Assembly: GCF_022749515.1 (NCBI RefSeq)
Contig: NZ_CP094242.1
Span: 1,612,001 to 1,676,000, forward strand
DNA from: Morococcus cerebrosus
GTDB taxonomy: Bacteria > Pseudomonadota > Gammaproteobacteria > Burkholderiales > Neisseriaceae
DNA length: 64,000 bases
Direction of reading: 5' to 3'
A program made the position numbers and the translations under genes. Each line of letters opens with the position of its first letter. Position 1 is the first letter of the stretch. The notes below the pieces were generated by a model that was not told the DNA's origin, ran no database searches, and worked only from the letters and a program-made list of their open reading frames with translations. This document shows, one piece after another, positions 1 to 64,000 of the stretch.

Positions 1-592
1 CGACGATGTTTTCAGACGGCCACAAGGTTTTCGGTGCGCCGATACGCACGTCCATGCCGAGCTTCGCGCCCAACACCAGCAGCGAATTTGCCATGTTGTA
101 ACGCGCGTCGCCGACGTAGGCAAACGCGGTTTGGTTCAAAGGTTTGCCGCTGTGTTCGCGCATGGTCAGCGCGTCGGCGAGCATTTGGGTGGGGTGGAAC
201 TCGTTGGTCAGACCGTTGAACACGGGCACGCCGGCGTATTTCGCCAATTCTTCGACCACATCCTGCCCGAAGCCGCGATATTCGATGCCGTCGTACATCC
301 TGCCCAACACGCGGGCGGTGTCTTTGATACTTTCCTTATGCCCGATTTGGCTGGCGGACGGCTCCAGATAAGTGACCCCCGCCCCTTGGTCGCGCGCGGC
401 GACTTCAAACGCGCAGCGGGTGCGGGTCGATGTTTTTTCAAAAATCAGGGCGATGTTCTTCCCTTTCATCCGCTGCACTTCGCGCCCTGCCTTCTTAGCG
501 GCTTTCAACTCGGCGGCAAGGTCGAGGTAGGCGGTGATTTCTGCGGGCGTAAAGTCCAAAAGTTTCAGGAAATGGCGGTTTTTCAGGTTCAT
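1..592 (-). CDS. argF: Ornithine carbamoyltransferase, N-terminal part (cut by window edge)
   Basis: Joins carbamoyl phosphate and ornithine to give citrulline in arginine synthesis, in the cytoplasm. About 197 residues are visible, from the ATG at 592 running off the left edge. The carbamoyl-phosphate signature STRTR is at residues 55-59 and the HPTQ motif lies near residue 130, both diagnostic of transcarbamylases. The opening [14 protein letters not shown] matches ornithine rather than aspartate transcarbamylases. A GGAG ribosome site sits about 10 bases before the start. A Correia element begins 62 bp upstream, so it lies in or near the promoter. The missing C-terminal half cannot be judged. 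Confidence 0.95.
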
Positions 593-653
593 ATTCGTAT
601 TTCTCCTTTCCGGCAGGTCGGACATTGATGAGCAATCTGCCGCTGCTCTATTT

Positions 654-760
654 TATAGTGGATTAACTTTAAACCAGTACGGCGTTGCCTCGCCTTGCCG
701 TACTATCTGTACTGTCTGCGGCTTCGTCGCCTTGTCCTGATTTAAATTTAATCCACTATA
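654..760. repeat. Correia element (short, 107 bp)
   Basis: The ends are inverted copies of TATAGTGGATTAA, the Correia terminal repeat. This copy lacks the roughly 50-bp internal segment present in the two long copies of this window. It lies between argF and the methyltransferase gene, upstream of argF. Confidence 0.93.
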
Positions 761-813
761 GTCAGGTCGGATTTTCGAATCCGGTAATTTCAATCGGCGT
801 TGTTACCTCAAAA

Positions 814-1566
814 TCAAAACAAGGTCGTCTGAACTTCGCCGCGTTCCAAAGCAAGCAGCGACTGTTTGCGGTTCAAGCCGCCTGCGTAGCCGGTCAGCTT
901 GCCGTCGCTGCCGATGACGCGGTGGCAGGGAATCAGGATGGAAACCTTGTTCTGCCCGTTGGCGGCGGCAACGGCGCGGACGGCTTTGGGATTACCCAAA
1001 CGCTGCGCCTGCTCCTTGTAGCTGCGCGTTTCGCCGTAAGGAATCGCCAGCAGCGCATCCCATGCCTGTTTTTGAAATTCGGTACCAATCTGCTCCAAGG
1101 GCGTGGCAAAGGTTTTCAGACGACCCTTGAAGTATAAGTCCAATTCCTGCCGCAGAAGTTGCGTTCGCTCATCTTCCCGAAACACAAACCGTCCGCGCAA
1201 GGCTTTTTGGACGGCGGTAATTTCCTGCTCCATATGCTTCTGCCCGACAAACTCCAGCAAACACAAACCCTTACCGCCGAACACCGCCAACATCTCGCCC
1301 AAAGGCGTGGCAATGGCGGCAGCGGTCAGTTCGTTCAAGCTGTCAGGATAATGTACTTCCAAGAGACGGATGGCGCGGCGGATACGGACATATTCTTCAG
1401 GCGCGCAGCCGATACGGTCAATAAAATCCTGCTCAAACTGCTTGGCTTCGTGTTCCGTCAGATTGGGATACGGCATGACTTCACACTCAAAAACTTGGGT
1501 TTCGAGCCAATGGCGGATTTCATCCCATTTTGACGGCAGATTGTTTAAGGAAGGCAGGGTAATCAT
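814..1566 (-). CDS. Methylated-DNA--protein-cysteine methyltransferase, Ada/Ogt type
   Basis: Suicide repair protein that moves alkyl groups from O6-alkylguanine to its own cysteine. The active site PCHRV and a following GKLTGYAGGLNRK stretch lie near the C terminus of this 250-residue protein. Residues about 35-60 (FIDRIGCAPEEYVRIRRA) look like the second half of an AraC-type HTH as found in Ada, so this seems to be Ada without its zinc-binding domain and most of its HTH. The ATG at 1566 is preferred over one at 1683 because a GGAG site lies 9 bases before it. The last codons (VQTTLF) are encoded by an uptake sequence that overlaps the gene end. Confidence 0.9.
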   Translation of the reverse strand: MITLPSLNNLPSKWDEIRHWLETQVFECEVMPYPNLTEHEAKQFEQDFIDRIGCAPEEYVRIRRAIRLLEVHYPDSLNELTAAAIATPLGEMLAVFGGKGLCLLEFVGQKHMEQEITAVQKALRGRFVFREDERTQLLRQELDLYFKGRLKTFATPLEQIGTEFQKQAWDALLAIPYGETRSYKEQAQRLGNPKAVRAVAAANGQNKVSILIPCHRVIGSDGKLTGYAGGLNRKQSLLALERGEVQTTLF

Positions 1567-1731
1567 TCGTTTGCTCCGTATCTCTATCATGGATTTGACG
1601 GCAAAATCCCCAATTTTTGCCATTCCCGCACGCCGGCGCAGGAACGGGCTACGACGGAAATCTTGAGGGTTAGGTTGCGGCAATTCCTAAATATTCGATA
1701 TTTCTAAAGCCTCAGGGAAAGGAATTAAAGA

Positions 1732-1762
1732 TTTCAGACGACCTGCAAAGGGTCGTCTGAAA
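1732..1762. terminator. Inverted uptake-sequence pair
   Basis: TTCAGACGACC and GGTCGTCTGAA face each other around a 6-8 base loop, so a strong hairpin can form. It lies between divergent genes, upstream of both, so its value as a terminator is doubtful; it may act only in DNA uptake. Confidence 0.5.
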
Positions 1763-1876
1763 CCACGATTTTTGCATTTGCGCATTTCGGCACATCATCC
1801 AACCGTTTCGGCACATTCCTGCCGCCGTTGACAGCCTATAATGAATCCACTTATTCATCAAGCAAAGGAATCATCT

Positions 1877-2434
1877 ATGCAAACCCGCATCCTCTCCGCC
1901 GTACTACTGGCTTTTTCAACCGCTGCCTTTGCCGAGGGCGCATTCACGCTGCAATTCGACAACCCGTCCAAAGACGGCGGCTTTACGCAAAACCAGCTTT
2001 TGAGCGCGCCTTACGGCTTTGGCTGTTCGGGCGGCAATGCTTCGCCCGCGCTGTCATGGAAAAATCCGCCCGCAGGGACAAAAAGTTTCGTCCTGACCGT
2101 TTACGATAAAGACGCGCCGACCGGCCTGGGCTGGATGCATTGGGTGGTCGCCGATATCCCCGCCAATGTCCGCCGCCTGCCCGCAGGCATTACCGCGCAA
2201 GGCGGCAGGCTGCCCAAAGGCGCGCTGCAAACCCGCACAGACTTCGGCACTCCGGGCTACGGCGGCGCGTGTCCGCCCGAAGGCAGGAAACACCGCTACG
2301 AATTCACGCTCACCGCGCTGAAAGTCGCCAAGCTGCCGAACATCACCGCCGAATCCACACCCGCGCTGGTCGGTTTCTTTACTAGGGCAAACAGCTTGGG
2401 CGAAGCGAAATTCACGGTCGAACACCGACGCTGA
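1877..2434 (+). CDS. YbhB/YbcL-type PEBP family protein, exported
   Basis: 185-residue member of the phosphatidylethanolamine-binding protein (Raf kinase inhibitor-like) family. The first 20 residues (MQTRILSAVLLAFSTAAFA) form a signal peptide with an AFA cleavage site, so it should be periplasmic. Family features follow: GGNASPALSWKNPPAGTKSFVLTV, then DKDAPTGLGWMHWVVADIP, then a GYGGACPP loop and the HRYEFTLTAL strand. The start at 1877 has an AAGGAA site and directly begins the signal peptide. A TATAAT at 1837-1842 may be the -10. The last 23 bases overlap the convergent AraC gene. The physiological ligand is unknown in this family. Confidence 0.88.
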   Translation: MQTRILSAVLLAFSTAAFAEGAFTLQFDNPSKDGGFTQNQLLSAPYGFGCSGGNASPALSWKNPPAGTKSFVLTVYDKDAPTGLGWMHWVVADIPANVRRLPAGITAQGGRLPKGALQTRTDFGTPGYGGACPPEGRKHRYEFTLTALKVAKLPNITAESTPALVGFFTRANSLGEAKFTVEHRR

Positions 2435-3275
2435 CCTGCCCCGTGCGCCGATATGCCGCCGGCTCCGCTTCCGAGCGGACCGCCGACGGCACGCAACCGA
2501 ACCGCTCTTTGAAGCGCGCGCTGAAACGGGACGGGCAGTCATAGCCGACCGCGCCGGCAATCTGCGCCACCGGCCATTGCGTAACCTGCAACAGCGTCAG
2601 CGCGCGCATCATGCGTACATCCGTCAGCAGCGTACGGAAATTCGTGTCCTGCCGCGCCAACCGCCGCCGCAACGCGGCCTCGCTGCAATTAAGCCGCTGC
2701 GCCAGCATCGCCGACGACCAGTCTGCAGCCATATCGGCGGTAATCAGTTTGCGGATTTGCCGCATCAGGTTGACGCCTTCGTACACGGTAAAACCGATGC
2801 CGTCATGCTGCAACCACGCCAACACGCCGCAAAGCGCGGCCTCCGCCGCATTGTGCGGCACTTCTTCATCCGCCAGTACCGCAGCCGCATAATCAAACGC
2901 GGCGTTCATCCGCCCGGGGTGCGGCAGCTTCACCGCATCGCACACTGCCTGCGCCGTCCCGTATTGTGCGGCAAACCTTTCTATGGCTTCCTGTTCGAAA
3001 GCAATCCATTGCGCCTGATAGAGGTCGTCTGAATCAGGAATATTGATGACGTCAAACGTCTGTCCGCCTGCCAATGCGACAGCCTCACCCGCCGCAATCC
3101 TCAATTCGCGCCCCGCCCACCGCAGCTTCTTGCATCCGCGCCGCACGATAACTACGGTCGGTTCATGTACCGCCACGCTGCGGTACAAGGCGGTATGATG
3201 TTGCACGATGCCGCCTAAAGCACCCAATCGTTCACGCGTATGAAAGTAATTTGACGGCACGGTTATATTCCTCAA
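2412..3275 (-). CDS. AraC-family transcriptional regulator
   Basis: 287 residues: an N-terminal sensing domain, then a two-part AraC HTH at about residues 180-265. Visible HTH features are MLAQRLNCSEAALRRRLA for the first helix pair and PVAQIAGAVGYDCPSRFSARFKERFGCVPSAVR, the usual AraC signature, for the second. The N-terminal part (HEPTVVIVRRGCKKLRWAGRELRIAAGEAVALAGG) looks like a cupin arm of the RmlC type. It converges with and overlaps the PEBP gene by 23 bp. Target genes cannot be told from sequence. Confidence 0.85.
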   Translation of the reverse strand: MRNITVPSNYFHTRERLGALGGIVQHHTALYRSVAVHEPTVVIVRRGCKKLRWAGRELRIAAGEAVALAGGQTFDVINIPDSDDLYQAQWIAFEQEAIERFAAQYGTAQAVCDAVKLPHPGRMNAAFDYAAAVLADEEVPHNAAEAALCGVLAWLQHDGIGFTVYEGVNLMRQIRKLITADMAADWSSAMLAQRLNCSEAALRRRLARQDTNFRTLLTDVRMMRALTLLQVTQWPVAQIAGAVGYDCPSRFSARFKERFGCVPSAVRSEAEPAAYRRTGQVSVGVRP

Positions 3276-3287
3276 TGTTTCAACACA

Positions 3288-3314
3288 CAGGGCTGCACAT
3301 AAGGCGCAGCCCTG
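3288..3314. other. GC-rich hairpin upstream of the AraC gene
   Basis: AGGGCTGC and GCAGCCCT flank a short loop, in the leader or promoter region of the AraC gene. No strong T-run follows on either strand. The rest of the gap to 3398 shows no gene. Confidence 0.4.
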
Positions 3315-3398
3315 TTTACCCTGATTTAGAAGGGGTTACTTCCCAAAAAATAAACCAAAATTCTACTGCCCTGAAGGGCCGGGTTTCAACCATATTCC

Positions 3399-4895
3399 AT
3401 CGGCGTGCCTGCAACTTGGCTCCCTCCCCTGTGGGGGAGGGTCGGGGAGAGGGTAAAACGGGGCAGATACAGACAATATTTCCGTTGCCGCCCCAATGCC
3501 CTCTCCCTAACCCTCTCCCACGGGAGAGGGAATGGATTGCCGTTCAAATAAATCGCTCCACATAAAAAATCAATGTATTATCTCAAACTCACGTTAGGTC
3601 TAATCAAATTGTCAGACATCCATATCCGACAAGCAATCTGCTTTTCAGACGGCCTTGCAAATTTAAGTTTGACATGCGTTCGAAATAAGGCAGTTGATGC
3701 GAAGCGAAATTCCGTCGGCGTGCCTGCAACTTGGCTCCCTCCCCTGTGGGGGAGGGTTGGGGAGAGGGTAAAACGGGGCGGATACAGACAATATTTCCGT
3801 TGCCGCCCTAATGCCCTCTCCCTAACCCTCTCCCACGGGAGAGGGAATGGATTGCCGTTAAAATAAATCTCTTTACATAAAAATCAATGCGTTATCTCGA
3901 ACTCACGTTAGGTCTAATCAAATTGTCGGACATCCATATCCGACAAGCAATCTGCTTTTCAGACGACCTTGCAAATTTAAGTTTGATGTGCGTTCGAAAT
4001 AAGGCAGTTGATGCGAAGCGAAATTCCGTTGGCGTGCCTGCAACTTGGCTCCCTCCCCTGTGGGGGAGGGTCGGGGAGAGGGTAAAACGGGGCAGATACA
4101 GACAATATTTCCGTTGCCGCCCCAATGCCCTCTCCCTAACCCTCTCCCACGGGAGAGGGAATGGATTGCCGTTCAAATAAATCGCTCCACATAAAAAATC
4201 AATGTATTATCTCAAACTCACGTTAGGTCTAATCAAATTGTCAGACATCCATATCCGACAAGCAATCTGCTTTTCAGACGGCCTTGCAAATTTAAGTTTG
4301 ACATGCGTTCGAAATAAGGCAGTTGATGCGAAGCGAAATTCCGTCGGCGTGCCTGCAACTTGGCTCCCTCCCCTGTGGGGGAGGGTTGGGGAGAGGGTAA
4401 AACGGGGCGGATACAGACAATATTTCCGTTGCCGCCCTAATGCCCTCTCCCTAACCCTCTCCCACGGGAGAGGGAATGGATTGCCGTTAAAATAAATCTC
4501 TTTACATAAAAATCAATGCGTTATCTCGAACTCACGTTAGGTCTAATCAAATTGTCGGACATCCATATCCGACAAGCAATCTGCTTTTCAGACGACCTTG
4601 CAAATTTAAGTTTGATGTGCGTTCGAAATAAGGCAGTTGATGCGAAGCGAAATTCCGTTGGCGTGCCTGCAACTTGGCTCCCTCCCCTGTGGGGGAGGGT
4701 CGGGGAGAGGGTAAACCGGGGCAGATACAGACAATATTTCCGTTGCCGCCCCGATGCCCTCTCCCTAACCCTCTCCCACGGGAGAGGGAATGGATTGCCG
4801 TTCGAATAAATTGCTCTACATAAAAATCAATGCGTTATCTCGAACTCACGTTAGGTCTAATCAAATTGTCGGACATCCATATCCGACAGCTCATT
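3399..4895. repeat. Tandem array of 314-bp repeats in alternating A/B types
   Basis: A partial unit (3399-3572) is followed by four full units starting at 3573, 3887, 4202 and 4516 and a partial one from 4830. Units 1 and 3 match almost perfectly, as do 2 and 4, and the two types differ at a scatter of bases, so a 629-bp dimer has been duplicated. Each unit holds one uptake sequence, a CCTCCCC/GGGGGAGG hairpin, a CCCTCTCCC/GGGAGAGGG hairpin, and G-rich and C-rich arms that can pair over about 70 bases. Each unit also carries a 97-codon open frame, which I read as a by-product of the repeat. Confidence 0.92.
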
Positions 4896-4901
4896 TTCTT
4901 T

Positions 4902-6125
<1,224 letters not shown>

Positions 6126-6215
6126 GTAGCAAATTATATAGCGTTCGATGCTTGAATTCATTCCTATGCGGAAATGGAGACACGGATATTTTCTATTTTA
6201 GCCCACCATACCGCC

Positions 6216-7157
6216 CTACTCGTCCGCAGGCTTCTGCCCTTTACGTTCTGCCTTTCTGGCTTCGCGAATGGCTTTGAGTTCGGCTTCTTTTTGGCGGGCT
6301 TTTTTGAGCCATGTTTCCCATTGGTTCGGCGTTTCGAGGGTGATTCTGCCGATTTTGCCTTCGCGGAAGTCGGTGAGGATGTTTTCGGCGGCTTTTTGGT
6401 AGTTGACCCGTCCGCCGCTGAGGACTGCGCCGCGTTTTTTGGCTATCCATTCAAGCCAGGAGTTGTCGTCCCAGTGGCTGCTGGGATCTTTGTCGGCTTG
6501 GTAGCGTTCTTGCAACATGGGGAGGTAGTGGCGGCGGAGGTAGTCTAAAAGCTCAAGGGCGACTTCTTCTTCGTCCAGCGCGTTGCGTCCGACTGCGCCG
6601 CCGGCGGCGAGGTTGTAGCCGCCTTCTTCGACGATGATTTTCGGCCACAGCATTCCGGGGGTGTCGTAGAGCCAGAAGTCGTCGGCGAGGAAGAGGCGTT
6701 GTTCGGCTTTGGTGATGCCGGGTTCGTTGCCGGTTTTGGCGGATTTTTTGCCTATCATGCCGTTGATGAGGGTGGATTTGCCGACGTTGGGGATGCCGCA
6801 GATGAGGACGCGCAGGGGTTTTTCTATGCCTTGGCGGTGGGGAATCATGGCGCGGCAGGCTTGGGTGATTTTGCCGTGTGCGCCGGTTTCGGAGGAATCG
6901 AGGGCGATGGCGCGGGTGTCGGGGCGGCTATTGTAGTGTTCGAGCCAGATTTTGGTGCGCTCGGGGTCGGCAAGGTCTTGTTTGTTGAGGATTTTGAGTT
7001 TGGGTTTGCCTTTGGAAAGCTGGGCAAGCAGGGGGTTTTCGCTGGAGGCGGGCATACGCGCGTCCAGCATTTCAATCACCATATCGACGCTTTTGATGCG
7101 TTCGGCGATGGCTTTTTTTGCTTTGTTCATGTGGCCGGGAAACCATTGGATTGCCAT
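6216..7157 (-). CDS. rbgA: Ribosome biogenesis GTPase YlqF/RbgA
   Basis: Circularly permuted GTPase that helps finish the large ribosomal subunit. The 313 residues open with the family signature IQWFPGHMNKAKK. The permuted motif order is visible: G4 NKQD near residue 58, G1 GIPNVGKST near 120, G3 DTPG near 165. The C-terminal region with MLQERY and an acidic/basic helix fits the RNA-binding tail. The start is set by that conserved opening. It is transcribed leftward toward dapE, with uptake-sequence hairpins on both sides. Confidence 0.95.
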   Translation of the reverse strand: MAIQWFPGHMNKAKKAIAERIKSVDMVIEMLDARMPASSENPLLAQLSKGKPKLKILNKQDLADPERTKIWLEHYNSRPDTRAIALDSSETGAHGKITQACRAMIPHRQGIEKPLRVLICGIPNVGKSTLINGMIGKKSAKTGNEPGITKAEQRLFLADDFWLYDTPGMLWPKIIVEEGGYNLAAGGAVGRNALDEEEVALELLDYLRRHYLPMLQERYQADKDPSSHWDDNSWLEWIAKKRGAVLSGGRVNYQKAAENILTDFREGKIGRITLETPNQWETWLKKARQKEAELKAIREARKAERKGQKPADE

Positions 7158-7188
7158 GTTCTTTTTCTTTCTGTCTGATTTGCGGTGG

Positions 7189-7230
7189 GGTCGTCTGAAA
7201 AGCGGTTCGGCGGTGTTTTCAGACGACCTT
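7189..7230 (-). terminator. Inverted uptake-sequence hairpin
   Basis: GGTCGTCTGAA and TTCAGACGACC flank an 18-base loop, between the small lipoprotein gene and rbgA. It is the second of two such hairpins in this gap. Confidence 0.5.
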
Positions 7231-7253
7231 GAGGTTTGTCCGTTTTCTGTGCA

Positions 7254-7295
7254 AAGGTCGTCTGAAAGCCTTCGCGGTTTTTCAGACGACCTTTT
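7254..7295 (-). terminator. Inverted uptake-sequence hairpin after lipoprotein gene
   Basis: AAAGGTCGTCTGAAA and TTTCAGACGACCTTT form a stem of about 15 bp with a T-run on both strands. It lies 20 bp after the stop of the small lipoprotein gene. Confidence 0.65.
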
Positions 7296-7314
7296 GGTTT
7301 GGGGCGCTCAAGGT

Positions 7315-7545
7315 TTAGAGGTTGCCGTGTTCGTAGCGGTAGTAGCCGGCTTCGTCCATACATTGTTCAAGGGATTTGGATTCGCGTCCGTGTTTGGCGT
7401 CGTGTTGCGCTTGTGATTTGCAAACGTTGATTTGGCGGGAAACGTCGGATTCGCTTGCGCCGGTACGGTGCCAGCGGTAGGCAGGGACTTCGGCGGCGCA
7501 GGCGGCGAGTATGCAGGCGAGTGCGAGGGTGATGATGGGTTTCAT
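7315..7545 (-). CDS. Small lipoprotein, function unknown
   Basis: 76 residues with a lipoprotein signal: MKPIITLALACILAAC, where LAAC is the lipobox and Cys16 should become lipidated. The mature part is short, hydrophilic and charged (YRWHRTGASESDVSRQINVCKSQAQHDAKHG) with two further cysteines, and ends in YYRYEHGNL. I do not recognise a family beyond small Neisseria lipoproteins. The gene has a GGAG-type site before the ATG and lies 42 bp after rapZ, so it may be cotranscribed with it. Confidence 0.75.
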   Translation of the reverse strand: MKPIITLALACILAACAAEVPAYRWHRTGASESDVSRQINVCKSQAQHDAKHGRESKSLEQCMDEAGYYRYEHGNL

Positions 7546-7587
7546 GGTTTTCTCCTTTTATATCGAAAAGGTCGTCTGAAAAGGGAA

Positions 7588-8442
7588 TCAACGTCCGGAC
7601 AGGTTTTGCGCCTGTCTGTGGCGGACCAGCAGTTCGTAATGCCCTTGCAGGCGTTGGGCGAGTTTTTCGACGACATAGACGGAACGGTGCTGCCCGCCGG
7701 TACAGCCGATGGCGATGGTAACGTAGCTGCGGCTTTCTTTTTGCAGGCGCGGGAGCCAGTGGTTCATAAAGTGGTCGATATCGTCCACCATTTCCTGCGC
7801 CAGGGGCTGCTGGTCGAGATACGCTTGAATGGGGGCATCCATGCCGGTGTAGGGGCGCAGCTCGGGATCGTAATAGGGATTGGGCAGGCTGCGCATATCG
7901 AACATGAAATCGGCGTTGTTCGGCACGCCGTATTTGAAGCCGAAAGACTCGAGGATAACCAAAAGCCCCCTGCGCTCGATGTTGAGCCATTGTTGAACGG
8001 CATAACGCAGTTGCTGCGCGTTCATTTTGGATGTATCGATGCAGTAGGCGATGTCTTTAAGCGGGAACAGCCATTCGCGCTCTTTTTGCAGGCTTTCCAG
8101 CAGGGTAAGGTTCAGTCCAGACAGCGGATGGCCGCGCCGCGTTTCGGAAAAACGGCGCACCAGCACGCTTTCTTCTGCCTCCACAAACAATACTTCGACC
8201 TGATGGCCTTCATCGCGCAGGTATTGGATTTGCTCCTGCGCTTCCTGAATGTTGATACCGGAACGGACATCGACGCTCACGCCGAGTTTGGTTTCATCGG
8301 CGCGCTCGATATGGTGCAGCACCAGCGAAGGCAGCATTTCCAGCGGCAGGTTGTCCACGCAGAAATAGCCGAGGTCTTCAAGCTGTTTGAGGGCAACGGA
8401 CTTGCCCGAGCCGGACAATCCGCTAATCAGGACGATTTTCAT
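7588..8442 (-). CDS. rapZ: RNase adapter protein RapZ (YvcJ family)
   Basis: 284-residue P-loop protein. In Escherichia coli RapZ guides RNase E to a small RNA controlling glucosamine-6-phosphate synthase; its role in Neisseria is inferred. The Walker A motif GLSGSGKS is at residues 8-15, and the C-terminal half holds the conserved [12 protein letters not shown]. The ATG at 8442 gives the normal family start ([15 protein letters not shown]), so upstream in-frame codons were dropped. It overlaps the end of hprK by 20 bp, which implies translational coupling in a ptsN-hprK-rapZ operon. Confidence 0.94.
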
Positions 8443-9385
8443 GGTTTTGTTCGTTTTCTTTGAGTTGTGTTTGATGGCGTTCGAGGAATTCTTTGGTACT
8501 GTCTTTGCCGCGCAACTGGAGGATGTAGTTGCGCACCGCCGCTTCAACCAATACGGCAAGGTTGCGGCCTACGGCGACAGGCAGGGTGACGGAACGGACG
8601 TTGACGTTGAGGATGGACTCGGTTTCCGTGCGTATGCTCAAGCGGTCGAGCTGCTTCATGTAATCGTCGTCGGCAGCGACCAGGTTGATAATCAACTGGA
8701 GGATTTTTTTCGGACGGATGGAAGTTTCGCCGAAAATGTGGCGGATGTTGAGTATGCCTAACCCACGCACTTCAAGGAAATCGCGCAGCATCGGCGGGCA
8801 GCGGCCTTCGAGCGTTTCGGGTCCGGTGCGGAAAAGCTCGACCGCATCATCGGCAATCAGGCTGTGTCCGCGCGAAATCAATTCCAACGCCAACTCGCTT
8901 TTACCCAAGCCGGAATGACCGGTAATCAACACGCCGACTTCAAATACATCGAGGAATACGCCATGCTTGACGATGGAAGTCGCCAGCGTGCGTTGCAGAT
9001 AAATCCGCAACACGTCCATCAAATACGGGCTTTCGAGCTTGGAAGTCAAGAGCGGGATGTCGTTTTTATGGCAGTAATCGCGCAATTTGGGCGAAACCGC
9101 CAGACCGTTGGCAACGATGACCAGCGACATGGGAATATCGAAGAGTTCGCCGAAATCGTAATTCAACTCGCCCGATTCGAGACGCTTGAGATATTCGGCT
9201 TCGGCAACACCGACGACTTGGATTTGATTGGGATGGATAAAATTCAAATGGCCGACCAACGCCAAAACGGGTTTGTCGGCCTCTACTCCGATGCGGTTGT
9301 CCGCACCCGAATTGCCTGCCGCCCAAGCAAGTTGGAGCTTGTGCTGATTGTCGGAAAACAGGCGGCGGACGGATATACTGGGCAT
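8423..9385 (-). CDS. hprK: HPr kinase/phosphorylase
   Basis: Bifunctional enzyme that phosphorylates and dephosphorylates a serine on the PTS protein HPr. The 320 residues carry Walker A GHSGLGKS at 156-163, followed by the family signature with DDAVE and the C-terminal [15 protein letters not shown] segment. The gene sits 3 bp after ptsN and overlaps rapZ. In beta-proteobacteria such a PTS without sugar transporters is regulatory, linked to carbon, nitrogen or virulence control; that role here is inferred from family and context. Confidence 0.96.
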
Positions 9386-9388
9386 TCT

Positions 9389-9838
9389 TTACTCTTCTGC
9401 CAGAAGTTTGCGCACCTCCTCGGCAGAGGTTGCGGACATCAAGGCTTCACGGACGGCTTTTTGCGAGAACCTGCCCGCCAGTTTGGACAAGACTTCCAAA
9501 TGCTCGCCAGTCGCATTTTCCGGCACCAACAAAGTGAAAATCAGGGATACGGGTTTGCCGTCGGGCGCATCGAAAGCGACCGGTTCTTTCGTGCGGATAA
9601 ACGCGCCGGTGGCTTTTTTCACGCAGGCATGACGGCCGTGCGGGATGGCGACGCCCTGCCCCAAGCCGGTCGAACCCAGCTTTTCGCGGGCAAACAGGCA
9701 GTCGAAGACATCGCCGTGAGGTAATTCTGCTTCATGTTCAAGCAGCAGGCCCGCTTCTTCAAACAAGCGTTTTTTGCTGCCGACTTCCAAGTCTAAAACG
9801 ATATGGGACAAAGGCAAAATTTCGCCGATAAGGCTCAT
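9389..9838 (-). CDS. ptsN: PTS IIA-like nitrogen-regulatory protein PtsN
   Basis: 150-residue EIIA domain that accepts phosphate from the nitrogen-type PTS. The phosphorylated histidine is in GVAIPHGRH, about residue 74. The ATG at 9838 has an AAAGAGA ribosome site and starts the family consensus MSLIGEILP, so the in-frame ATG at 9901 was rejected. It is the first gene of ptsN-hprK-rapZ; 3 bp separate it from hprK. Its partners (PtsI, HPr) are outside the window. Confidence 0.94.
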   Translation of the reverse strand: MSLIGEILPLSHIVLDLEVGSKKRLFEEAGLLLEHEAELPHGDVFDCLFAREKLGSTGLGQGVAIPHGRHACVKKATGAFIRTKEPVAFDAPDGKPVSLIFTLLVPENATGEHLEVLSKLAGRFSQKAVREALMSATSAEEVRKLLAEE

Positions 9839-10072
9839 AGAAATCTCTTTTGATGTGGCAAAATGAAATGGAATTGTACCGACTGTCTGTACAAACCTCA
9901 ATCCTGAACACGCAATTTACACTCAGATTGCTAACAAGAAACGCTGCTTCTTTGATATTTCTTAACTCATACACAAGGTCGTCTGAAAACGGCGGCAAAT
10001 GGCTTGCAGCAGGTTCGGACACCGGATAAAACCCAGCAGCTATCCATCAATCCGCCCTTCCCTAAAAACACA

Positions 10073-10105
10073 AAACGTCGTCTGAAAACCTTTTCAGACG
10101 ACCTT
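10073..10105. terminator. Inverted uptake-sequence pair next to IS30 element
   Basis: CGTCGTCTGAAAA and TTTTCAGACGACC form a near-perfect stem with almost no spacer. It directly abuts the left inverted repeat of the IS30-family element, so the element may have inserted beside it. Confidence 0.6.
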
Positions 10106-11221
10106 GGATTCGGATTTCAAGTGCAACACTAGGGTACCAGTGGTTGGAACAGATTTAAGAATAAAACACTTGGCGTTTCGTAGCCAAGTGTTTTTCTCGG
10201 CCGGTGGTTCAACTCATCTTGAACCCTGCGTATCTCCCGATCGCTGATGTTTCGGAAATCGGTTTGTTTGGGGAAATATTGCCGGATGAGTCCATTGGTG
10301 TTCTCATTCAGCCCTTTCTCCCAAGAATGGTAAGGGCGGCAAAAATAGGTTTTCGCCTTCAAGGCTTTGGCTATTTTGGTGTGTTGGTAGAACTCTTTGC
10401 CGTTATCCATGGTGATGGTGTGGACTCTGGCTTTATATGCCTTTAATACCCTAATGGCCGCCCGGGCAGTGTCTTCGGCTTTTAAGTTCTTTAATTTGCA
10501 GATGATGGTGTAGCGGGTAGTGCGTTCGACCAAGGTCAATAACGCGCTTTTCTGATTTTTGCCGACGATGGTGTCGGCCTCCCAATCGCCGATGCGGGTT
10601 TTCTGGTCGACGATAGCAGGTCGGTTTTCTATGCCGACGCGGTCGGGCACTTTGCCTCTGGTCCATGTGCTGCCGTAGCGTTTGCGGTAGGGTTTGCTGC
10701 ATATTCTGAGGTGTTGCCACAAAGTGCCGCCGTTGCTTTTGTCTTGGCGGAGGTAGCGGTAAACGGTGCTGTGATGGAGTGTGATCCCGTGGTGTTTATG
10801 CAGGTAGGCACATACTTGTTCGGGACTGAGTTTGCGGCGGATAAGGGTGTCGATGTGTTGAACCAGCTGCGAATCGAGCTTATAGGGTTTTCGCCGGTGC
10901 TGTTTGGTCAGCCGGTTTTGCCGTTGGGCTTTATCGGCGCTGTATTGCTGTCCTTGGATGCAGTGCCGCTTGATTTCTCGGCTGATGGTGCTTTTGTGGC
11001 GGTTGAGCTGTTTGGCGATTTCGGCGATGGTGCTTTTGTGGCGGTTGAGCTGTTTGGCGATTTCGGCGATGGTGCAGTGGCGGGACAGGTATTGGATATG
11101 GTATCGTTCGTCTTGGGTCAGTTGTGTGTAGCTCATGGCAATCTTTCTTGCAGGAAAGGCCGTATGCTACCGCATACTGGCCTTTTTCTGTTATGGAAAG
11201 TTGCACTTCAAATGCGAATCC
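10106..11221 (-). mobile_element. IS30-family insertion sequence (IS1655-like)
   Basis: The 22-bp ends at 10106-10127 and 11200-11221 are inverted copies with 20 matches, both containing AAGTGCAAC. Between them lies one transposase gene on the minus strand. I see no clear short target duplication with these borders, so the true ends could lie a few bases inward. IS1655 is the IS30 element I know from Neisseria; the assignment rests on family and genus. Confidence 0.85.
10129..11136 (-). CDS. IS30-family transposase with duplicated HTH segment
   Basis: 335 residues, about 14 more than I expect for IS1655. The extra length is a tandem copy of [14 protein letters not shown] in the N-terminal HTH: residues 22-35 repeat at 36-49, an exact 42-bp duplication. 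The DDE catalytic core is complete: [17 protein letters not shown] and a glutamate after [13 protein letters not shown]. Two copies of a recognition helix could alter binding to the terminal repeats, so activity is uncertain. Confidence 0.92.
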
Positions 11222-11240
11222 GCCGACGTGTTATCCATTC

Positions 11241-11347
11241 TATAGTGGATTAAATTTAAATCAGGACAAGGCAACGAAGCCGCAGACAGTACAGATAGTA
11301 CGGCAAGGCGAGGCAACGCCGTACTGGTTTAAAGTTAATCCACTATA
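11241..11347. repeat. Correia element (short, 107 bp)
   Basis: TATAGTGGATTAAA at the left and its inverted copy ending TTAATCCACTATA at the right, internal 50-bp segment absent. It sits 20 bp from the IS30 right end and 5 bp after the ubiA stop codon. Confidence 0.93.
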
Positions 11348-11352
11348 TTGCC

Positions 11353-12270
11353 TTACAACCGCGTAGCAGCCATAGTCCACAAATAATGTCCCGACAGACC
11401 CAAGAACCAGAGCAGACCGATATGGTTGTTATCCAAAAACACTTTAAAACAAGTCTGGCGGTCGCGCGTTTTGATGGCATGGTATTGACCGATTTGCAGC
11501 CACACCACCGCAGGCAGCATAATCCAATACGGCCATGTCGCGCCGATTTTCACGCCCAACACCGCCATCAGCGCGGTAAACCAAAAATGGCAGAGCATGG
11601 AAGCGGAAATATCGTGATCGCCGAACGTGATGGCCGAAGTTTTAATCCCGATTTTCAAATCGTCTTCCTTGTCCGACATCGCATAAATCGTGTCGTAGGC
11701 AAGCGTCCACAAAGCATTGGCGGTAAACATCAGCCACGCCGTAGAAGGCACGCCGCTGCGGACGGCGGCAAACGCCATCGGAATCCCGAAAGAAAACGCC
11801 AGCCCCAAATAAAACTGCGGCAGCGGGAAAAACCGTTTGGTAAAGGGGTAAGTCATCGCCAGAAACAGCGCGGGAACGCTCATCACCCAAGTCAACAGGT
11901 TCAGCGGCGTCATGCAGAGGGCGGCAAGCAGGCAGAGGATGACGGTCAGCAGAATCGCTTCCGTTTTAGAAACCAACCCGCGGGCAAAGGGGCGGTTTTT
12001 CGTGCGCTCGACCGAACCGTCAAAATTGCGGTCGGCAAAGTCGTTGATCACGCAGCCTGCGCTGCGCATAAAGAACGTACCGGCGGTAAACGCCCAAAAA
12101 ATATCCGCTTCAGGAATCCCTTCCGAAGCAACCCATAACGCCCAATAGGTCGGCCAAAGCAGCAACAACGTGCCGATAGGCTTGTCGATGCGCATCAGCT
12201 TGCCGTATACCAAAATGCGGGCAACAGCGTGACGGTTGAGAAAATGTAGGAGAAAACGTCTTATCTTCAT
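11353..12270 (-). CDS. ubiA: 4-hydroxybenzoate polyprenyltransferase
   Basis: Integral membrane prenyltransferase attaching the polyprenyl tail to 4-hydroxybenzoate in ubiquinone synthesis. The 305 residues have about eight hydrophobic segments. The first aspartate-rich motif [19 protein letters not shown] is near residue 77 and the second, [13 protein letters not shown], near 195; both bind the Mg-diphosphate. The opening may start a little downstream, at [16 protein letters not shown], but the listed ATG gives a normal length. The gene stands alone; the region upstream has no partner. Confidence 0.95.
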
Positions 12271-12635
12271 GTAGGTAATTTAAATTCTATGGCAAACCCG
12301 GACAAACCTCGCATCCCTTTTCAGACTTTGCCGTTACCTTATTAAAATTCTTGTAACTGTTTCGACGGAAACTTGCCTATTATAAGCTAATTTTCAAGAA
12401 TGATGATTAAATTTAAACATTTATGACAAAAATTAAATAGGGTGCTATTTGGAAGTCTGGAAATGACTCTAGAAAATACAATACAAACATCTAAAATAAA
12501 ACACTTAAAAATCAATAAGAAATTACTTCAAAAGCATCACTCTTCTACGACATACCCAACTTACCTAAATCATCCATTTAATACAAAAAAAATCCTTCTT
12601 TATTACAAAACAAATAATCGGTTTTCCCAAGAATA
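12271..12635. other. AT-rich gap without a convincing gene
   Basis: The stretch between ubiA and the pseudouridine synthase terminator is strongly AT-rich. A 64-codon frame at 12442-12636 is Lys/Asn/Thr-rich, has no clear ribosome site and looks like composition noise. No RNA or repeat was recognised. Confidence 0.5.
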
Positions 12636-12673
12636 AGGTCGTCTGAAATGCAACTTACCAGTTTTCAGACGAC
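12636..12673 (-). terminator. Inverted uptake-sequence hairpin after rluF-like gene
   Basis: AAGGTCGTCTGAAA pairs with TTTTCAGACGACT. It lies 34 bp after the stop of the pseudouridine synthase gene. Confidence 0.65.
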
Positions 12674-12706
12674 TCTGTCTTACTGCAAACATCAGGCTTA
12701 CAACAT

Positions 12707-13450
12707 TTAAAACGACTCATCCGCCCGCAGATAGCGCCATTTACCGGGCGGCAGTTTGCCCAGTTTGACTTTACCCATTCGAATCCGCTTCAGCCCGACG
12801 ACACGCAAACCGACGAGTTCGCACATACGGCGGATTTGCCGCTTTTTGCCTTGTTTCAACACGAAACGCAACTGGTCTTCGTTTTGCCATTCTACTTTGG
12901 CGGGACGCAGTTTCTCGCCGTCCAAACTCAATCCGTGATTCAGCAAGGCAAGTCCTTTTTCGTCCAATTTGCCGCGCACGCGCACGAGATATTCTTTTTC
13001 GCTGCCGCTGTTTTCGCCGATAAGCTGCTTGGCGATGCGGCCGTCCTGCGTCAACACCAGCAACCCGACGGAATCGATGTCCAGCCTGCCGGCGGGCGCC
13101 AAGCCGAATTTGTGTTTTTCGCTGAACGGAATGCGGCTGTCGTCGCCTTCCCAACGGTTGTCGGCGGTAATCAGCTCGGCGGCGGATTTATAGCCTTTTT
13201 CCGCCTGCGCGCTGACGTAGCCGACGGGCTTGTTGAGCAGGATGGTAACGCGCTCCGCCTGTTTTTCATGCGCCTGCCGGTTGAGGTCGATGCGGTCGCG
13301 TTCGGTTACTTTCTGACCGAGTACGGCGGTTTGCCCGTTGACCTTGACCCAGCCTTGCTCGATGTAGCTATCCGCCTCGCGGCGCGAGCATAAGCCCAAT
13401 TGCGCCATACGCTTGGAAAGGCGCATGGTTTCTTCGGATGTATTGTCCAT
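12707..13450 (-). CDS. rluF: RsuA/RluF-family pseudouridine synthase
   Basis: 247 residues. An N-terminal S4 RNA-binding domain ([30 protein letters not shown]) is followed by the synthase domain with [17 protein letters not shown] near residue 115, which holds the catalytic Asp. The ending [39 protein letters not shown] resembles RluF (23S rRNA position 2604) more than RsuA or RluE, but the exact target base is inferred and the symbol is tentative. The gene stands alone between uptake-sequence hairpins. Confidence 0.8.
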
Positions 13451-13500
13451 AATATGTCTGAATTTAAAAGAGAAAACGGATTATATCACTGCAATAGGAA

Positions 13501-13542
13501 AGGTCGTCTGAAAAGAAATCAAGAGACTCTTTCAGACGACCT
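13501..13542 (-). terminator. Inverted uptake-sequence hairpin after galU
   Basis: AGGTCGTCTGAAAAG and CTTTCAGACGACCT form the stem, 24 bp after the galU stop codon. Confidence 0.65.
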
Positions 13543-13566
13543 TATCTTTTCAAGACTAGATCAGGC

Positions 13567-14430
13567 TTAAGAATATTGTTTTAAGAGTTCGCGGAACTGC
13601 GCACCGGTTTCCGGATGTTTCAAGCCGTAGGCGACGGTAGCTTCCAGATAACCCAGTTTGCTGCCGCAATCGTAGCGTTTGCCGTCGAAGGCATGGGCGA
13701 GAACGAACTCGTGATCCAACAAGCGGGCAATGCCGTCGGTCAGTTGGATTTCGTTTCCTGCGCCGCGCGGCAGGTTTTCCAGAAGACTGAAAATGCGAGG
13801 GGTCAGGATATAACGGCCGACAACAGCAAGATTGGACGGCGCTTCTTCGGGCTTCGGTTTCTCTACAATATTGGTAATCCGTTGAAAGCTGTTTAATTTT
13901 TCCACTTCTACAATGCCATAAGAACCGGTTTGCGACGGATCGACGGTTTCCACGCCCAAAACGCTGTTGCCGCTTTGATTGTAGATATCGACCATTTGCT
14001 TCAGTGCGCCTTTGGGCGCGTCAATCAGGTCGTCGGCGAGAATAACGGCAAAGGGTTCGTCGCCCACTGCGGCACGGGCGCACAATACGGCGTGTCCTAA
14101 ACCCAAAGCCTCGGCTTGACGAATATAAAGGCAGGTAATGTTAGAAGGCAGAATGTCTTTAACGTGTTCCAGCAGTTTGTCTTTTTGACGCATTTCCAGC
14201 TCGGTTTCCAGCTCGTAGGCTTTGTCGAAATGGTCTTCGATACTGCGTTTGTTGCGGCCTGTAATGAACACCATTTCTGTGCAACCTGCTTCTACTGCTT
14301 CTTCTACCGCGTATTGAATCAACGGCTTATCGACGATAGGCAGCATTTCTTTCGGACTGGCTTTGGTGGCAGGCAGAAAGCGCGTACCCATACCGGCTAC
14401 AGGGAAAACGGCTTTTTTAATCGGTTTCAT
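13567..14430 (-). CDS. galU: UTP--glucose-1-phosphate uridylyltransferase
   Basis: Makes UDP-glucose, the precursor for UDP-galactose and surface glycans. The 287 residues show the nucleotidyltransferase signature [21 protein letters not shown] near the start, then the sugar-binding [20 protein letters not shown] near 170 and the [12 protein letters not shown] stretch near 215. Length is normal for bacterial GalU. It is monocistronic here; in Neisseria UDP-glucose feeds lipooligosaccharide synthesis, which is background knowledge rather than a feature of this locus. Confidence 0.97.
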
Positions 14431-14621
14431 AAATTTTCCTCTTACTTTATATTTCTAAAGTATCCAGCTATCCGGGGCCACAATGATTCATTGGCTTCAT
14501 TCCCAGACCACATCACTAAAAATGATTTTGTAATAATCATCAATGTGTTAATTGTAACATGACATAATTTCACTGTAACAACCTCAACCGTAAAGCACAG
14601 CAAAATCCTGTATCCGTATTT

Positions 14622-15239
14622 TCACTCTACACCCTTCTGACCGGCACAATAATACCGGTAACGTTCTGCCAACCCATACAATATCAGCGCAGTCAATCCC
14701 CAAATATCGTAATGCAAATACGGCAAAACAGGCGTAGCAATCATATTGCCTTCATGAATGAAGCTGCGGCTGCCATAGTTGCCCATATCCAGTGCGAAAT
14801 CCAATGGCAAGTAAAAGATTTCAGCCACTTCCCCACTATTGGCACAAGTTGGCGGATTTTCCAGACAGAGTGCCAAAACCGGATGTACTTCATAACCGGA
14901 CGGCGTGTAATAAGGCGGCAACAGTGGAAAAACCTGCCAAAAATGCGGTGCAATTCCCGTCTCCTCTTCAGTTTCACGCAATGCTGTCACAATAAAGTCT
15001 TTATCCCCTTCGTCTGACCTTCCTCCGGCAAAAGCAATCTGCCCGGTATGGTGTCGCAGGGTATCGGCGCGACGCGTCAGCAAAATTTGCCACTGCCCTT
15101 CCCGCCGAACGACTGCCAGCAAAACGGCGGCTGTTTTACCTTCCTGCCGGACAAAACGGTTTCGTTCCTCTTGCACTATGCTGGCATAACGAAATGCCTG
15201 CCCGAAAAAATCCACAAGATCGGTCTGCCTCATCTCCAT
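14622..15239 (-). CDS. Nudix hydrolase, CoA pyrophosphatase type (NudL-like)
   Basis: 205 residues. The family signature LLTRRADTLRHHTGQIAFAGG (residues about 53-73) marks the CoA/acyl-CoA diphosphatase subgroup, which cuts CoA to phosphopantetheine and 3',5'-ADP. The Nudix box runs on with GGRSDEGD and RETEEETGI; the glutamate seven residues before RE is replaced, as in other members of this subgroup. The ATG at 15239 is used; a second in-frame ATG two codons later is possible. No operon partner is visible. Confidence 0.85.
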   Translation of the reverse strand: MEMRQTDLVDFFGQAFRYASIVQEERNRFVRQEGKTAAVLLAVVRREGQWQILLTRRADTLRHHTGQIAFAGGRSDEGDKDFIVTALRETEEETGIAPHFWQVFPLLPPYYTPSGYEVHPVLALCLENPPTCANSGEVAEIFYLPLDFALDMGNYGSRSFIHEGNMIATPVLPYLHYDIWGLTALILYGLAERYRYYCAGQKGVE

Positions 15240-15413
15240 ATACAGACTCCGAAAACAATGATTGATAGGTCGTCTGAAAAAAGAATATTACATTAGGTTT
15301 ACGGTTGCTTAAAGCTCACGAATCTACAAAGACAAGCGCTTGTGATAAAGTATCGGCTGTTTTCACGACGGATTATCTGCGCTTCAGTCCGTTTTTTTGA
15401 ATAAAGGCTTATC

Positions 15414-17273
15414 ATGTTTTTGTCTCCGTCCCATATCCGCACACTGGCAGCAGCCGTCATACTGCTGTTTTCTGCCCAAACCATTGCCGCCAAGCAAGAA
15501 TCTGCACCAGAAGTCAAAATCCAATCCCAGGCCATTCAGAAAAAAAACCGCCGTACGCCTGAAGCAAGGCTCGCCGAACAAGAGCGTTTGATTGCTGCAA
15601 ACGATCGCGCTTGGAAAATTTTCACGCTTTTAGGCGGCGAAATGGCTTTGCAAAAAGGGGATGCCGGCATGGCTTTGGGCACCTATATGCATATGCTCGA
15701 CCGCACAAAATCACCCGACGTAGCAGAACGCGCATTGGAAATGGCAGTTTCACTCAATGCATTCGAACAGGCCGAATTGATTTATCAAAAATGGCGGGAA
15801 ATCGAACCTGTTCCGGGTGCAGCACAAAAACGCATGACCTGGCTGCGCGACTTTCTGCTCGGAAAAAACGACAAACACCTCAGCGGCTTGGATGAAGTCC
15901 TCGCAGGCGCTACTGAAGAACAAAACCGCCGTATTTTCCTGCTTCTCGCCCAAACCGCCGTCCAGCAGCCTGATTTGGCAGAAAAGGCCTCGGCACAAGT
16001 TCATAAAGAAACACTCAAATACCCTGAAATGCCTGAAGCGGCGATTGCAGATGCCATTTACAGCGCATACGACGGTAAGAAAAAAAATGCCATTGCCGCC
16101 CTGCAAAGACTTGCCAAACTGGATTCTGAAATCCTGCCCCCGACCATGCTCACCTTGCGCCTGATGGCGCAACGCAGTCCGGAAATCCTCAACGGATTCT
16201 TCGAACAAACCGACACGCGCAAACTGTCATCCGTATGGCAGGAGCTTGAAATCACCAACCTGGTTGCCAACCACCGTCCCGACAAGGCATACAGTCGTCT
16301 GAAAACGTTACTGGAAGACAACCCCTCGCCCGATTTGTTTATCCAGGCTGCGATACTATCCTCCAGCCGTAAAGATGACTTATCCGTTGTCAACCATTAC
16401 CTCGAAAAAGCCTACCAATCCGGCACAAGCCAACAACAAAGCCGTGCCGCCCTGATCGGCGCCATGACTTATGCCGATGCCAAAGATTACGTCAAGGCCA
16501 AACAATGGCTCGGCAAAATCAATTCTGCGGATTACATTTTCGACAAAACCGTTCTCAGCGCCTCGCTCGAAGCCGAACAAGGCAACGGCAAAGCCGCGTG
16601 GGAATTGGCACAACGTGCGCTCAAACTGCCCGAGCAGCAAGGACGCTTTTTCAGTGCGCGCGAATTGCAACGTGTTTCCCTGTTTGCCATCGCCAAACAC
16701 GACAACCCTAAGAAAGCACTATCAGAGCTGAATACACTTATGGCAAAAGCTTCCAAACAGCCTGATGCCAACCAACTGCTGCCCGACATCCTCTACCAAC
16801 GCGCCATGGTTTACGACAAAATTGGAGAGCGCGACAAAGCCATTGCCGACCTTCGCCGCCAGTTGGAAATATCCCCCGACAGTACCAGCGGCATGAATGC
16901 TCTAGGCTATATCATGCTTTCTTCCCCGAAATATGATTTAAACGAAGCATTCAAACTGATTCAGGCCGCGTATCAGGTTGATCCGGAAAACCCCGCCATC
17001 AACGACAGCCTCGGTTGGGCATATTATCTGAAAGGCGATGCCGAAACTGCCTTGCCCTACCTGCAATACGCCTTCGAACAATATCCCGACGCCGAAGTCG
17101 CCTCGCATTTGGGCGAAGTTTTGTGGAAGCTCGGCAAGCCCGAAGATGCCAAAGCCATTTGGAACGAAGGTTTGAAACAAGAAGGCGACATCGGTTTATT
17201 GAAAGAAACCATGCGCCGATTCAATATTCCCGTTCCCCCGCGCAAAAAACACCCCTCCGCCAAAACAAAATAA
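15414..17273 (+). CDS. Exported tetratricopeptide-repeat protein
   Basis: 619 residues with a signal peptide (about residues 1-26, ending AQTIAA). The C-terminal third contains clear TPR units, for example YQRAMVYDKIGERDKAIADLRRQLEISPDS, NPAINDSLGWAYYLKGDAETALPYLQYAFEQYPD and VASHLGEVLWKLGKPEDAKAIWNEGL; the middle is helical with weaker repeats. Such proteins act as periplasmic or outer-membrane scaffolds. It is followed closely by lolB, which suggests an envelope role, but a hairpin separates them. No enzymatic motif was found. Confidence 0.85.
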   Translation: MFLSPSHIRTLAAAVILLFSAQTIAAKQESAPEVKIQSQAIQKKNRRTPEARLAEQERLIAANDRAWKIFTLLGGEMALQKGDAGMALGTYMHMLDRTKSPDVAERALEMAVSLNAFEQAELIYQKWREIEPVPGAAQKRMTWLRDFLLGKNDKHLSGLDEVLAGATEEQNRRIFLLLAQTAVQQPDLAEKASAQVHKETLKYPEMPEAAIADAIYSAYDGKKKNAIAALQRLAKLDSEILPPTMLTLRLMAQRSPEILNGFFEQTDTRKLSSVWQELEITNLVANHRPDKAYSRLKTLLEDNPSPDLFIQAAILSSSRKDDLSVVNHYLEKAYQSGTSQQQSRAALIGAMTYADAKDYVKAKQWLGKINSADYIFDKTVLSASLEAEQGNGKAAWELAQRALKLPEQQGRFFSARELQRVSLFAIAKHDNPKKALSELNTLMAKASKQPDANQLLPDILYQRAMVYDKIGERDKAIADLRRQLEISPDSTSGMNALGYIMLSSPKYDLNEAFKLIQAAYQVDPENPAINDSLGWAYYLKGDAETALPYLQYAFEQYPDAEVASHLGEVLWKLGKPEDAKAIWNEGLKQEGDIGLLKETMRRFNIPVPPRKKHPSAKTK

Positions 17274-17278
17274 AAAAC

Positions 17279-17307
17279 AGGTCGTCTGAAAACTTTTCAG
17301 ACGACCC
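17279..17307 (+). terminator. Inverted uptake-sequence hairpin before lolB
   Basis: AGGTCGTCTGAAAA and TTTTCAGACGACC form a 13-bp stem with a tiny loop, 6 bp after the TPR gene stop and 22 bp before the lolB start. No long T-run follows, so read-through into lolB is likely. Confidence 0.6.
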
Positions 17308-17328
17308 TTCCCCTGCACAGGATTTATC

Positions 17329-17916
17329 ATGAAACAGACCAATATATTATCCGCAGCCGCCCTAACCCTCCTCATCACCGCCTGCGCCCGCCCCGAGCTC
17401 CCGCAGCAAAATGGTTGGCAACCGGCTGAAACAGTCAACGATTTTTCCGCCGAAGGGCGAATCGCCGTCAAACTCGAAGGCAAAGGCTCTTACGCCAACT
17501 TCGATTGGACATACCAAAACCAAGTTCAAACCATCAACATCAACACCCCGATCGGCAGCACCGTAGGGCAGTTGTGTCAAGATAATCAAGGCGTATTGGC
17601 TGTCGATAACAAAGGCCGTACATATGAAGCCGCTACCGCACAAGAACTTAGCAACCGCCTATTGGGATTCGAACTCCCTATCCAATATCTGCACATTTGG
17701 GCAAGCGGAAAACGTGTAGCCGGCGCACCATACCAACTGCTCCCGGACAGCCGCCTGCAACAATTCGACTGGACAATTTCCCGCACACTCAACAGCAACG
17801 GCAAACCCAAAACCCTCCTATTGGAAAGCCCAAAACTCACTCTGCGCTTGGCATTCGACAACCTCGACGATCATCCCGAGGGCAACACCCAAACCCAATG
17901 TGCCGCCAGAAAATAA
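17329..17916 (+). CDS. lolB: Outer-membrane lipoprotein receptor LolB
   Basis: Takes lipoproteins from the carrier LolA and inserts them into the outer membrane. The 195 residues start with a lipoprotein signal whose lipobox is LITAC (Cys19). FSAEGRIAVKLEGKGSYANFDWTY is the typical LolB beta-strand region, and the position between TPR and ispE genes fits many beta-proteobacteria (lolB-ispE-prs). The next gene, ispE, starts 27 bp on, so the two are probably cotranscribed. Confidence 0.93.
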   Translation: MKQTNILSAAALTLLITACARPELPQQNGWQPAETVNDFSAEGRIAVKLEGKGSYANFDWTYQNQVQTININTPIGSTVGQLCQDNQGVLAVDNKGRTYEAATAQELSNRLLGFELPIQYLHIWASGKRVAGAPYQLLPDSRLQQFDWTISRTLNSNGKPKTLLLESPKLTLRLAFDNLDDHPEGNTQTQCAARK

Positions 17917-17943
17917 CCATCTCGCCAGACAACCGTAAATAAA

Positions 17944-18789
17944 ATGATTCCAAACGAAGCACAAGCCTTCCCGGCTCCTGCCAAACTCAATCTGGATCTC
18001 AGAATCACCGGGAAACGCGCAGACGGCTACCACAACCTAGAAAGCATTTTCTGCCTGATTGACTTATGTGATACCGTTTATCTGAAACCACGTTCAGACG
18101 ACCTTATCATACTCCACACACCGACAGGCGGTATTCCACCGGAACAAGACCTGGCATACCGTGCCGCATCTTTACTGCAAAAACACACTAACTCAAAATC
18201 AGGTGTTGAAATTTGGTTGGATAAAAAAATCCCGACAGGCGCCGGCTTGGGAGGTGGCAGTTCGGATGCGGCAACCGTACTCACCGTATTGAACCATTGG
18301 TGGGAATGCGGATTATCCCGCCAGCAGTTAATTAATTTAAGTGCGACTCTGGGCGCAGATATTCCCTTCTTCCTTTTCGGCAAAAATGCCTTTGCCAAAG
18401 GTATAGGCGAGCAATTATCCCCTATCGATATACCGAAGCAATGGTATGTCGTCATCAAACCCAAGGCCCATGTTTCCACTCCCAAAATTTTCTCGCATGG
18501 GAACTTGACACGAAATTCCAAACCAAGCATAATGCCGACTTTCCAATCTTTGCAGCCGTTTAGAAATGATATGCAGGCTGTTGTTTTTCAGGAATATCCT
18601 GAGGTTTGGAAAGCTTATTGTGAATTATCCGAATATGGTTCTACGCTAATGACAGGATCTGGAGCGTGTATATTTCTCTCTACGGATAGTCGGCAAGAAG
18701 CAAACAATATATACCAACAAGTTTCACAATCATATGAAGCATATTGTGTTGAAGGTTTAGACATTCATCCATTGTTTCAAATGATTTGA
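17944..18789 (+). CDS. ispE: 4-diphosphocytidyl-2-C-methyl-D-erythritol kinase
   Basis: GHMP kinase of the non-mevalonate isoprenoid pathway. The 281 residues show [24 protein letters not shown] near the start and the ATP-binding [17 protein letters not shown] near residue 97; the C-terminal [10 protein letters not shown] motif is near 238. It sits in a lolB-ispE-tRNA-prs order that is common in the class. The 3' end of the gene lies 6 bp before the first tRNA-Gln, so the tRNAs may be part of the same transcript. Confidence 0.96.
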
Positions 18790-18795
18790 TAAAGT

Positions 18796-18871
18796 TGGGG
18801 AGTCGTCAAGCGGTTAAGACACTGGATTTTGATTCCAGCATGCGAAGGTTCGAATCCTTCCTCCCCAGCCA
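18796..18871 (+). tRNA. tRNA-Gln(TTG), copy 1
   Basis: 76 bases. The TGGGGAG/CTCCCCA acceptor pairing, the anticodon stem CTGGA/TCCAG around TTTTGAT (anticodon TTG), the GGTTCGAATCC T-arm and an encoded CCA are all visible. It starts 6 bp after ispE. Confidence 0.97.
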
Positions 18872-18882
18872 AATCCCTTTGT

Positions 18883-18958
18883 TGGGGAGTCGTCAAGCGG
18901 TTAAGACACTGGATTTTGATTCCAGCATGCGAAGGTTCGAATCCTTCCTCCCCAGCCA
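18883..18958 (+). tRNA. tRNA-Gln(TTG), copy 2
   Basis: Identical by eye to copy 1 over all 76 bases, including the encoded CCA. The spacer from copy 1 is 11 bp. Confidence 0.97.
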
Positions 18959-18969
18959 GCACCCTTTAT

Positions 18970-19045
18970 TGGGGAGTCGTCAAGCGGTTAAGACACTGGA
19001 TTTTGATTCCAGCATGCGAAGGTTCGAATCCTTCCTCCCCAGCCA
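18970..19045 (+). tRNA. tRNA-Gln(TTG), copy 3
   Basis: Identical by eye to copies 1 and 2. The 11-bp spacer differs from the first spacer, so the repeat is limited to the tRNA itself. A terminator follows directly. Confidence 0.97.
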
Positions 19046-19050
19046 AATAA

Positions 19051-19080
19051 GAGCGTGTAAGTTTCCTTACACGCTCTTTT
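19051..19080 (+). terminator. Rho-independent terminator after tRNA-Gln cluster
   Basis: GAGCGTGTAAG and CTTACACGCTC form a perfect 11-bp stem around a 4-base loop, followed by TTTT. Confidence 0.92.
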
Positions 19081-19118
19081 ATGTTGAAAATCAATGATAA
19101 CGCTGAAAGACTTTGTTT

Positions 19119-19186
19119 TATAGTGATAAATTTGGATTGAAATGAGGCGCGATAGCGATGTAACGCCACAAATTTAATTCACTATG
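19119..19186. repeat. 67-bp miniature inverted-repeat element (Correia-like ends)
   Basis: ATAGTGATAAATTTG at the left and CAAATTTAATTCACTAT at the right are inverted copies with a 2-base gap. The core does not match the Correia elements of this window. The small size, AT-rich ends and position upstream of prs suggest a mobile miniature element, perhaps related to Correia repeats. Confidence 0.55.
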
Positions 19187-19206
19187 CCGGTCATTATGCG
19201 TATAAT
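19178..19206 (+). promoter_or_regulatory. Candidate prs promoter using the miniature element end
   Basis: TATAAT at 19201-19206 with TTCACT (4 of 6 consensus bases) at 19178-19183 and a 17-bp spacer. The -35 hexamer lies inside the right end of the miniature element. The prs ATG is 84 bp downstream of the -10. Confidence 0.5.
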
Positions 19207-19289
19207 AACGCCCATAATGTCTTGGACATAAAGCAGAGGGAAGCATGACGTTTTCTGAGCGGAAGTTAAACATAAAATCAGGTGAAGAT

Positions 19290-20273
19290 ATGGCTGCATA
19301 CGACAGTTTGATGGTATTTACCGGTAATGCAAATCCGGAATTGGCACAACGTGTTGTCAAACACTTGGATATTTCATTGGGCGAGGCTACAGTATCCAAA
19401 TTTTCAGATGGCGAAATTGCTGTCGAATTGATGGAAAACGTTCGTGGTCGTGATGTTTTCATCCTCCAGCCTACTTGTGCTCCAACCAACGACAACCTGA
19501 TGGAAATCCTTACTATGGCCGATGCGCTGAAACGCGCTTCCGCCGGTCGTATTACCGCGGCAATTCCCTATTTCGGCTATGCCCGCCAGGATCGCCGTCC
19601 GCGTTCTGTACGCGTTCCGATTTCCGCCAAACTGGTGGCGAATATGTTGTATTCGGCAGGTATCGACCGTGTTTTGACTGTCGATTTGCATGCCGACCAG
19701 ATTCAGGGTTTCTTTGATATCCCTGTCGACAACATCTATGCCACTCCTATTCTATTGAATGACATCAAACAGCAGCGGATTGAAAACCTGACCGTAGTCA
19801 GCCCGGATATCGGTGGCGTAGTCCGCGCCCGTGCTGTTGCAAAATCATTAAATGCCGATTTGGCGATTATCGACAAACGCCGCCCGAAAGCCAATGTGGC
19901 GGAAGTCATGAATATTATTGGCGATATTCAAGGCCGTACCTGTCTGATTGTGGATGACATGATTGATACCGCTAATACGCTGTGTAAAGCTGCCGTCGCT
20001 TTGAAAGAGCGCGGAGCAGAACGTGTCTTGGCATATGCCAGCCATGCCGTATTCTCGGGAGAGGCAGTTAGCCGTATTGCCTCGTCTGAAATCGACCAAG
20101 TTGTCGTTACCGACACCATCCCTTTGTCTGAAGCGGCCAAACAATGCGACCGTATCCGTCAAGTGACGATTGCCGGCCTTTTGGCTGAAACGGTCCGCCG
20201 CATCAGTAATGAAGAATCCGTCTCATATCTTTTCAATGAAGAAGTGATGACAGGCAGCATGTTGCTGCCATAA
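19290..20273 (+). CDS. prs: Ribose-phosphate pyrophosphokinase
   Basis: Makes PRPP from ribose-5-phosphate and ATP for nucleotide, histidine and NAD synthesis. The 327 residues begin [19 protein letters not shown], with an AGGTGA ribosome site, so the in-frame ATG at 19245 was not used. Signatures include [21 protein letters not shown] near residue 95, the metal-binding [12 protein letters not shown] near 130 and the PRPP loop [11 protein letters not shown] near 220. rplY follows 66 bp on, the usual prs-rplY order. Confidence 0.97.
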
Positions 20274-20339
20274 CCCCGAAGCCGTCTTAAGCTGGTCGCG
20301 GCCGATGACGGTAGTTTTATTTAATTTGGAGTATTTAAC

Positions 20340-20912
20340 ATGACTTATGAAATTCAAGCCTCTGTTCGTGAAGCACAAGGCACTGGTGCGAGCCGCCGCC
20401 TGCGTCGCGAAGGCCAAATCCCCGGTATTTTGTACGGTGAAGGTCAAGAGCCCGTTGCAATTGCTGTGGATCACAAAACTGTATTCTACGCATTGGAAAA
20501 AGAATCTTTCCACACTGCACTGATCAAACTGTCCCTGAACGGTGAAACCAAAGACGTTATCGTCCGTGATTTCCAAATGCACCCATTCCGTCGCGAAGTT
20601 CAACATATCGACTTCCAGGCCGTTAAAGCCGACCAACCTGTACGCATCCGTGTTCCCCTGCACATTGTTAACGCTGAAAACTCTCAAGCCGTGAAACTGC
20701 AAGGCGGTCGCGTATCCCTGTTGAACACTACTATTGAAGTGGTTGCTTTGCCTGCCAACATCCCTGCATACTTGGATTTGGACTGCACTAAAGTCGTTGC
20801 CGGCGACATCCTTCACCTGTCTGACATCCAACTGCCTGAAGGTGTAGAAAGCGTTTCTCTGAAACGTAACGAAAACCTGGCGGTTGCTACCGTTACCGGT
20901 AAAAAACGCTAA
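20340..20912 (+). CDS. rplY: 50S ribosomal protein L25, long (CTC) form
   Basis: Binds 5S rRNA in the large subunit. 190 residues: the N-terminal L25 domain ([30 protein letters not shown]) plus the C-terminal TL5/CTC beta domain ([27 protein letters not shown] to the end), so this is the two-domain form, unlike the short E. coli L25. An AATTTGGAG site precedes the ATG. Probably cotranscribed with prs; a strong terminator follows. Confidence 0.96.
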
Positions 20913-20928
20913 TTCCTTATGTGGAAAT

Positions 20929-20960
20929 AAAAAAACCGCACCGAATGGTGCGGTTTTTTA
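20929..20960 (+). terminator. Rho-independent terminator after rplY
   Basis: AAAAACCGCACC and GGTGCGGTTTTTT form a stem with a short loop, preceded by an A-run and followed by a T-run, so it can act on both strands. Confidence 0.94.
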
Positions 20961-21016
20961 TTTTTTATTATTAAAATAATCTATTTAAAAAATATATTTT
21001 ATAAATATACAACTAC

Positions 21017-21057
21017 TTGATTTGAATCAAAGCTCCAAATTGAGTTTCATTTATAAT
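21017..21057 (+). promoter_or_regulatory. FNR-activated promoter of a small RNA
   Basis: TTGATTTGAATCAA at 21017-21030 is a perfect match to the FNR consensus (TTGAT, four bases, ATCAA). TATAAT follows at 21052-21057. Taking the start near 21065 puts the box centre at -41.5, the class II activator position. No good -35 hexamer is present, as expected for an activator-dependent promoter. FNR itself is encoded at 39978-40712. Confidence 0.85.
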
Positions 21058-21064
21058 CGCTGAC

Positions 21065-21206
21065 ATTGGAACTGAGACGACATTTCTCAAAGTCCTCAAG
21101 ATTTTCTGATCAGTAGATGATACATCTGCTTTGATTTAATACTCTCTATCTCTTTCCTCTTGATGTGTGTGTGTTTGGGTGTGGCTGTTGCCACCCCTTT
21201 TTTTTG
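21065..21206 (+). ncRNA. aniS: Probable FNR-dependent small regulatory RNA (AniS-like)
   Basis: About 140 nt from the predicted start to a terminator in which GTGGC and GCCAC pair around TGTT, with outer GGG/CCC, followed by eight T. No reading frame with a ribosome site lies inside. A long unpaired CU-rich segment (CTCTCTATCTCTTTCCTC, 21143-21160) could pair with Shine-Dalgarno regions, typical of Hfq-dependent RNAs. Meningococcus has an FNR-induced RNA, AniS, and from memory it lies near an HTH gene and glnD as here. The structure is seen; the AniS identity and anaerobic role are inferred. Confidence 0.72.
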
Positions 21207-21274
21207 GCTTTTATGTGAAGTAAAATCCGTAACAGCAAATTCTTTCATTTAACCATTTATCCGAAAGCAAAATC

Positions 21275-21592
21275 ATGAGCAATAAATTGACTCCGCCTAC
21301 CGAATTGCCTGATGAGCAGGATTTACGGGCGGTCTTGGCGTACAACATGCGGCTTTTCCGCGTGAATAAAGGCTGGTCTCAGGAAGAGCTGGCGCGGCAA
21401 TGCGGTTTGGACAGGACTTATGTATCGGCTGTGGAGCGCAAACGCTGGAACATTGCGTTGTCGAATATTGAAAAAATGGCGACGGCTTTGGGTGTGGCGG
21501 CGTATCAGTTGCTGCTGCCGCCGCAGGAGCTGCTAAACCTGATGACCAATCCCTCTGATGCCCAACAGAGGTCGTCTGAAAACGATATTTGA
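21275..21592 (+). CDS. XRE-family HTH transcriptional regulator
   Basis: 105 residues, essentially a single Cro/CI-type HTH at about residues 22-78: NMRLFRVNKGWSQEELARQCGLDRTYVSAVERKRWNIALSNIEKMATALGV. The scan WSQEELARQCGLDRTYVSAVERKR holds the recognition helix. The short C-terminal tail has no ligand domain, and the gene end overlaps an uptake sequence. It lies 48 bp before glnD and just after the candidate small RNA. Target genes are unknown. Confidence 0.88.
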   Translation: MSNKLTPPTELPDEQDLRAVLAYNMRLFRVNKGWSQEELARQCGLDRTYVSAVERKRWNIALSNIEKMATALGVAAYQLLLPPQELLNLMTNPSDAQQRSSENDI

Positions 21593-21639
21593 CCACCAAA
21601 TCATCCGCCCCCTCTCCCCACTACTTGAAAGAATAAAAA

Positions 21640-24201
21640 ATGTCTGCAAACCTGTCTTCAGCATTGGAAACCTTCAAACAGCAGCGTACTGCCGCCGAAG
21701 CGCATTATTTGAAAGCCAACCGCGTGTCGGTATTTTTCAGAGAATACACGGCGGCAGTCGAAACCTTGCTGGCGGCATTGTGGGCAGAGCATTTTCAAAA
21801 CAGCGCATTATGCCTGATGGCGACCGGCGGCTTCGGGCGCGGCGAACTGTATCCTTATTCTGATTTAGATTTGGCAGTCGTGTCGTCTGAAACCGTTTCA
21901 GACGACCTTCAGGAAAAAATTGCGGCTTTCGTGCAGGCTTTATGGGATATGAAACTTTCGCCGTCGGTCAAAAGCGGCACCGTTGACGAACTGTGCGAAA
22001 GCGTGCGCGATGATATTACGGGGGACACGGCGTTTTTAGAGGCCCGTTTTTTGTTCGGCAACTGCCAAACCGCGGACGAGTTGACGGAAAAAATGAACTC
22101 GCAACGCAATGTAGCCGCGTTTATCGAAGCTAAACTGGTGGAGATGGAACACCGCCATGCCAAATCGCAAGGTTCGGGAGCGGTATTGGAACCGAACATC
22201 AAAAGCTGTCCCGGCGGTCTGCGTGATATCCATACCCTGCTTTGGATAGCGAAGGCGCAAGGCTTAGCGGCCAACCTGCCTGCGCTGGTCAAACAAGGCA
22301 TTCTGACGCGCACCGAAGCCGGCATGCTTTCACACGGCTACCGCCGCCTCGCCCACATCCGCATCCATCTGCATTTAAACGCAAAACGCACCGAAGACCG
22401 CCTGCTGTTCGATTTGCAGCCGCAAGTCGCCGAAAGCATGGGCTATCAAGGCTTGAACCTCCGCCGCCAAAGCGAAGAATTGATGCGCGTGTTTTACCGC
22501 GCGATTAAAACCGTCAAACAACTGAGCGGCATCCTCACGCCCATGCTACAAAGCCGCGTTTCTTCGACGCCGATGCGCGTTACCCTGCGGATTGACGACG
22601 ACTACATCCAAGTGAACAACCAAATCGCTGCGCGACACACCGATATTTTTTTCAGACGACCCGAACACATTTTCAAAATCGTTGAAATCATGCAGCAGCG
22701 CAACGACATTACCGCGCTCGAACCGCAAACCCTGCGCGCTTGGTGGGGCGCGACGCGCAAAATCAACCGCAGCTTCTACCAAAATCCCGAAAACCGCCGC
22801 CGCTTCGCCGGCTTTTTCCGCCGCGGCAACGGACTGACCCAAACCCTGCGCTTTCTCAACCTCTACGGCGTGTTGGGCCGCTACCTGCCCGCGTGGGAAA
22901 AAATCGTCGGCCTGCTCCAGCATGACCTGTTCCACATCTATCCCGTGGACGACCACATCCTCGCCGTCGTCCGCAACGTCCGCCGTCTTGCCCTAGACAT
23001 GCACAGCCACGAGCTGCCCTACGCCTCCGCACTGATGCAGTCCTTTGAAAAACAAGACATCCTCTATCTCGCCGCCTTCTTCCACGACATCGCCAAAGGA
23101 CGCGGCGGCGACCATGCCGTACAAGGCATCGCAGACGCGCGCCAATTTGCCGCCGACCACTTCCTGACCGAAGAAGAAAGCAACCTGCTCGCCTGGCTGG
23201 TCGAAAACCACCTGCTCATGTCCACCGTCGCCCAAAAAGAAGACATCCAAGACCCCGACGTACTCGATGCCTTCTGCAAACGCGTACAAACCCACGAACG
23301 CCTCAGCGCACTCTACCTCCTGACCATTTCCGACATACGCGGCACCAATCCCAAACTGTGGAACGCATGGCGCGCCAGCCTGCTGGAAAGCCTGTTTCAC
23401 GCCGCCGGACGCTACCTCGCAGGCAACGGCGGCAACCCGCACGCCCTCTTCGGCCGCCGCCAACAAGAAGCCGCCGATTTGCTTACCCGCGCCGCCGTCC
23501 CCGAAAAACAGCAGAAAAAACTATGGAACGCGCTCGGTTCCGCCTACTTCGCCCGCCATCAGTCCCGCGAAATCCTGTGGCACGCTGCCAACCTCGTACA
23601 CGACTTTGAAACCCCCATCGTCCGCAGCCGCATCCTGCCCAAGAGCGACAGCTTCCAAGTCATGGTCTTCATGCCCAACGGATCGCGCCTGTTCGCCCGC
23701 CTCTGCCGCATCTTCAGCCGCCACGGTTTCGACATTCTCGCCGCCCGCGCCTTCATCACCGAACACGACTACATCCTCGACACCTTCATCGTACAAATCC
23801 CCTCGCAGCACGCCCCCGAAGACTACCCCGACATCCAAAGCGCGCTCGAAGCCGAACTCAACAGCTTTATCCACGGACACACCGTTGCCGAAACCCAAAG
23901 CCACAGCCGCCGCATCAGCCGCCGCAGCCGCTACATGCCAATTGCGCCAAGCATCACCATCACCCCCGAAGAAGACTACCCCGACTGGTACTCCGTCGAA
24001 ATCACCGCCGTCAACCGCCCTTTCCTGCTCGCCGACATGGCGGAAGTCTTCTTCGCCCACAACGTCAGCCTGCGCTACGCCAAAATTTCCACGCTGGACG
24101 AACGCGTCGAAGACAGCTTCATCGTCTTCAGCCCCGATTTGAAAAATCCGAAAACGCAGTCGTCGTTGAAACAGGCTTTGTTGGAACAATTATCGGTGTG
24201 A
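21640..24201 (+). CDS. glnD: [Protein-PII] uridylyltransferase / uridylyl-removing enzyme
   Basis: Glutamine sensor that uridylylates PII when nitrogen is short and removes UMP when it is plentiful. 853 residues in the standard order: nucleotidyltransferase domain with [16 protein letters not shown] at 63-78, then an HD hydrolase domain ([14 protein letters not shown] near 485), then two C-terminal ACT domains (about 680-760 and 790-850, the second starting [21 protein letters not shown]). All catalytic motifs look intact. Two uptake-sequence cores lie inside the coding region near 21890. It may share a transcript with the HTH gene. Confidence 0.97.
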
Positions 24202-24226
24202 CGGTTGGATTTAGAGGAAAAGCAAG

Positions 24227-24265
24227 AGGTCGTCTGAAAACCTGTTTTCAATTTTCAGACGACCT
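24227..24265 (+). terminator. Inverted uptake-sequence hairpin after glnD
   Basis: AGGTCGTCTGAAAA and TTTTCAGACGACCT, 25 bp after the glnD stop, followed by CTTTAT. Confidence 0.7.
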
Positions 24266-24268
24266 CTT

Positions 24269-24375
24269 TATAGTGGATTAAATTTAAATCAGGACAAGGC
24301 GACGAAGCCGCAGACAGTACAGATAGTACGGCAAGGCGAGGCAACGCCGTACTGGTTTAAAGTTAATCCACTATA
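24269..24375. repeat. Correia element (short, 107 bp)
   Basis: TATAGTGGATTAAA at the left and TTAATCCACTATA at the right, internal segment absent. It follows the glnD hairpin by 3 bp. The 140 bp between it and the next hairpin hold no gene; a run of seven G is at about 24438-24444. Confidence 0.93.
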
Positions 24376-24514
24376 TTTGTAAAAATAAAGTTCAGATTCT
24401 CAAATCCGACTTTTTCATATGCATCCGAAAGCTGCGCAGGGGGGGTGCGCCCCATTAAAGAGTACGCCGGATACAAGCATCCATTCTTTCAGTACGGGTT
24501 ACTATCAAAATACA

Positions 24515-24549
24515 AAAGGTCGTCTGAAAACCATTTTCAGACGACCTTT
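24515..24549 (-). terminator. Inverted uptake-sequence hairpin after ppa
   Basis: AAAAGGTCGTCTGAAAA and TTTTCAGACGACCTTT, 23 bp after the ppa stop on the minus strand, with A/T runs on both sides. Confidence 0.72.
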
Positions 24550-24571
24550 CTTTATTTATTGAAATGAAACA

Positions 24572-25105
24572 TCAAGCCTGTTTATTCCAACGCTCGATGG
24601 ATTCTTTAATTACTTTTTTTGCTTCTTCCACATCGCCCCAAGATTCGACTTTGGTTGTACCTGCTTTTTTCAGGTCTTTGTAGTGGTTGAAGTGGAACTC
24701 GATTTGCTTGATCAGCTGCTGCGGCAAATCAGCAAGGGTTTTGTAGGCGTTGCCGTTGTTACGGTCGTCGGCGGGGACGCAGACGACTTTGTCGTCCACT
24801 TCGCCGTCATCGACAAACTTCATCACACCGATGACGCGCGCTTCCAAGAAGATGCCTGTCGCCAAGGGCTGTTCGGTAACCAGCAATACGTCCAATTCGT
24901 CGCCATCCTCGTCCAAGGTTTGCGGGATGAAGCCGTAGTTGGTCGGTTTGGCGAAAATCGCGGGTTCGACGCGGTCAAGTTGGAATGCGCCGAGGCGGCG
25001 GTTCCATTCGATTTTGTGGTTGCTGCCGGCGGGAATTTCGTTGACGACGTTGATGATACCGGCTTCCACATCGCCCGGAGTCAGGATTTTATTGAAGTCT
25101 GCCAT
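24572..25105 (-). CDS. ppa: Inorganic pyrophosphatase (family I)
   Basis: Hydrolyses pyrophosphate and so drives biosynthetic reactions. 177 residues, normal for the hexameric bacterial enzyme. The signature DEDGDELDVLLVTEQPL near residue 65 carries the metal-binding aspartates, and AVIGVMKFVDDGEVDDKVVCVPADD near 100 adds the rest. The ATG at 25105 follows AAAGGA and starts MADFNKILTPGD; an upstream in-frame ATG at 25156 is less likely. Monocistronic between hairpins. Confidence 0.96.
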   Translation of the reverse strand: MADFNKILTPGDVEAGIINVVNEIPAGSNHKIEWNRRLGAFQLDRVEPAIFAKPTNYGFIPQTLDEDGDELDVLLVTEQPLATGIFLEARVIGVMKFVDDGEVDDKVVCVPADDRNNGNAYKTLADLPQQLIKQIEFHFNHYKDLKKAGTTKVESWGDVEEAKKVIKESIERWNKQA

Positions 25106-25179
25106 TTTATTTCCTTTATTTGACGGAAGTTTGAACGGCGGAAGTATAGCAAACAAAAGACTCTCTGAAAATGCGGAAA

Positions 25180-25222
25180 AAGGTCGTCTGAAAACGCAAT
25201 CGCTGTTTTCAGACGACCTTTA
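25180..25222 (-). terminator. Inverted uptake-sequence hairpin after nudB
   Basis: AAAGGTCGTCTGAAAAC and GTTTTCAGACGACCTTT form a 17-bp stem with T-runs on both strands, 17 bp after nudB. Confidence 0.75.
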
Positions 25223-25238
25223 AGCAATCAGGCTGGTT

Positions 25239-25691
25239 CTATTTCCCCAACCTTTTCCCCAATTCCAAAATAGCCCTTTTGTTCGACGGGGAGAACACTT
25301 TTTCCGCCGCTTCTTCTATGCCGAACCATCCGTAAGCGACGTGTTCGTCAGGCTGCAAAACAATCACCGCATCGCGCGGAATTTCGGCGGAAAAGATGTG
25401 TTCGCGGTTTTCGAACACACCTTTCGGATAGCGGTGCCGCCAATGATGGTAGATTTCGTAAACCGTGCTGTCGTGCCAGTTGCAGAGCTGTCCGTCCGCA
25501 AGGCGGATGCCGGTTTCCTCCCAAACTTCGCGCTTGGCGGTTTCCTCTATGGTTTCGTCCGGCTCGATGCTGCCGGTTACCGACTGCCAAAAACCTGGCG
25601 GCGAAGTGCGTTCGATTAGAAGGATATTGCCGTCGGCATCATGCAAAACCACCAGCGCGGACACGGGATACTTCAAGGGCTTTGCCATCAA
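25239..25691 (-). CDS. nudB: Dihydroneopterin triphosphate pyrophosphatase
   Basis: Nudix hydrolase of folate synthesis, removing pyrophosphate from dihydroneopterin triphosphate. 150 residues. The NudB signature FWQSVTGSIEPDETIEETAKREVWEETGI includes a full Nudix box, and the later HRYPKGVFENREHIF matches E. coli NudB. The start codon overlaps the stop of the MscS gene (ATGA), so the two are translationally coupled, although their functions are unrelated. Confidence 0.93.
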   Translation of the reverse strand: MMAKPLKYPVSALVVLHDADGNILLIERTSPPGFWQSVTGSIEPDETIEETAKREVWEETGIRLADGQLCNWHDSTVYEIYHHWRHRYPKGVFENREHIFSAEIPRDAVIVLQPDEHVAYGWFGIEEAAEKVFSPSNKRAILELGKRLGK

Positions 25692-27067
25692 TCGTCTCCG
25701 GCAGAGTCCATCGCGGGATCGGATTTGGTATCGCTGCGCGCCTGCATTCCCGCCTTAATCATGGCGATGTTGCTCGGGGACTGCTCTTCGTTCAGGATAC
25801 GGACTTCGCGTTGCGGATAAGGGAACTCGATGTCGTGTTCGTTAAACTGCTGCCAAATATCCAGAAAAATCGCTGATTGCAGCGCGGCAAAGCCGTTTTC
25901 AGGATCTTTCACCCAATAAGTCGCGCGCAAATCGATACCGTTGTCGCCGAAATTGGTCACCACCGCCAAAGGCGCGGGATGTTTGGAAACACGCGGCTGC
26001 GCGGCGGCTGCGCTTTTGATGATGTCGAGCGCCTTAATCAAATCAGAATGATAGGCAACCTGTATATTGAACGACTGCTGCAATTCGCGGCTGGTATAGG
26101 ATTCGTTGACCACCATTGAGGTCACGAAAGTTTCGTTCGGAATCAGCGCCTCCGTACCGTTGGCATTGCGCAGCACGACAAAGCGCGAGGTAATTTTGGT
26201 GACATAACCGGTAAAGTTGTTGACGGTCAGACGGTCGTTCATGCGGATGGAGCGGTCGCCCAAAATGATGAAACCGGAAATATAGTTGCTCGCCACTTTT
26301 TGCAGACCGAAACCGATACCGACACCCAACGCACCGCCGAACACCGACAATACCGTCAAATCAATCCCCACCAGCGGCAGCGCAATCAATACCGCCAAAA
26401 CCATCATCACCGTTTTGATGATTTTGGACAAAATCATGGACAGATTATTGTCCAGGCTGCTTTTTTCCAAACGCTCGCCGATAAAACGCGCCAGCCATGA
26501 CGCACCTATCATCAGAAGCCCGACCCACAAAATCCCGTTCAGAATCATCAGCAGGCTGAGCCTGCCCGAACCGACTGAGAAGCTGATGCCGTCGAGCATC
26601 TCCAAAATCTTATCGTCCAAGCCCGACAGCCAAAGCACGAAGCCTACCCACAAAACCATGGAGACTGATTTCTCCAGCCAGTCGGTCAGTTTGTTTTGCG
26701 GCAAAGCGGCATGAACGACCGCCACGCTGACCCGAATCAAAATCATCCAGCGCGCCGCCAAAATCAGCAGATGCAGCCATACCGCGCGAAACTCCGTCAG
26801 GTTGCAGACAAACAAAGCCGCCGCGCCGAAAATCATCATCAGCACCGGCCACAAAATCCGCCTGCCGATATGCCGCAATAGCGCGAAGTTACCTTGTTCC
26901 GCAAAGAAATAACGGTTTTTTAGTCGGTTTGACAGCCAATACGTCGCCGCCATCAGCATCAATACGCCGACCAGCTCTATCCAGCCCGAAACCTGTCCGA
27001 AATTGCGCTCCACCAAACTCGACGTAAACGCCTGACGCGCAAACAATTCATGCAAAATATTGTCCAT
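25688..27067 (-). CDS. MscS-family mechanosensitive ion channel
   Basis: 459-residue inner-membrane protein with about six hydrophobic segments followed by the MscS core. The pore helix and beta domain are recognisable in GALGVGIGFGLQKVASNYISGFIILGDRSIRMNDRLTVNNFTGYVTKI. The two or three extra N-terminal segments make it a medium-length member, longer than E. coli MscS (about 286 residues) and shorter than MscK. It should open on hypo-osmotic shock. First gene of a two-gene unit with nudB. Confidence 0.92.
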   Translation of the reverse strand: MDNILHELFARQAFTSSLVERNFGQVSGWIELVGVLMLMAATYWLSNRLKNRYFFAEQGNFALLRHIGRRILWPVLMMIFGAAALFVCNLTEFRAVWLHLLILAARWMILIRVSVAVVHAALPQNKLTDWLEKSVSMVLWVGFVLWLSGLDDKILEMLDGISFSVGSGRLSLLMILNGILWVGLLMIGASWLARFIGERLEKSSLDNNLSMILSKIIKTVMMVLAVLIALPLVGIDLTVLSVFGGALGVGIGFGLQKVASNYISGFIILGDRSIRMNDRLTVNNFTGYVTKITSRFVVLRNANGTEALIPNETFVTSMVVNESYTSRELQQSFNIQVAYHSDLIKALDIIKSAAAAQPRVSKHPAPLAVVTNFGDNGIDLRATYWVKDPENGFAALQSAIFLDIWQQFNEHDIEFPYPQREVRILNEEQSPSNIAMIKAGMQARSDTKSDPAMDSAGDD

Positions 27068-27315
27068 CAGCCCTGTTTTTTATTAAAAATTAAAGCTGAG
27101 ATTATATAGCAGCCATTAAATTCCGCCACACTCGTTTACCGAACAAAGGTCGTCTGAAAATATGGCGGATTCAAGTGAAAAACAAGACATCCCGTCTGCC
27201 CTACCCGACCTTACGTCAAACAAATTCAAAGCCGCTTCAAACAGATAGCCGAAACCATCAGGCTTCACCCTTGCCAAAGCCGGACAGTAAAACTATAATC
27301 CGAAACTTATCAAGT

Positions 27316-27392
27316 CGGAGTGTGGCGCAGTCTGGTAGCGCACTTGCATGGGGTGCAAGGGGTCGAAGGTTCGAATCCTTTCACTCCGACCA
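27316..27392 (+). tRNA. tRNA-Pro(GGG)
   Basis: 77 bases. Acceptor CGGAGTG/CACTCCG, anticodon stem CTTGC/GCAAG around ATGGGGT giving anticodon GGG, T-arm GGTTCGAATCC, encoded CCA. The first base C1 is typical of tRNA-Pro. Confidence 0.97.
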
Positions 27393-27400
27393 AAAATTCA

Positions 27401-27429
27401 ACAGCTCGGTCATTTTTGACCGGGCTGTT
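27401..27429 (+). terminator. Rho-independent terminator after tRNA-Pro
   Basis: ACAGCTCGGTCA and TGACCGGGCTGT pair over 12 bp (one T-G pair) around TTTT, followed by TTATTTG. Confidence 0.9.
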
Positions 27430-27481
27430 TATTTGTCTTTGCCTATTTCAAACTTTATATTCCAAGCGTTTTTCACAATCA

Positions 27482-27526
27482 AAAGGTCGTCTGAAAACCT
27501 CGAATCCGAGTTTTCAGACGACCTTT
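27482..27526. terminator. Inverted uptake-sequence hairpin after pncB
   Basis: AAAGGTCGTCTGAAAAC and GTTTTCAGACGACCTTTT, 18 bp beyond the pncB stop codon; T-runs on both strands. Confidence 0.75.
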
Positions 27527-27544
27527 TGCCTTTTCTTCAGTTAA

Positions 27545-28768
27545 TCACTCCTCTGCCTTCGGCTCGGGAACGTCAAACACCTGACGCAGGTAGGCGAGGA
27601 AGGTTTTGTTGGTGGTCATGGTTTTGCCCGGAGAGTCGGAGAGTTTGGCGACGGACTGACCGTTGCACTCGACGAGTTTCAAAACGATGTTCAGCGGGGT
27701 ATGGCCCATGTCGTTGGTGAGGTTGGTACCGATACCGAAGCTGGTTTTGAATCGGTCTTTGAAATATTGGTGCAACGCCCACGAGCGTTCGATGTCCAGA
27801 CCGTCGGAGAAGGTCAGCATTTTGGTGCGGCTGTCGATTTTGAGTTTTTTGTAGTGGGCGTGCGCTTTATCGCCCCATACATAGGGGTCGCCGCTGTCGT
27901 GACGCAGACCGTCGAAGAGCTTGGCGAAATAGAGGTCGAAGTCGCGCAGGAAGGCGTCCATGCCGACCACGTCGGTTAATGCGATACCGAGGTCGCCGCG
28001 GTATTCGTGTACCCAGCTTTCGAGGGCGGCTTTTTGGAAATTGCGCAGGCGCACATCGAGGGCTTGGAAGGCTTGGAGGAACTCGTGCGCCATCGTGCCG
28101 ATGGGGGTGATGCCGATTTTTTTGGCGAGATAAACGTTGCTGGTGCCGCGCACGATGTCGGGAGCGGCTTCAAGCAGGGTTCGGATGACGTGTTCCTGCC
28201 AGTCGAGGGTGTAGCGGCGGCGGGTGCCGAAGTCGGAGATGAGGAACGGCGGATCGTCGGGGTTTTGCGCGGCGGAGATTTCTTTGAGGCGTTGCGCTTT
28301 GGCTTGGAGGCGGCGTTCGCCTTCTTCAATGACGGCGGGGGTTTCGAGACGGCGGAAGTAGAGTTCGTTGACGATGGCGAGGATGAAGATTTCAAAGAAC
28401 ATCGCCTGAATCATGGGGCCTTCGATGCGGATGTTCAGACGACCTTCATTGTCGGGGCTGACTTTGACGAAGCGGCGTTGCAGCTGGAAGAGTTCGAGAT
28501 AGTCGACAAAGTCGCTTTTGATGAAGCGCAGGCTGCGCAGGTAGTCGAGTTCGTCGTGGGTAAAGCGCAGTTGGCAGAGCGCGTCAAGTTCTCGTTCCAA
28601 GTCGCTTTGGATGTCGGCAAGCGGGTAAACCATGTCGGTGTTGCGACAGCGGAACTCGTAAAGGCTGTGGGTTTGGGGGAATTGGTGCAGTATCACCTGA
28701 AGCATGGTGAACTTGTACAGGTCGGTGTCGAGCAGGGAGCGGATAACGGGCGTTTGAGGTGCGGTCAT
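27545..28768 (-). CDS. pncB: Nicotinate phosphoribosyltransferase
   Basis: Converts nicotinate and PRPP to nicotinate mononucleotide in NAD salvage. 407 residues. Visible features: [33 protein letters not shown] near the start, [22 protein letters not shown] near 185 with the RRR stretch, and [25 protein letters not shown] near 285. TFSDGLD follows near 318. The length fits the short PncB class of proteobacteria. Monocistronic. Confidence 0.96.
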
Positions 28769-28857
28769 GGCTTTTCTCTCGTTCAGCGTAAATGTAAAGC
28801 ATTATTAGAACACGGTTAGACGGGCGGGTGTTACTTTTTTTGGTTGGAGAAGCGTTG

Positions 28858-28891
28858 AAAAGGTCGTCTGAAATCTTTCAGACGACCTTTG
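28858..28891 (-). terminator. Inverted uptake-sequence hairpin after brnQ
   Basis: AAAAGGTCGTCTGAAA and TTTCAGACGACCTTT, 10 bp after brnQ. Confidence 0.75.
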
Positions 28892-28900
28892 TTTTGTGAT

Positions 28901-30238
28901 TTAAGCCTTATGTTTTTTCTTGATCGCGGCGTTCAGGATGCACCCTAAAATAAAGCCGACGGTTGCGGGCAGCAGCCAACCCAGTCCGACGTTGTAAAGC
29001 GGCAGTGCGCCGTTGATGTCGGTGGCGACTTCTTCGCTGAAACCGAACGCGGCTTTATAGGCATCGAGCAAACCGACTGCCAGCGTTGCCATCATGGTGC
29101 AGAAATAGACGATGCGGCTGCCGCCGAACAGTTTGTGCAGGAAGACCAGCAGGATGATGACGATGGTCAGCGGGTACAGCAGCATCAGCATCGGGATGGA
29201 GAAAGTCAGGATGGAGGACAGGCCTTTGTTCGCCAACGCCATAGACACGACCGTATTGATGACGACGAATATTTTGTAAGGAATGCCGGGACACAGGCGG
29301 TTGAAATATTCGGAACATGATGTAATCAGTCCGACGGCGGTACTCAAGCAGGCGAGCAGGACGATGACGCCCAAGAGGATGTTTCCGGGGACGCCGAAGT
29401 AGAAATTTGCCGTTTTCGACAACACTTCCGCGCCGTTTTCCTGAAGTCCCAAGCCTGACACGCTTGTCGCGCCCATATAGCCGATGAAGAGGTACACCAA
29501 TGCCAGACAAGATGCGGCAACGATGCCTGAAACGGCGGTCGTCCGCAGCAGATCGGAGCGGTTGTCCACACCCATCGCGCGCACGGCGTCAATGACGATA
29601 ATGGAGAACACCAGCGAAGCGAGTGCGTCCATTGTGCCGTAGCCTTCCAAAATGCCTTTTATGAACGGACGGAGGGCAAAATCGCCTTGTGCCGCAGCGG
29701 GAACGCCCATCGGATTCAACGCGGCGTAGCCGACCAAAACGGCAATCGTCAAAAGCAATACGGGGGTCAGGATTTTACCGATGCGGTCCACCAGCTTGCC
29801 CGGCGACATCGACAGCCAATACGCCACGCCGAAAAACGCCACGCTGAACGCCGCCAGCCCGACTATTTTCTGGCTTTCATTCAAAAACGGCGCAACGGCA
29901 ATCTCAAACGACACCGTCGCCGTACGCGGCATGGCAAACAAAGGCCCGATGGACAAATACAGTGCGACGGCAAACGCCACGCCGTACCAAGGCGCAACCC
30001 TGGATGCCAGCGCCTGCACATCGCGCGAACCGGAATAGCCGATGGCAATCACGCCCAACAGCGGTAGGCCCGCGCCGGTCAACAGGAAACCCGTCATCGC
30101 AGAGAACCAGCTTTCCCCCGCCTGTTGTCCGAGATAAGCGGGAAAAATCAGATTGCCCGCACCGAAAAACAAAGCGAACAACATCAAACCGACCGCCCAC
30201 AGCGAGGCTTTACGGTTGAGCGGGGAAACACTGTTCAT
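28901..30238 (-). CDS. brnQ: Branched-chain amino acid carrier (LIVCS family)
   Basis: Sodium-coupled uptake of leucine, isoleucine and valine across the inner membrane. 445 residues with about twelve hydrophobic segments. The opening ALFFGAGNLIFPAYLGQQAGESWFSAMTGFLLTGAGLPLLGV is the family hallmark, and LALVYLFIGYMGATS and CLSTAVGLITSCSEYF follow at the expected places. A long Correia element ends 20 bp before the start codon, so transcription must begin in or cross it. Confidence 0.95.
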   Translation of the reverse strand: MNSVSPLNRKASLWAVGLMLFALFFGAGNLIFPAYLGQQAGESWFSAMTGFLLTGAGLPLLGVIAIGYSGSRDVQALASRVAPWYGVAFAVALYLSIGPLFAMPRTATVSFEIAVAPFLNESQKIVGLAAFSVAFFGVAYWLSMSPGKLVDRIGKILTPVLLLTIAVLVGYAALNPMGVPAAAQGDFALRPFIKGILEGYGTMDALASLVFSIIVIDAVRAMGVDNRSDLLRTTAVSGIVAASCLALVYLFIGYMGATSVSGLGLQENGAEVLSKTANFYFGVPGNILLGVIVLLACLSTAVGLITSCSEYFNRLCPGIPYKIFVVINTVVSMALANKGLSSILTFSIPMLMLLYPLTIVIILLVFLHKLFGGSRIVYFCTMMATLAVGLLDAYKAAFGFSEEVATDINGALPLYNVGLGWLLPATVGFILGCILNAAIKKKHKA

Positions 30239-30257
30239 AAATTCGTACCTGTTTGTT

Positions 30258-30414
30258 TATAGTGGATTAACTTTAAACCAGTACGGCGTTGCCTCGCCTT
30301 AGCTCAAAGAGAACGATTCTCTAAGGTGCTGAAGCACCAAGTGAATCGGTTCCGTACTATCTGTACTGTCTGCGGCTTCGTCGCCTTGTCCTGATTTAAA
30401 TTTAATCCACTATA
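30258..30414. repeat. Correia element (long, 157 bp)
   Basis: Full form with TATAGTGGATTAA ends and the internal segment from AGCTCAAAGAGAACG to GTGAATCGG that is missing in the short copies. Full Correia elements are reported to bind IHF in that internal part. It lies directly upstream of brnQ. Confidence 0.95.
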
Positions 30415-30463
30415 TAAAGGACAGTTGATGGAAATGGGTATGGGTTTGCCAAGCGTGAAATCA

Positions 30464-31351
30464 TCATGCCGTTTCGCCTTCAACGTCGGCGTAGGGGTCG
30501 TCTGAAACGCCCTCTTCCGCTTCCGGGCGTTCTAAATTTTCCTGTTTCAGGCTGATTTCGATTTCGCCGTAGTTGTCCGGCTGGACGATGCGGACCAAAC
30601 CTTCTTTGGCAAGCTCCAAGAGCGCAATGAAATTGACGACCACATATGCCGCGCCCTGCTCCGGTTTGAACAAATCGCTGAATTTGCATATCCCGCTCTC
30701 GTTCAGACGACGTAAAACCGCCGTCATCTGCGCGCACACGGAAATGGTTTCCTGAATCACTTCATGGCTGCGCGTATGTTTCGCACGCGACAAAATGCCC
30801 AGCCACGCCTGCGTCAAATCGGCGACATACACCTCCGGCAGCTTCGCCTCGACCGCGATTTCCAACGGCAGATACGCCCAAGCAAAATCCCGTCCCGCGC
30901 GCGGCAACGCATCCAAACCCTGCGCCGCCAGCTTCATCTGTTCGTAAGCCAAAAGGCGGCGCACCAGCTCGGCACGCGGATCCGCCTCTTCATCCTCGAC
31001 CTCTTCGGAACGCGGCAGCAGCAGGCGAGATTTGATTTCAATCAGCATCGCCGCCATCAAAAGATATTCCGCCGCCAAATCAAACTGATACGCTTCCATT
31101 TGGGCGATATAGTGCAGATATTGCTCGGTAATCTTTACCATCGGAATATCGAGAACGTCGATATTCTGTTTGCGGATAAGGTAAAGCAGCAAATCCAACG
31201 GCCCTTGGAAGCTGCTTAAGACAACCTTCAAAGCATCGGGCGGAATAAACAAATCCTGCGGCAAATCGGTTACGGGTTGACCGAATACCCACGCGACAGT
31301 GTGTTCAGACGACGTTGCCGCAGCGGAAGGAATAAGGTGTTCTGAAGGCAT
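30464..31351 (-). CDS. scpA: Segregation and condensation protein A
   Basis: Kleisin partner of SMC and ScpB in chromosome condensation. 295 residues. The N-terminal kleisin region [35 protein letters not shown] (about residues 50-85) is the family hallmark, followed by [21 protein letters not shown]. The C-terminal winged helix ends in an acidic tail. The first ~35 residues are poorly conserved, so the true start could be a little downstream. scpB and smc are not in the window. Confidence 0.94.
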
Positions 31352-31456
31352 GTTTAGAGGAGCTTTTTCTTATTAGGTTCGATGGGTGGTTAATCAATAA
31401 CGGGGTCGTCTGAAAACGCAGCGGGTTTCGCCCAAACGAGTGCGGCAAAACAAAAA

Positions 31457-31921
31457 TCAGCCTTTTTTGCGTTGGCTTTTCAAAGAAGCGATGGCAATGG
31501 CAAGCGTTTGCGCCAACGCCATGCCCAGCAGCGGCAAAACGGCGAAAAACGAACCGGTCAGCACCGTAACGGCATCGCGGGAAAACACAAAGCCATCGCG
31601 TGCCAGCATCGCAATTATCCAAACCGACAATAGCAGCCATTCGCAGCCGACCAAAAACCAAATCATCCCGACCGAGCAGCGTTTGCGCCACTTCATGATG
31701 GCAGCGTGCAAAAGGCTGAATATCGGAACGGACAGGAAGGGATAAAGGAAATTGGTAAACGGCCGCGGAGAGCCGTCCTGAAAACACAAATAATCGCCCG
31801 ACTGTATGTCGCATCCCATTGCGCCAAACATCGGATCGACGGCATACATCAACACGCCGAACCACACCGCATAAATCAGGCTGGCAATAAAATAGGCTTT
31901 GAAAAATCGGTTCATAGGCAA
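31457..31921 (-). CDS. Small membrane protein, paralogue A of a tandem pair
   Basis: 154 residues (152 if translation starts at the second ATG, 31915, which gives MNRFFKAYFI as in the paralogue). Four hydrophobic segments: the first at residues 8-30, the others around 60-77, 85-108 and 122-143. KWRKRCSVGMIWFLVGCEWLLLSV aligns with KWTKRCTTSMTLALPIIEWLIVWF in the neighbour. I do not recognise a named family. It lies 46 bp after the paralogue and downstream of tcdA, probably in one transcript. Confidence 0.78.
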   Translation of the reverse strand: MPMNRFFKAYFIASLIYAVWFGVLMYAVDPMFGAMGCDIQSGDYLCFQDGSPRPFTNFLYPFLSVPIFSLLHAAIMKWRKRCSVGMIWFLVGCEWLLLSVWIIAMLARDGFVFSRDAVTVLTGSFFAVLPLLGMALAQTLAIAIASLKSQRKKG

Positions 31922-31966
31922 AAAAGGTCGTCTGAAAAAATAAATTTCAAAAGGCTTAAACCCACA

Positions 31967-32440
31967 TCAAATTTTCTGATTGGCATTTGCAGAAGAGACC
32001 AACACACTCAGGGCTTGAACTGCTGCCATGCCATAAACAGGCAATCCGAAAAAAAGAAGTCCCGTTATTGCCGTCCAACTACTATCCAGACTACTCCACT
32101 TCCACAGCAAAAAAACGAACCAAACAATCAACCATTCGATAATAGGCAAGGCAAGAGTCATCGAAGTTGTACAGCGTTTGGTCCACTTCATAATGCCGGC
32201 ATTGAGTAGGGACAATAACATCACGGATAAAAACGGAAAGAAGAAAAACTTCAAAGACACTTTCTCAAAAGCCGACATTTCAGCAGCTCGCAGACAATAC
32301 TCTGCATACTGTTCATTGTCAGCGTCAATATCAAAACATTCGAATCCTGAAAACAGCAAACCGACACTGTACACCAGCAAACCGAAGACAACCGCATAAA
32401 TCAGGCTACTGATAAAGTAGGCTTTAAAAAATCGATTCAT
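31967..32440 (-). CDS. Small membrane protein, paralogue B of a tandem pair
   Basis: 157 residues from the ATG at 32440 (MNRFFKAYFISSLIYAVVFGLLVYSVGLLF), chosen because it matches the paralogue start and follows GGAAG; an in-frame ATG at 32458 is upstream. Four hydrophobic segments. The two paralogues agree best in the first 30 residues and around the FLSV..SLL.A.IMKW.KRC motif. Its start lies next to the tcdA stop codon. Function unknown. Confidence 0.78.
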   Translation of the reverse strand: MNRFFKAYFISSLIYAVVFGLLVYSVGLLFSGFECFDIDADNEQYAEYCLRAAEMSAFEKVSLKFFFFPFLSVMLLSLLNAGIMKWTKRCTTSMTLALPIIEWLIVWFVFLLWKWSSLDSSWTAITGLLFFGLPVYGMAAVQALSVLVSSANANQKI

Positions 32441-32441
32441 C

Positions 32442-33224
32442 TCACTTCCGTCCCGCAATATGTTCTACCGCCGCCTGCGCACAATACAGCCCAAACGAAG
32501 CCGTCACCAGCATACTCGCGCCATAGCCCGCGCAGGACAGCCCTTGCGGCGCGGTATCGGTCGAACACGCTTCGCCAGATTGCGGCGGCGTAATGTTCTC
32601 AGTCGAGAACACACACGGCACGCGCATTTTTTCTTTGGTATCGCGGCTGAAGCCGTAGCGTTTGCGCAAGGTGTAGCGCAGGTTGGCAAGCAGCGGGTCG
32701 TGGGTAACGCGGCTCAAATCAGCGGTTTGAATCAATGCCGGATTTTTCTGTCCGCCCGCGCCGCCGCTGAGGATAAACGGCTGATTGTGCCGCACAAAAT
32801 AAGCCGCCATCGCCGCCTTGACACGCACTTGGTCTATCGCGTCGATCACAAAGTCGAAAGGTCGTCTGAAAAGCGTTTCGAGATTGTCTTCCGTCACAAA
32901 ATCCTCGATTTCCTCCACTTCGCATTGCGGATTGATTTGAGCAATGCGTTCGCGCAACGCCGTCACCTTCGCCTTGCCGAAATCGTCGGTCAGCGCATGA
33001 AGCTGGCGGTTGACATTGGACTCGGCGACGTTGTCCAAATCAATCAAGGTCAAACGACCGATGCCCGTCCGCGCCAAAGCCTCCACCGCCCAAGAGCCTA
33101 CCCCGCCCACGCCGACCACGCAGACGTGCGCGTGCGAAAACCGCGCCAGTGCTTCATCTCCGTAGAGCCTGGCAATACCGCCAAAACGGCGCGAAGGAAG
33201 AAAAACGGTGTCGTTCATACCCAA
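32442..33224 (-). CDS. tcdA: tRNA threonylcarbamoyladenosine dehydratase
   Basis: E1-like enzyme that cyclises the N6-threonylcarbamoyl group on A37 of ANN-decoding tRNAs. 260 residues. The ATP-binding Rossmann motif VCVVGVGGVGSWAVEALARTGIG is near residue 35, then LIDLDNVAESNVNRQLHA and VIDAIDQVRVKAAM, all as in E. coli TcdA (CsdL). The conserved SGGAGGQKNPALIQTADLSRVTHDPLL follows. First gene of a probable three-gene unit with the two membrane proteins. Confidence 0.94.
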   Translation of the reverse strand: MGMNDTVFLPSRRFGGIARLYGDEALARFSHAHVCVVGVGGVGSWAVEALARTGIGRLTLIDLDNVAESNVNRQLHALTDDFGKAKVTALRERIAQINPQCEVEEIEDFVTEDNLETLFRRPFDFVIDAIDQVRVKAAMAAYFVRHNQPFILSGGAGGQKNPALIQTADLSRVTHDPLLANLRYTLRKRYGFSRDTKEKMRVPCVFSTENITPPQSGEACSTDTAPQGLSCAGYGASMLVTASFGLYCAQAAVEHIAGRK

Positions 33225-33306
33225 CCTTGTGATATATCAATAAATGAATGAAAATCAACGCAAAACGCTGCGAACGAGTCCGACACATATTATACTGGAA
33301 AGCAGA

Positions 33307-33340
33307 CGGGCTGTTGCAGCAGCCCGAAAGAGTCTATAAT
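33307..33340 (+). promoter_or_regulatory. Candidate uspA promoter with hairpin over the -35 region
   Basis: TATAAT at 33335-33340. A perfect CGGGCTG/CAGCCCG inverted repeat at 33307-33326 has TTGCAG as its loop, and that loop is the best -35 candidate although the spacer would be only 15 bp. The repeat may be an operator. Confidence 0.45.
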
Positions 33341-33410
33341 CGTTTCATATCGGACCCTTCCCAACCGCATGAAACAAAGTGCCGCCTGCGGCGCAAAAGG
33401 AGAATGAACT

Positions 33411-33875
33411 ATGTACAAACATCTGGTTGTAGCCGTTGACGGCAGCGAAACTTCCCTCAACGCCCTGAAACACGCCGCCGAGTTGGCAAGCGTCAACAAC
33501 GCCCGCCTGACTTTGGTACACGTCGCCAACCCCGCCGAATACATGGCGCTCGCCCCCGAATTCCTGCAACACGAAAGCTACGAGGCCGCCGCCGTCGCCC
33601 AAGGCAACGAAGTCTTGGACTTCGCTGAAAAAACCGCCCGCGAAAACGGCGTGGAAAACATTGTCAAACACCTGCTGGTCGCCAACAAAGGCGCGCGCGA
33701 AATGGCGCAGGATTTGGTCGATTACGCCGATGAAAACGGCGCCGACCTGCTGGTACTCGGCACACACGGCCGCACCGGCCTGATGCACCTCCTGATGGGC
33801 AGCTTCGCCGAAACCGTTATGCGCCAAAGCCACCTGCCGCTTCTGATTATCCGCAGCAAAGCGGAAGAAGCGTAA
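33411..33875 (+). CDS. Universal stress protein (UspA family)
   Basis: 154 residues, one Usp domain. It starts YKHLVVAVDGSETSLNALKHAAELA and ends with the ATP-binding-type motif GTHGRTGLMHLLMGSFAETVMRQSHLPLLII, where G-2x-G-9x-G(S/T) is present, so it should bind ATP as in the MJ0577 class. An AAAGGAGAATGAACT ribosome region precedes the ATG. Monocistronic; it converges with the Nramp gene. Confidence 0.93.
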   Translation: MYKHLVVAVDGSETSLNALKHAAELASVNNARLTLVHVANPAEYMALAPEFLQHESYEAAAVAQGNEVLDFAEKTARENGVENIVKHLLVANKGAREMAQDLVDYADENGADLLVLGTHGRTGLMHLLMGSFAETVMRQSHLPLLIIRSKAEEA

Positions 33876-33893
33876 GGGGCTGCCCTACTGAAG

Positions 33894-33936
33894 AAGGTCG
33901 TCTGAAATCTCAAACTAAGATTTTCAGACGACCTTC
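33894..33936 (+). terminator. Inverted uptake-sequence hairpin after uspA
   Basis: GAAGGTCGTCTGAAA and TTTTCAGACGACCTTC, followed by TTTC, 19 bp after the uspA stop. Confidence 0.75.
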
Positions 33937-34048
33937 TTTCATCTTATTTCAAATAGGTTTTACGAATTATTGATTATAATCATGAACTTCGTAATATCAT
34001 TCACCTATACCAATAAATAACTTCTTCCCCAAACCAAACCCATAACAA

Positions 34049-34093
34049 AAAGGTCGTCTGAAAACCAAAATCCGGTTTTCAGACGACCTTTGT
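34049..34093 (-). terminator. Inverted uptake-sequence hairpin after Nramp gene
   Basis: AAAAGGTCGTCTGAAAACC and GGTTTTCAGACGACCTTT, 12 bp after the Nramp-like gene on the minus strand. Confidence 0.78.
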
Positions 34094-34104
34094 TTTGATT
34101 GGGC

Positions 34105-35376
34105 TTACTTAGGTGCAGCCAAGATGCCTGTCAGGTTCAGCAGGAACAAAACCGTAAACCCAGTCAGGTAAATCAAGCCGAGGATGGCGAGGAGGTCCAT
34201 ACCTGCCGTCAGCTTGTGGCGTTTGTCGCCTTTGACGAGGCGGTAGTTCAACCAAGCGAACACGGGGGCAGAAACGAAGGCGGTAATCATGGCGAATTTG
34301 AGCAGCTCCGCCATCGCGCTGTTGAACCAGAAAATCACTGCCAAGCCCGTACCTGCGACCCAAACGTTCCAAGCGAACAGTTCGATGTTGCCCGTTTTGT
34401 CTTTGCCGCGCAGCAGGCGCACCGGCTCGGCAATCGCGCGCGCGTAGCCGTCCACTACGGTAATCGTTGTACCGTACATGCAGGCGAAGGCGATGAATGC
34501 GACCATCGGACGCGACCAGTCGCCGATGGTGACGGCGTACATATTGATCAGTTGCCCGACGTATTTGCCACCCGCCATCTGCACTGCCTCACCGTTGCCG
34601 TACTGCACATACGCGCCCAAGGCGAGGAAGACGACTGCCAACACCGCGCTGGTGATGTAGCCGACGTTGAAGTCGAAAATACCGTCGCGGTAGCTGGAAG
34701 GATTGATGCGTTGTTTTTCAGTAACCCACAATGAGTTGATCGCTGAAATTTCAATCGGCGCGGGCATCCAGCCCATCAGCGCAATTAAGAAGCCCAAGCC
34801 TGCCAGTGTCCATGGGGTAGGTTCGATAAAGTCGGACTTCATCTGCATGCCGCGCGACATGGCGATGGCGGCGGCGGCGACTGTGGCAATCGTCAGGCTG
34901 ACGATGATGATTTTGGAAACGTTGTCCAAAGCCTTGTAGCGTCCGCTTGCCAAGATAATCAGGCAGGAAGCCATAATCAGTGCGGAGATTGCGCCGACAT
35001 TCAGCGTCAGCGAGGGAATTGCCATTTTGACGATGGCAGCGGTCACGATGGCGACCGCACCCGCGTTAATCGTTGCCGAGATAACGCACAAAATCAGGAA
35101 TACCCACAAATAAACGCGGCTTTTCTCCGCATAGCCTTCAATCAGGCTTTTGCCCGTATCCAGCGTGTAATGCGCGCTGAAACGGAAAAACGGATATTTG
35201 AAGAGGTTGGTCAAAATGATAATCAACGCAAGCTGCCAGCCGTAAAGCGCGCCCGCCTGCGTCGAGGCAATCAGGTGCGAACCGCCGACCGCCGCCGAAG
35301 CCATCATGATTCCGGGCCCCAGTGCATTGATTTTGCTTTTCCAAGTCGAAGCGTGTGTGTGTTGTTCAGACATCAT
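34105..35376 (-). CDS. Nramp-related metal transporter with non-canonical motifs
   Basis: 423-residue inner-membrane protein with about eleven hydrophobic segments and overall Nramp layout. The canonical metal-binding motif of helix 1, DPGN, is replaced: the sequence reads LGPGIMMASAAVGGSHLIAST (about 19-39). The helix 6 MPH is MPA in GWMPAPIEISAINSLW. The usual proton/metal residues are therefore missing, so the substrate may not be Mn or Fe; other Nramp branches carry Mg or Al. Monocistronic. I avoid mntH as a symbol for this reason. Confidence 0.82.
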   Translation of the reverse strand: MMSEQHTHASTWKSKINALGPGIMMASAAVGGSHLIASTQAGALYGWQLALIIILTNLFKYPFFRFSAHYTLDTGKSLIEGYAEKSRVYLWVFLILCVISATINAGAVAIVTAAIVKMAIPSLTLNVGAISALIMASCLIILASGRYKALDNVSKIIIVSLTIATVAAAAIAMSRGMQMKSDFIEPTPWTLAGLGFLIALMGWMPAPIEISAINSLWVTEKQRINPSSYRDGIFDFNVGYITSAVLAVVFLALGAYVQYGNGEAVQMAGGKYVGQLINMYAVTIGDWSRPMVAFIAFACMYGTTITVVDGYARAIAEPVRLLRGKDKTGNIELFAWNVWVAGTGLAVIFWFNSAMAELLKFAMITAFVSAPVFAWLNYRLVKGDKRHKLTAGMDLLAILGLIYLTGFTVLFLLNLTGILAAPK

Positions 35377-35928
35377 TCTCTCCGTCTTTTTTCAGACGAC
35401 CTTCACAAAAAAAGGCGTATTTTAACGTAAATCAAGAGATTATCTAACAGACATTTCGGATATTTCATGCCGAAATATGTTAAAAATAAGCTGTACCGAA
35501 TCGAAAATCTCCAATCATCAGCATTTTGTGGCTGGAAACCTTTTTCAGACGACCTTGTATCGCTTTTTATACCCAATCAGGGCAGCACCCGAAAAACAAC
35601 ATACTTAATATCTAACTTGGGGTTAGTGTTGTGCAGAGGCTTTCAGGTACTTGCTTTGATGATAAACTTTTATAAAAAAATCAATACCCGAAAATAAAAG
35701 AAAAACAATAAAATAAGTTATTTTGTTATGATAAATTTTCAACTTATTTAATTTCGTACAACCAGAATAACCCTTCTCGAAAATTTCTTTGTATAGCTTT
35801 GCATATCTGCATATTGTATATTTTTTCGGAACGGATAAAATATGTTCTGCTTTCAAAACAAAGCAAGGATGGCGCCGGATAGTCCACGCCACACATCACT
35901 CTTTTCTCACTTTATGGAGTAATACCAG
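35377..35928. other. AT-rich intergenic region upstream of ACP-like gene
   Basis: About 550 bp without a convincing gene. It holds two single uptake sequences (35392-35402 and about 35550) and AT-rich stretches. A 89-codon minus-strand frame (35623-35892) has one hydrophobic segment but no clear ribosome site and skewed composition; a 76-codon plus-strand frame also looks random. GGAG at about 35917 belongs to the next gene. Confidence 0.5.
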
Positions 35929-36300
35929 ATGAAATTCTTATCTGCCGCTATTGTAGCCGTTCTGACTGCCGGTGTTTCCATGACTGCCGCTGCTGCTCCT
36001 GCTGGCTACGTTCCTTACAAATGCGACAACGGTAAAAAACTGAATGTCGTTTACGAATTTGACCGCAGTGGTAATGCAGTTGGCGCATCTGCAAATGCAG
36101 CCGGTAAACAAATCAGCCTGCGCGTTGACAAACGTCAATCAGACAGCACCGGTACAACATTCACCAACAAACGCGGCTTCTCTATGTCTGCCGGTTACAT
36201 CGACAAAAACACCCACACCACTTCCGAAGTTGTGGGCGTAACCGACTCACGCAACCGCTTCATCGTGAAAAACTGCGAACCCGTTAACATCGACCGTTAA
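35929..36300 (+). CDS. Adhesin complex protein (ACP)-like exported protein
   Basis: 123 residues with a signal peptide (MKFLSAAIVAVLTAGVSMTAAAA) and a mature domain of about 100 residues with only two cysteines (YKCDNGKK and KNCEPV), likely one disulfide. Size, layout and the VPYKCDNGKKLNVVYEFDRSGNAV opening resemble the Neisseria adhesin complex protein, a surface protein that also inhibits lysozyme (MliC-like fold). Similarity to the meningococcal protein is moderate, so the inhibitor role is inferred. A GGAG site precedes the ATG; monocistronic. Confidence 0.7.
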   Translation: MKFLSAAIVAVLTAGVSMTAAAAPAGYVPYKCDNGKKLNVVYEFDRSGNAVGASANAAGKQISLRVDKRQSDSTGTTFTNKRGFSMSAGYIDKNTHTTSEVVGVTDSRNRFIVKNCEPVNIDR

Positions 36301-36328
36301 TTTACAACGAATGATTTAAGCTTCTTTA

Positions 36329-36366
36329 AGGTCGTCTGAAAACCGAAATAAGGTTTCAGACGACCT
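36329..36366 (+). terminator. Inverted uptake-sequence hairpin after ACP-like gene
   Basis: AAGGTCGTCTGAAAACC and GGTTTCAGACGACCT, 28 bp after the stop. Confidence 0.7.
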
Positions 36367-36744
36367 ATTGTTTTTCCCATTTCTTTAAAACCTGTCAACC
36401 TGTTTTCAAACGCTTATCCGGTCGTGTCAATATAAACACTACCAGTGACGTTAACGCGCCTAGCGTATCAGCGAGCATGTCTTTTTGCGCATCCCAAATA
36501 TCGCCTTGCGAACCGAGTACTTCCAAACCTGCTTCGCCGCCGTCAATCACCGCATACTGCCATTCGATGATTTCGTAAGCCGCTGCCACGCTCATGATGA
36601 AGAACAAGGAGAAAAACAGGGCAAGCGCAGGACGGCAGAGTTTACGGCGCAACAACCATTCTGCCATCGGATAGGCGTAGAAACCGATGATGTATAATCA
36701 ATTAAAAACAAAATAGTACAATACTCAACTTTGAAGGTCTAACC

Positions 36745-37095
36745 ATGGCATACTCTGCGGACTTAAGAAACAAAGCTTTAAACTATTACGAACAATGCAA
36801 AAACATCAGCCAAACCGCAGCAACGTTTAATTTGTCAAGAAACACGCTTTACCTGTGGATTCGCCTTAAAAAACAAACAGGCAGCCTAAAACATCAAGTT
36901 ACCGGTCTAAATGCCGTAAAATTGGATAGGCAAAAACTGGCTCAATATGTTGAGCAGCACCAGGATGCCTATCTGCATGAAATCGCCAAACATTTTGATT
37001 GTACGCCAGCCGCCGTTTGCTATGCACTCAAACAGATGGGGATGACGCGCAAAAAAAGACCACCACTTACAAAGAACAAGACCCGGCCAAAGTAA
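36745..37095 (+). CDS. IS630 transposase, upstream frame (HTH part)
   Basis: 116 residues: MAYSADLRNKALNYYEQCKNISQTAATFNLSRNTLYLWIRLKKQTG is the DNA-binding HTH, and a second HTH-like region (YLHEIAKHFDCTPAAVCYALKQMGMTRKKRP) follows. The frame stops at 37095. The catalytic part continues in the -1 frame from a run of seven A at 37051-37057; slippage there would give one protein of about 282 residues. Confidence 0.88.
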   Translation: MAYSADLRNKALNYYEQCKNISQTAATFNLSRNTLYLWIRLKKQTGSLKHQVTGLNAVKLDRQKLAQYVEQHQDAYLHEIAKHFDCTPAAVCYALKQMGMTRKKRPPLTKNKTRPK

Positions 37096-37592
37096 CGCAT
37101 TATTTGACACAGCTGGCCGAATTTTCCGGCTACCAACGTGTTTATTTGGATGAAACAGGATTTGACCGCTACCTGTTCCGTCCCTATGCCCGCAGCCCGA
37201 AAGGGCAAATAGTGAAAGCGCAGATAAGTGGAAAAAGATACCGACGCTTATCTCTGGTGTCCGCACAAGTCGGCAACCGGCTGATTGCTCCGATGGTTTA
37301 TCAAAATACGATGACCGGAGTCTTTTTTGAAGCGTGGTTTCAGCAATGCCTACTGCCTGCATTGACTCAAAAATCGGTGATTATTTTAGATAATGCGCGA
37401 TTTCACCGTATGGGTGTTTTACGGGAAATGGCGGGAAAATGGGGACATAAGGTATTGCCTCTTGCACCTTATTCACCTGAGCTCAACCCGATTGAGAAGG
37501 TGTGGGCGAATATTAAGCGGTATCTGCGAACCGTATTGTCTGATTACGCCCGATTTGACGATGCGTTACTGTCCTATTTTGATTTTAATTGA
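37056..37592 (+). CDS. IS630 transposase, downstream frame (DDE part)
   Basis: Catalytic half read in the -1 frame relative to the upstream part; an ATG at 36999 also exists in this frame. It contains the three catalytic positions: Asp in VYLDETGFDRY, Asp in VIILDNARFHR and Glu in LNPIEKVWANIKRYL. No stop interrupts them, so with a frameshift or transcript slippage in the A-run the transposase could be functional. Confidence 0.88.
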   Translation, partial: KTTTYKEQDPAKVTHYLTQLAEFSGYQRVYLDETGFDRYLFRPYARSPKGQIVKAQISGKRYRRLSLVSAQVGNRLIAPMVYQNTMTGVFFEAWFQQCLLPALTQKSVIILDNARFHRMGVLREMAGKWGHKVLPLAPYSPELNPIEKVWANIKRYLRTVLSDYARFDDALLSYFDFN

Positions 37593-37961
37593 CTATAGTG
37601 TCCGACGCGGTCAAAATGGTTGCGTCCTTCGCCTAAAAACGGCGCAAGCAGGCGGTTTGCCCAATCGAAGGGCACATCGGCGAAAGTGTAGTAAGAACCG
37701 ATGGTATGCATAATCAGCCAGAAACTCATGAATACATAAGCCAGATTACTGAAACGGAAACAGCGGTAGGTAGCGATGAGTGAGATAAATACGATCGAAA
37801 CAGGAATGATTTCGGCGTACCAAACGGCGCGGTCGGACGGATTGATACCCGACCAGACGATGAGTAAAGCAATGAAAACTGTGAATAATAAAGGGATAAC
37901 ATGCGAAGTTTTTTGCATAAGAACGTGTTCATTGTCTCAGCCTCTGCTGTAAACTATCGGC

Positions 37962-38270
37962 ATGAACAGAAAAACCTACCCAAGCGATATCAGTCGCGAG
38001 CAATTTGCGCCTCTCCTTCCCCTGCTGGAAAGTGCCCGTAAACGCACAGCGCCACGCCAGGTGGACTTGTACGATGTCTTTTGTGCCATTCTCTACCTGC
38101 AACGCACTGGCTGCTCCTGGCGCGCTTTGCCGGGCGACTTCCCCAAATGGCGCACCGTGCATTCCTACTTCCAGAGATGGACCGAACCACGCGAGAGTGG
38201 CATCAGCATCCTTGAGGAAGCATTAAAAAAATCAGGTAGTTGCGGAGCACCGCAAGCAGGGGCGCCATGA
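37962..38270 (+). CDS. IS5-family transposase, upstream frame
   Basis: 102 residues. MNRKTYPSDISREQFAPLLPLLESARKR and YDVFCAILYLQRTGCSWRALPGDFPKWRTVHSYFQRW are the N-terminal IS5 (DUF4096-type) region. After EEALKK the frame leaves the family consensus and ends at 38270. A run of seven A at 38225-38231 marks the frame change: with six A the reading continues as KNQVVAEHRKQGRHEATTF into the catalytic part. Confidence 0.88.
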   Translation: MNRKTYPSDISREQFAPLLPLLESARKRTAPRQVDLYDVFCAILYLQRTGCSWRALPGDFPKWRTVHSYFQRWTEPRESGISILEEALKKSGSCGAPQAGAP

Positions 38271-38754
38271 AGCAACTACTTTCCTGATTATTGATGCGCA
38301 GAGTGTGAAGAACACGGATACCGCCATGGAAAAAGGCTACGATGCGGGCAAGAAGGTTAGCGGTATCAAGCGACATATAGCGGTTGACACGCAAGGTTTG
38401 CCGCATGCCCTTGCGGTAACGACGGCGGATGTTACGGATAGAAAAGGCTGCCTGGTGGCATTGGAACGTGGGCGGGATAATCTTGGTGCGATACAAAAAA
38501 TCCTTGCTGACGGTGGTTACACGGGTAAGGCATTTGCTTCGTCGGTACAGGAGTTGATTGGTGCGGAGGTAGAGATTGCCAAACGAAACGAATTGCACCG
38601 TTTTGCAGTATTGCCGAAGCGATGGGTAGTAGAGCGCAGCTTTTCCTGGTTGGAAAAGAACAGGCGGCTTTGGAAAAACTGCGAGCGTAAGTTGAGTACC
38701 AGTCTGCAAATGGTAGCTTTGGCTTTCTTGGGAGTCCTGCTACGAAGACTATGA
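38226..38754 (+). CDS. IS5-family transposase, downstream frame
   Basis: Catalytic half in the +1 frame relative to the upstream part, about 175 residues; the first ATG in this frame is at 38267 or 38305. It contains LIIDAQSVKNTD (first Asp), VDTQGLPHALAVTTADVTD, ILADGGYTGKAF (second Asp) and RWVVERSFSWLEKNRRLWKNCERKL (Glu), all normal for IS5. Whether it is expressed depends on slippage at the A-run or the element is simply inactivated by one extra A. Confidence 0.87.
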
Positions 38755-38805
38755 ACACGCTCTAAGAATTTCTTTGTATTAAATTAATAAAAATGATGGA
38801 AATTT

Positions 38806-39893
38806 TCAATAAACTGTGCAGCAGCTTGATTCTAAAGGCTCTGCAAACCAGTCTTGCGTGGCGGTATCAGCATCGAAGACTTGCCCCATCAGCGGAGTCA
38901 ACGGATTGACACCCAAGCTGCGTGCCAGCGGGAGGCTTTGTAGCAGGGGTTCGTTCCAAGCGTGCAGTGCCATGGCGTAGGCGCCCCAGTGGATGGGCAT
39001 GAAGCGTTTGGGAGCAAGCTGTGCGGCATAGCGGGCGGTTTGCTCGGGGAAGAGGTGATTGTTGGGCCAATGTTCGCTGTATTGCCCGTTTTCGATGAAC
39101 GCGATATCAAACCCGTTGAATTTTTCGGCGATTTTGTCGAAATGGCTGCCTTGTGCCGAGTCGCCGTGAAAATAGAATTTTTCGCTGCCGTGTTCGATGG
39201 CAAAGCTGGACCACAGGGCTTGGTTGTGGTCGGTCAGGGTTCGGGATGAATCGTGACGGGCAGGTAGTGCGGTGTAGCGGATGCCGTTGCGTTCGGTGCT
39301 TTGCCACCAATCGAGTTCGGTAATGCGCTCTTGCGGCACGCCCCATTTTTTCAGCAGTACGCCCATGCCGAGTGAGACGATGAAATGGCTGTTGCCTTTT
39401 GAATTGAGTGCTTGCACGCTGTCTTTTTCGAGGTGATCGTAGTGGCTGTGTGAAATCAGGATGACATCGACGGGCGGCAGTTCGTCGATTTCTGAGGGGG
39501 CAGGCTGGAAGCGTTTCATGGTGATGGGGATGGGGAATTGCCGAAAACGGGGTCGGTAATGACGGTTTGCCCGCCGATCCGCATCAATAGGGTGGAATGC
39601 CCGAACCAGACGAAACGGCTTTTCCCTTCGGGTGCGGCGAGGAAGGTTTGCCAATCGGGCTTGACGGTAGGCAGAGGTTTGGGCGGGCGCGTTGCCTGCG
39701 GGTCGGTCAGAATCTTCCAAAATGCGCCGGTCAGGCCGGTCGGTTTCTGCTGCGGTTCGGGGTTGAAGAAGGTTTGCGTTTTCGGGTCGTAATGGTCGCT
39801 TGCGGGGTAAACGGGATGTTGATCGGGATAAAGCCAGTAGGCGAGCAGGGCGCAGACAGCGGTCAAGGCAATGAGTTTTTTCTTGTGTTTCAT
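38806..39893 (-). pseudogene. Metallo-beta-lactamase-fold hydrolase, split by frameshift
   Basis: Two frames carry one protein. The upstream part (39893 to 39516, 125 residues) has an N-terminal membrane segment and ends FGHSTLLMRIGGQTVITDPVFGNSPSPSP. The downstream part continues MKRFQPAPSEIDELPPVDVILISHSHYDHLEKDS from an ATG at 39519 and runs to 38806 (237 residues). SHSHYDH is the zinc motif; FYFHGDSAQG and FMPIHWGAYAMALHAW supply later ligands. The family is NAPE-PLD/UlaG-like. The break lies in a CCCCATCCCCATCACC repeat, and the two frames overlap as ATGA, so coupled translation of two pieces is possible. Confidence 0.85.
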
Positions 39894-39911
39894 AATTGGT
39901 TTTTATGAAGA

Positions 39912-39940
39912 AGGTCGTCTGAAAATTTTCAGACGACCTT
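39912..39940 (-). terminator. Inverted uptake-sequence hairpin after fnr
   Basis: AAGGTCGTCTGAAAA and TTTTCAGACGACCTT form a 15-bp stem with no real loop, 38 bp after the fnr stop. Confidence 0.72.
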
Positions 39941-39977
39941 GGATTCTGTTTGAAGTTTGAAATGGTTTCGGTATCCG

Positions 39978-40712
39978 TCAGATGGCGTGCGAACAGCCGG
40001 ATACCATTTTTTTGAGGGCTTGCGAGTCGAGGATTTTAATGTGTTTGTGTTCGACCGAAATTAGACCTTCATGGTGGAACTTGGACAGTGTGCGGCTGAC
40101 GGTTTCCAGTTTCAGTCCCAAATAGCTGCCGATTTCTTCGCGCGACATCCGCAAGATGAAATCATTAGCGGCAAATCCGCGCGAGTAAAGGCGTTGGGAT
40201 AAGTTCAGCAAAAACGCTGCCAGACGTTCTTCGGCGCGCATATTGCCCAAAAGCAGCATCACACCTTGGTCACGCACGATTTCGCGGCTCATCAACCGGA
40301 AAAAATGGCTTCTCAGGCTGGGGATGTTGTGTCCCAGCTCTTCGATGTGGGTGAAGGGCAGCTCACACACTTCGCTGTCTTCCAAAGCCACCGCGTCGCA
40401 GCTGTGGACATGGGAACAAATGCCGTCCATACCGATGAGTTCGCCGGACATAAAAAAGCCGGTAACCTGATCGCGACCGTCCTGACTGGCAACCGTGGTT
40501 TTGAAAAAACCGGCACGGATGGCAAACAGCGACGCGAAAGGCTCACCGGTGCGGAACAGATATTCACCCTTCTTCAAGCGGCGGCTCTGTCGGATGACCG
40601 CGTCCAATTGTGCAAACTCATTGGGCAAAAGCCCGACAGGCAGGCAGAGTTCACGCAGCGAACAGGAAGAACACAGGGTTTTCATCTGATGCATAGCATT
40701 GTGTGTGGTCAT
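39978..40712 (-). CDS. fnr: Fumarate/nitrate reduction regulator FNR
   Basis: Oxygen-sensing Crp/FNR-family regulator. 244 residues. N-terminal cysteines 14, 17 and 23 plus Cys116 (EVCELPF) can hold the 4Fe-4S cluster. The HTH near the C terminus reads SREEIGSYLGLKLETVSRTLSKFHHEGLI, with the E..SR contacts for TTGAT half-sites. Translation could start at MTTHN or at the later MKTLC. It is transcribed away from hemN, with a TTGAC/ATCAA box between them, so both may be under its control. Confidence 0.95.
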   Translation of the reverse strand: MTTHNAMHQMKTLCSSCSLRELCLPVGLLPNEFAQLDAVIRQSRRLKKGEYLFRTGEPFASLFAIRAGFFKTTVASQDGRDQVTGFFMSGELIGMDGICSHVHSCDAVALEDSEVCELPFTHIEELGHNIPSLRSHFFRLMSREIVRDQGVMLLLGNMRAEERLAAFLLNLSQRLYSRGFAANDFILRMSREEIGSYLGLKLETVSRTLSKFHHEGLISVEHKHIKILDSQALKKMVSGCSHAI

Positions 40713-40762
40713 AAAACACCCTTAAAATTAAGGTTTTTATCCTGTCATGATTACGTAAGTTA

Positions 40763-40776
40763 TTGACACATATCAA
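40763..40776. promoter_or_regulatory. FNR box between fnr and hemN
   Basis: TTGACACATATCAA matches the FNR consensus at nine of ten fixed positions. It lies 51 bp before the fnr ATG and 80 bp before the hemN ATG. Activation of hemN in low oxygen and self-control of fnr are inferred. Confidence 0.82.
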
Positions 40777-40855
40777 GACAGGTTTATCATACTGTGGCAT
40801 TCTACCAAACTATCCGAAAATTGCCTAACTTCATTACTCTAATCACGCACACGCC

Positions 40856-42277
40856 ATGAAAGTAATACCGATACAAAATAATCACAATAGAAACGATGAC
40901 AAGCCTGAGTTCGACCGCGAACTCATCGCCAGCCTTCCTTCCAGCGGTCCGCGCTACACTTCCTACCCCACAGCCGACCGTTTTCATGACGGATTTCGCG
41001 AAGCCGAATATATCAATGCCTTGAATCAGCGCGGTATGGGGGCTTTGAACAAGCCCCTTTCGCTTTATATCCACATCCCCTTCTGCAACACCATTTGTTA
41101 CTACTGCGGCTGCAATAAAATCATCACCAAAGACAAAAGCCGCGCCGATGCCTACATCGAATACCTTGAAAAAGAAATGGAGCTGCTCGCCCCGCATCTG
41201 GGCGGACGGCATCAGCTCGCGCAACTGCACTTCGGCGGCGGTACGCCGACTTTCTTGAGCGACGACCAAATCGAACGCGTATTCCGCATGATACGCAAAC
41301 ACTTCCAACTGATCCCTGGCGGCGAATACTCCATCGAAATCGACCCGCGCAAAGTCAGCCGCGAAACTGTCCTCATGCTCGGTAAGCTCGGCTTCAACCG
41401 CATGAGCGTCGGCATTCAGGACTTTGATCCCAAAGTGCAGGCAGCAGTCAACCGCATCCAAAGCTACGACGAAACCAAAAAAGTCATCGATGCCGCCCGC
41501 GAAGCCGGATTCAAATCCGTCAGCGTCGATTTGATTTACGGTCTGCCGCACCAAACCGCCGAAAGCATTAAAACCACCATCGACACTGTCTTGTCGCTCG
41601 ATCCCGACCGCCTTGCCCTTTATCACTACGCCCACCTGCCGCATATCTTCAAGCCGCAACGCCGCATCGATACCGAAGCCGTTCCCGGCAGCGAAGAAAA
41701 ACTCGATATGCTGCAATACTGCGTCCAAACCCTGACCGAACGCGGCTACGTCTTCATCGGTATGGACCACTTCGCCAAACCCGATGACGAACTTTCCATC
41801 GCCCTCAAAGAAGGCTTCCTCCAGCGCAACTTCCAAGGCTACTCGACCTACGCGGACTGCGATTTAGTTGCCATCGGCGTATCCTCCATCGGCAAAATCG
41901 GCAGCACCTACTCCCAAAACGAACGCGACATCGACGCCTACTATGCCGCGCTCGATGCCGGACACCTGCCCATCATGCGCGGCTACCAACTCAATCAGGA
42001 CGACCTTTTGCGCCGCAATATCATCCAAGATTTGATGTGCCGTTTCTCCTTGGATTACCGAATCTACGAAAGCGTGTTCGGTATCCCGTTCGACCGCTAT
42101 TTCAAAGACGAACTTGCCGACTTGGAACAACTTGCCTCCCTCGGACTCGTCCGCCTGAAACCGCACGGACTGACCGTTACCCCCAAAGGCCGCTTCCTGA
42201 TACGCAATATCGCCATGGTGTTTGACTACCACCTGCGCCACAGGGAAACTAAAGCCCAATATTCGCAAACAGTGTAA
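40856..42277 (+). CDS. hemN: Oxygen-independent coproporphyrinogen III oxidase
   Basis: Radical SAM enzyme that decarboxylates coproporphyrinogen III in anaerobic heme synthesis. 473 residues. The cluster motif is IPFCNTICYYCGCNK with Cys77, 81 and 84 plus Cys86, and HFGGGTPTFLSDDQ follows. SVGIQDFDPKVQAAVNR and the C-terminal HemN domain are present, so this is true HemN rather than a HemW-type heme chaperone. The FNR box upstream fits anaerobic induction. Confidence 0.96.
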   Translation: MKVIPIQNNHNRNDDKPEFDRELIASLPSSGPRYTSYPTADRFHDGFREAEYINALNQRGMGALNKPLSLYIHIPFCNTICYYCGCNKIITKDKSRADAYIEYLEKEMELLAPHLGGRHQLAQLHFGGGTPTFLSDDQIERVFRMIRKHFQLIPGGEYSIEIDPRKVSRETVLMLGKLGFNRMSVGIQDFDPKVQAAVNRIQSYDETKKVIDAAREAGFKSVSVDLIYGLPHQTAESIKTTIDTVLSLDPDRLALYHYAHLPHIFKPQRRIDTEAVPGSEEKLDMLQYCVQTLTERGYVFIGMDHFAKPDDELSIALKEGFLQRNFQGYSTYADCDLVAIGVSSIGKIGSTYSQNERDIDAYYAALDAGHLPIMRGYQLNQDDLLRRNIIQDLMCRFSLDYRIYESVFGIPFDRYFKDELADLEQLASLGLVRLKPHGLTVTPKGRFLIRNIAMVFDYHLRHRETKAQYSQTV

Positions 42278-42288
42278 AGAGGAATAGC

Positions 42289-42323
42289 AAAGGTCGTCTG
42301 AAAACCGTTTTCAGACGACCTTT
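42289..42323 (+). terminator. Inverted uptake-sequence hairpin after hemN
   Basis: AAAGGTCGTCTGAAAAC and GTTTTCAGACGACCTTT, followed by GCCC, 12 bp after hemN. Confidence 0.75.
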
Positions 42324-42354
42324 GCCCTTTGTTTCCCTTTGTTAAGGAACGCTA

Positions 42355-42555
42355 ATGAACGAACAAACCAAACAGGCCGCACAAACCATAGGTCGTCTGA
42401 AACGAAAAGCCAGCGATGAAGAACGACTTCAAGGTTGGCGCGAAACCTGCGCCGAACAAGGGTTAAGCGGCGAATTTATCCTGACTGCGAAGCTCAACGG
42501 CGCGGCTTATACCGAGGAAGAAGCACGCATGGTGGCGGAGCTTTTCGGCAAATAA
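42355..42555 (+). CDS. Small conserved-looking protein, function unknown
   Basis: 66 residues, soluble, charged: MNEQTKQAAQTIGRLKRKASDEERLQGWRETCAEQGLSGEFILTAKLNGAAYTEEEARMVAELFGK. An AAGGAACGCT ribosome site precedes the ATG, and codon use matches the neighbours. GRLKRK is encoded by an uptake sequence inside the gene. I do not recognise a family. It follows the hemN hairpin by 32 bp and precedes the metN promoter. Confidence 0.7.
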   Translation: MNEQTKQAAQTIGRLKRKASDEERLQGWRETCAEQGLSGEFILTAKLNGAAYTEEEARMVAELFGK

Positions 42556-42597
42556 GCTGACAATTTATTATTTTAAAATTACAAATCATATCAAAAC

Positions 42598-42626
42598 TTG
42601 ACAAAGTTACCGATTTTGATTATAGT
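42598..42626 (+). promoter_or_regulatory. Sigma-70 promoter of metNI
   Basis: TTGACA at 42598-42603, a 17-bp spacer and TATAGT at 42621-42626. The transcript would start near 42633 and have a leader of about 150 nt before metN. Confidence 0.82.
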
Positions 42627-42725
42627 CATATCTGAGTTAACATTGCCGATTTGACACAGCTTGCGGGCATGAACAGCTAAAGCGTATTTTCATTTTCTGC
42701 TGTTTTTATTCCTTTCTTTATATCC

Positions 42726-42760
42726 AAGCCCGTTGTGTACAGCATCGGGCTTCTTTTTTT
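42726..42760 (+). terminator. Terminator hairpin in the metN leader (candidate attenuator)
   Basis: AAGCCCG and CGGGCTT form a 7-bp stem with a 13-base loop, followed by CTTTTTTT, only 22 bp before the metN ATG. A terminator between promoter and first gene implies conditional read-through. The upstream CGGGC at 42664-42668 could compete for the GCCCG arm. No known riboswitch class was recognised. Confidence 0.7.
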
Positions 42761-42782
42761 CCGGAAGTATCAGGAAGTATTT

Positions 42783-43520
42783 ATGATTATTTTGGACAAC
42801 GTTTCCAAACATTACCAAACGCGCGACAAAACCCGTTTTGCCGCCGTCGAGCCGACCAGCCTCGAAATCCAAGACGGCGAAATCTTCGGTCTGATGGGCT
42901 ATTCCGGCGCGGGCAAATCCACCCTGCTGCGCCTGATTAACCTGTTGGAACGTCCCGACAGCGGCAAGGTCAATGTGTGCGGACAAGAGCTGACCGCGCT
43001 TGATGCCGCCGCATTGCGTCAGGCGCGGCAGAATATCGGCATGGTGTTTCAGCAGTTCAATCTTTTGAGCAATCGCACCGTCGCCGACAATGTTGCCTTT
43101 CCTTTGGAAATCGCCGGATGGTCGTCTGAAAAAATCAAAGAACGCGTTAAAGAATGCCTTGAAATCGTCGGCTTGACCGAACGCGCCGACCACTACCCCG
43201 CCCAGCTTTCCGGCGGACAAAAACAGCGCGTCGGCATCGCCCGCGCGCTCGCACCCAAACCCCAAGTCATCCTCGCCGACGAACCGACTTCCGCCCTCGA
43301 CCCCGCCACCACGCGCAGCGTCTTGGAATGTCTAGAAGATATCAACAAGCGCTTCAACGTTACCATCGTCATCGTAACCCACGAAATGAGCGTCATCCGC
43401 CGCCTGTGCGACCGCGCTGCCCTTTTGGATAAAGGAAAAGTGGTGGAAATCGTCGAAGTACGCGGCAACCAAATCCACGCCCAATCCGAAATCGGGCGCG
43501 AACTGATTCGGGAGGACTGA
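42783..43520 (+). CDS. metN: Methionine ABC transporter ATP-binding protein
   Basis: ATPase of the methionine importer. 245 residues. Walker A GYSGAGKST near 38, Q-loop, LSGGQKQRVGIARAL signature, Walker B VILADEPTSALD, and the switch histidine in VTHEM. E. coli MetN has about 343 residues with a C-terminal methionine-sensing domain; that domain is absent here, as reported for meningococcal MetN, so feedback by internal methionine is not expected. The start at 42783 follows GGAAGT and matches the family. metI begins 1 bp after its stop. Confidence 0.93.
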   Translation: MIILDNVSKHYQTRDKTRFAAVEPTSLEIQDGEIFGLMGYSGAGKSTLLRLINLLERPDSGKVNVCGQELTALDAAALRQARQNIGMVFQQFNLLSNRTVADNVAFPLEIAGWSSEKIKERVKECLEIVGLTERADHYPAQLSGGQKQRVGIARALAPKPQVILADEPTSALDPATTRSVLECLEDINKRFNVTIVIVTHEMSVIRRLCDRAALLDKGKVVEIVEVRGNQIHAQSEIGRELIRED

Positions 43521-43521
43521 T

Positions 43522-44208
43522 ATGGCAGACTTAACATTCGAACAAGCCGTTTCCACCATCGTCGGCATGAAAGACGAAATCGTCCGTGCCTTGGGCGAAA
43601 CCTTCGTCATGGTCGGGCTGTCCACCACGATTGCCGTCATCTTCGGCACGCTCTTGGGCGTCTTGCTTTTCGTGACTTCCAACCGCCAGCTTCATTACAA
43701 CAAGCCGGTAAATTTCCTGCTCGACAACTTAGTCAACCTGATGCGCGCCTTCCCCTTCGTCATCCTGATGATTGCCATGATACCCGCCACCCGCGCCATC
43801 GTCGGCAGCACCATCGGCCCGATTGCCGCCTCGCTGGTATTGAGCGTGTCCGGCCTGTTTTACTTCGCCCGACTGGTGGAACAAAACCTGCGCGAAGTCC
43901 CTAAAGGCGTGATTGAAGCCGCCACCGCCATGGGCGCATCGCCGCTTGCCATCGTCCGCAAAGTCCTCTTGAACGAAGCGCGCGCGGGCATGGTTTCCAG
44001 CATCACCGTCCTCGCCATCGGCCTGCTCTCATACAGCGCGGCAGCGGGCATGATAGGCGGCGGCGGTTTGGGCGACCTCGCCATCCGCTACGGCTACTAC
44101 CGCTACCAAACCGAAGTCATCATCTTCATCGTCGCCATCCTCGTGCTGCTCGTTATCCTGATTCAAAGCATCGGCAACGCATTGGCGCGGAAATTGGATA
44201 AACGTTAA
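43522..44208 (+). CDS. metI: Methionine ABC transporter permease
   Basis: 228 residues with five to six membrane segments. The EAA loop that docks onto MetN reads EAATAMGASPLAIVRKVLLNEARAGM near 133. Length is normal. It is coupled to metN; a hairpin follows and prfA comes next. The binding lipoprotein metQ, which often completes such operons, is not adjacent on this side. Confidence 0.93.
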   Translation: MADLTFEQAVSTIVGMKDEIVRALGETFVMVGLSTTIAVIFGTLLGVLLFVTSNRQLHYNKPVNFLLDNLVNLMRAFPFVILMIAMIPATRAIVGSTIGPIAASLVLSVSGLFYFARLVEQNLREVPKGVIEAATAMGASPLAIVRKVLLNEARAGMVSSITVLAIGLLSYSAAAGMIGGGGLGDLAIRYGYYRYQTEVIIFIVAILVLLVILIQSIGNALARKLDKR

Positions 44209-44216
44209 ACCATCAA

Positions 44217-44249
44217 AAGGTCGTCTGAAAAGTTTTCAGACGACCTTTT
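44217..44249 (+). terminator. Inverted uptake-sequence hairpin after metI
   Basis: AAAAGGTCGTCTGAAAA and TTTTCAGACGACCTTTTC form a 16-bp stem with a T-run, 8 bp after metI. Confidence 0.8.
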
Positions 44250-44346
44250 CAGTCATATCCTTTTGAATTTCCAACCAAACCCATTATAATAACGCCTCCT
44301 CACGCCGTCGCGGACGACTCCCGACGGCATTTGTTATGGAAGAATT

Positions 44347-45423
44347 ATGAAGCCGTCTATCTTAGAAAAACTACAACAACTCAGCGACCGACTGGAAGAA
44401 GTCACCCACCTCCTCGGACAACCCGAAGCCACGTCCGACATGGACAACTACCGCAAGCTCACGCGCGAACACGCCGAATTGACGCCCGTGGTCGAAGTGT
44501 TCCAAAACTATCAGCTGGCGCAAAGCGACTTGGCGGATGCCGAAGAAATGCTGTCCGACCCCGAAATGAAAGACTTTGCCGCCGAAGAAATCGAAGCGGC
44601 GAAAGCCAAAATCGACACGCTCGATACCGAACTGCAAAAACTGCTGCTGCCCAAAGATGCCGACGACGACAAAAACATCTTCATCGAAGTGCGTGCCGGA
44701 ACGGGCGGCGACGAAGCCGCGCTGTTTGCAGGCGATTTGCTGCGCATGTACAGCCGCTACGCCGAGCGCAACCGCTGGCAGGTTGAAATCGTCTCCGCCA
44801 ACGAAAGCGAGTTGGGCGGTTATAAAGAAGTCATTGCCCGTATTGTCGGTTTGGGCGCGTACAGTCGTCTGAAATTCGAATCAGGCGGCCACCGCGTACA
44901 GCGCGTTCCCGCCACCGAAAGCCAAGGCCGTATCCATACTTCCGCCTGTACCGTCGCCGTCATGCCCGAAGCGGACGAACTCGAAAACATCGAGCTGAAC
45001 CCCGCCGACCTGCGCATCGACACCTTCCGCGCATCCGGCGCGGGCGGTCAGCACATCAACAAAACCGACTCCGCCGTCCGCATCACCCACCTGCCCACAG
45101 GCATGGTGGTCGAATGCCAAGACGGCCGCAGCCAACACGCCAACAAGGCGCAGGCGATGAAAGTCCTCGCCGCCCGCCTGAACGATGCGCAAAAACGCGA
45201 AGCCCAAGCCAAAGAAGCCGCCGAACGCAAATCCCTTATCGGCAGCGGCGACCGCAGCGAACGCATCCGCACCTACAACTACCCGCAAGGCCGCGTAACC
45301 GACCACCGCATCAACCTCACCCTGCACAAGCTGGATTTCGTGATGGACGGCGATTTGGAAGAAATCACCAACGCCCTGATTGCCGAACATCAGGCAGAGC
45401 TACTGGCGGCAATGGGCGACTGA
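44347..45423 (+). CDS. prfA: Peptide chain release factor 1
   Basis: Recognises UAA and UAG stop codons and triggers peptide release. 358 residues. The catalytic GGQ is in [19 protein letters not shown] near 235 and the codon-recognition PAT motif is in [14 protein letters not shown] near 190, which separates RF1 from RF2 (SPF). The length is normal. GAAGAATT precedes the ATG. Monocistronic here (in many bacteria hemA or prmC adjoin). Confidence 0.97.
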
Positions 45424-45667
45424 TAGGGCGGTTGATGCTTGGTGCCAAAGCGTGAAGGCAGGCTTAATGGCGGGAAAACAAGTTCTGCCGCAGCGCAAAT
45501 CAAGCCTCAGCCGTCGCCCGCCGTCCTTTCCGTAACCATAAAATCCTATGCGGAAATGACGGCGCTCCTAAAAAGCCTTCCCATCGTCTTCAAACGCAAG
45601 CCCAGATAAACCGGTTTTCCCAGTCTTCCAACAATCCGCCCCTTTTTCAGACGACCCATTCCAACCC

Positions 45668-46675
45668 ATGAACATCCCGCTCACCCGCCGCCGTTTTTTC
45701 GCCATCGCCGCCCTGACTGCCGCCGGAGCGGCCGCGCCCTTCCTCCTGAACCGCAACCGCCCTGCCCCGTTACCAACTACCGGCGAGCCCGTCATTTGGA
45801 AAGGCATCGCGCTGGGTTCCGGCGCCGAGCTCCGCCTCTTCGGCGTTGACCGCAAAGAAGCCGAAATCCTCGTCAACAAAGTCCTCGCAGAAGTCGCCCG
45901 CCTCGAAAAAATCTTCAGCCTCTACCGCGAAGACAGCCTCATCAACCGACTGAACAAAGAAGGTCGTCTGAACAACCCGCCGCCCGATTTCCTCGCCCTG
46001 TTGAGCATTTGCCGCGACATCCACGCCCTGACAGACGGCGCGTTCGACCCCACCGTCCAAGTGCTGTGGAACCTTTATGCAGACCATTTCCGCCGCAACC
46101 CGCGTGCCGAAACCCCGCCGTCCGAACCGGACATCCGGCGCACCCTCAAGCTCGTCGGCTTCAAACACGTCGTCTTCGACCAAAAATCCATCCTCTTCGA
46201 ACAAAAAGGCATGGGCTTATCCCTCAACGGCATCGCCCAAGGCTACATCACCGACAAAATCACCGCCCTGCTGCAAAAACACGGCATCCGCCAAGCCCTC
46301 GTCGATATGGGCGAAATCCGCGGCTTCGACACCGACAACCAACGCACATGGAACGTCGGCATCCGCAATCCCCAAAACGAAGAAGCCACCCTCCTGACCA
46401 TCCCCATGCAAAACCAAGCCTTCGCCACCTCAGGCGGCTACGGTACCGTGATGGACGAAGCCGGCAAGTTCACCCACCTCTTCGACCCGCGCACCGGCAC
46501 GGCCACACCGCGCTACCGCAGCGTCAGCGTCATGGCGCCGACTGCCGCCGTTGCCGATGCCTTCTCCACCGCATTCTCCATCATGGACGAAGCCACCATC
46601 CGTACCGCAGCCCGCGCCAAACAGGCAAAAGTCTGGCTGGTCATGCCCGACAACCGCATCGAAACCCTAGCCTGA
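45668..46675 (+). CDS. apbE: FAD:protein FMN transferase (ApbE)
   Basis: Attaches FMN covalently to NqrB/NqrC and related flavoproteins. 335 residues. The N terminus MNIPLTRRRFFAIAALTAAGAAAP has a twin-arginine-type motif, consistent with periplasmic action. Signatures include LEKIFSLYREDSLINRLNKEG, DGAFDPTVQVLWNLYADHF, GLSLNGIAQGYITDKI and the metal site MAPTAAVADAFSTAFSIM. tatABC lies elsewhere in the window. Monocistronic, converging with the next transporter. Confidence 0.94.
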   Translation: MNIPLTRRRFFAIAALTAAGAAAPFLLNRNRPAPLPTTGEPVIWKGIALGSGAELRLFGVDRKEAEILVNKVLAEVARLEKIFSLYREDSLINRLNKEGRLNNPPPDFLALLSICRDIHALTDGAFDPTVQVLWNLYADHFRRNPRAETPPSEPDIRRTLKLVGFKHVVFDQKSILFEQKGMGLSLNGIAQGYITDKITALLQKHGIRQALVDMGEIRGFDTDNQRTWNVGIRNPQNEEATLLTIPMQNQAFATSGGYGTVMDEAGKFTHLFDPRTGTATPRYRSVSVMAPTAAVADAFSTAFSIMDEATIRTAARAKQAKVWLVMPDNRIETLA

Positions 46676-46732
46676 ACATTGTATTTGGCAAAAAAGGCAG
46701 GCTCTCCCGAATACAACAAAACTTAAAAGTCA

Positions 46733-46778
46733 AAAGGTCGTCTGAAAACCTCGAATCAAGATTTTCAGACGACCTTTG
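46733..46778. terminator. Bidirectional uptake-sequence hairpin
   Basis: AAAAGGTCGTCTGAAAA and TTTTCAGACGACCTTT between the convergent apbE and NSS transporter genes. Confidence 0.78.
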
Positions 46779-46795
46779 CCATTTTGGGACAGTTT

Positions 46796-48133
46796 TTAAA
46801 TCAAGCCTAGGGAATTGACAAATACGACGACAATCGCCAAAGGTGCAACATAGCGCAACACCATCAACCAAAGACGGATAATGGTTTTCGGTACGCTACT
46901 GCCTGAACCCGCATCCGCCAATACGGACTCCCTATCCTGAACCCACGCAGTAAACACAGCAACGCTCAATGCGCCAATCGGCATAATGACTGCCGAAATC
47001 AGGTAGTCCCACAAATCGAAAACGGTTTTTCCGAAGATTTTAAACTCACCCCAAACACCGAAAGACAAAGCAGAGGGAATACCGACAATAAAAATTGCCG
47101 TACCAATCAGCCAAGTATGGCGGCTGCGTTTACCCTCATCCTGACGAATCGTAGCGGCAATGACGGTTTCCAACATCGAAAACGCCGAAGTCAGCGTCGC
47201 AAACACCACCAACAGCATAAAGACGGCAAACAAAATCTGCCCCAACGGCATTTTCATGAACACGGCAGGCAAAACAACAAAAATCAAACCCGGCCCCTGA
47301 CTTGGTTCGAATCCGAAAGCAAATACCGCCGGAAAAATAACCAGCCCAGCCAGCAGAGAAACCAAAAGGTTCATCCACATAATGATATTGCCTGAACGGA
47401 ACATATCTTGGTCTTTACCCAAATAAGACGCATAAGTAATCATCGCAGACACGCCGATACTTAACGCAAAAAATGCCTGACCCAAAGCCGTAAGCATGGT
47501 TTGCGGCTTCAAATGCGACCAGTCGGGTTTCAGCAGGAAAGATACTCCTTCCATCGCCCCGGGCAGCGTCAGTGAACGGACAGCCAAAACAATAAACAGG
47601 ATGAACAGGCCCGGCATCAGGTAACGGTTTGCTTTTTCAATCCCGTCGGACACACCGCCTTGAACCACCCAAATGGTAATCAGCATGAACAGCCCTTGAT
47701 AAAACAACGACCCTACAGGACTGGAAATGGTCGCACCGAATAATGCCTCAAAATCCGCACCCGCATGGATTTCTCCGGTAAAGCTATGGACAACGTAGTT
47801 CAACACCCAGCCACCGACGACACTGTAAAAAGACAGCAAGATAAAGCAGGCTGCCACCCCCATACGCCCCACCCACGGCCATTGCGAACCCGGGCGCAGG
47901 GTCTTGAAAGAATCGATGGCATTTTTACCGCCCGTCCTGCCGATATAAAACTCGGCAAGCTGCACAGGTAATGCCACCAAAATCGTAAAAAGCAAAAACA
48001 GCAGGAAAAACACCGCCCCACCGTTTGTCCCCGCGGTGTACGGGAATTTCCAAATTGCACCCAAGCCGATTGCCGAACCTGCCGCAGCAAGCACAAATCC
48101 AAGTTTGGACGACCAAGAAACCGAATGATTCAT
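46796..48133 (-). CDS. Sodium-dependent transporter (NSS/SNF family)
   Basis: 445 residues, about eleven hydrophobic segments, LeuT-like. SSKLGFVLAAAGSAIGLGAIWKFPYTAGTNGGAVFFLLF at the start is the NSS signature (sodium and substrate site). FALSIGVSAMITYASYL marks helix 6-7. The ATG at 48133 starts the family consensus (MNHSVSW), although the ribosome site before it is weak. Substrate is likely an amino acid but cannot be fixed. Monocistronic. Confidence 0.93.
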   Translation of the reverse strand: MNHSVSWSSKLGFVLAAAGSAIGLGAIWKFPYTAGTNGGAVFFLLFLLFTILVALPVQLAEFYIGRTGGKNAIDSFKTLRPGSQWPWVGRMGVAACFILLSFYSVVGGWVLNYVVHSFTGEIHAGADFEALFGATISSPVGSLFYQGLFMLITIWVVQGGVSDGIEKANRYLMPGLFILFIVLAVRSLTLPGAMEGVSFLLKPDWSHLKPQTMLTALGQAFFALSIGVSAMITYASYLGKDQDMFRSGNIIMWMNLLVSLLAGLVIFPAVFAFGFEPSQGPGLIFVVLPAVFMKMPLGQILFAVFMLLVVFATLTSAFSMLETVIAATIRQDEGKRSRHTWLIGTAIFIVGIPSALSFGVWGEFKIFGKTVFDLWDYLISAVIMPIGALSVAVFTAWVQDRESVLADAGSGSSVPKTIIRLWLMVLRYVAPLAIVVVFVNSLGLI

Positions 48134-48356
48134 GATTATTGTATTAAGAAATGTGAAGAGACCGCATTGTAACAAAGCGTAACTGCATATAGCACAACCA
48201 TAATGGCCTGCTTCAAAATTTCGCACATAAGGTGCGCTTAAAAAGACAATTTTGAATAAAAAATCTGAGATTTTGTTTTTTAGATAAACATAAATACAAA
48301 AAATAGGCAATTTTGATATTTTATTTCAAACGAACACTACCATGATAAAAAGCACA

Positions 48357-48387
48357 AAAGAAAAAGCCCGGACATTTGTCCGGGCTT
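48357..48387 (-). terminator. Rho-independent terminator after tRNA-Ile
   Basis: AAGCCCGGACA and TGTCCGGGCTT pair perfectly over 11 bp, with TTTTTC on the minus strand after the stem. Confidence 0.93.
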
Positions 48388-48394
48388 CGGTAAT

Positions 48395-48470
<76 letters not shown>

Positions 48471-48690
48471 TCAAGAGAAGAGGCATATTGTATCATAAAA
48501 TATTATAGAGACAAGGACCGCTTGGCTTTTATCGCCGTATATTTTATCCATAAATACCTTGCCTCAAGTCGCCTGAAAACAAAAATTACACTTTCAGACG
48601 ACCTTTTCTCATGCATACCATATAATTCAAAAAAACAGGCCGCTAAAAGCGACCTGAAAAACTCTTGCAGCTGGGAGTGATAGCAAGAGG

Positions 48691-49344
48691 TTACGACACT
48701 TTAAACCAAGCTTCGTTAGCATAACGGAGCATTTGTTCGGGAATCTCTTCGGCGTTGCTGACAACAGAGATACCGGATTTACGCATTTTATAGACAGCCT
48801 GAATGGTACTTTCAGGTGCATAGCCATGGCATGCGGCAAGATTGACGATAATGTGCAGGCTGTCGTTGTACCACAATAATTGTTCGGCGGTACGGCTGAT
48901 TGCTTCTTCCGTTGCCAAACCGCCGATAATGACAGTATCTGCTTTTTCTGCATAAAGCCATTCAATCAAACCGGTGCTGCGGGCTTCGTTATCATCATGG
49001 AAGCATGCACCAAAACCATTCTCCCCGCCTAATTCGATTACATGGTCATAATCAGCAGATGCCGGCAAACCATCCAGCAAATTTGCACCACGGCAACCAC
49101 CTGCACACTGGCTAAAATAGCCACTTTCCCGCGCAAACATAATTCCGTTGCGTTTAACGACTGCGGCGCAAATACTCTCCGGATCAATATTGACGTTCTC
49201 GACCAAAATACGCTTATCTGCGATAGCTGCCTGACGGTTTAATTCTTTAACCATGTTTTCCGGTTGATGCAGGAAATGGTTGGCATTGGCTGCCATGCAG
49301 GTAAAGCGGAATTGAGGTTGAATATCGATAGCAACAGTCGTCAT
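48691..49344 (-). CDS. Isochorismatase-fold protein lacking the catalytic cysteine
   Basis: 217 residues from the ATG at 49344, which follows GGAG. The fold is indicated by VAIDIQPQF (first Asp) at the start, the LVENVNIDPESI region and IIGGLATEEAISRTAEQLL, which aligns with the GLATDYCV...TA motif of nicotinamidases. The position of the nucleophilic Cys is Ala here. Other Cys residues (SQCAGGCRGAN) lie elsewhere. It may be a non-catalytic or diverged member; the substrate is unknown. No operon partner. Confidence 0.8.
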   Translation of the reverse strand: MTTVAIDIQPQFRFTCMAANANHFLHQPENMVKELNRQAAIADKRILVENVNIDPESICAAVVKRNGIMFARESGYFSQCAGGCRGANLLDGLPASADYDHVIELGGENGFGACFHDDNEARSTGLIEWLYAEKADTVIIGGLATEEAISRTAEQLLWYNDSLHIIVNLAACHGYAPESTIQAVYKMRKSGISVVSNAEEIPEQMLRYANEAWFKVS

Positions 49345-49797
49345 GATGTAACTCCACAAAAAACCAGATAAATCCGGAAACACTTCCTCGATAAATGGCT
49401 CTTATCGAAGATAATCGGTATATTTATGATGAACGGTATAATATCAGGATAATCGGCAAATCACCAGGAATATTTAACAATTAGTAACAATTTATTCCGT
49501 AAATATCTATTTAGTAGAATTCACCCTCAAAAATCTCACAAAAAATATCAACTCAATAAGCATAAATGTTTGAAATTTATTTTTGTTTTAATCCCCATTA
49601 TTACCTCCTCCTCAACTTTTGCCTTCAATTTAATATTGACCAAAAAACAACAGAAAGAGAAAAATGCAGTTATTTTTTTTGACTTAAATCGAATTTTTCT
49701 TCATGAGTTAACAAAAAATCTTGCTAAAAAAATTAAAAAGCATAGGACAAACGGCAATCATTCCTCCTCCAACCAACAACCCAAAGCCACAAATATA
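49345..49797. other. AT-rich region upstream of the isochorismatase-fold gene
   Basis: No convincing gene: an 82-codon frame at 49570-49818 is lysine/isoleucine-rich, runs into an uptake hairpin and lacks a ribosome site. Near 49388-49408 there is an inverted repeat TCGATAA-N7-TTATCGA, and GATAATCGG occurs twice (about 49410 and 49450), which may be operator sites. Confidence 0.45.
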
Positions 49798-49840
49798 AAA
49801 GGTCGTCTGAAACCTTAAACCTCAGTTTCAGACGACCTTT
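49798..49840 (-). terminator. Inverted uptake-sequence hairpin
   Basis: AAAGGTCGTCTGAAAC and GTTTCAGACGACCTTT, 14 bp after the Pycsar-effector-like gene. Confidence 0.75.
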
Positions 49841-49854
49841 AATCAGCTTTAAAA

Positions 49855-51810
49855 CTACTGTTTACCAAGCTGGCTGTAATCCACCAACATATACTTGGCA
49901 GTAATTTTCTGCGAAGCGTTGCCTTCGTCGCCCATCAGAATCATTTGCGGTTTGCCATTGACCGTAATCGAATCGACGGCTTCGACGTTGGTGATGTGTT
50001 GCAGGTTAGGCAGTGAGATTTTTTGCGGTTCGTCGGTCGGGTTGCCGCTCCAAGTCCACAGTTGCGAGAATTTCTGCCCGTTTTCATCCTTCACTTCGTT
50101 GGCGATGACGTAGTTTTTCAACACTGGGTCGTAGTTGATGGAACGGATACCGCCGCCGTCGATGTCGAGGATGGCGACTTCGTCAAACTCAGGCTTGGCG
50201 TTGCGCTCGAACACGTCTTTCGGGTTGCTGATGAATGCCACCAGCGCCATATTGTTGAACTCAGGATCGCGGAAGCCCAAGACGAGGCGTTTCTTCACAG
50301 GGTCGAACGCCATACCTTCGATATTGATTTCTTCAAAGGAAACTTCGGCTTTGGTGCGTTCGCGGATAAGGTCGTGCAATTTGTGGTCGGTTTCCAAAAC
50401 TTGCGTCAGATTGTCGTAGCTGGTCAGTCCCAACACATTGCCGTCTTGGATTTTAAAGCGCATCAGGTGTTCGCGGTCGGGCGAGCGGTTGCCTTTGCGG
50501 GTGCGCGAATGCGAAGTGAGCGCGTAGATAAAGCCTTCATCGTCGCGCGCCAATGCTTCCAAGTCGCTTAGGCGGCGTTTGAAGCCGGTGATCACGCGCG
50601 TATCCAAGGCCTCGTCTTCGATAAATCTGCCTGACGGATCGATGCTGACGATGCTGAACGCATGATTCGGTTCGTCTTCTGCAATCAACAGTTTGCCGTC
50701 GGGAAGCTGTTGCACGGCAGATGGCTCGTACACGCCGTTGAACATATTAATACCCAAAGAGCGCAGCTCTGCCGCATTGTTGGCAGGTTGGGTCAGCAGC
50801 GAAGGCAGCGTCTTCACACCGATAAACGCCGCCAGCGAAGCCAAAAGCCCCCAACGGAATACGGCATAAGACAAGTTGATGTATTTGAACTGTTTGTCCG
50901 CCAGCAGGCCCAGCCAGTAAAGATGATCGCTCATCTTTTGATAGACTTGTTTGCGGTCGCCCATAATCTCCTGCATCATTTCCCAATATTGGTCTTTTTG
51001 CACCTTCACACGGTCTTCGTAAATCAGGATATTGGGCTGGCTGCCGCTGAAAAAGCGCGTTTGGGTGCTGCTGAGGCGGGTTCTCAAATCACGCAGTTTG
51101 GCGCGTCCGCGGAAGAAATCCTTAACCCAAGCACGCGCCGCCTGCATTTTGCCGATACGTTCGGGCGAAGCGGACAGCAGCGCGAACACGATGGACGCGG
51201 CGGCGGTAATCATAAACGTACTCGCCGGAATCAGAAATTCGGGTGACGATGAAAAAATAAATGCGCCCGAAATCATCAGCGCAGACACGATAAAACCGTT
51301 GAGCGAAATCATAATGTTCGCCTTGGTCGCCGCCAGCGCGAGCAGCTCCATTTCCGAACGCACGGCGTTGCGGAACATGGTTTCCACGCCTTTGTTCGTA
51401 CCCAAAAGATCGGAAGGCGGCACATCGGCGGCTTGTTTTTTCTTCTTCGCCTTGTCTTTTTTGTCTTTCTTTTTCTTTTTGGGCTTTTCAGACGACGTCT
51501 CAATGCCTTCAAGGATGATGTTATCCATCACGGCCTCTTCGGCATTGCTGTCTTGTCGATGGTCTGCCGTTTCAGACTCCGAAGCTTCTTCAACTTTTAA
51601 AGTTTCTTCAGCTTTCACGGCTTCTTCAATGTTTACAGCTTCTTCAGTTTTTAAATTTTCTTCACCCTTAGCAAACGCTTCTTCTGAGTCTTCCCAAACT
51701 TCGGAAACAGGCTGCGGCGCATCGGGATCGGGTCGTTCGAAAGGTTTCTCCCAGTCAGAAACCGTATTTTGCGGCTCTTGCCCTTTTTTATTTTTATCGT
51801 GGAAATCCAT
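49855..51810 (-). CDS. Pycsar-effector-like membrane protein fused to a DUF3616-like domain
   Basis: 651 residues. Residues 1-135 are acidic with a lysine block (110-126). Residues 140-335 match the Pycsar effector transmembrane domain: RSEMELLALAATKANIMISL, a two-helix hairpin (168-187, 192-213), YWEMMQEIMGDRKQVYQKM, and DHLYWLGLLADKQFKYINLSY before a third helix (316-333). That domain is known as a cyclic CMP/UMP-triggered membrane-damaging effector. Residues 360-645 look like DUF3616, a beta-propeller-like domain (LEALARDDEGFIYALTSHSR, NIEGMAFDPVKKRLVLGFRDP), probably outside the cytoplasm. No nucleotide cyclase is next to it, so an immune role is uncertain. Confidence 0.8.
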   Translation of the reverse strand: MDFHDKNKKGQEPQNTVSDWEKPFERPDPDAPQPVSEVWEDSEEAFAKGEENLKTEEAVNIEEAVKAEETLKVEEASESETADHRQDSNAEEAVMDNIILEGIETSSEKPKKKKKDKKDKAKKKKQAADVPPSDLLGTNKGVETMFRNAVRSEMELLALAATKANIMISLNGFIVSALMISGAFIFSSSPEFLIPASTFMITAAASIVFALLSASPERIGKMQAARAWVKDFFRGRAKLRDLRTRLSSTQTRFFSGSQPNILIYEDRVKVQKDQYWEMMQEIMGDRKQVYQKMSDHLYWLGLLADKQFKYINLSYAVFRWGLLASLAAFIGVKTLPSLLTQPANNAAELRSLGINMFNGVYEPSAVQQLPDGKLLIAEDEPNHAFSIVSIDPSGRFIEDEALDTRVITGFKRRLSDLEALARDDEGFIYALTSHSRTRKGNRSPDREHLMRFKIQDGNVLGLTSYDNLTQVLETDHKLHDLIRERTKAEVSFEEINIEGMAFDPVKKRLVLGFRDPEFNNMALVAFISNPKDVFERNAKPEFDEVAILDIDGGGIRSINYDPVLKNYVIANEVKDENGQKFSQLWTWSGNPTDEPQKISLPNLQHITNVEAVDSITVNGKPQMILMGDEGNASQKITAKYMLVDYSQLGKQ

Positions 51811-52030
51811 GTTTATCCTCCGTTTGAGTGAATCAATTTAAATCGAAAGGGAAAAGCGTTTTTTAGTTCCTCTGATTCGGGGAATTTACACAACGTCATA
51901 CATTATCGATAAAAACATTACATTTCTTGGAATAATCATGTTTGTAATGATTAAGTCGGAAATCCAAGTTCTTCTTCAACAAAAACTGCCGCCAAACGGG
52001 CAGTTTGCGGCAGTTGTAACGCATCGTTTA

Positions 52031-52315
52031 TCAGTAGTCGATACGCTCTTTGATGATTCTCAAGTCGGGGTAAGACAATTTGATGTCGTATTCGCGTCCG
52101 CCTTTGTAGGCTTCTACGTCCAATACAGGTCTGCCGCGATAGTCGTCGGCATCGATGTCGTGAACGCGGTAACCGCGTTGCTCAAGCATTCTGATGGCTT
52201 TGGTACGGTTTTGTTCAAAATTTTTGTCGCTGTAAATTTGGTGTTCGATGTAATCGTTGGCACCTGCGACAGCAGCGGACAAAGCGACGATGGCGGTCAA
52301 TAATAATTTTTTCAT
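52031..52315 (-). CDS. Exported PepSY-domain protein
   Basis: 94 residues from the ATG at 52315, which follows AAGGAAG. The signal peptide is MKKLLLTAIVALSAAVAGA. The mature part (AIRMLEQRGYRVHDIDADDYRGRPVLDVEAYKGGREYDIKLSYPDLRIIKE) is a single PepSY domain, typical of small periplasmic regulators of proteases or two-component sensors. No sensor kinase is nearby. An in-frame ATG at 52375 would disrupt the signal peptide. Confidence 0.85.
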   Translation of the reverse strand: MKKLLLTAIVALSAAVAGANDYIEHQIYSDKNFEQNRTKAIRMLEQRGYRVHDIDADDYRGRPVLDVEAYKGGREYDIKLSYPDLRIIKERIDY

Positions 52316-52410
52316 GTTCGACTTCCTTTCGAAATGTGTCATTGGGGTTTTGATGGGTGTATTTAAACACGGCAAAATTAGCAGTCATTTAGCACTTGGT
52401 TAAACGCGGT

Positions 52411-52443
52411 AAAGGTCGTCTGAAACGTTTCAGACGACCTTTT
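52411..52443 (-). terminator. Inverted uptake-sequence hairpin after tatC
   Basis: AAAGGTCGTCTGAAACG and TTTCAGACGACCTTTT form a nearly loopless stem, 30 bp after tatC. Confidence 0.75.
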
Positions 52444-52472
52444 AATATTTACGCTCTCCATTGCAGGCTGAT

Positions 52473-53261
52473 TTAAGTTTCTGCGGGTGGAAGGGGCGGG
52501 TGTTCGTCGGTTTTGTCCGATTTGGGTTTGGCAAAGCGGCTGCACCAGATGCCTGCTTCGTAAAGCAAGATAAGCGGGACGGCAAGCAGGGTTTGGGAAA
52601 TCACGTCCGGCGGGGTAATGATGGCGGCAACGACGAATGCGCCGACAATGACGTAGGGTCGTGCGTTTTTGAGTTGTTCGGTGGTCACGACGCCGATTTT
52701 GGCGAGCAGGACGACGACGACGGGGACTTCGAAAGTCGTGCCGAATGCGACGAACATGCCCAAAATAAAGGACAGGTATTTGTCGATGTCGGTCGCCATG
52801 TTGACGCCGACGGGGGTGATGCCTGCGAGGAATTTAAAGATGACGGGGAAAACGAGGTAATAGGCAAACGCCATGCCGACAAAAAACAGGCTGACGCTGG
52901 AGAGGACGAGCGGGGTGATCAGTCGTTTTTCGTTTTGGTAGAGGGCGGGTGCGACGAATGCCCAGATTTGGTAGAGCGTGTGCGGCAGGGAAACGAGGAA
53001 TGCCGCCATCAGCGTCACTTTCACCGGCACGAAAAACGGCGCGATGACGTCGGTGGCAATCATGCTGGTGTCTTTGGGAAGATTCACCATCAATGGTTCG
53101 GCAACGAAGGTATAAAGCTGCTGGGCAAACGGCATCATGCCGAGAAAGCAGACGACGATGCCGATGACGATCCACATCAGGCGGCGGCGCAGCTCGATAA
53201 GGTGTTCGATAAGAGGTTGGACGGGTTGTTCGTTTTGAGGTTCGGACACCGGTTTACTCAC
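52473..53261 (-). CDS. tatC: Sec-independent protein translocase TatC
   Basis: Core of the twin-arginine export complex. 262 residues with six membrane segments. The N-terminal IEHLIELRRRLMWIVIGIVVCFLGMMPF carries the LIELRRR/L motif that binds twin-arginine signals. FGTTFEVPVVVVLLAKIGVVT matches helix 4. Its ATG overlaps the tatB stop, so translation is coupled. Confidence 0.96.
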   Translation of the reverse strand: MSKPVSEPQNEQPVQPLIEHLIELRRRLMWIVIGIVVCFLGMMPFAQQLYTFVAEPLMVNLPKDTSMIATDVIAPFFVPVKVTLMAAFLVSLPHTLYQIWAFVAPALYQNEKRLITPLVLSSVSLFFVGMAFAYYLVFPVIFKFLAGITPVGVNMATDIDKYLSFILGMFVAFGTTFEVPVVVVLLAKIGVVTTEQLKNARPYVIVGAFVVAAIITPPDVISQTLLAVPLILLYEAGIWCSRFAKPKSDKTDEHPPLPPAET

Positions 53262-53932
53262 TTTTTACGGACGCGAAGTTTGGGTTTGGCATGAAATTTC
53301 GGGCGCAGGTCGCGCTTGCGGTTCATCGCTTGTTTTTTGAGGGAAGTGATATGCAGCACGGGCGCGTCTGCGGAAGTGTCGATATAGCTGACTTCTACGG
53401 CATTGGACACCGGAGCGGCGCTGCCGGTCAGGTATTCGCGCCAAGCGCGGTCTTGTTCGGATTCTGCAGGCATGTCGGTTTCGACGGCATTCGTCGGATT
53501 GCCTGCTTGCGCCATAGCGTTTTCAGACGACGTGGAAACAGCCGGGTCGTCTGAAACTTCCGTGCTTAACGAAGGAAGCGGGTTGCCGTGTTCATCCAAA
53601 CCGAAATCGGCAGGCGTGCGTTGCGCCGGCAGGCGTTCCCAAGGTTTGAGTCCGTCGGAAATGTCGTGCAGGTTGTCCTGCATATCCGTACTGGTTTCTT
53701 TGAGGCTGTCGCGCACTTGTGCGGCGGCGGCTTCAAATTCCTGTTTGGCTTTGCGCAGCTCTTCCAATTCGACTTGGGTGTTGAATTCTTGCTTGACGCT
53801 GCTGACGAGGCGTTGCAGCTTGCCGATGAGCCGTCCGGCGGCGCGGGCAGCTTCGGGCAGACGCTCTGGACCGAGTACAATCAGGGCGACGATGCCGACT
53901 AACAGCAGCTCGCCCAAACCGAAATCAAACAT
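53258..53932 (-). CDS. tatB: Sec-independent protein translocase TatB
   Basis: 224 residues. MFDFGLGELLLVGIVALIVLGPERLPEAARAAGRLIGKLQRLV is the TatB signature with one membrane helix and an amphipathic helix containing the conserved E8 and G21. The long charged tail (residues 100-224) contains repeats of acidic residues and ends in a basic stretch, longer than E. coli TatB. Two uptake sequences lie inside the tail-coding part. Part of tatABC, with 4-bp overlap with tatC. Confidence 0.94.
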   Translation of the reverse strand: MFDFGLGELLLVGIVALIVLGPERLPEAARAAGRLIGKLQRLVSSVKQEFNTQVELEELRKAKQEFEAAAAQVRDSLKETSTDMQDNLHDISDGLKPWERLPAQRTPADFGLDEHGNPLPSLSTEVSDDPAVSTSSENAMAQAGNPTNAVETDMPAESEQDRAWREYLTGSAAPVSNAVEVSYIDTSADAPVLHITSLKKQAMNRKRDLRPKFHAKPKLRVRKK

Positions 53933-53935
53933 AGA

Positions 53936-54139
53936 TTATGCTTTGTCTTCGTCTTTTTTGTGTTCGATGACTTCGTCTTTTTTGGCGTCTTTGCCGTCGG
54001 TGCCCTCGTTCAGACCTTGTTTGAAGTCATGCACGGCTCCGCCGAGGTCTTTGCCGACGTTGCGCAGTTTTTTGGTACCGAAAACCAAAACGACGATGAT
54101 TAATACGATAATCCAGTGCCACAGAGAGAAGCTACCCAT
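53936..54139 (-). CDS. tatA: Sec-independent protein translocase TatA
   Basis: 67 residues. [42 protein letters not shown] shows the membrane helix, the FGTKKLR hinge and the amphipathic helix. A lysine/aspartate-rich tail follows. First gene of tatABC; tatB begins 3 bp on. The HIT gene ends 45 bp upstream. Confidence 0.95.
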
Positions 54140-54184
54140 AATAAATCCTTGATATAGTTGAAAATGGATGGTGGGAATGTTGGT

Positions 54185-54508
54185 TTATGCAGGCGTACCC
54201 ATGATGTGGATATGCAGGTGGAACACTTCCTGCCCGCCGCCTTTGCCTGTGTTGATACGGGTTTTGAAGCCGTCGGTCAAACCTGCCGCTTCGGCGATTT
54301 GAGGGACTTTCAACATCATTTTGCCCAAGAGGGTTTGATGTTCGGGCGCGGCGTGTGCCAGCGAGTCGAAATGGACTTTCGGAATCAGCAACAGATGAAC
54401 CGGTGCGGCGGGGCGGATGTCTTTGAAGCACAACATCTCGTCGTCTTCGTACACGGTTTGCGCCGGAATGTCTTTGGCGGCGATTTTACAGAAAATACAG
54501 TTGTCCAT
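54185..54508 (-). CDS. HIT-family purine nucleotide hydrolase (HinT type)
   Basis: 107 residues. CIFCKIAAKDIPAQTVYEDDEMLCFKDIRPAAPVHLLLIPKVHF is the HinT opening, and HLHIHIMG carries the catalytic histidine triad (HxHxH). HinT hydrolyses adenosine phosphoramidates. It sits between hisE and tatA, as in other Neisseria and many proteobacteria (hisE-hinT-tatABC). Confidence 0.94.
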   Translation of the reverse strand: MDNCIFCKIAAKDIPAQTVYEDDEMLCFKDIRPAAPVHLLLIPKVHFDSLAHAAPEHQTLLGKMMLKVPQIAEAAGLTDGFKTRINTGKGGGQEVFHLHIHIMGTPA

Positions 54509-54540
54509 AATGGCTCCGAGGTCGTCTGAAAACGAGAGAA

Positions 54541-54600
54541 TCGAGTTTCGCTAAAACGAGCGCAGCGAGTTTCGCTAAAACGTGTGCAGCGAGTTTCGTC
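54541..54600. repeat. Tandem 24-bp repeat, his-cluster block 1
   Basis: Units built on GAGCGCAGCGAGTTTCGCT, three copies with small changes, next to an uptake sequence, between hisE and the HIT gene. Confidence 0.75.
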
Positions 54601-54645
54601 AAACAGACGGCAGAAAAACGAATAAGGTCGGATTGTAATATAAAT

Positions 54646-54969
54646 TCAAGACTCTTTGCGAGAGGCTTTTTCCGCTAAGCCTGATAAACCTTGACGGCGC
54701 GCAAGCTCGTTGACGACATCTTCGGCGCGCAAACCGTGGTGCGCCAAGAGAACCATAGTGTGAAACCATAAGTCGGCCACTTCGTAAACGAGGTGTTCGC
54801 CGCCGCCGTCTTTCGACGCCATCAGGACTTCACCCGCTTCTTCGATGACTTTTTTGAGGATTTTGTCTTCGCCTTTGTGCAGAAGCTGGGCAACGTAGGA
54901 AGCTTCGGGATTGCCGCCTTTGCGGGAGTCGATGGTGTTTTGGATTTGGGTAAGGATGGTGTCGGTCAT
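54646..54969 (-). CDS. hisE: Phosphoribosyl-ATP pyrophosphohydrolase
   Basis: Second step of histidine synthesis. 107 residues, one MazG-like helical domain: [69 protein letters not shown]. The EEAGE and EVADLW acidic residues bind Mg. It is separate from HisI here, whereas E. coli has a HisIE fusion. Confidence 0.95.
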
Positions 54970-55072
54970 GGGATTTTCGGCTTTGAAGGATAAGGACTAT
55001 TCGGATAAGGCATAGGTTTGCAGGGTTTCGCGTAACGCTGTTTCTGACAACAGACAATCATCCGCCCGATTT

Positions 55073-55144
55073 TTAGCGAAACTCGTTACACTTGTTTTGG
55101 CGAAACTCGCTGCGCTCGTTTTAGCGAAACTCGATTCTCTCGTT
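55073..55144. repeat. Tandem 24-bp repeat, his-cluster block 2
   Basis: Units of the type AGCGAAACTCGCTGCGCTCG (opposite orientation to block 1), three copies, ending in an uptake sequence, between hisI and hisE. Confidence 0.75.
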
Positions 55145-55156
55145 TTCAGACGACCT

Positions 55157-55555
55157 CTAAGGATGCGTATGCCCATAAATAGCTTTTTCGTCTTTCAACA
55201 CGGCATCAACCGTCTGCCATGCGCCGTCTTTCCAAACTTTGTAGAAACAGCTTTCGCGTCCCGTATGGCAGGCGATGCCGCCGTTTTGGTCTATCAGCAT
55301 CACAATGGCGTCGCCGTCGCAGTCGAGGCGTAATTCGTACACTTTTTGCGTGTGCCCCGATTCTTCGCCTTTCATCCATTGTTTTTGGCGCGAGCGGCTG
55401 TAATAGTGGGCGAAACCGGTTTCTACGGTTTTTTGCAGGGCTTCGGCGTTCATCCATGCGACCATCAATACGCGGCGGGTCTGCCTATCTTGGGCGATGG
55501 CGCAGACCAAGCCTTTTTCGTCGAATTTGACGGCTTCAAGCAGGCTGTTATCCAT
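55157..55555 (-). CDS. hisI: Phosphoribosyl-AMP cyclohydrolase
   Basis: Opens the adenine ring of PR-AMP in histidine synthesis. 132 residues from the ATG at 55555 ([15 protein letters not shown]); an ATG three codons earlier is possible. [16 protein letters not shown] region reads [43 protein letters not shown], and metal ligands lie in [28 protein letters not shown]. Confidence 0.95.
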
Positions 55556-55577
55556 ATTCGGCATCCTTATTTATTTT

Positions 55578-55658
55578 GACGAACTCGCTTCGTTCATTTT
55601 AGCGAAACTCGTTACACTCGTTTTGGCGAAACTCGCTGCGCTCGTTTTCAGACGACCT
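55578..55658. repeat. Tandem 24-bp repeat, his-cluster block 3
   Basis: Same family and orientation as block 2, three units with TTTTAGCGAAACTCG and TTTTGGCGAAACTCG starts, ending in an uptake sequence, between hisF and hisI. Confidence 0.75.
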
Positions 55659-55677
55659 CGAGTCAATCAAGTTCAAC

Positions 55678-56445
55678 TTACAGCCGCACTTCGATTCCAG
55701 CTTCGCGCATGGCGAGCTTCGCATCGCGGATACTGACTTCACCGAAATGGAAAATACTGGCGGCAAGCACGGCATCTGCTTTGCCTTCTTTGATGCCGTC
55801 AATCAGATGCTGCACATTGCCGACGCCGCCGGAGGCGATGACGGGAATATCGACCGCTTCGCTGACAGCGCGGGTCAGCGGCAGGTTGAAGCCTTGTTTC
55901 GTGCCGTCCCTGTCCATACTGGTAAGCAGGATTTCGCCCGCGCCGCGCCGCTGCATTTCAACCGCCCATTCGACTGCGTCCAAGCCGGTCGGCGTGCGCC
56001 CGCCGTGGGTGAAGATTTCCCAGCGGGTGTTTTCGGGATTGACGGCTTTGGCATCGACGGCGACGACGATGGCTTGCGAGCCGAAAAATCCGGCGGCTTC
56101 GTTGACTAAATCGGGGTTGGTGACGGCAGCGGTGTTGATGCTGGCTTTGTCCGCACCGGCATTGAGCAGGCGGCGGATGTCGGCTACGGTGCGCACACCG
56201 CCGCCGACGGTCAGCGGAATGAAAACTTGTGAGGCAACGTCTTCGATGACGTGCAAAATGGTGTCGCGGTTGTCGGAGGAGGCAGTGATGTCGAGGAAGG
56301 TCAGCTCGTCCGCACCTTCGTCGTTGTAGCGTTTGGCGACATCGACGGGATTGCCCGCATCGCGCAAACCGAGAAAGTTTACGCCTTTGACGACGCGGCC
56401 GTCTTTAACGTCGAGACAGGGGATGATGCGTTTTGCCAGTGCCAT
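55678..56445 (-). CDS. hisF: Imidazole glycerol phosphate synthase subunit HisF
   Basis: Cyclase half of IGP synthase; uses ammonia from HisH. 255 residues, TIM barrel. [19 protein letters not shown] at the start and [44 protein letters not shown] follow; the catalytic Asp residues are in CLDVKD and the [10 protein letters not shown] stretch. The gene lies two genes after hisA, with a small membrane protein in between. Confidence 0.97.
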
Positions 56446-56487
56446 TTTGAATGCCTTTCCAAATCTAGGAATGAGGTCGTCTGAAAG

Positions 56488-56540
56488 TGGGCGCAGTGGG
56501 TTTCGCTAAAATCCATACAGCGGATTTCACCCAAACGGAC
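56488..56540. repeat. Tandem 24-bp repeat, his-cluster block 4 (decayed)
   Basis: GGGCGCAGTGGGTTTCGCTAAAA followed by a more diverged copy, flanked by uptake sequences on both sides, between the small membrane protein and hisF. Confidence 0.6.
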
Positions 56541-56589
56541 AATCCGTTTCAGACGACCTTTCAAATCATTGATACCGGCAAGGCAGGTG

Positions 56590-56907
56590 TTATGCCAGCC
56601 AGTTGTGCACCCATTTGGGCAGGTGTTGGAGCAGTTGGAAATAGCCGACGCCTGCAATGGCGGCGAATACGCAGGAAGTCATAAAGTTGCCGCTAAAGCG
56701 CCCGACGATATAAAACACTGCGCTGGCAAATGCCCACAACGCGCCGTTAAACACCATCCAATAGGTGTCGATCATCGGCATATCGAACGCGGAAAGCTGG
56801 CGGACGAGGATGGCGATAATGGTAAATCCCAAGCCCTCGCTGACGGCGCGCACGTTGCGACCGGACGACCAGATAATCCAAAAGCCCAAAATAAATGCTT
56901 CAAACAT
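56590..56907 (-). CDS. Small membrane protein between hisA and hisF
   Basis: 105 residues, three to four hydrophobic segments (about 2-18, 25-42, 48-68, 72-92). MFEAFILGFWIIWSSGRNVRAVSEGLGFTIIAILVRQL opens it, and it ends LLQHLPKWVHNWLA. I do not recognise a named family. Its place inside the his run suggests cotranscription, but no histidine function can be assigned. Confidence 0.7.
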   Translation of the reverse strand: MFEAFILGFWIIWSSGRNVRAVSEGLGFTIIAILVRQLSAFDMPMIDTYWMVFNGALWAFASAVFYIVGRFSGNFMTSCVFAAIAGVGYFQLLQHLPKWVHNWLA

Positions 56908-57188
56908 GAAATACCCCTTGAAAAGTAAATAAAACTAGTGAGTGTGGGATGGTGAGTCCCAAACAATATTCGGCGGTCTGCCGCCTTTTATTGTGAAGAA
57001 AAATGGACGAACCCATCTTTTGTCCTGCCTGTGAAGACAGGACAACAATGAAAGCAAACAGGTTCAACCGAGTATTGTGTATCTTCGTCCCGCTATATTG
57101 TTTGAAAACGGCGGGACAAGTGAGTAAGTAAACGTTTGGTCATTTCAGACGACCTTGATGGTTGTTTTTGAATAAGGTCGTCTGAAAA
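56908..57188. other. Gap between hisA and the small membrane protein
   Basis: About 280 bp plus the following repeat block without a gene. It contains single uptake sequences near 57145 and 57178 and AT-rich stretches; no hairpin with a T-run is clear, so transcription of the his genes may continue through it. Confidence 0.4.
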
Positions 57189-57256
57189 CGAGCGCAGCGA
57201 GTTTCGCTAAAATGAGTGTAACGAATTTCGCAAAACGAGCGCAGCGGGTCTCGCCA
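57189..57256. repeat. Tandem 24-bp repeat, his-cluster block 5
   Basis: GAGCGCAGCGAGTTTCGCT, then diverged copies ending GAGCGCAGCGGGTCTCGCC, next to an uptake sequence and 8 bp from the hisA stop. Confidence 0.72.
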
Positions 57257-57263
57257 ATGCAAC

Positions 57264-58001
57264 TTATGCCAACGAATCCGCCAACTGCTGCGCTTGGGCA
57301 AAATCAATACTGCCCTCGTAAATCGCGCGACCGGTAATCGCACCCGCCACGCCGTGTTTTTCAACGGCACACAAAGCGCGGATGTCATCCAAATTGGTCA
57401 ACCCGCCCGATGCGATAACCGGAATGGCGACGGCTTGTGCCAATTTGACGGTTGCGTCGATGTTCACGCCGCTCATCATGCCGTCGCGGCCGATGTCGGT
57501 GTAGATGATGCTGTTGACGCCGTCGTCTTCAAAACGTTTCGCCAAATCAATCACATGATGCTCGGTTACCGTCGCCCAGCCGTCTATCGCCACCATGCCG
57601 TCTTTGGCATCCAACCCGACGATAATCTGCCCGGGAAATGTTTTACACGCCTCGCGCACGAAGTCGGGATTTTTTACCGCCGCCGTACCGATAATGACGT
57701 CGTTCAGTCCCAAATCCAAATATTTTTCAATGGTTTCCAGGTCGCGTATCCCGCCGCCCAGTTGTACGGGAATGTCTTTGGCAACAGCAGCGAGGATGTC
57801 CTTGATGGCGGGGAAATTTTGCGGAACGCCGGCAAATGCGCCGTTCAAGTCCACCAAATGTAAACGGCGCGCGCCTTGCTTGAACCAATGCAGCGCAGTT
57901 TCGGCGGGCGAATCGGAAAACACCGTCGCCTGCTCCATCAAACCTTGTTTCAGGCGCACGCAGCGGCCTTCTTTTAAATCGATTGCGGGAATCAGCAGCA
58001 T
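57264..58001 (-). CDS. hisA: ProFAR isomerase HisA
   Basis: Fourth step of histidine synthesis. 245 residues, TIM barrel. [20 protein letters not shown] carries the first catalytic Asp, and [15 protein letters not shown] the second. [30 protein letters not shown] is the phosphate-binding region. It lies 161 bp after hisH. Confidence 0.97.
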
Positions 58002-58162
58002 GGGAGTCCTATCCTTATGCGGAGTGTATTTTACACAAATTATCGAGTTTTAGCATATTTGAATAATTTAAGATAACAGTGATACGAAATCCTGATTAAA
58101 ATTGCTTGAAAATCCTTTTCAGACGACCTGATTAATTTATAAAAATCAAAGTGCAAGCCTTT

Positions 58163-58807
58163 TCAAACTGTCCAGTCCAAAAAATTGCGTAACAGCAACA
58201 ATCCTACATCATGGCTTTTTTCCGTGTGGAACTGGGTGGCGAACACATTGTCTTTGCCGACAATGCAGGCAAATTCGTGCGGATATTCGCTGGTAGCAAG
58301 GACGGTTTCAGGGTCTTCGGGAGCGAAGTAGTAGCTGTGTACAAAGTAAAAGCGCGTTTCTTGACCAATGTCTTTAAACAGCGGGTGCGGGCGGGTTTGG
58401 CGTACTGTGTTCCAGCCCATGTGCGGCACTTTCAGACGACCTCCGTGTTCATCGGTTTGATTGGCGGAGAAGCGTTTGACCCTGCCTTTAAACCAACCCA
58501 GTCCGGCGGTATCACCTTCTTCGCTGTGTTCGAACAATAATTGCGCGCCTACGCAGATGCCGAAAAACGGTTTGTTTTTCAATCCATCTTCCACTGCCTC
58601 GCCCAAACCGCTTTGCCTCAATGCAGCCATACAGTCGGGCATCGCACCCTGACCGGGGAAAATGATTTTGTCGGCAGCGAGGATGTCTTCGGGGCGGTCG
58701 GTCAGATAAACTTCACCGGCTTTGCCCGACAAGGCTTGCGCGGCCTGTACGGATTTGAGGACGGAATGCAGGTTGCCCATGCCGTAATCGACAATAGCGG
58801 TTTTCAT
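58163..58807 (-). CDS. hisH: Imidazole glycerol phosphate synthase subunit HisH
   Basis: Glutaminase half of IGP synthase, feeding ammonia to HisF. 214 residues, class I amidotransferase. The nucleophile is in FFGICVGAQLLFEHSEE (near Cys84) and the His/Glu pair in FATQFHTEKSHD near 195. VDYGMGNLHSVLKSVQ opens the domain. First his gene in the visible run; hisG, hisD, hisC and hisB are not in the window. Confidence 0.97.
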   Translation of the reverse strand: MKTAIVDYGMGNLHSVLKSVQAAQALSGKAGEVYLTDRPEDILAADKIIFPGQGAMPDCMAALRQSGLGEAVEDGLKNKPFFGICVGAQLLFEHSEEGDTAGLGWFKGRVKRFSANQTDEHGGRLKVPHMGWNTVRQTRPHPLFKDIGQETRFYFVHSYYFAPEDPETVLATSEYPHEFACIVGKDNVFATQFHTEKSHDVGLLLLRNFLDWTV

Positions 58808-58889
58808 GTTTTCTCCTTGGATTGCAGCTTGTGCTTATCGGTATGGTTATGAATATTGTAACAAAACATCGTACCGGAAGGACAAAAGA

Positions 58890-58924
58890 AAAAGGTCGTC
58901 TGAACATTTTTCAGACGACCTTTT
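58890..58924 (-). terminator. Inverted uptake-sequence hairpin after lldP
   Basis: AAAAAGGTCGTCTGAA and TTCAGACGACCTTTT, 15 bp after the lldP stop. Confidence 0.75.
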
Positions 58925-58938
58925 GCGTTACAAGGTGC

Positions 58939-60531
58939 TTACCTTAGAGGAAAGAAAATAATTGCTATGGCGACAGCAATCACACCGTAAATCGCCATGG
59001 GGATGACGGTTTTCTTGATAATCGCACCTTCGGCGTTTTTCACGTCCAGTACGGTACATACGGCGATGATGTTGTTGATGCAGACCATGTTGCCCATTGC
59101 GCCGCCGACGGATTGCAGGGCGAGGATGAGGGTCACGGACAGGCCGGTATCAAGGGCGATTTGTTGCTGAATTGGACCAAATGTCAGGTTGGATACGGTG
59201 TTCGAACCGGAGAAGAATGCACCGATAGCGCCAAGGTAAGGAGAGAAGTAAACCCAGTGTTCGCCTGCCATCGCGGCAAACTCTTTACCGATGATTTTCA
59301 CCATGGAGTCGTCGCCGCCAACCATCATCAGTTGAACCATAATCAGCGCGCCCATCAAGGCAAGCAGCGGTTTTTTGGTTTGGTTGAACGTTGCAGCGTA
59401 GAAAGCCCAGGCGTCTTTGAATTTGGTTTTATAAAGCAGGATACAAATCCAAACGGTAAAGACAAACGGAATCCATGCAGGAACGTAGAGGGTTTGGTAA
59501 GACGCGCTGACGCCTTGTCCGAAAATGTTGCCGAAGGTAATGGTCAAAGAGTCGCTGACGGTGATTTTGCTCAAATCAAACGGCAGTTGGAAGCTGAACC
59601 ATTCTTCTTTGCTGGTCAGCAGGCCTTTGATGCCGAGCTGTTTGATACGGGTAACGACCAGCATGCCGATAAGCATACCCAGGGGGGCAAGTGCTTTGGC
59701 GACTTGGGCAAAAGGTACTTTTTCGGCATTCGGGTCTTTCGGATGGTCTTTGCTCAAGCCCCAGCCGTGGTTGGCGGCGAATACAGACACCATCAGGCCG
59801 ATTGCGCCGGCAACGAGTGATGGGAATTCTTCGTTGACCATCGCCAATGCAACATAAGGAATGGTACAAGAGAAAACGGCGATGCCGATGAAGCCTAAGT
59901 TTTTACGGATTTCAGACCAAGGCACGATGAAGCTCAAGCCGATGACGGGGATGATGAAACCTGCGAAGAAGTGCATCACGCCGGTTTGTCTGCCGATGGC
60001 AAGGATGTTTTCGGCACTCAGGTTTAATGGTGCGAAACCGAACCAAGTCGGCGTACCCACTGCGCCGAAAGATACCGGCACGGAGTTCATAACCAGCGTA
60101 AAAATTGCCACTTTCAACGGGTTGAAACCCAGGCTCATCAGAATCGGGGCGGCAATCGCAGCAGGCGTACCGAAGCCGGATGCACCCTCAATCATAAAGG
60201 CGAACGACCAGCCGATAATCATCAGCTGCGCCACAGGATTCGGGCTGATGGTCGCCAGCCATTTGCGGATAATATCGATACAGCCGGTGGTTTCCATCAT
60301 ACGGTTGAACATGATCGCACCGAAAATCACGGTAATCGGCGTCAATGTGGAAACCAGGCCGGACGCTGCAGTTGCGTTGAGCAGCATAGCGTCGTCGTTG
60401 AAATAAAACAGCTTGATGGCGTAAATCAGCGCGGCGGTAATCGGCAGTGCGATGTAGGAAGGCATGCTGTTTTTCTTAACCATCAGCCAAATCAGCAGGA
60501 TGATGGGAAAAATGCTGAGGAATAGTGCCAT
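58939..60531 (-). CDS. lldP: L-lactate permease
   Basis: Proton-coupled lactate uptake. 530 residues, about twelve to fourteen hydrophobic segments. Family features include FAFMIEGASGFGTPAAIAAPILMSLGFNP near residue 110, VGTPTWFGFAPL near 160 and YLGAIGAFFSGSNTVSNLTFGPIQQQIA near 425. Lactate is a key carbon source for Neisseria in mucosa. A perfect palindrome of the LldR/FadR type lies about 96 bp upstream. Confidence 0.95.
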   Translation of the reverse strand: MALFLSIFPIILLIWLMVKKNSMPSYIALPITAALIYAIKLFYFNDDAMLLNATAASGLVSTLTPITVIFGAIMFNRMMETTGCIDIIRKWLATISPNPVAQLMIIGWSFAFMIEGASGFGTPAAIAAPILMSLGFNPLKVAIFTLVMNSVPVSFGAVGTPTWFGFAPLNLSAENILAIGRQTGVMHFFAGFIIPVIGLSFIVPWSEIRKNLGFIGIAVFSCTIPYVALAMVNEEFPSLVAGAIGLMVSVFAANHGWGLSKDHPKDPNAEKVPFAQVAKALAPLGMLIGMLVVTRIKQLGIKGLLTSKEEWFSFQLPFDLSKITVSDSLTITFGNIFGQGVSASYQTLYVPAWIPFVFTVWICILLYKTKFKDAWAFYAATFNQTKKPLLALMGALIMVQLMMVGGDDSMVKIIGKEFAAMAGEHWVYFSPYLGAIGAFFSGSNTVSNLTFGPIQQQIALDTGLSVTLILALQSVGGAMGNMVCINNIIAVCTVLDVKNAEGAIIKKTVIPMAIYGVIAVAIAIIFFPLR

Positions 60532-60626
60532 GGTGAATCCTTAAATCGGCGTTGTTTATCAATTTTTTCTAATGATGTCGGATGCGAGAGAGATATCGAA
60601 CCTTAATCTGAGAGTAATTATCAAAT

Positions 60627-60645
60627 AAATTGGTAATACCAATTT
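60627..60645 (-). promoter_or_regulatory. Candidate GntR-family operator upstream of lldP
   Basis: AAATTGGTAATACCAATTT is a perfect 9+1+9 palindrome. The TTGGT/ACCAA half-sites match those bound by LldR and PdhR of the FadR/GntR family. It is 96 bp before the lldP ATG. The remaining gap to 60814 shows no gene. Confidence 0.7.
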
Positions 60646-60814
60646 AAAAGAACGCCGCATACTTTACGTAATCCGATGTAATCGGTCAAGTGGTTTATGT
60701 ACATTAGGCATCTACCAGACAAGGTTTTTCAGGGTTTGCAAATTGGTTTCGGCATATAGCCGATCTAAGGCAGAGTGTTGATTACACGGAAAAAGAAACT
60801 GTCGTTTAAAAACC

Positions 60815-60850
60815 AAAAGGTCGTCTGAAACCATTTCAGACGACCTTTTT
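60815..60850 (-). terminator. Inverted uptake-sequence hairpin after guaA
   Basis: AAAAGGTCGTCTGAAA and TTTCAGACGACCTTTTT, 20 bp after guaA. Confidence 0.77.
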
Positions 60851-60870
60851 ATGCGTTTATCTCTCTACTT

Positions 60871-62436
60871 TTATTCCCACTCAATCGTAGCAGGCGGTTT
60901 GCCGCTTACGTCGTAAACTACGCGGTTGATGCCTTTGACTTCGTTGATGATGCGGTTGGACACGCGGCCGAGCAGCGAGTACGGCAGTTCTGCCCAGTGT
61001 GCGGTCATGAAGTCGCTGGTGATGACTGCGCGCAGCGCGACGACGTAATCGTAAGTGCGTCCGTCGCCCATTACGCCGACGGATTTTACGGGCAGGAACA
61101 CGGCGAAGGCTTGGCTGGTCAAATCGTACCAAGATGTGCCGTTTTCGTCGGTGGTATTGCGCAATTCTTGGATGAAAATGTCGTCCGCCTGACGCAGCAA
61201 ATCGGCGTATTCTTTTTTCACTTCGCCCAAGATACGCACGCCCAAACCGGGACCGGGGAACGGATGGCGGTACACCATTTCGCGCGGCAAGCCCAAAGCA
61301 ACGCCCAGTTCGCGCACTTCGTCTTTGAACAAGTCGCGCAACGGCTCAAGCAGCTTGAGCTTCATGTTTTCAGGCAGACCGCCGACGTTATGATGCGATT
61401 TGATGGCGTGGGCTTTTTTGGTTTTCGCACCTGCGGATTCGATGACGTCGGGGTAAATCGTGCCTTGCGCCAGCCATTTGGCGTTAGTGAGTTTTTTCTC
61501 TTCGGCATCAAATACTTCGATAAATTCCGCACCGATAATTTTGCGTTTTTTCTCGGGATCGGTAACGCCTGCGAGTTTCTCCATGAATTGCTCTTCGGCA
61601 TCGACGTGAATCACTTTCACACCCAAGTTGCGGGCGAACATATCCATCACCATTTTGCCTTCGTTCAGGCGCAAAAGACCGTGATCGACGAACACGCAAG
61701 TCAGTTGGTCGCCGATGGCGCGGTGAATCAGCGCGGCGGCTACGGAAGAGTCCACGCCACCAGAAAGACCTAAAATCACTTCGTCGCTGCCGACTTGTTC
61801 ACGGATTTTGGCAACGGCTTCTTCGATGTAGTTCGGCATCGTCCAGCTGGGTTGCGCACCGCAGATGTCCAAGACAAAGCGGTTCAACAGGGCGCGGCCT
61901 TGTTTGGTGTGGGTCACTTCCGGGTGGAATTGGATGCCGTAGAATTGTTTTTCAACGTTTTCCATCATGGCAATCGGGCATGACGGAGTATCGCCGATAA
62001 CGGCAAAGCCGTTGGGCAGTTTGGACACTTTGTCGCCGTGGCTCATCCATACGTCCAGCGTATTCGGCGCGTCGTCGTAAATATCGCGTGTCAGTTCGCT
62101 ATCGATGGTTTTGACTTGCGCGTAACCGAATTCGCGCTGGTTGCCGGGCTGTACTTCGCCTCCCAAGTGGTGCGCCATAAACTGCATTCCGTAGCAGATG
62201 CCCAAAACCGGAATGCCCAAATCGAAGATGCCGGTATCGGCTTGATAATCGGATTCGTAAACGGAATTAGGGCCGCCGGAGAGGATGATGCCTTTCGGAT
62301 TGAAGGCTTTGATTTCGTCCAAAGGCATATCGAAAGAATGCAGCTCGCAGTAGACATGAGCTTCGCGCACGCGGCGGGCGATAAGCTGGGTAACTTGCGA
62401 ACCGAAGTCGAGGATGAGGATTTTGTCTTGGGTCAT
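60871..62436 (-). CDS. guaA: GMP synthase (glutamine-hydrolysing)
   Basis: Converts XMP to GMP. 521 residues: class I amidotransferase first ([15 protein letters not shown] near Cys83, FHPEVTHTK), then the ATP-pyrophosphatase domain with P-loop [11 protein letters not shown] near 230, and a C-terminal dimer domain ending [18 protein letters not shown]. The ATG at 62436 begins [17 protein letters not shown], the family start; the in-frame ATG at 62481 is upstream. Monocistronic. Confidence 0.97.
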
Positions 62437-62503
62437 GGCGGAAACTTTGCAGAGTGATAGGGAACGGTCTGACTGTTTCAAAACGGGATTCCGATAACAA
62501 AAC

Positions 62504-62547
62504 AGGTCGTCTGAAAACGGCGGATTATACCATTTTCAGACGACCTT
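62504..62547 (-). terminator. Inverted uptake-sequence hairpin
   Basis: AGGTCGTCTGAAAA and TTTTCAGACGACCT, 16 bp after the small membrane protein gene at 62563. Confidence 0.7.
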
Positions 62548-62562
62548 TGCAGAGAGAGGGGC

Positions 62563-62901
62563 TTAGTTATCCTGCTGTTTATGCTGCTTATAAGGCACCA
62601 TATCGCTGCGCGAAAGCAGCAGCAGGCAGCCCAGTACCATCATTCCCAAAGCAACCAGCGGCGAATAACCGAGCCAGTATTGATTGTGCAGATATACCGC
62701 CGCGCCGATATACACCAGCAGCGGGCCTGAAACAATAGACTGCTTGTTGACACCGTCCATCACCAAAACCGCAATCCCCGCCAGCACCATACCGGCGGAC
62801 ACGATGGTCGAAGTTGCGGGCAGGATGTCCGTCGTTTTCAAAAACCAAACGGCACCGAAGATAATCAAAAACAGCGGCAGGAAAAGCGAAGAGCGGGACA
62901 T
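62563..62901 (-). CDS. Small membrane protein, LiaF/LiaI-like layout
   Basis: 112 residues with four hydrophobic segments (about 5-22, 30-48, 58-74, 80-98): SLFLPLFLIIFGAVWFLKTTDILPATSTIVSAGMVLAGIAVLVMDG, then YIGAAVYLHNQYWL. The pattern LFLIIFGAVWFLKTTDILP resembles the N-terminal membrane part of cell-envelope-stress proteins such as LiaF, but similarity is general and no function is assigned. Stands alone upstream of guaA. Confidence 0.72.
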   Translation of the reverse strand: MSRSSLFLPLFLIIFGAVWFLKTTDILPATSTIVSAGMVLAGIAVLVMDGVNKQSIVSGPLLVYIGAAVYLHNQYWLGYSPLVALGMMVLGCLLLLSRSDMVPYKQHKQQDN

Positions 62902-63025
62902 GGCGTTACTCCGTAAAATTTCAGACGACCCTGATTATTGGGTCGCAGGGGTCGTCTGAAAAGCCTGAAGAAAGCAATCTTGGGTATGTTTTTGCAAACA
63001 TAGGGCTTGATGTGTAAACGGCGGG

Positions 63026-63181
63026 TATAGTGGATTAACTTTAAACCAGTACGGCGTTGCCTTGCCTTAGCTCAAAGAGAACGATTCTCTAAGGTGCTGA
63101 AGCACCAAGTGAATCGGCTCCGTACTATCTGTACTGTCTGCGGCTTCGTCGCCTTGTCCTGATTTTTGTTAATCCACTATA
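63026..63181. repeat. Correia element (long, 156 bp)
   Basis: TATAGTGGATTAA left, TTTGTTAATCCACTATA right, with the internal AGCTCAAAGAGAACG to GTGAATCGG segment. The right arm is closest to the classic Correia end (TTTTTGTTAATCC). It lies between the LiaF-like gene and smpB. Confidence 0.95.
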
Positions 63182-63233
63182 CATGTTTGCGGCAACATCG
63201 GCGCCCTGCGTTCCATTCAAGCTGCTATCAGCC

Positions 63234-63680
63234 TCAGCGCACATTTTTCATCAAACGTTGTTTTTCGCGTTTCCAGTCCGCTTCTTTCAGGCTTTGGCGT
63301 TTGTCGTGTTGTTTTTTACCCTTCGCCAAACCGATTTCCATTTTGATTTTGCCTCGTGTGAAGTGCAGGTTCAACGGGACGATGGTGTAACCCGCACGCT
63401 CGGTTTTACCGATGAGCTTGTTGATTTCGGATTGCTTGAGCAAAAGCTTGCGCGGACGGACGGGGTCGGGTTTGACATGCGTCGAGGCAGTCGGCAGCGC
63501 GGTAATATGGCAGCCGACCAGATAAAAAGCGTCTTTTTTCCAGTAGATATAGCTTTCTTTCAACTGCACCCGCCCGGCGCGGATGGCTTTGACTTCCCAA
63601 CCTTCCAATACCAGGCCGGCTTCAAGCTGATCTTCGATAAAGAAGTCGTGAAAGGCTTTTTTATTATTGGCAATACTCAT
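63234..63680 (-). CDS. smpB: SsrA-binding protein SmpB
   Basis: Delivers tmRNA to stalled ribosomes. 148 residues. [42 protein letters not shown] is the OB-fold signature, and [30 protein letters not shown] follows. The C-terminal basic tail [22 protein letters not shown] is intact. ssrA itself is not nearby. Confidence 0.96.
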
Positions 63681-63823
63681 AATTCTATTCTTGTCTTCTG
63701 TCTTTTCAGACCGGGTATTTTAACAGGATGCGGGGGTAGTGCGAACTGCTTCTCAAACCGACTGTATTTTCCACCCTCTTCCGCTTTTCAATCTTTAAAC
63801 GTATGCCGCTCTATACGGCAAAT

Positions 63824-63930
63824 TATAGTGGATTAACTTTAAACCAGTACGGCGTTGCCTCGCCTTGCCGTACTATCTGTACTGTCTGCGACTTCGTCGC
63901 CTTGTCCTGATTTAAAGTTAATCCACTATA
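63824..63930. repeat. Correia element (short, 107 bp)
   Basis: TATAGTGGATTAACTTTAAA left, TTTAAAGTTAATCCACTATA right: the arms match over about 20 bases. Internal segment absent. It lies about 140 bp upstream of smpB. The stretch from 63681 to the window end contains no gene. Confidence 0.94.
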
Positions 63931-64000
63931 AAATCAGAAACACCAGACTACCCTAGCCTCACATTCGTATAGTATGGCAAAGTGAAATAGAAAATCCCCA

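Follow-up and report, generated by a model that had tools for sequence, protein, structure and literature searches.

The closest described counterpart of the locus analyzed here is AniS/FnrS, a small RNA of Neisseria meningitidis and N. gonorrhoeae, for which Fantappie (2011) is reportedly the primary AniS paper and Tanwer (2017) is said to be the FnrS target paper. In the parts of PMC3032703 cited here, the gonococcal FnrS is described as a 108 nt RNA with a class-II FNR box at -41.5 and a bacterioferritin gene upstream, which shows strong anaerobic induction (260-fold in a lacZ fusion), and the FnrS of E. coli is also presented as an RNA with class-II FNR activation at -41.5. AniS is listed as Hfq-associated in the cited portion of a meningococcal transcriptome study (PMC4423775), and the ProQ protein, according to the cited sections of PMC11912907, binds the 3′ end of AniS, for which a single-stranded stretch of at least 8 nt has to precede the hairpin.

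Another system of relevance is the SgrS RNA, which, as far as the excerpt of PMC4021124 used here goes, has a 5′ ORF of 43 aa and a nearly invariant pairing region of approximately 13 nt before the terminator, and has lost this ORF in Yersinia.

The locus under study lies in the window, i.e., the whole 64 kb stretch of DNA that was analyzed, whose organism would be a commensal, since its nearest relatives by glnD (98-99%) include a genome (G031) taken as Neisseria sicca. The features of the locus and its surroundings are as follows:

20340..20912, + strand: gene of ribosomal protein L25, the upstream neighbor (PF01386, 95.5 bits)
21017..21030, + strand: FNR box TTGATTTGAATCAA, exact, with its center at -41.5
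21052..21057, + strand: -10 element TATAAT, 21 nt past the FNR box
21065..21152, + strand: variable 5′ domain of 88 nt, occupied in coding relatives by the DUF3149 ORF
21109..21205, + strand: match to the Rfam family RF02274 (AniS), score 68.7 bits (gathering cut-off 50)
21153..21169, + strand: invariant segment TTTCCTCTTGATGTGTG of 17 nt, the presumed pairing segment, of anti-Shine-Dalgarno type
21165..21174, + strand: GT tract of 5 units (3-6 units over 89 loci)
21177..21205, + strand: intrinsic terminator hairpin (stem 21177-21197) with a T8 tail (21198-21205)
21275..21592, + strand: HTH (Xre-type) gene, a downstream neighbor (PF01381, 44.1 bits)
21640..24201, + strand: glnD, a downstream neighbor (PF08335 GlnD_UR_UTase, 142.7 bits)
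39978..40712, - strand: fnr, the presumed activator (NF008365, 249.1 bits, cut-off 228)

The -41.5 rule predicts a start at 21065 and thus an RNA of 141 nt ending at approximately 21205, and the same rule, when worked out by hand for the gonococcal locus (L005), arrives at an AUG that is the FnrS start published in the cited part of PMC3032703. The FNR box is the sole zero-mismatch site of the window, in which 8 sites with no more than one mismatch were counted, compared with the 2.54 expected. The 141 nt transcript contains no complete ORF of at least 20 aa, nor was a small ORF of the SgrS/SgrT type found upstream of the pairing region of this locus, and a 29-codon frame that opens at 21163 with an ATG continues through the terminator as far as 21252, i.e., beyond the expected 3′ end.

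The initial annotation, which had been made from the letters alone, had proposed a perfect FNR box at -41.5, a TATAAT 21 bp after it, the absence of a coding frame, a CU-rich run at 21143-21160, and a strong terminator, all of which were recovered, and it had also recognized the locus as a counterpart of meningococcal AniS, which it placed near glnD. This identification holds, given the score of the RF02274 covariance model and the position of xre-glnD next to both the window locus and the gonococcal locus (G022). The GT repeat that it had singled out as unusual and possibly variable in length (TGTGTGTGTGTTTGG, 21164-21178) is present, but its length varies only modestly between species, and the candidate of a hypervariable repeat was rejected given the range of 3-6 units.

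The window locus is, then, AniS, and by itself it adds one more member to a family already described, what is new being its probable coding ancestry. A single AniS copy was found in the whole genome (G000, one contig), and it is mainly the 3′ half of the RF02274 match that aligns well, the 5′ domain having a detectable likeness only to those of three near relatives (G026, G031, and G034). As regards the 5′ stem-loop, single-stranded middle, and terminator of AniS, hairpins are predicted in the RNA of the window, whose folding is somewhat more stable than that of shuffles (z of -2.12, 6 of the 200 being equally stable), and the best structure has weak pairing in the middle. Kinship to the E. 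coli FnrS, for which Rfam presumably includes a family, was also considered, and was rejected, as there is no such match among those listed for the window.

Some further observations were made in the surroundings of the locus. A terminator-like site is found 3′ of the L25 gene, and three tandem tRNA-Gln(TTG) genes lie at 18796-19045, spaced at 87 nt. Between the divergent fnr and hemN (40856-42277) genes, there is an FNR-type box with one mismatch (TTGACACATATCAA, 40763-40776), through which Fnr autoregulation and the control of hemN would be possible.

In a covariance search of relatives, of the kind suggested by the initial annotation for Neisseria genomes, RF02274 matches 74 of the 83 Neisseriaceae genomes at an E of 0.001 or lower, 37 of them above the cut-off. 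Five loci were missed by Rfam, four being found through the DUF3149 gene (G058, G061, G064, and G066) and one by pattern (G078), which raises the total to 79/83 genomes with the core. As only 37 of the 74 genomes pass the cut-off and five more loci were missed, the Rfam model, which is tied to one 5′ domain, appears to under-call the AniS family.

Outside the Neisseriaceae, among the 399 genomes sampled in the order, the exact 17-mer is confined to one family, where it occurs in 10 of the 12 genomes sampled. This second family, which we take to be the Chromobacteriaceae (including Aquitalea, Vogesella, and Gulbenkiania), extends the range of AniS/FnrS and brings the set to 89 core loci, 79 from the Neisseriaceae and 10 from the second family. 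A scan of named genomes, whose 67 loci overlap the first set, adds Chromobacterium, Paludibacterium, Snodgrassella, Eikenella, Conchiformibius, and Alysiella.

No core was found in four Neisseriaceae genomes (G055, G056, G057, and G059), where none of the 12 sites examined, from the 22 with one mismatch, has both a GT tract and a terminator. Among these genomes, G057 has a partial FNR-type match, and G059, which is 85% complete, a full one. There is no HTH_Crp_2 match in G055, and that of G056 is a MarR-type protein (MarR_2 42.8 bits vs. HTH_Crp_2 27.3 bits), so that these two genomes have neither a detected Fnr-type protein nor an AniS core. Two candidates were set aside. A core-like site of G056 (L230) was not counted, since it follows its 10/10 box at a distance of 44 nt, which is too short for the -10 spacing, and it has no GT tract, nor is a terminator in view. 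A match with one mismatch (L098) was discarded as there is no FNR box nearby.

With the box and the hexamer selected together, as the best-matching pair in the 420 nt upstream, all 89 loci had an FNR box, with 10/10 positions matched in 33, nine in 46, and eight in 10, and all 89 had a -10-like hexamer, at a spacing of 21 nt in 74 and of 22 nt in 15. When 300 nt stretches from upstream of other DUF3149 genes were shuffled, a box with nine or more matches arose in 0.6%, and one with eight or more in 9%.

The 74/74 loci found by Rfam all have exactly the same segment TTTCCTCTTGATGTGTG, while the 12 preceding bases are each shared by no more than 70%. The GT tract has 5 units in 51/89 loci, 4 in 34, 3 in three, and 6 in one. 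A terminator hairpin was found in 84/89 loci, with 25 different stem starts. At the likeness threshold used, 21 groups are distinguished among the non-coding 5′ domains of 37 loci. In 14 loci of the genus g10 (Snodgrassella; L048, L052, L054, L058, L060, L061, L063, L064, L066, L071-L074, and L226), AniS is reduced to the pairing segment and the terminator, with a 5′ part of only 10-25 nt, and the shortest RNAs would therefore be of approximately 61 nt. The 17 nt and the terminator are the likely functional core.

AniS adjoins xre-glnD in 20 of the 67 genomes in which both were located, including that of the window and the gonococcal one (G022), and all 20 loci are non-coding and belong to the clade that includes the window and the gonococcus, while the 47 loci that do not adjoin glnD are divided into 27 coding and 20 non-coding.

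The coding loci are those in which a DUF3149 ORF of 41-49 aa stands between the promoter and TTTCCTCTTGATGTGTG, as is the case in 38/89 loci (31 from the Neisseriaceae and seven from the second family), with 3-59 nt between the end of the ORF and the segment. In 37 of these 38 loci, the small ORF, the 3′ segment, and the terminator hairpin occur together. Coding loci also make up 38/67 of the named-genome set, including all seven of Chromobacterium, with one locus (L112) being cut before the promoter. The Pfam family PF11346 (DUF3149) is above its cut-off in 33/83 Neisseriaceae genomes and in the DUF3149 proteins tested singly, two from the aniS locus and three from separate loci. The ORF of G081 scores 19.0 bits, under the cut-off of 23.2.

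The ORF is under purifying selection, dN being lower than dS in 39/39 usable pairs (of 92 compared, the pairs not being independent), with a median dN/dS of 0.11. The protein, of approximately 44 aa, is predicted from its sequence to be a single membrane helix. In the literature searched, no mention of DUF3149, PF11346, or RF02274 was found, and on a dual-function RNA of Neisseria with FNR and a small protein, only the meningococcal transcriptome study (PMC4423775) came up. For this domain of unknown function, the loci provide a lead, that of a possible control by oxygen via Fnr in several families of Burkholderiales.

As approximately two-fifths of the related loci also encode this tiny membrane protein, the stand-alone AniS looks like a leftover messenger end. 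The explanation preferred here, which is held with considerable confidence, is that the RNA of the window is AniS and, by descent, the 3′ end of an FNR-driven, SgrS/SgrT-like DUF3149 messenger that has repeatedly been turned non-coding, which would provide AniS/FnrS with a likely origin. The ancestor of the Neisseriaceae and Chromobacteriaceae would have had one RNA, with a 5′ DUF3149 ORF of approximately 44 aa and a 3′ UTR that contained the pairing segment and the terminator, and some 11 losses of the ORF would have left stand-alone RNAs with unlike 5′ ends. In the window organism, a fall in oxygen would lead Fnr to bind the box at -41.5 and to activate the non-coding RNA, which would probably be held by Hfq and ProQ, and the pairing of its segment UUUCCUCUUGAUGUGUG with the Shine-Dalgarno regions of mRNAs would reduce their translation.

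The evidence for repeated loss comes from a tree of glnD, i.e., one gene analyzed by a quick method in a recombining group, with 82 of the 92 matches (80 from the Neisseriaceae and 12 from the second family), on which the coding and non-coding states need 11 changes, counted without direction. These are read as 11 losses of the ORF if the tree is rooted on the second family, and the well-supported branches force at least 10 changes for the non-coding group. One of the losses accounts for the whole clade that contains the window and the gonococcus, with its 23 sampled species. Eight g10 (Snodgrassella) genomes, G005, and G056 are absent from the tree, as are 4/38 coding loci, and no glnD match was found in G036, G007, and G062.

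The 11 changes having no direction, they would also be accommodated if AniS were ancestrally a pure non-coding RNA into which the DUF3149 ORF had been inserted several times, between the promoter and the core, and core-less DUF3149 genes do occur in other parts of the order. This alternative is nevertheless improbable, given that the coding forms of both families share a Fer2-type neighbor, that broken copies of the ORF exist (at aniS in G052 and at a separate site in G050), and that FNR boxes are already seen before DUF3149 genes in other families. The Fer2-type gene, the domain of which was checked in G011, precedes the locus in 21 genomes from the two families and follows it in G066, and it likely marks the ancestral site.

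Loss in place is seen, as far as gene order goes, where the neighbors are the same. The non-coding G037 has the same neighbors on both sides as the coding G033 and G048, and the same downstream ones as the coding G014, and the non-coding G003 and the coding G004 (Eikenella) share their upstream neighbors.

A DUF3149 profile built from Neisseria, run over the 46 genomes of the genus, matches 21 and finds none in 25. Sixteen of the matches are at aniS, three are separate and intact (G023, G038, and G041), and two are broken, one of them separate (G050, N. weixii, in which the copy is broken in two frames) and the other at aniS (G052), where the remnant has an alignment score of 114, the best of 60 shuffles reaching 42. 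The 5′ domains of G017 and G037 are barely above their shuffles (38 vs. 36 and 48 vs. 40, respectively). A vestige of the ORF was also considered for the 5′ domain of the window and was rejected, its score of 30 being equaled by 21/60 shuffles.

Neither PF11346 nor the Neisseria-built profile found a DUF3149 in the genome of the window, and the 5′ part of the locus is unlike the coding forms, as would be expected if it were a decayed, inactive relic of a DUF3149 gene. A relic of this type is highly improbable, however, at a locus where the 10/10 FNR box, the -10 element, the segment, and the terminator are all intact, in a genome in which Fnr is present, and whose gonococcal counterpart, similarly devoid of the ORF, is strongly induced according to the cited part of PMC3032703. 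Together, the loci form a natural series, from coding to broken, non-coding, and minimal RNA, which lets the repeated change from messenger to small RNA be studied.

The association between DUF3149 and FNR boxes is also found outside the two families, where a box of at least nine matches lies 50-130 nt upstream of the start codon in 11/42 DUF3149 genes and is lacking in the other 31, compared with 2/224 other ORF starts in the same loci, the boxed genes being from 6/19 families tested. The sample comprised 45 loci (the 30 best-scoring and 15 hand-picked) from 133 genomes with a match, of which three were dropped, as no ORF was found, and two of the 42 were in the wrong frame and were kept as counted; L169/L172 and L189/L190 are near-copies. 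Boxes of 9-10 matches, 63-108 nt before the start, were observed in L168, L169, L170, L172, L179, L191, L203, L205, L207, L213, and L215. Given these boxed genes, the control of DUF3149 by FNR may predate AniS.

The initial annotation had proposed target prediction with the 21143-21160 segment. A search by pattern for sequences complementary to the pairing segment did yield candidate sites, but few of them. In G000, there are eight such sites, compared with four for a control pattern, and only 1/8 is before an ORF of more than 65 codons. For example, in L362 of this genome, an 11 nt perfect complement (ACATCAAGAGG) overlies the ribosome site of a gene of at least 501 codons, open at the end of the locus, that encodes a Major Facilitator protein (PF07690). 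A transposase-like ORF (HTH_38 and rve, L362 2963-1998) lies just upstream of this gene. Candidate targets were also found in the gonococcal G022, an alpha/beta-hydrolase gene (L355), and in N. wadsworthii (G048), a hydroxyphenylpyruvate dioxygenase gene (L363). The duplex energies of the candidate sites are biased, because the sites were first chosen by pattern.

This paucity of targets would suit an alternative in which the 17 nt segment is only a part of the terminator or stability signal of the DUF3149 messenger, with no trans-acting seed, and has been kept in the non-coding species as a terminator stabilized by Hfq or ProQ, which would also agree with the single strand that ProQ, in the sections cited above, requires at the 3′ end of AniS. 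A segment that is invariant while the adjoining hairpin varies in its stem starts, in an RNA reported as Hfq-associated in the cited portion of the transcriptome study, makes this alternative unlikely, if somewhat less so than repeated insertion of the ORF.

The 3′ part would presumably be active in the coding species as well. In a further reading, which is rather probable, the transcript of the coding species (for example, Aquitalea, Chromobacterium, Neisseria wadsworthii, and N. dentiae) would be a dual-function RNA that yields both the DUF3149 membrane microprotein and a trans-acting RNA in response to one anaerobic signal, and the AniS of the pathogens would be the RNA half, having outlived the protein. 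The two halves would also have been split into two FNR-boxed genes, and this in three or more lineages (N. iguanae, two Neisseria MAGs, and Vogesella). Alongside a non-coding aniS, N. iguanae (G023), G038, G041, and three Vogesella have DUF3149 at another site, where it has an FNR box of its own and lacks the core.

Compared with the known systems, the window locus is closest to the AniS/FnrS of N. meningitidis and N. gonorrhoeae, with which it shares the -41.5 box, a near-identical 3′ half, and, in the gonococcal G022, the Xre-glnD neighborhood. It differs from them in its 88 nt 5′ domain, which is unlike that of the pathogens, and from the gonococcal FnrS also in its length (141 nt vs. 108 nt) and in its upstream neighbor, which is the L25 gene rather than bacterioferritin. 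The ORF of the coding relatives belongs to DUF3149 (PF11346), a family with no member found in the window's genome. Finally, the coding relatives resemble the SgrS/SgrT of enterics in their 5′ ORF of approximately 43 aa, nearly invariant short pairing region close to the 3′ end, terminator, and ORF loss in some lineages, and differ from it in their regulator (Fnr vs. SgrR) and in their protein, so that the coding form of AniS may be described as SgrS-like in layout and not as a member of SgrS, a likeness for which no kinship of sequence is claimed.
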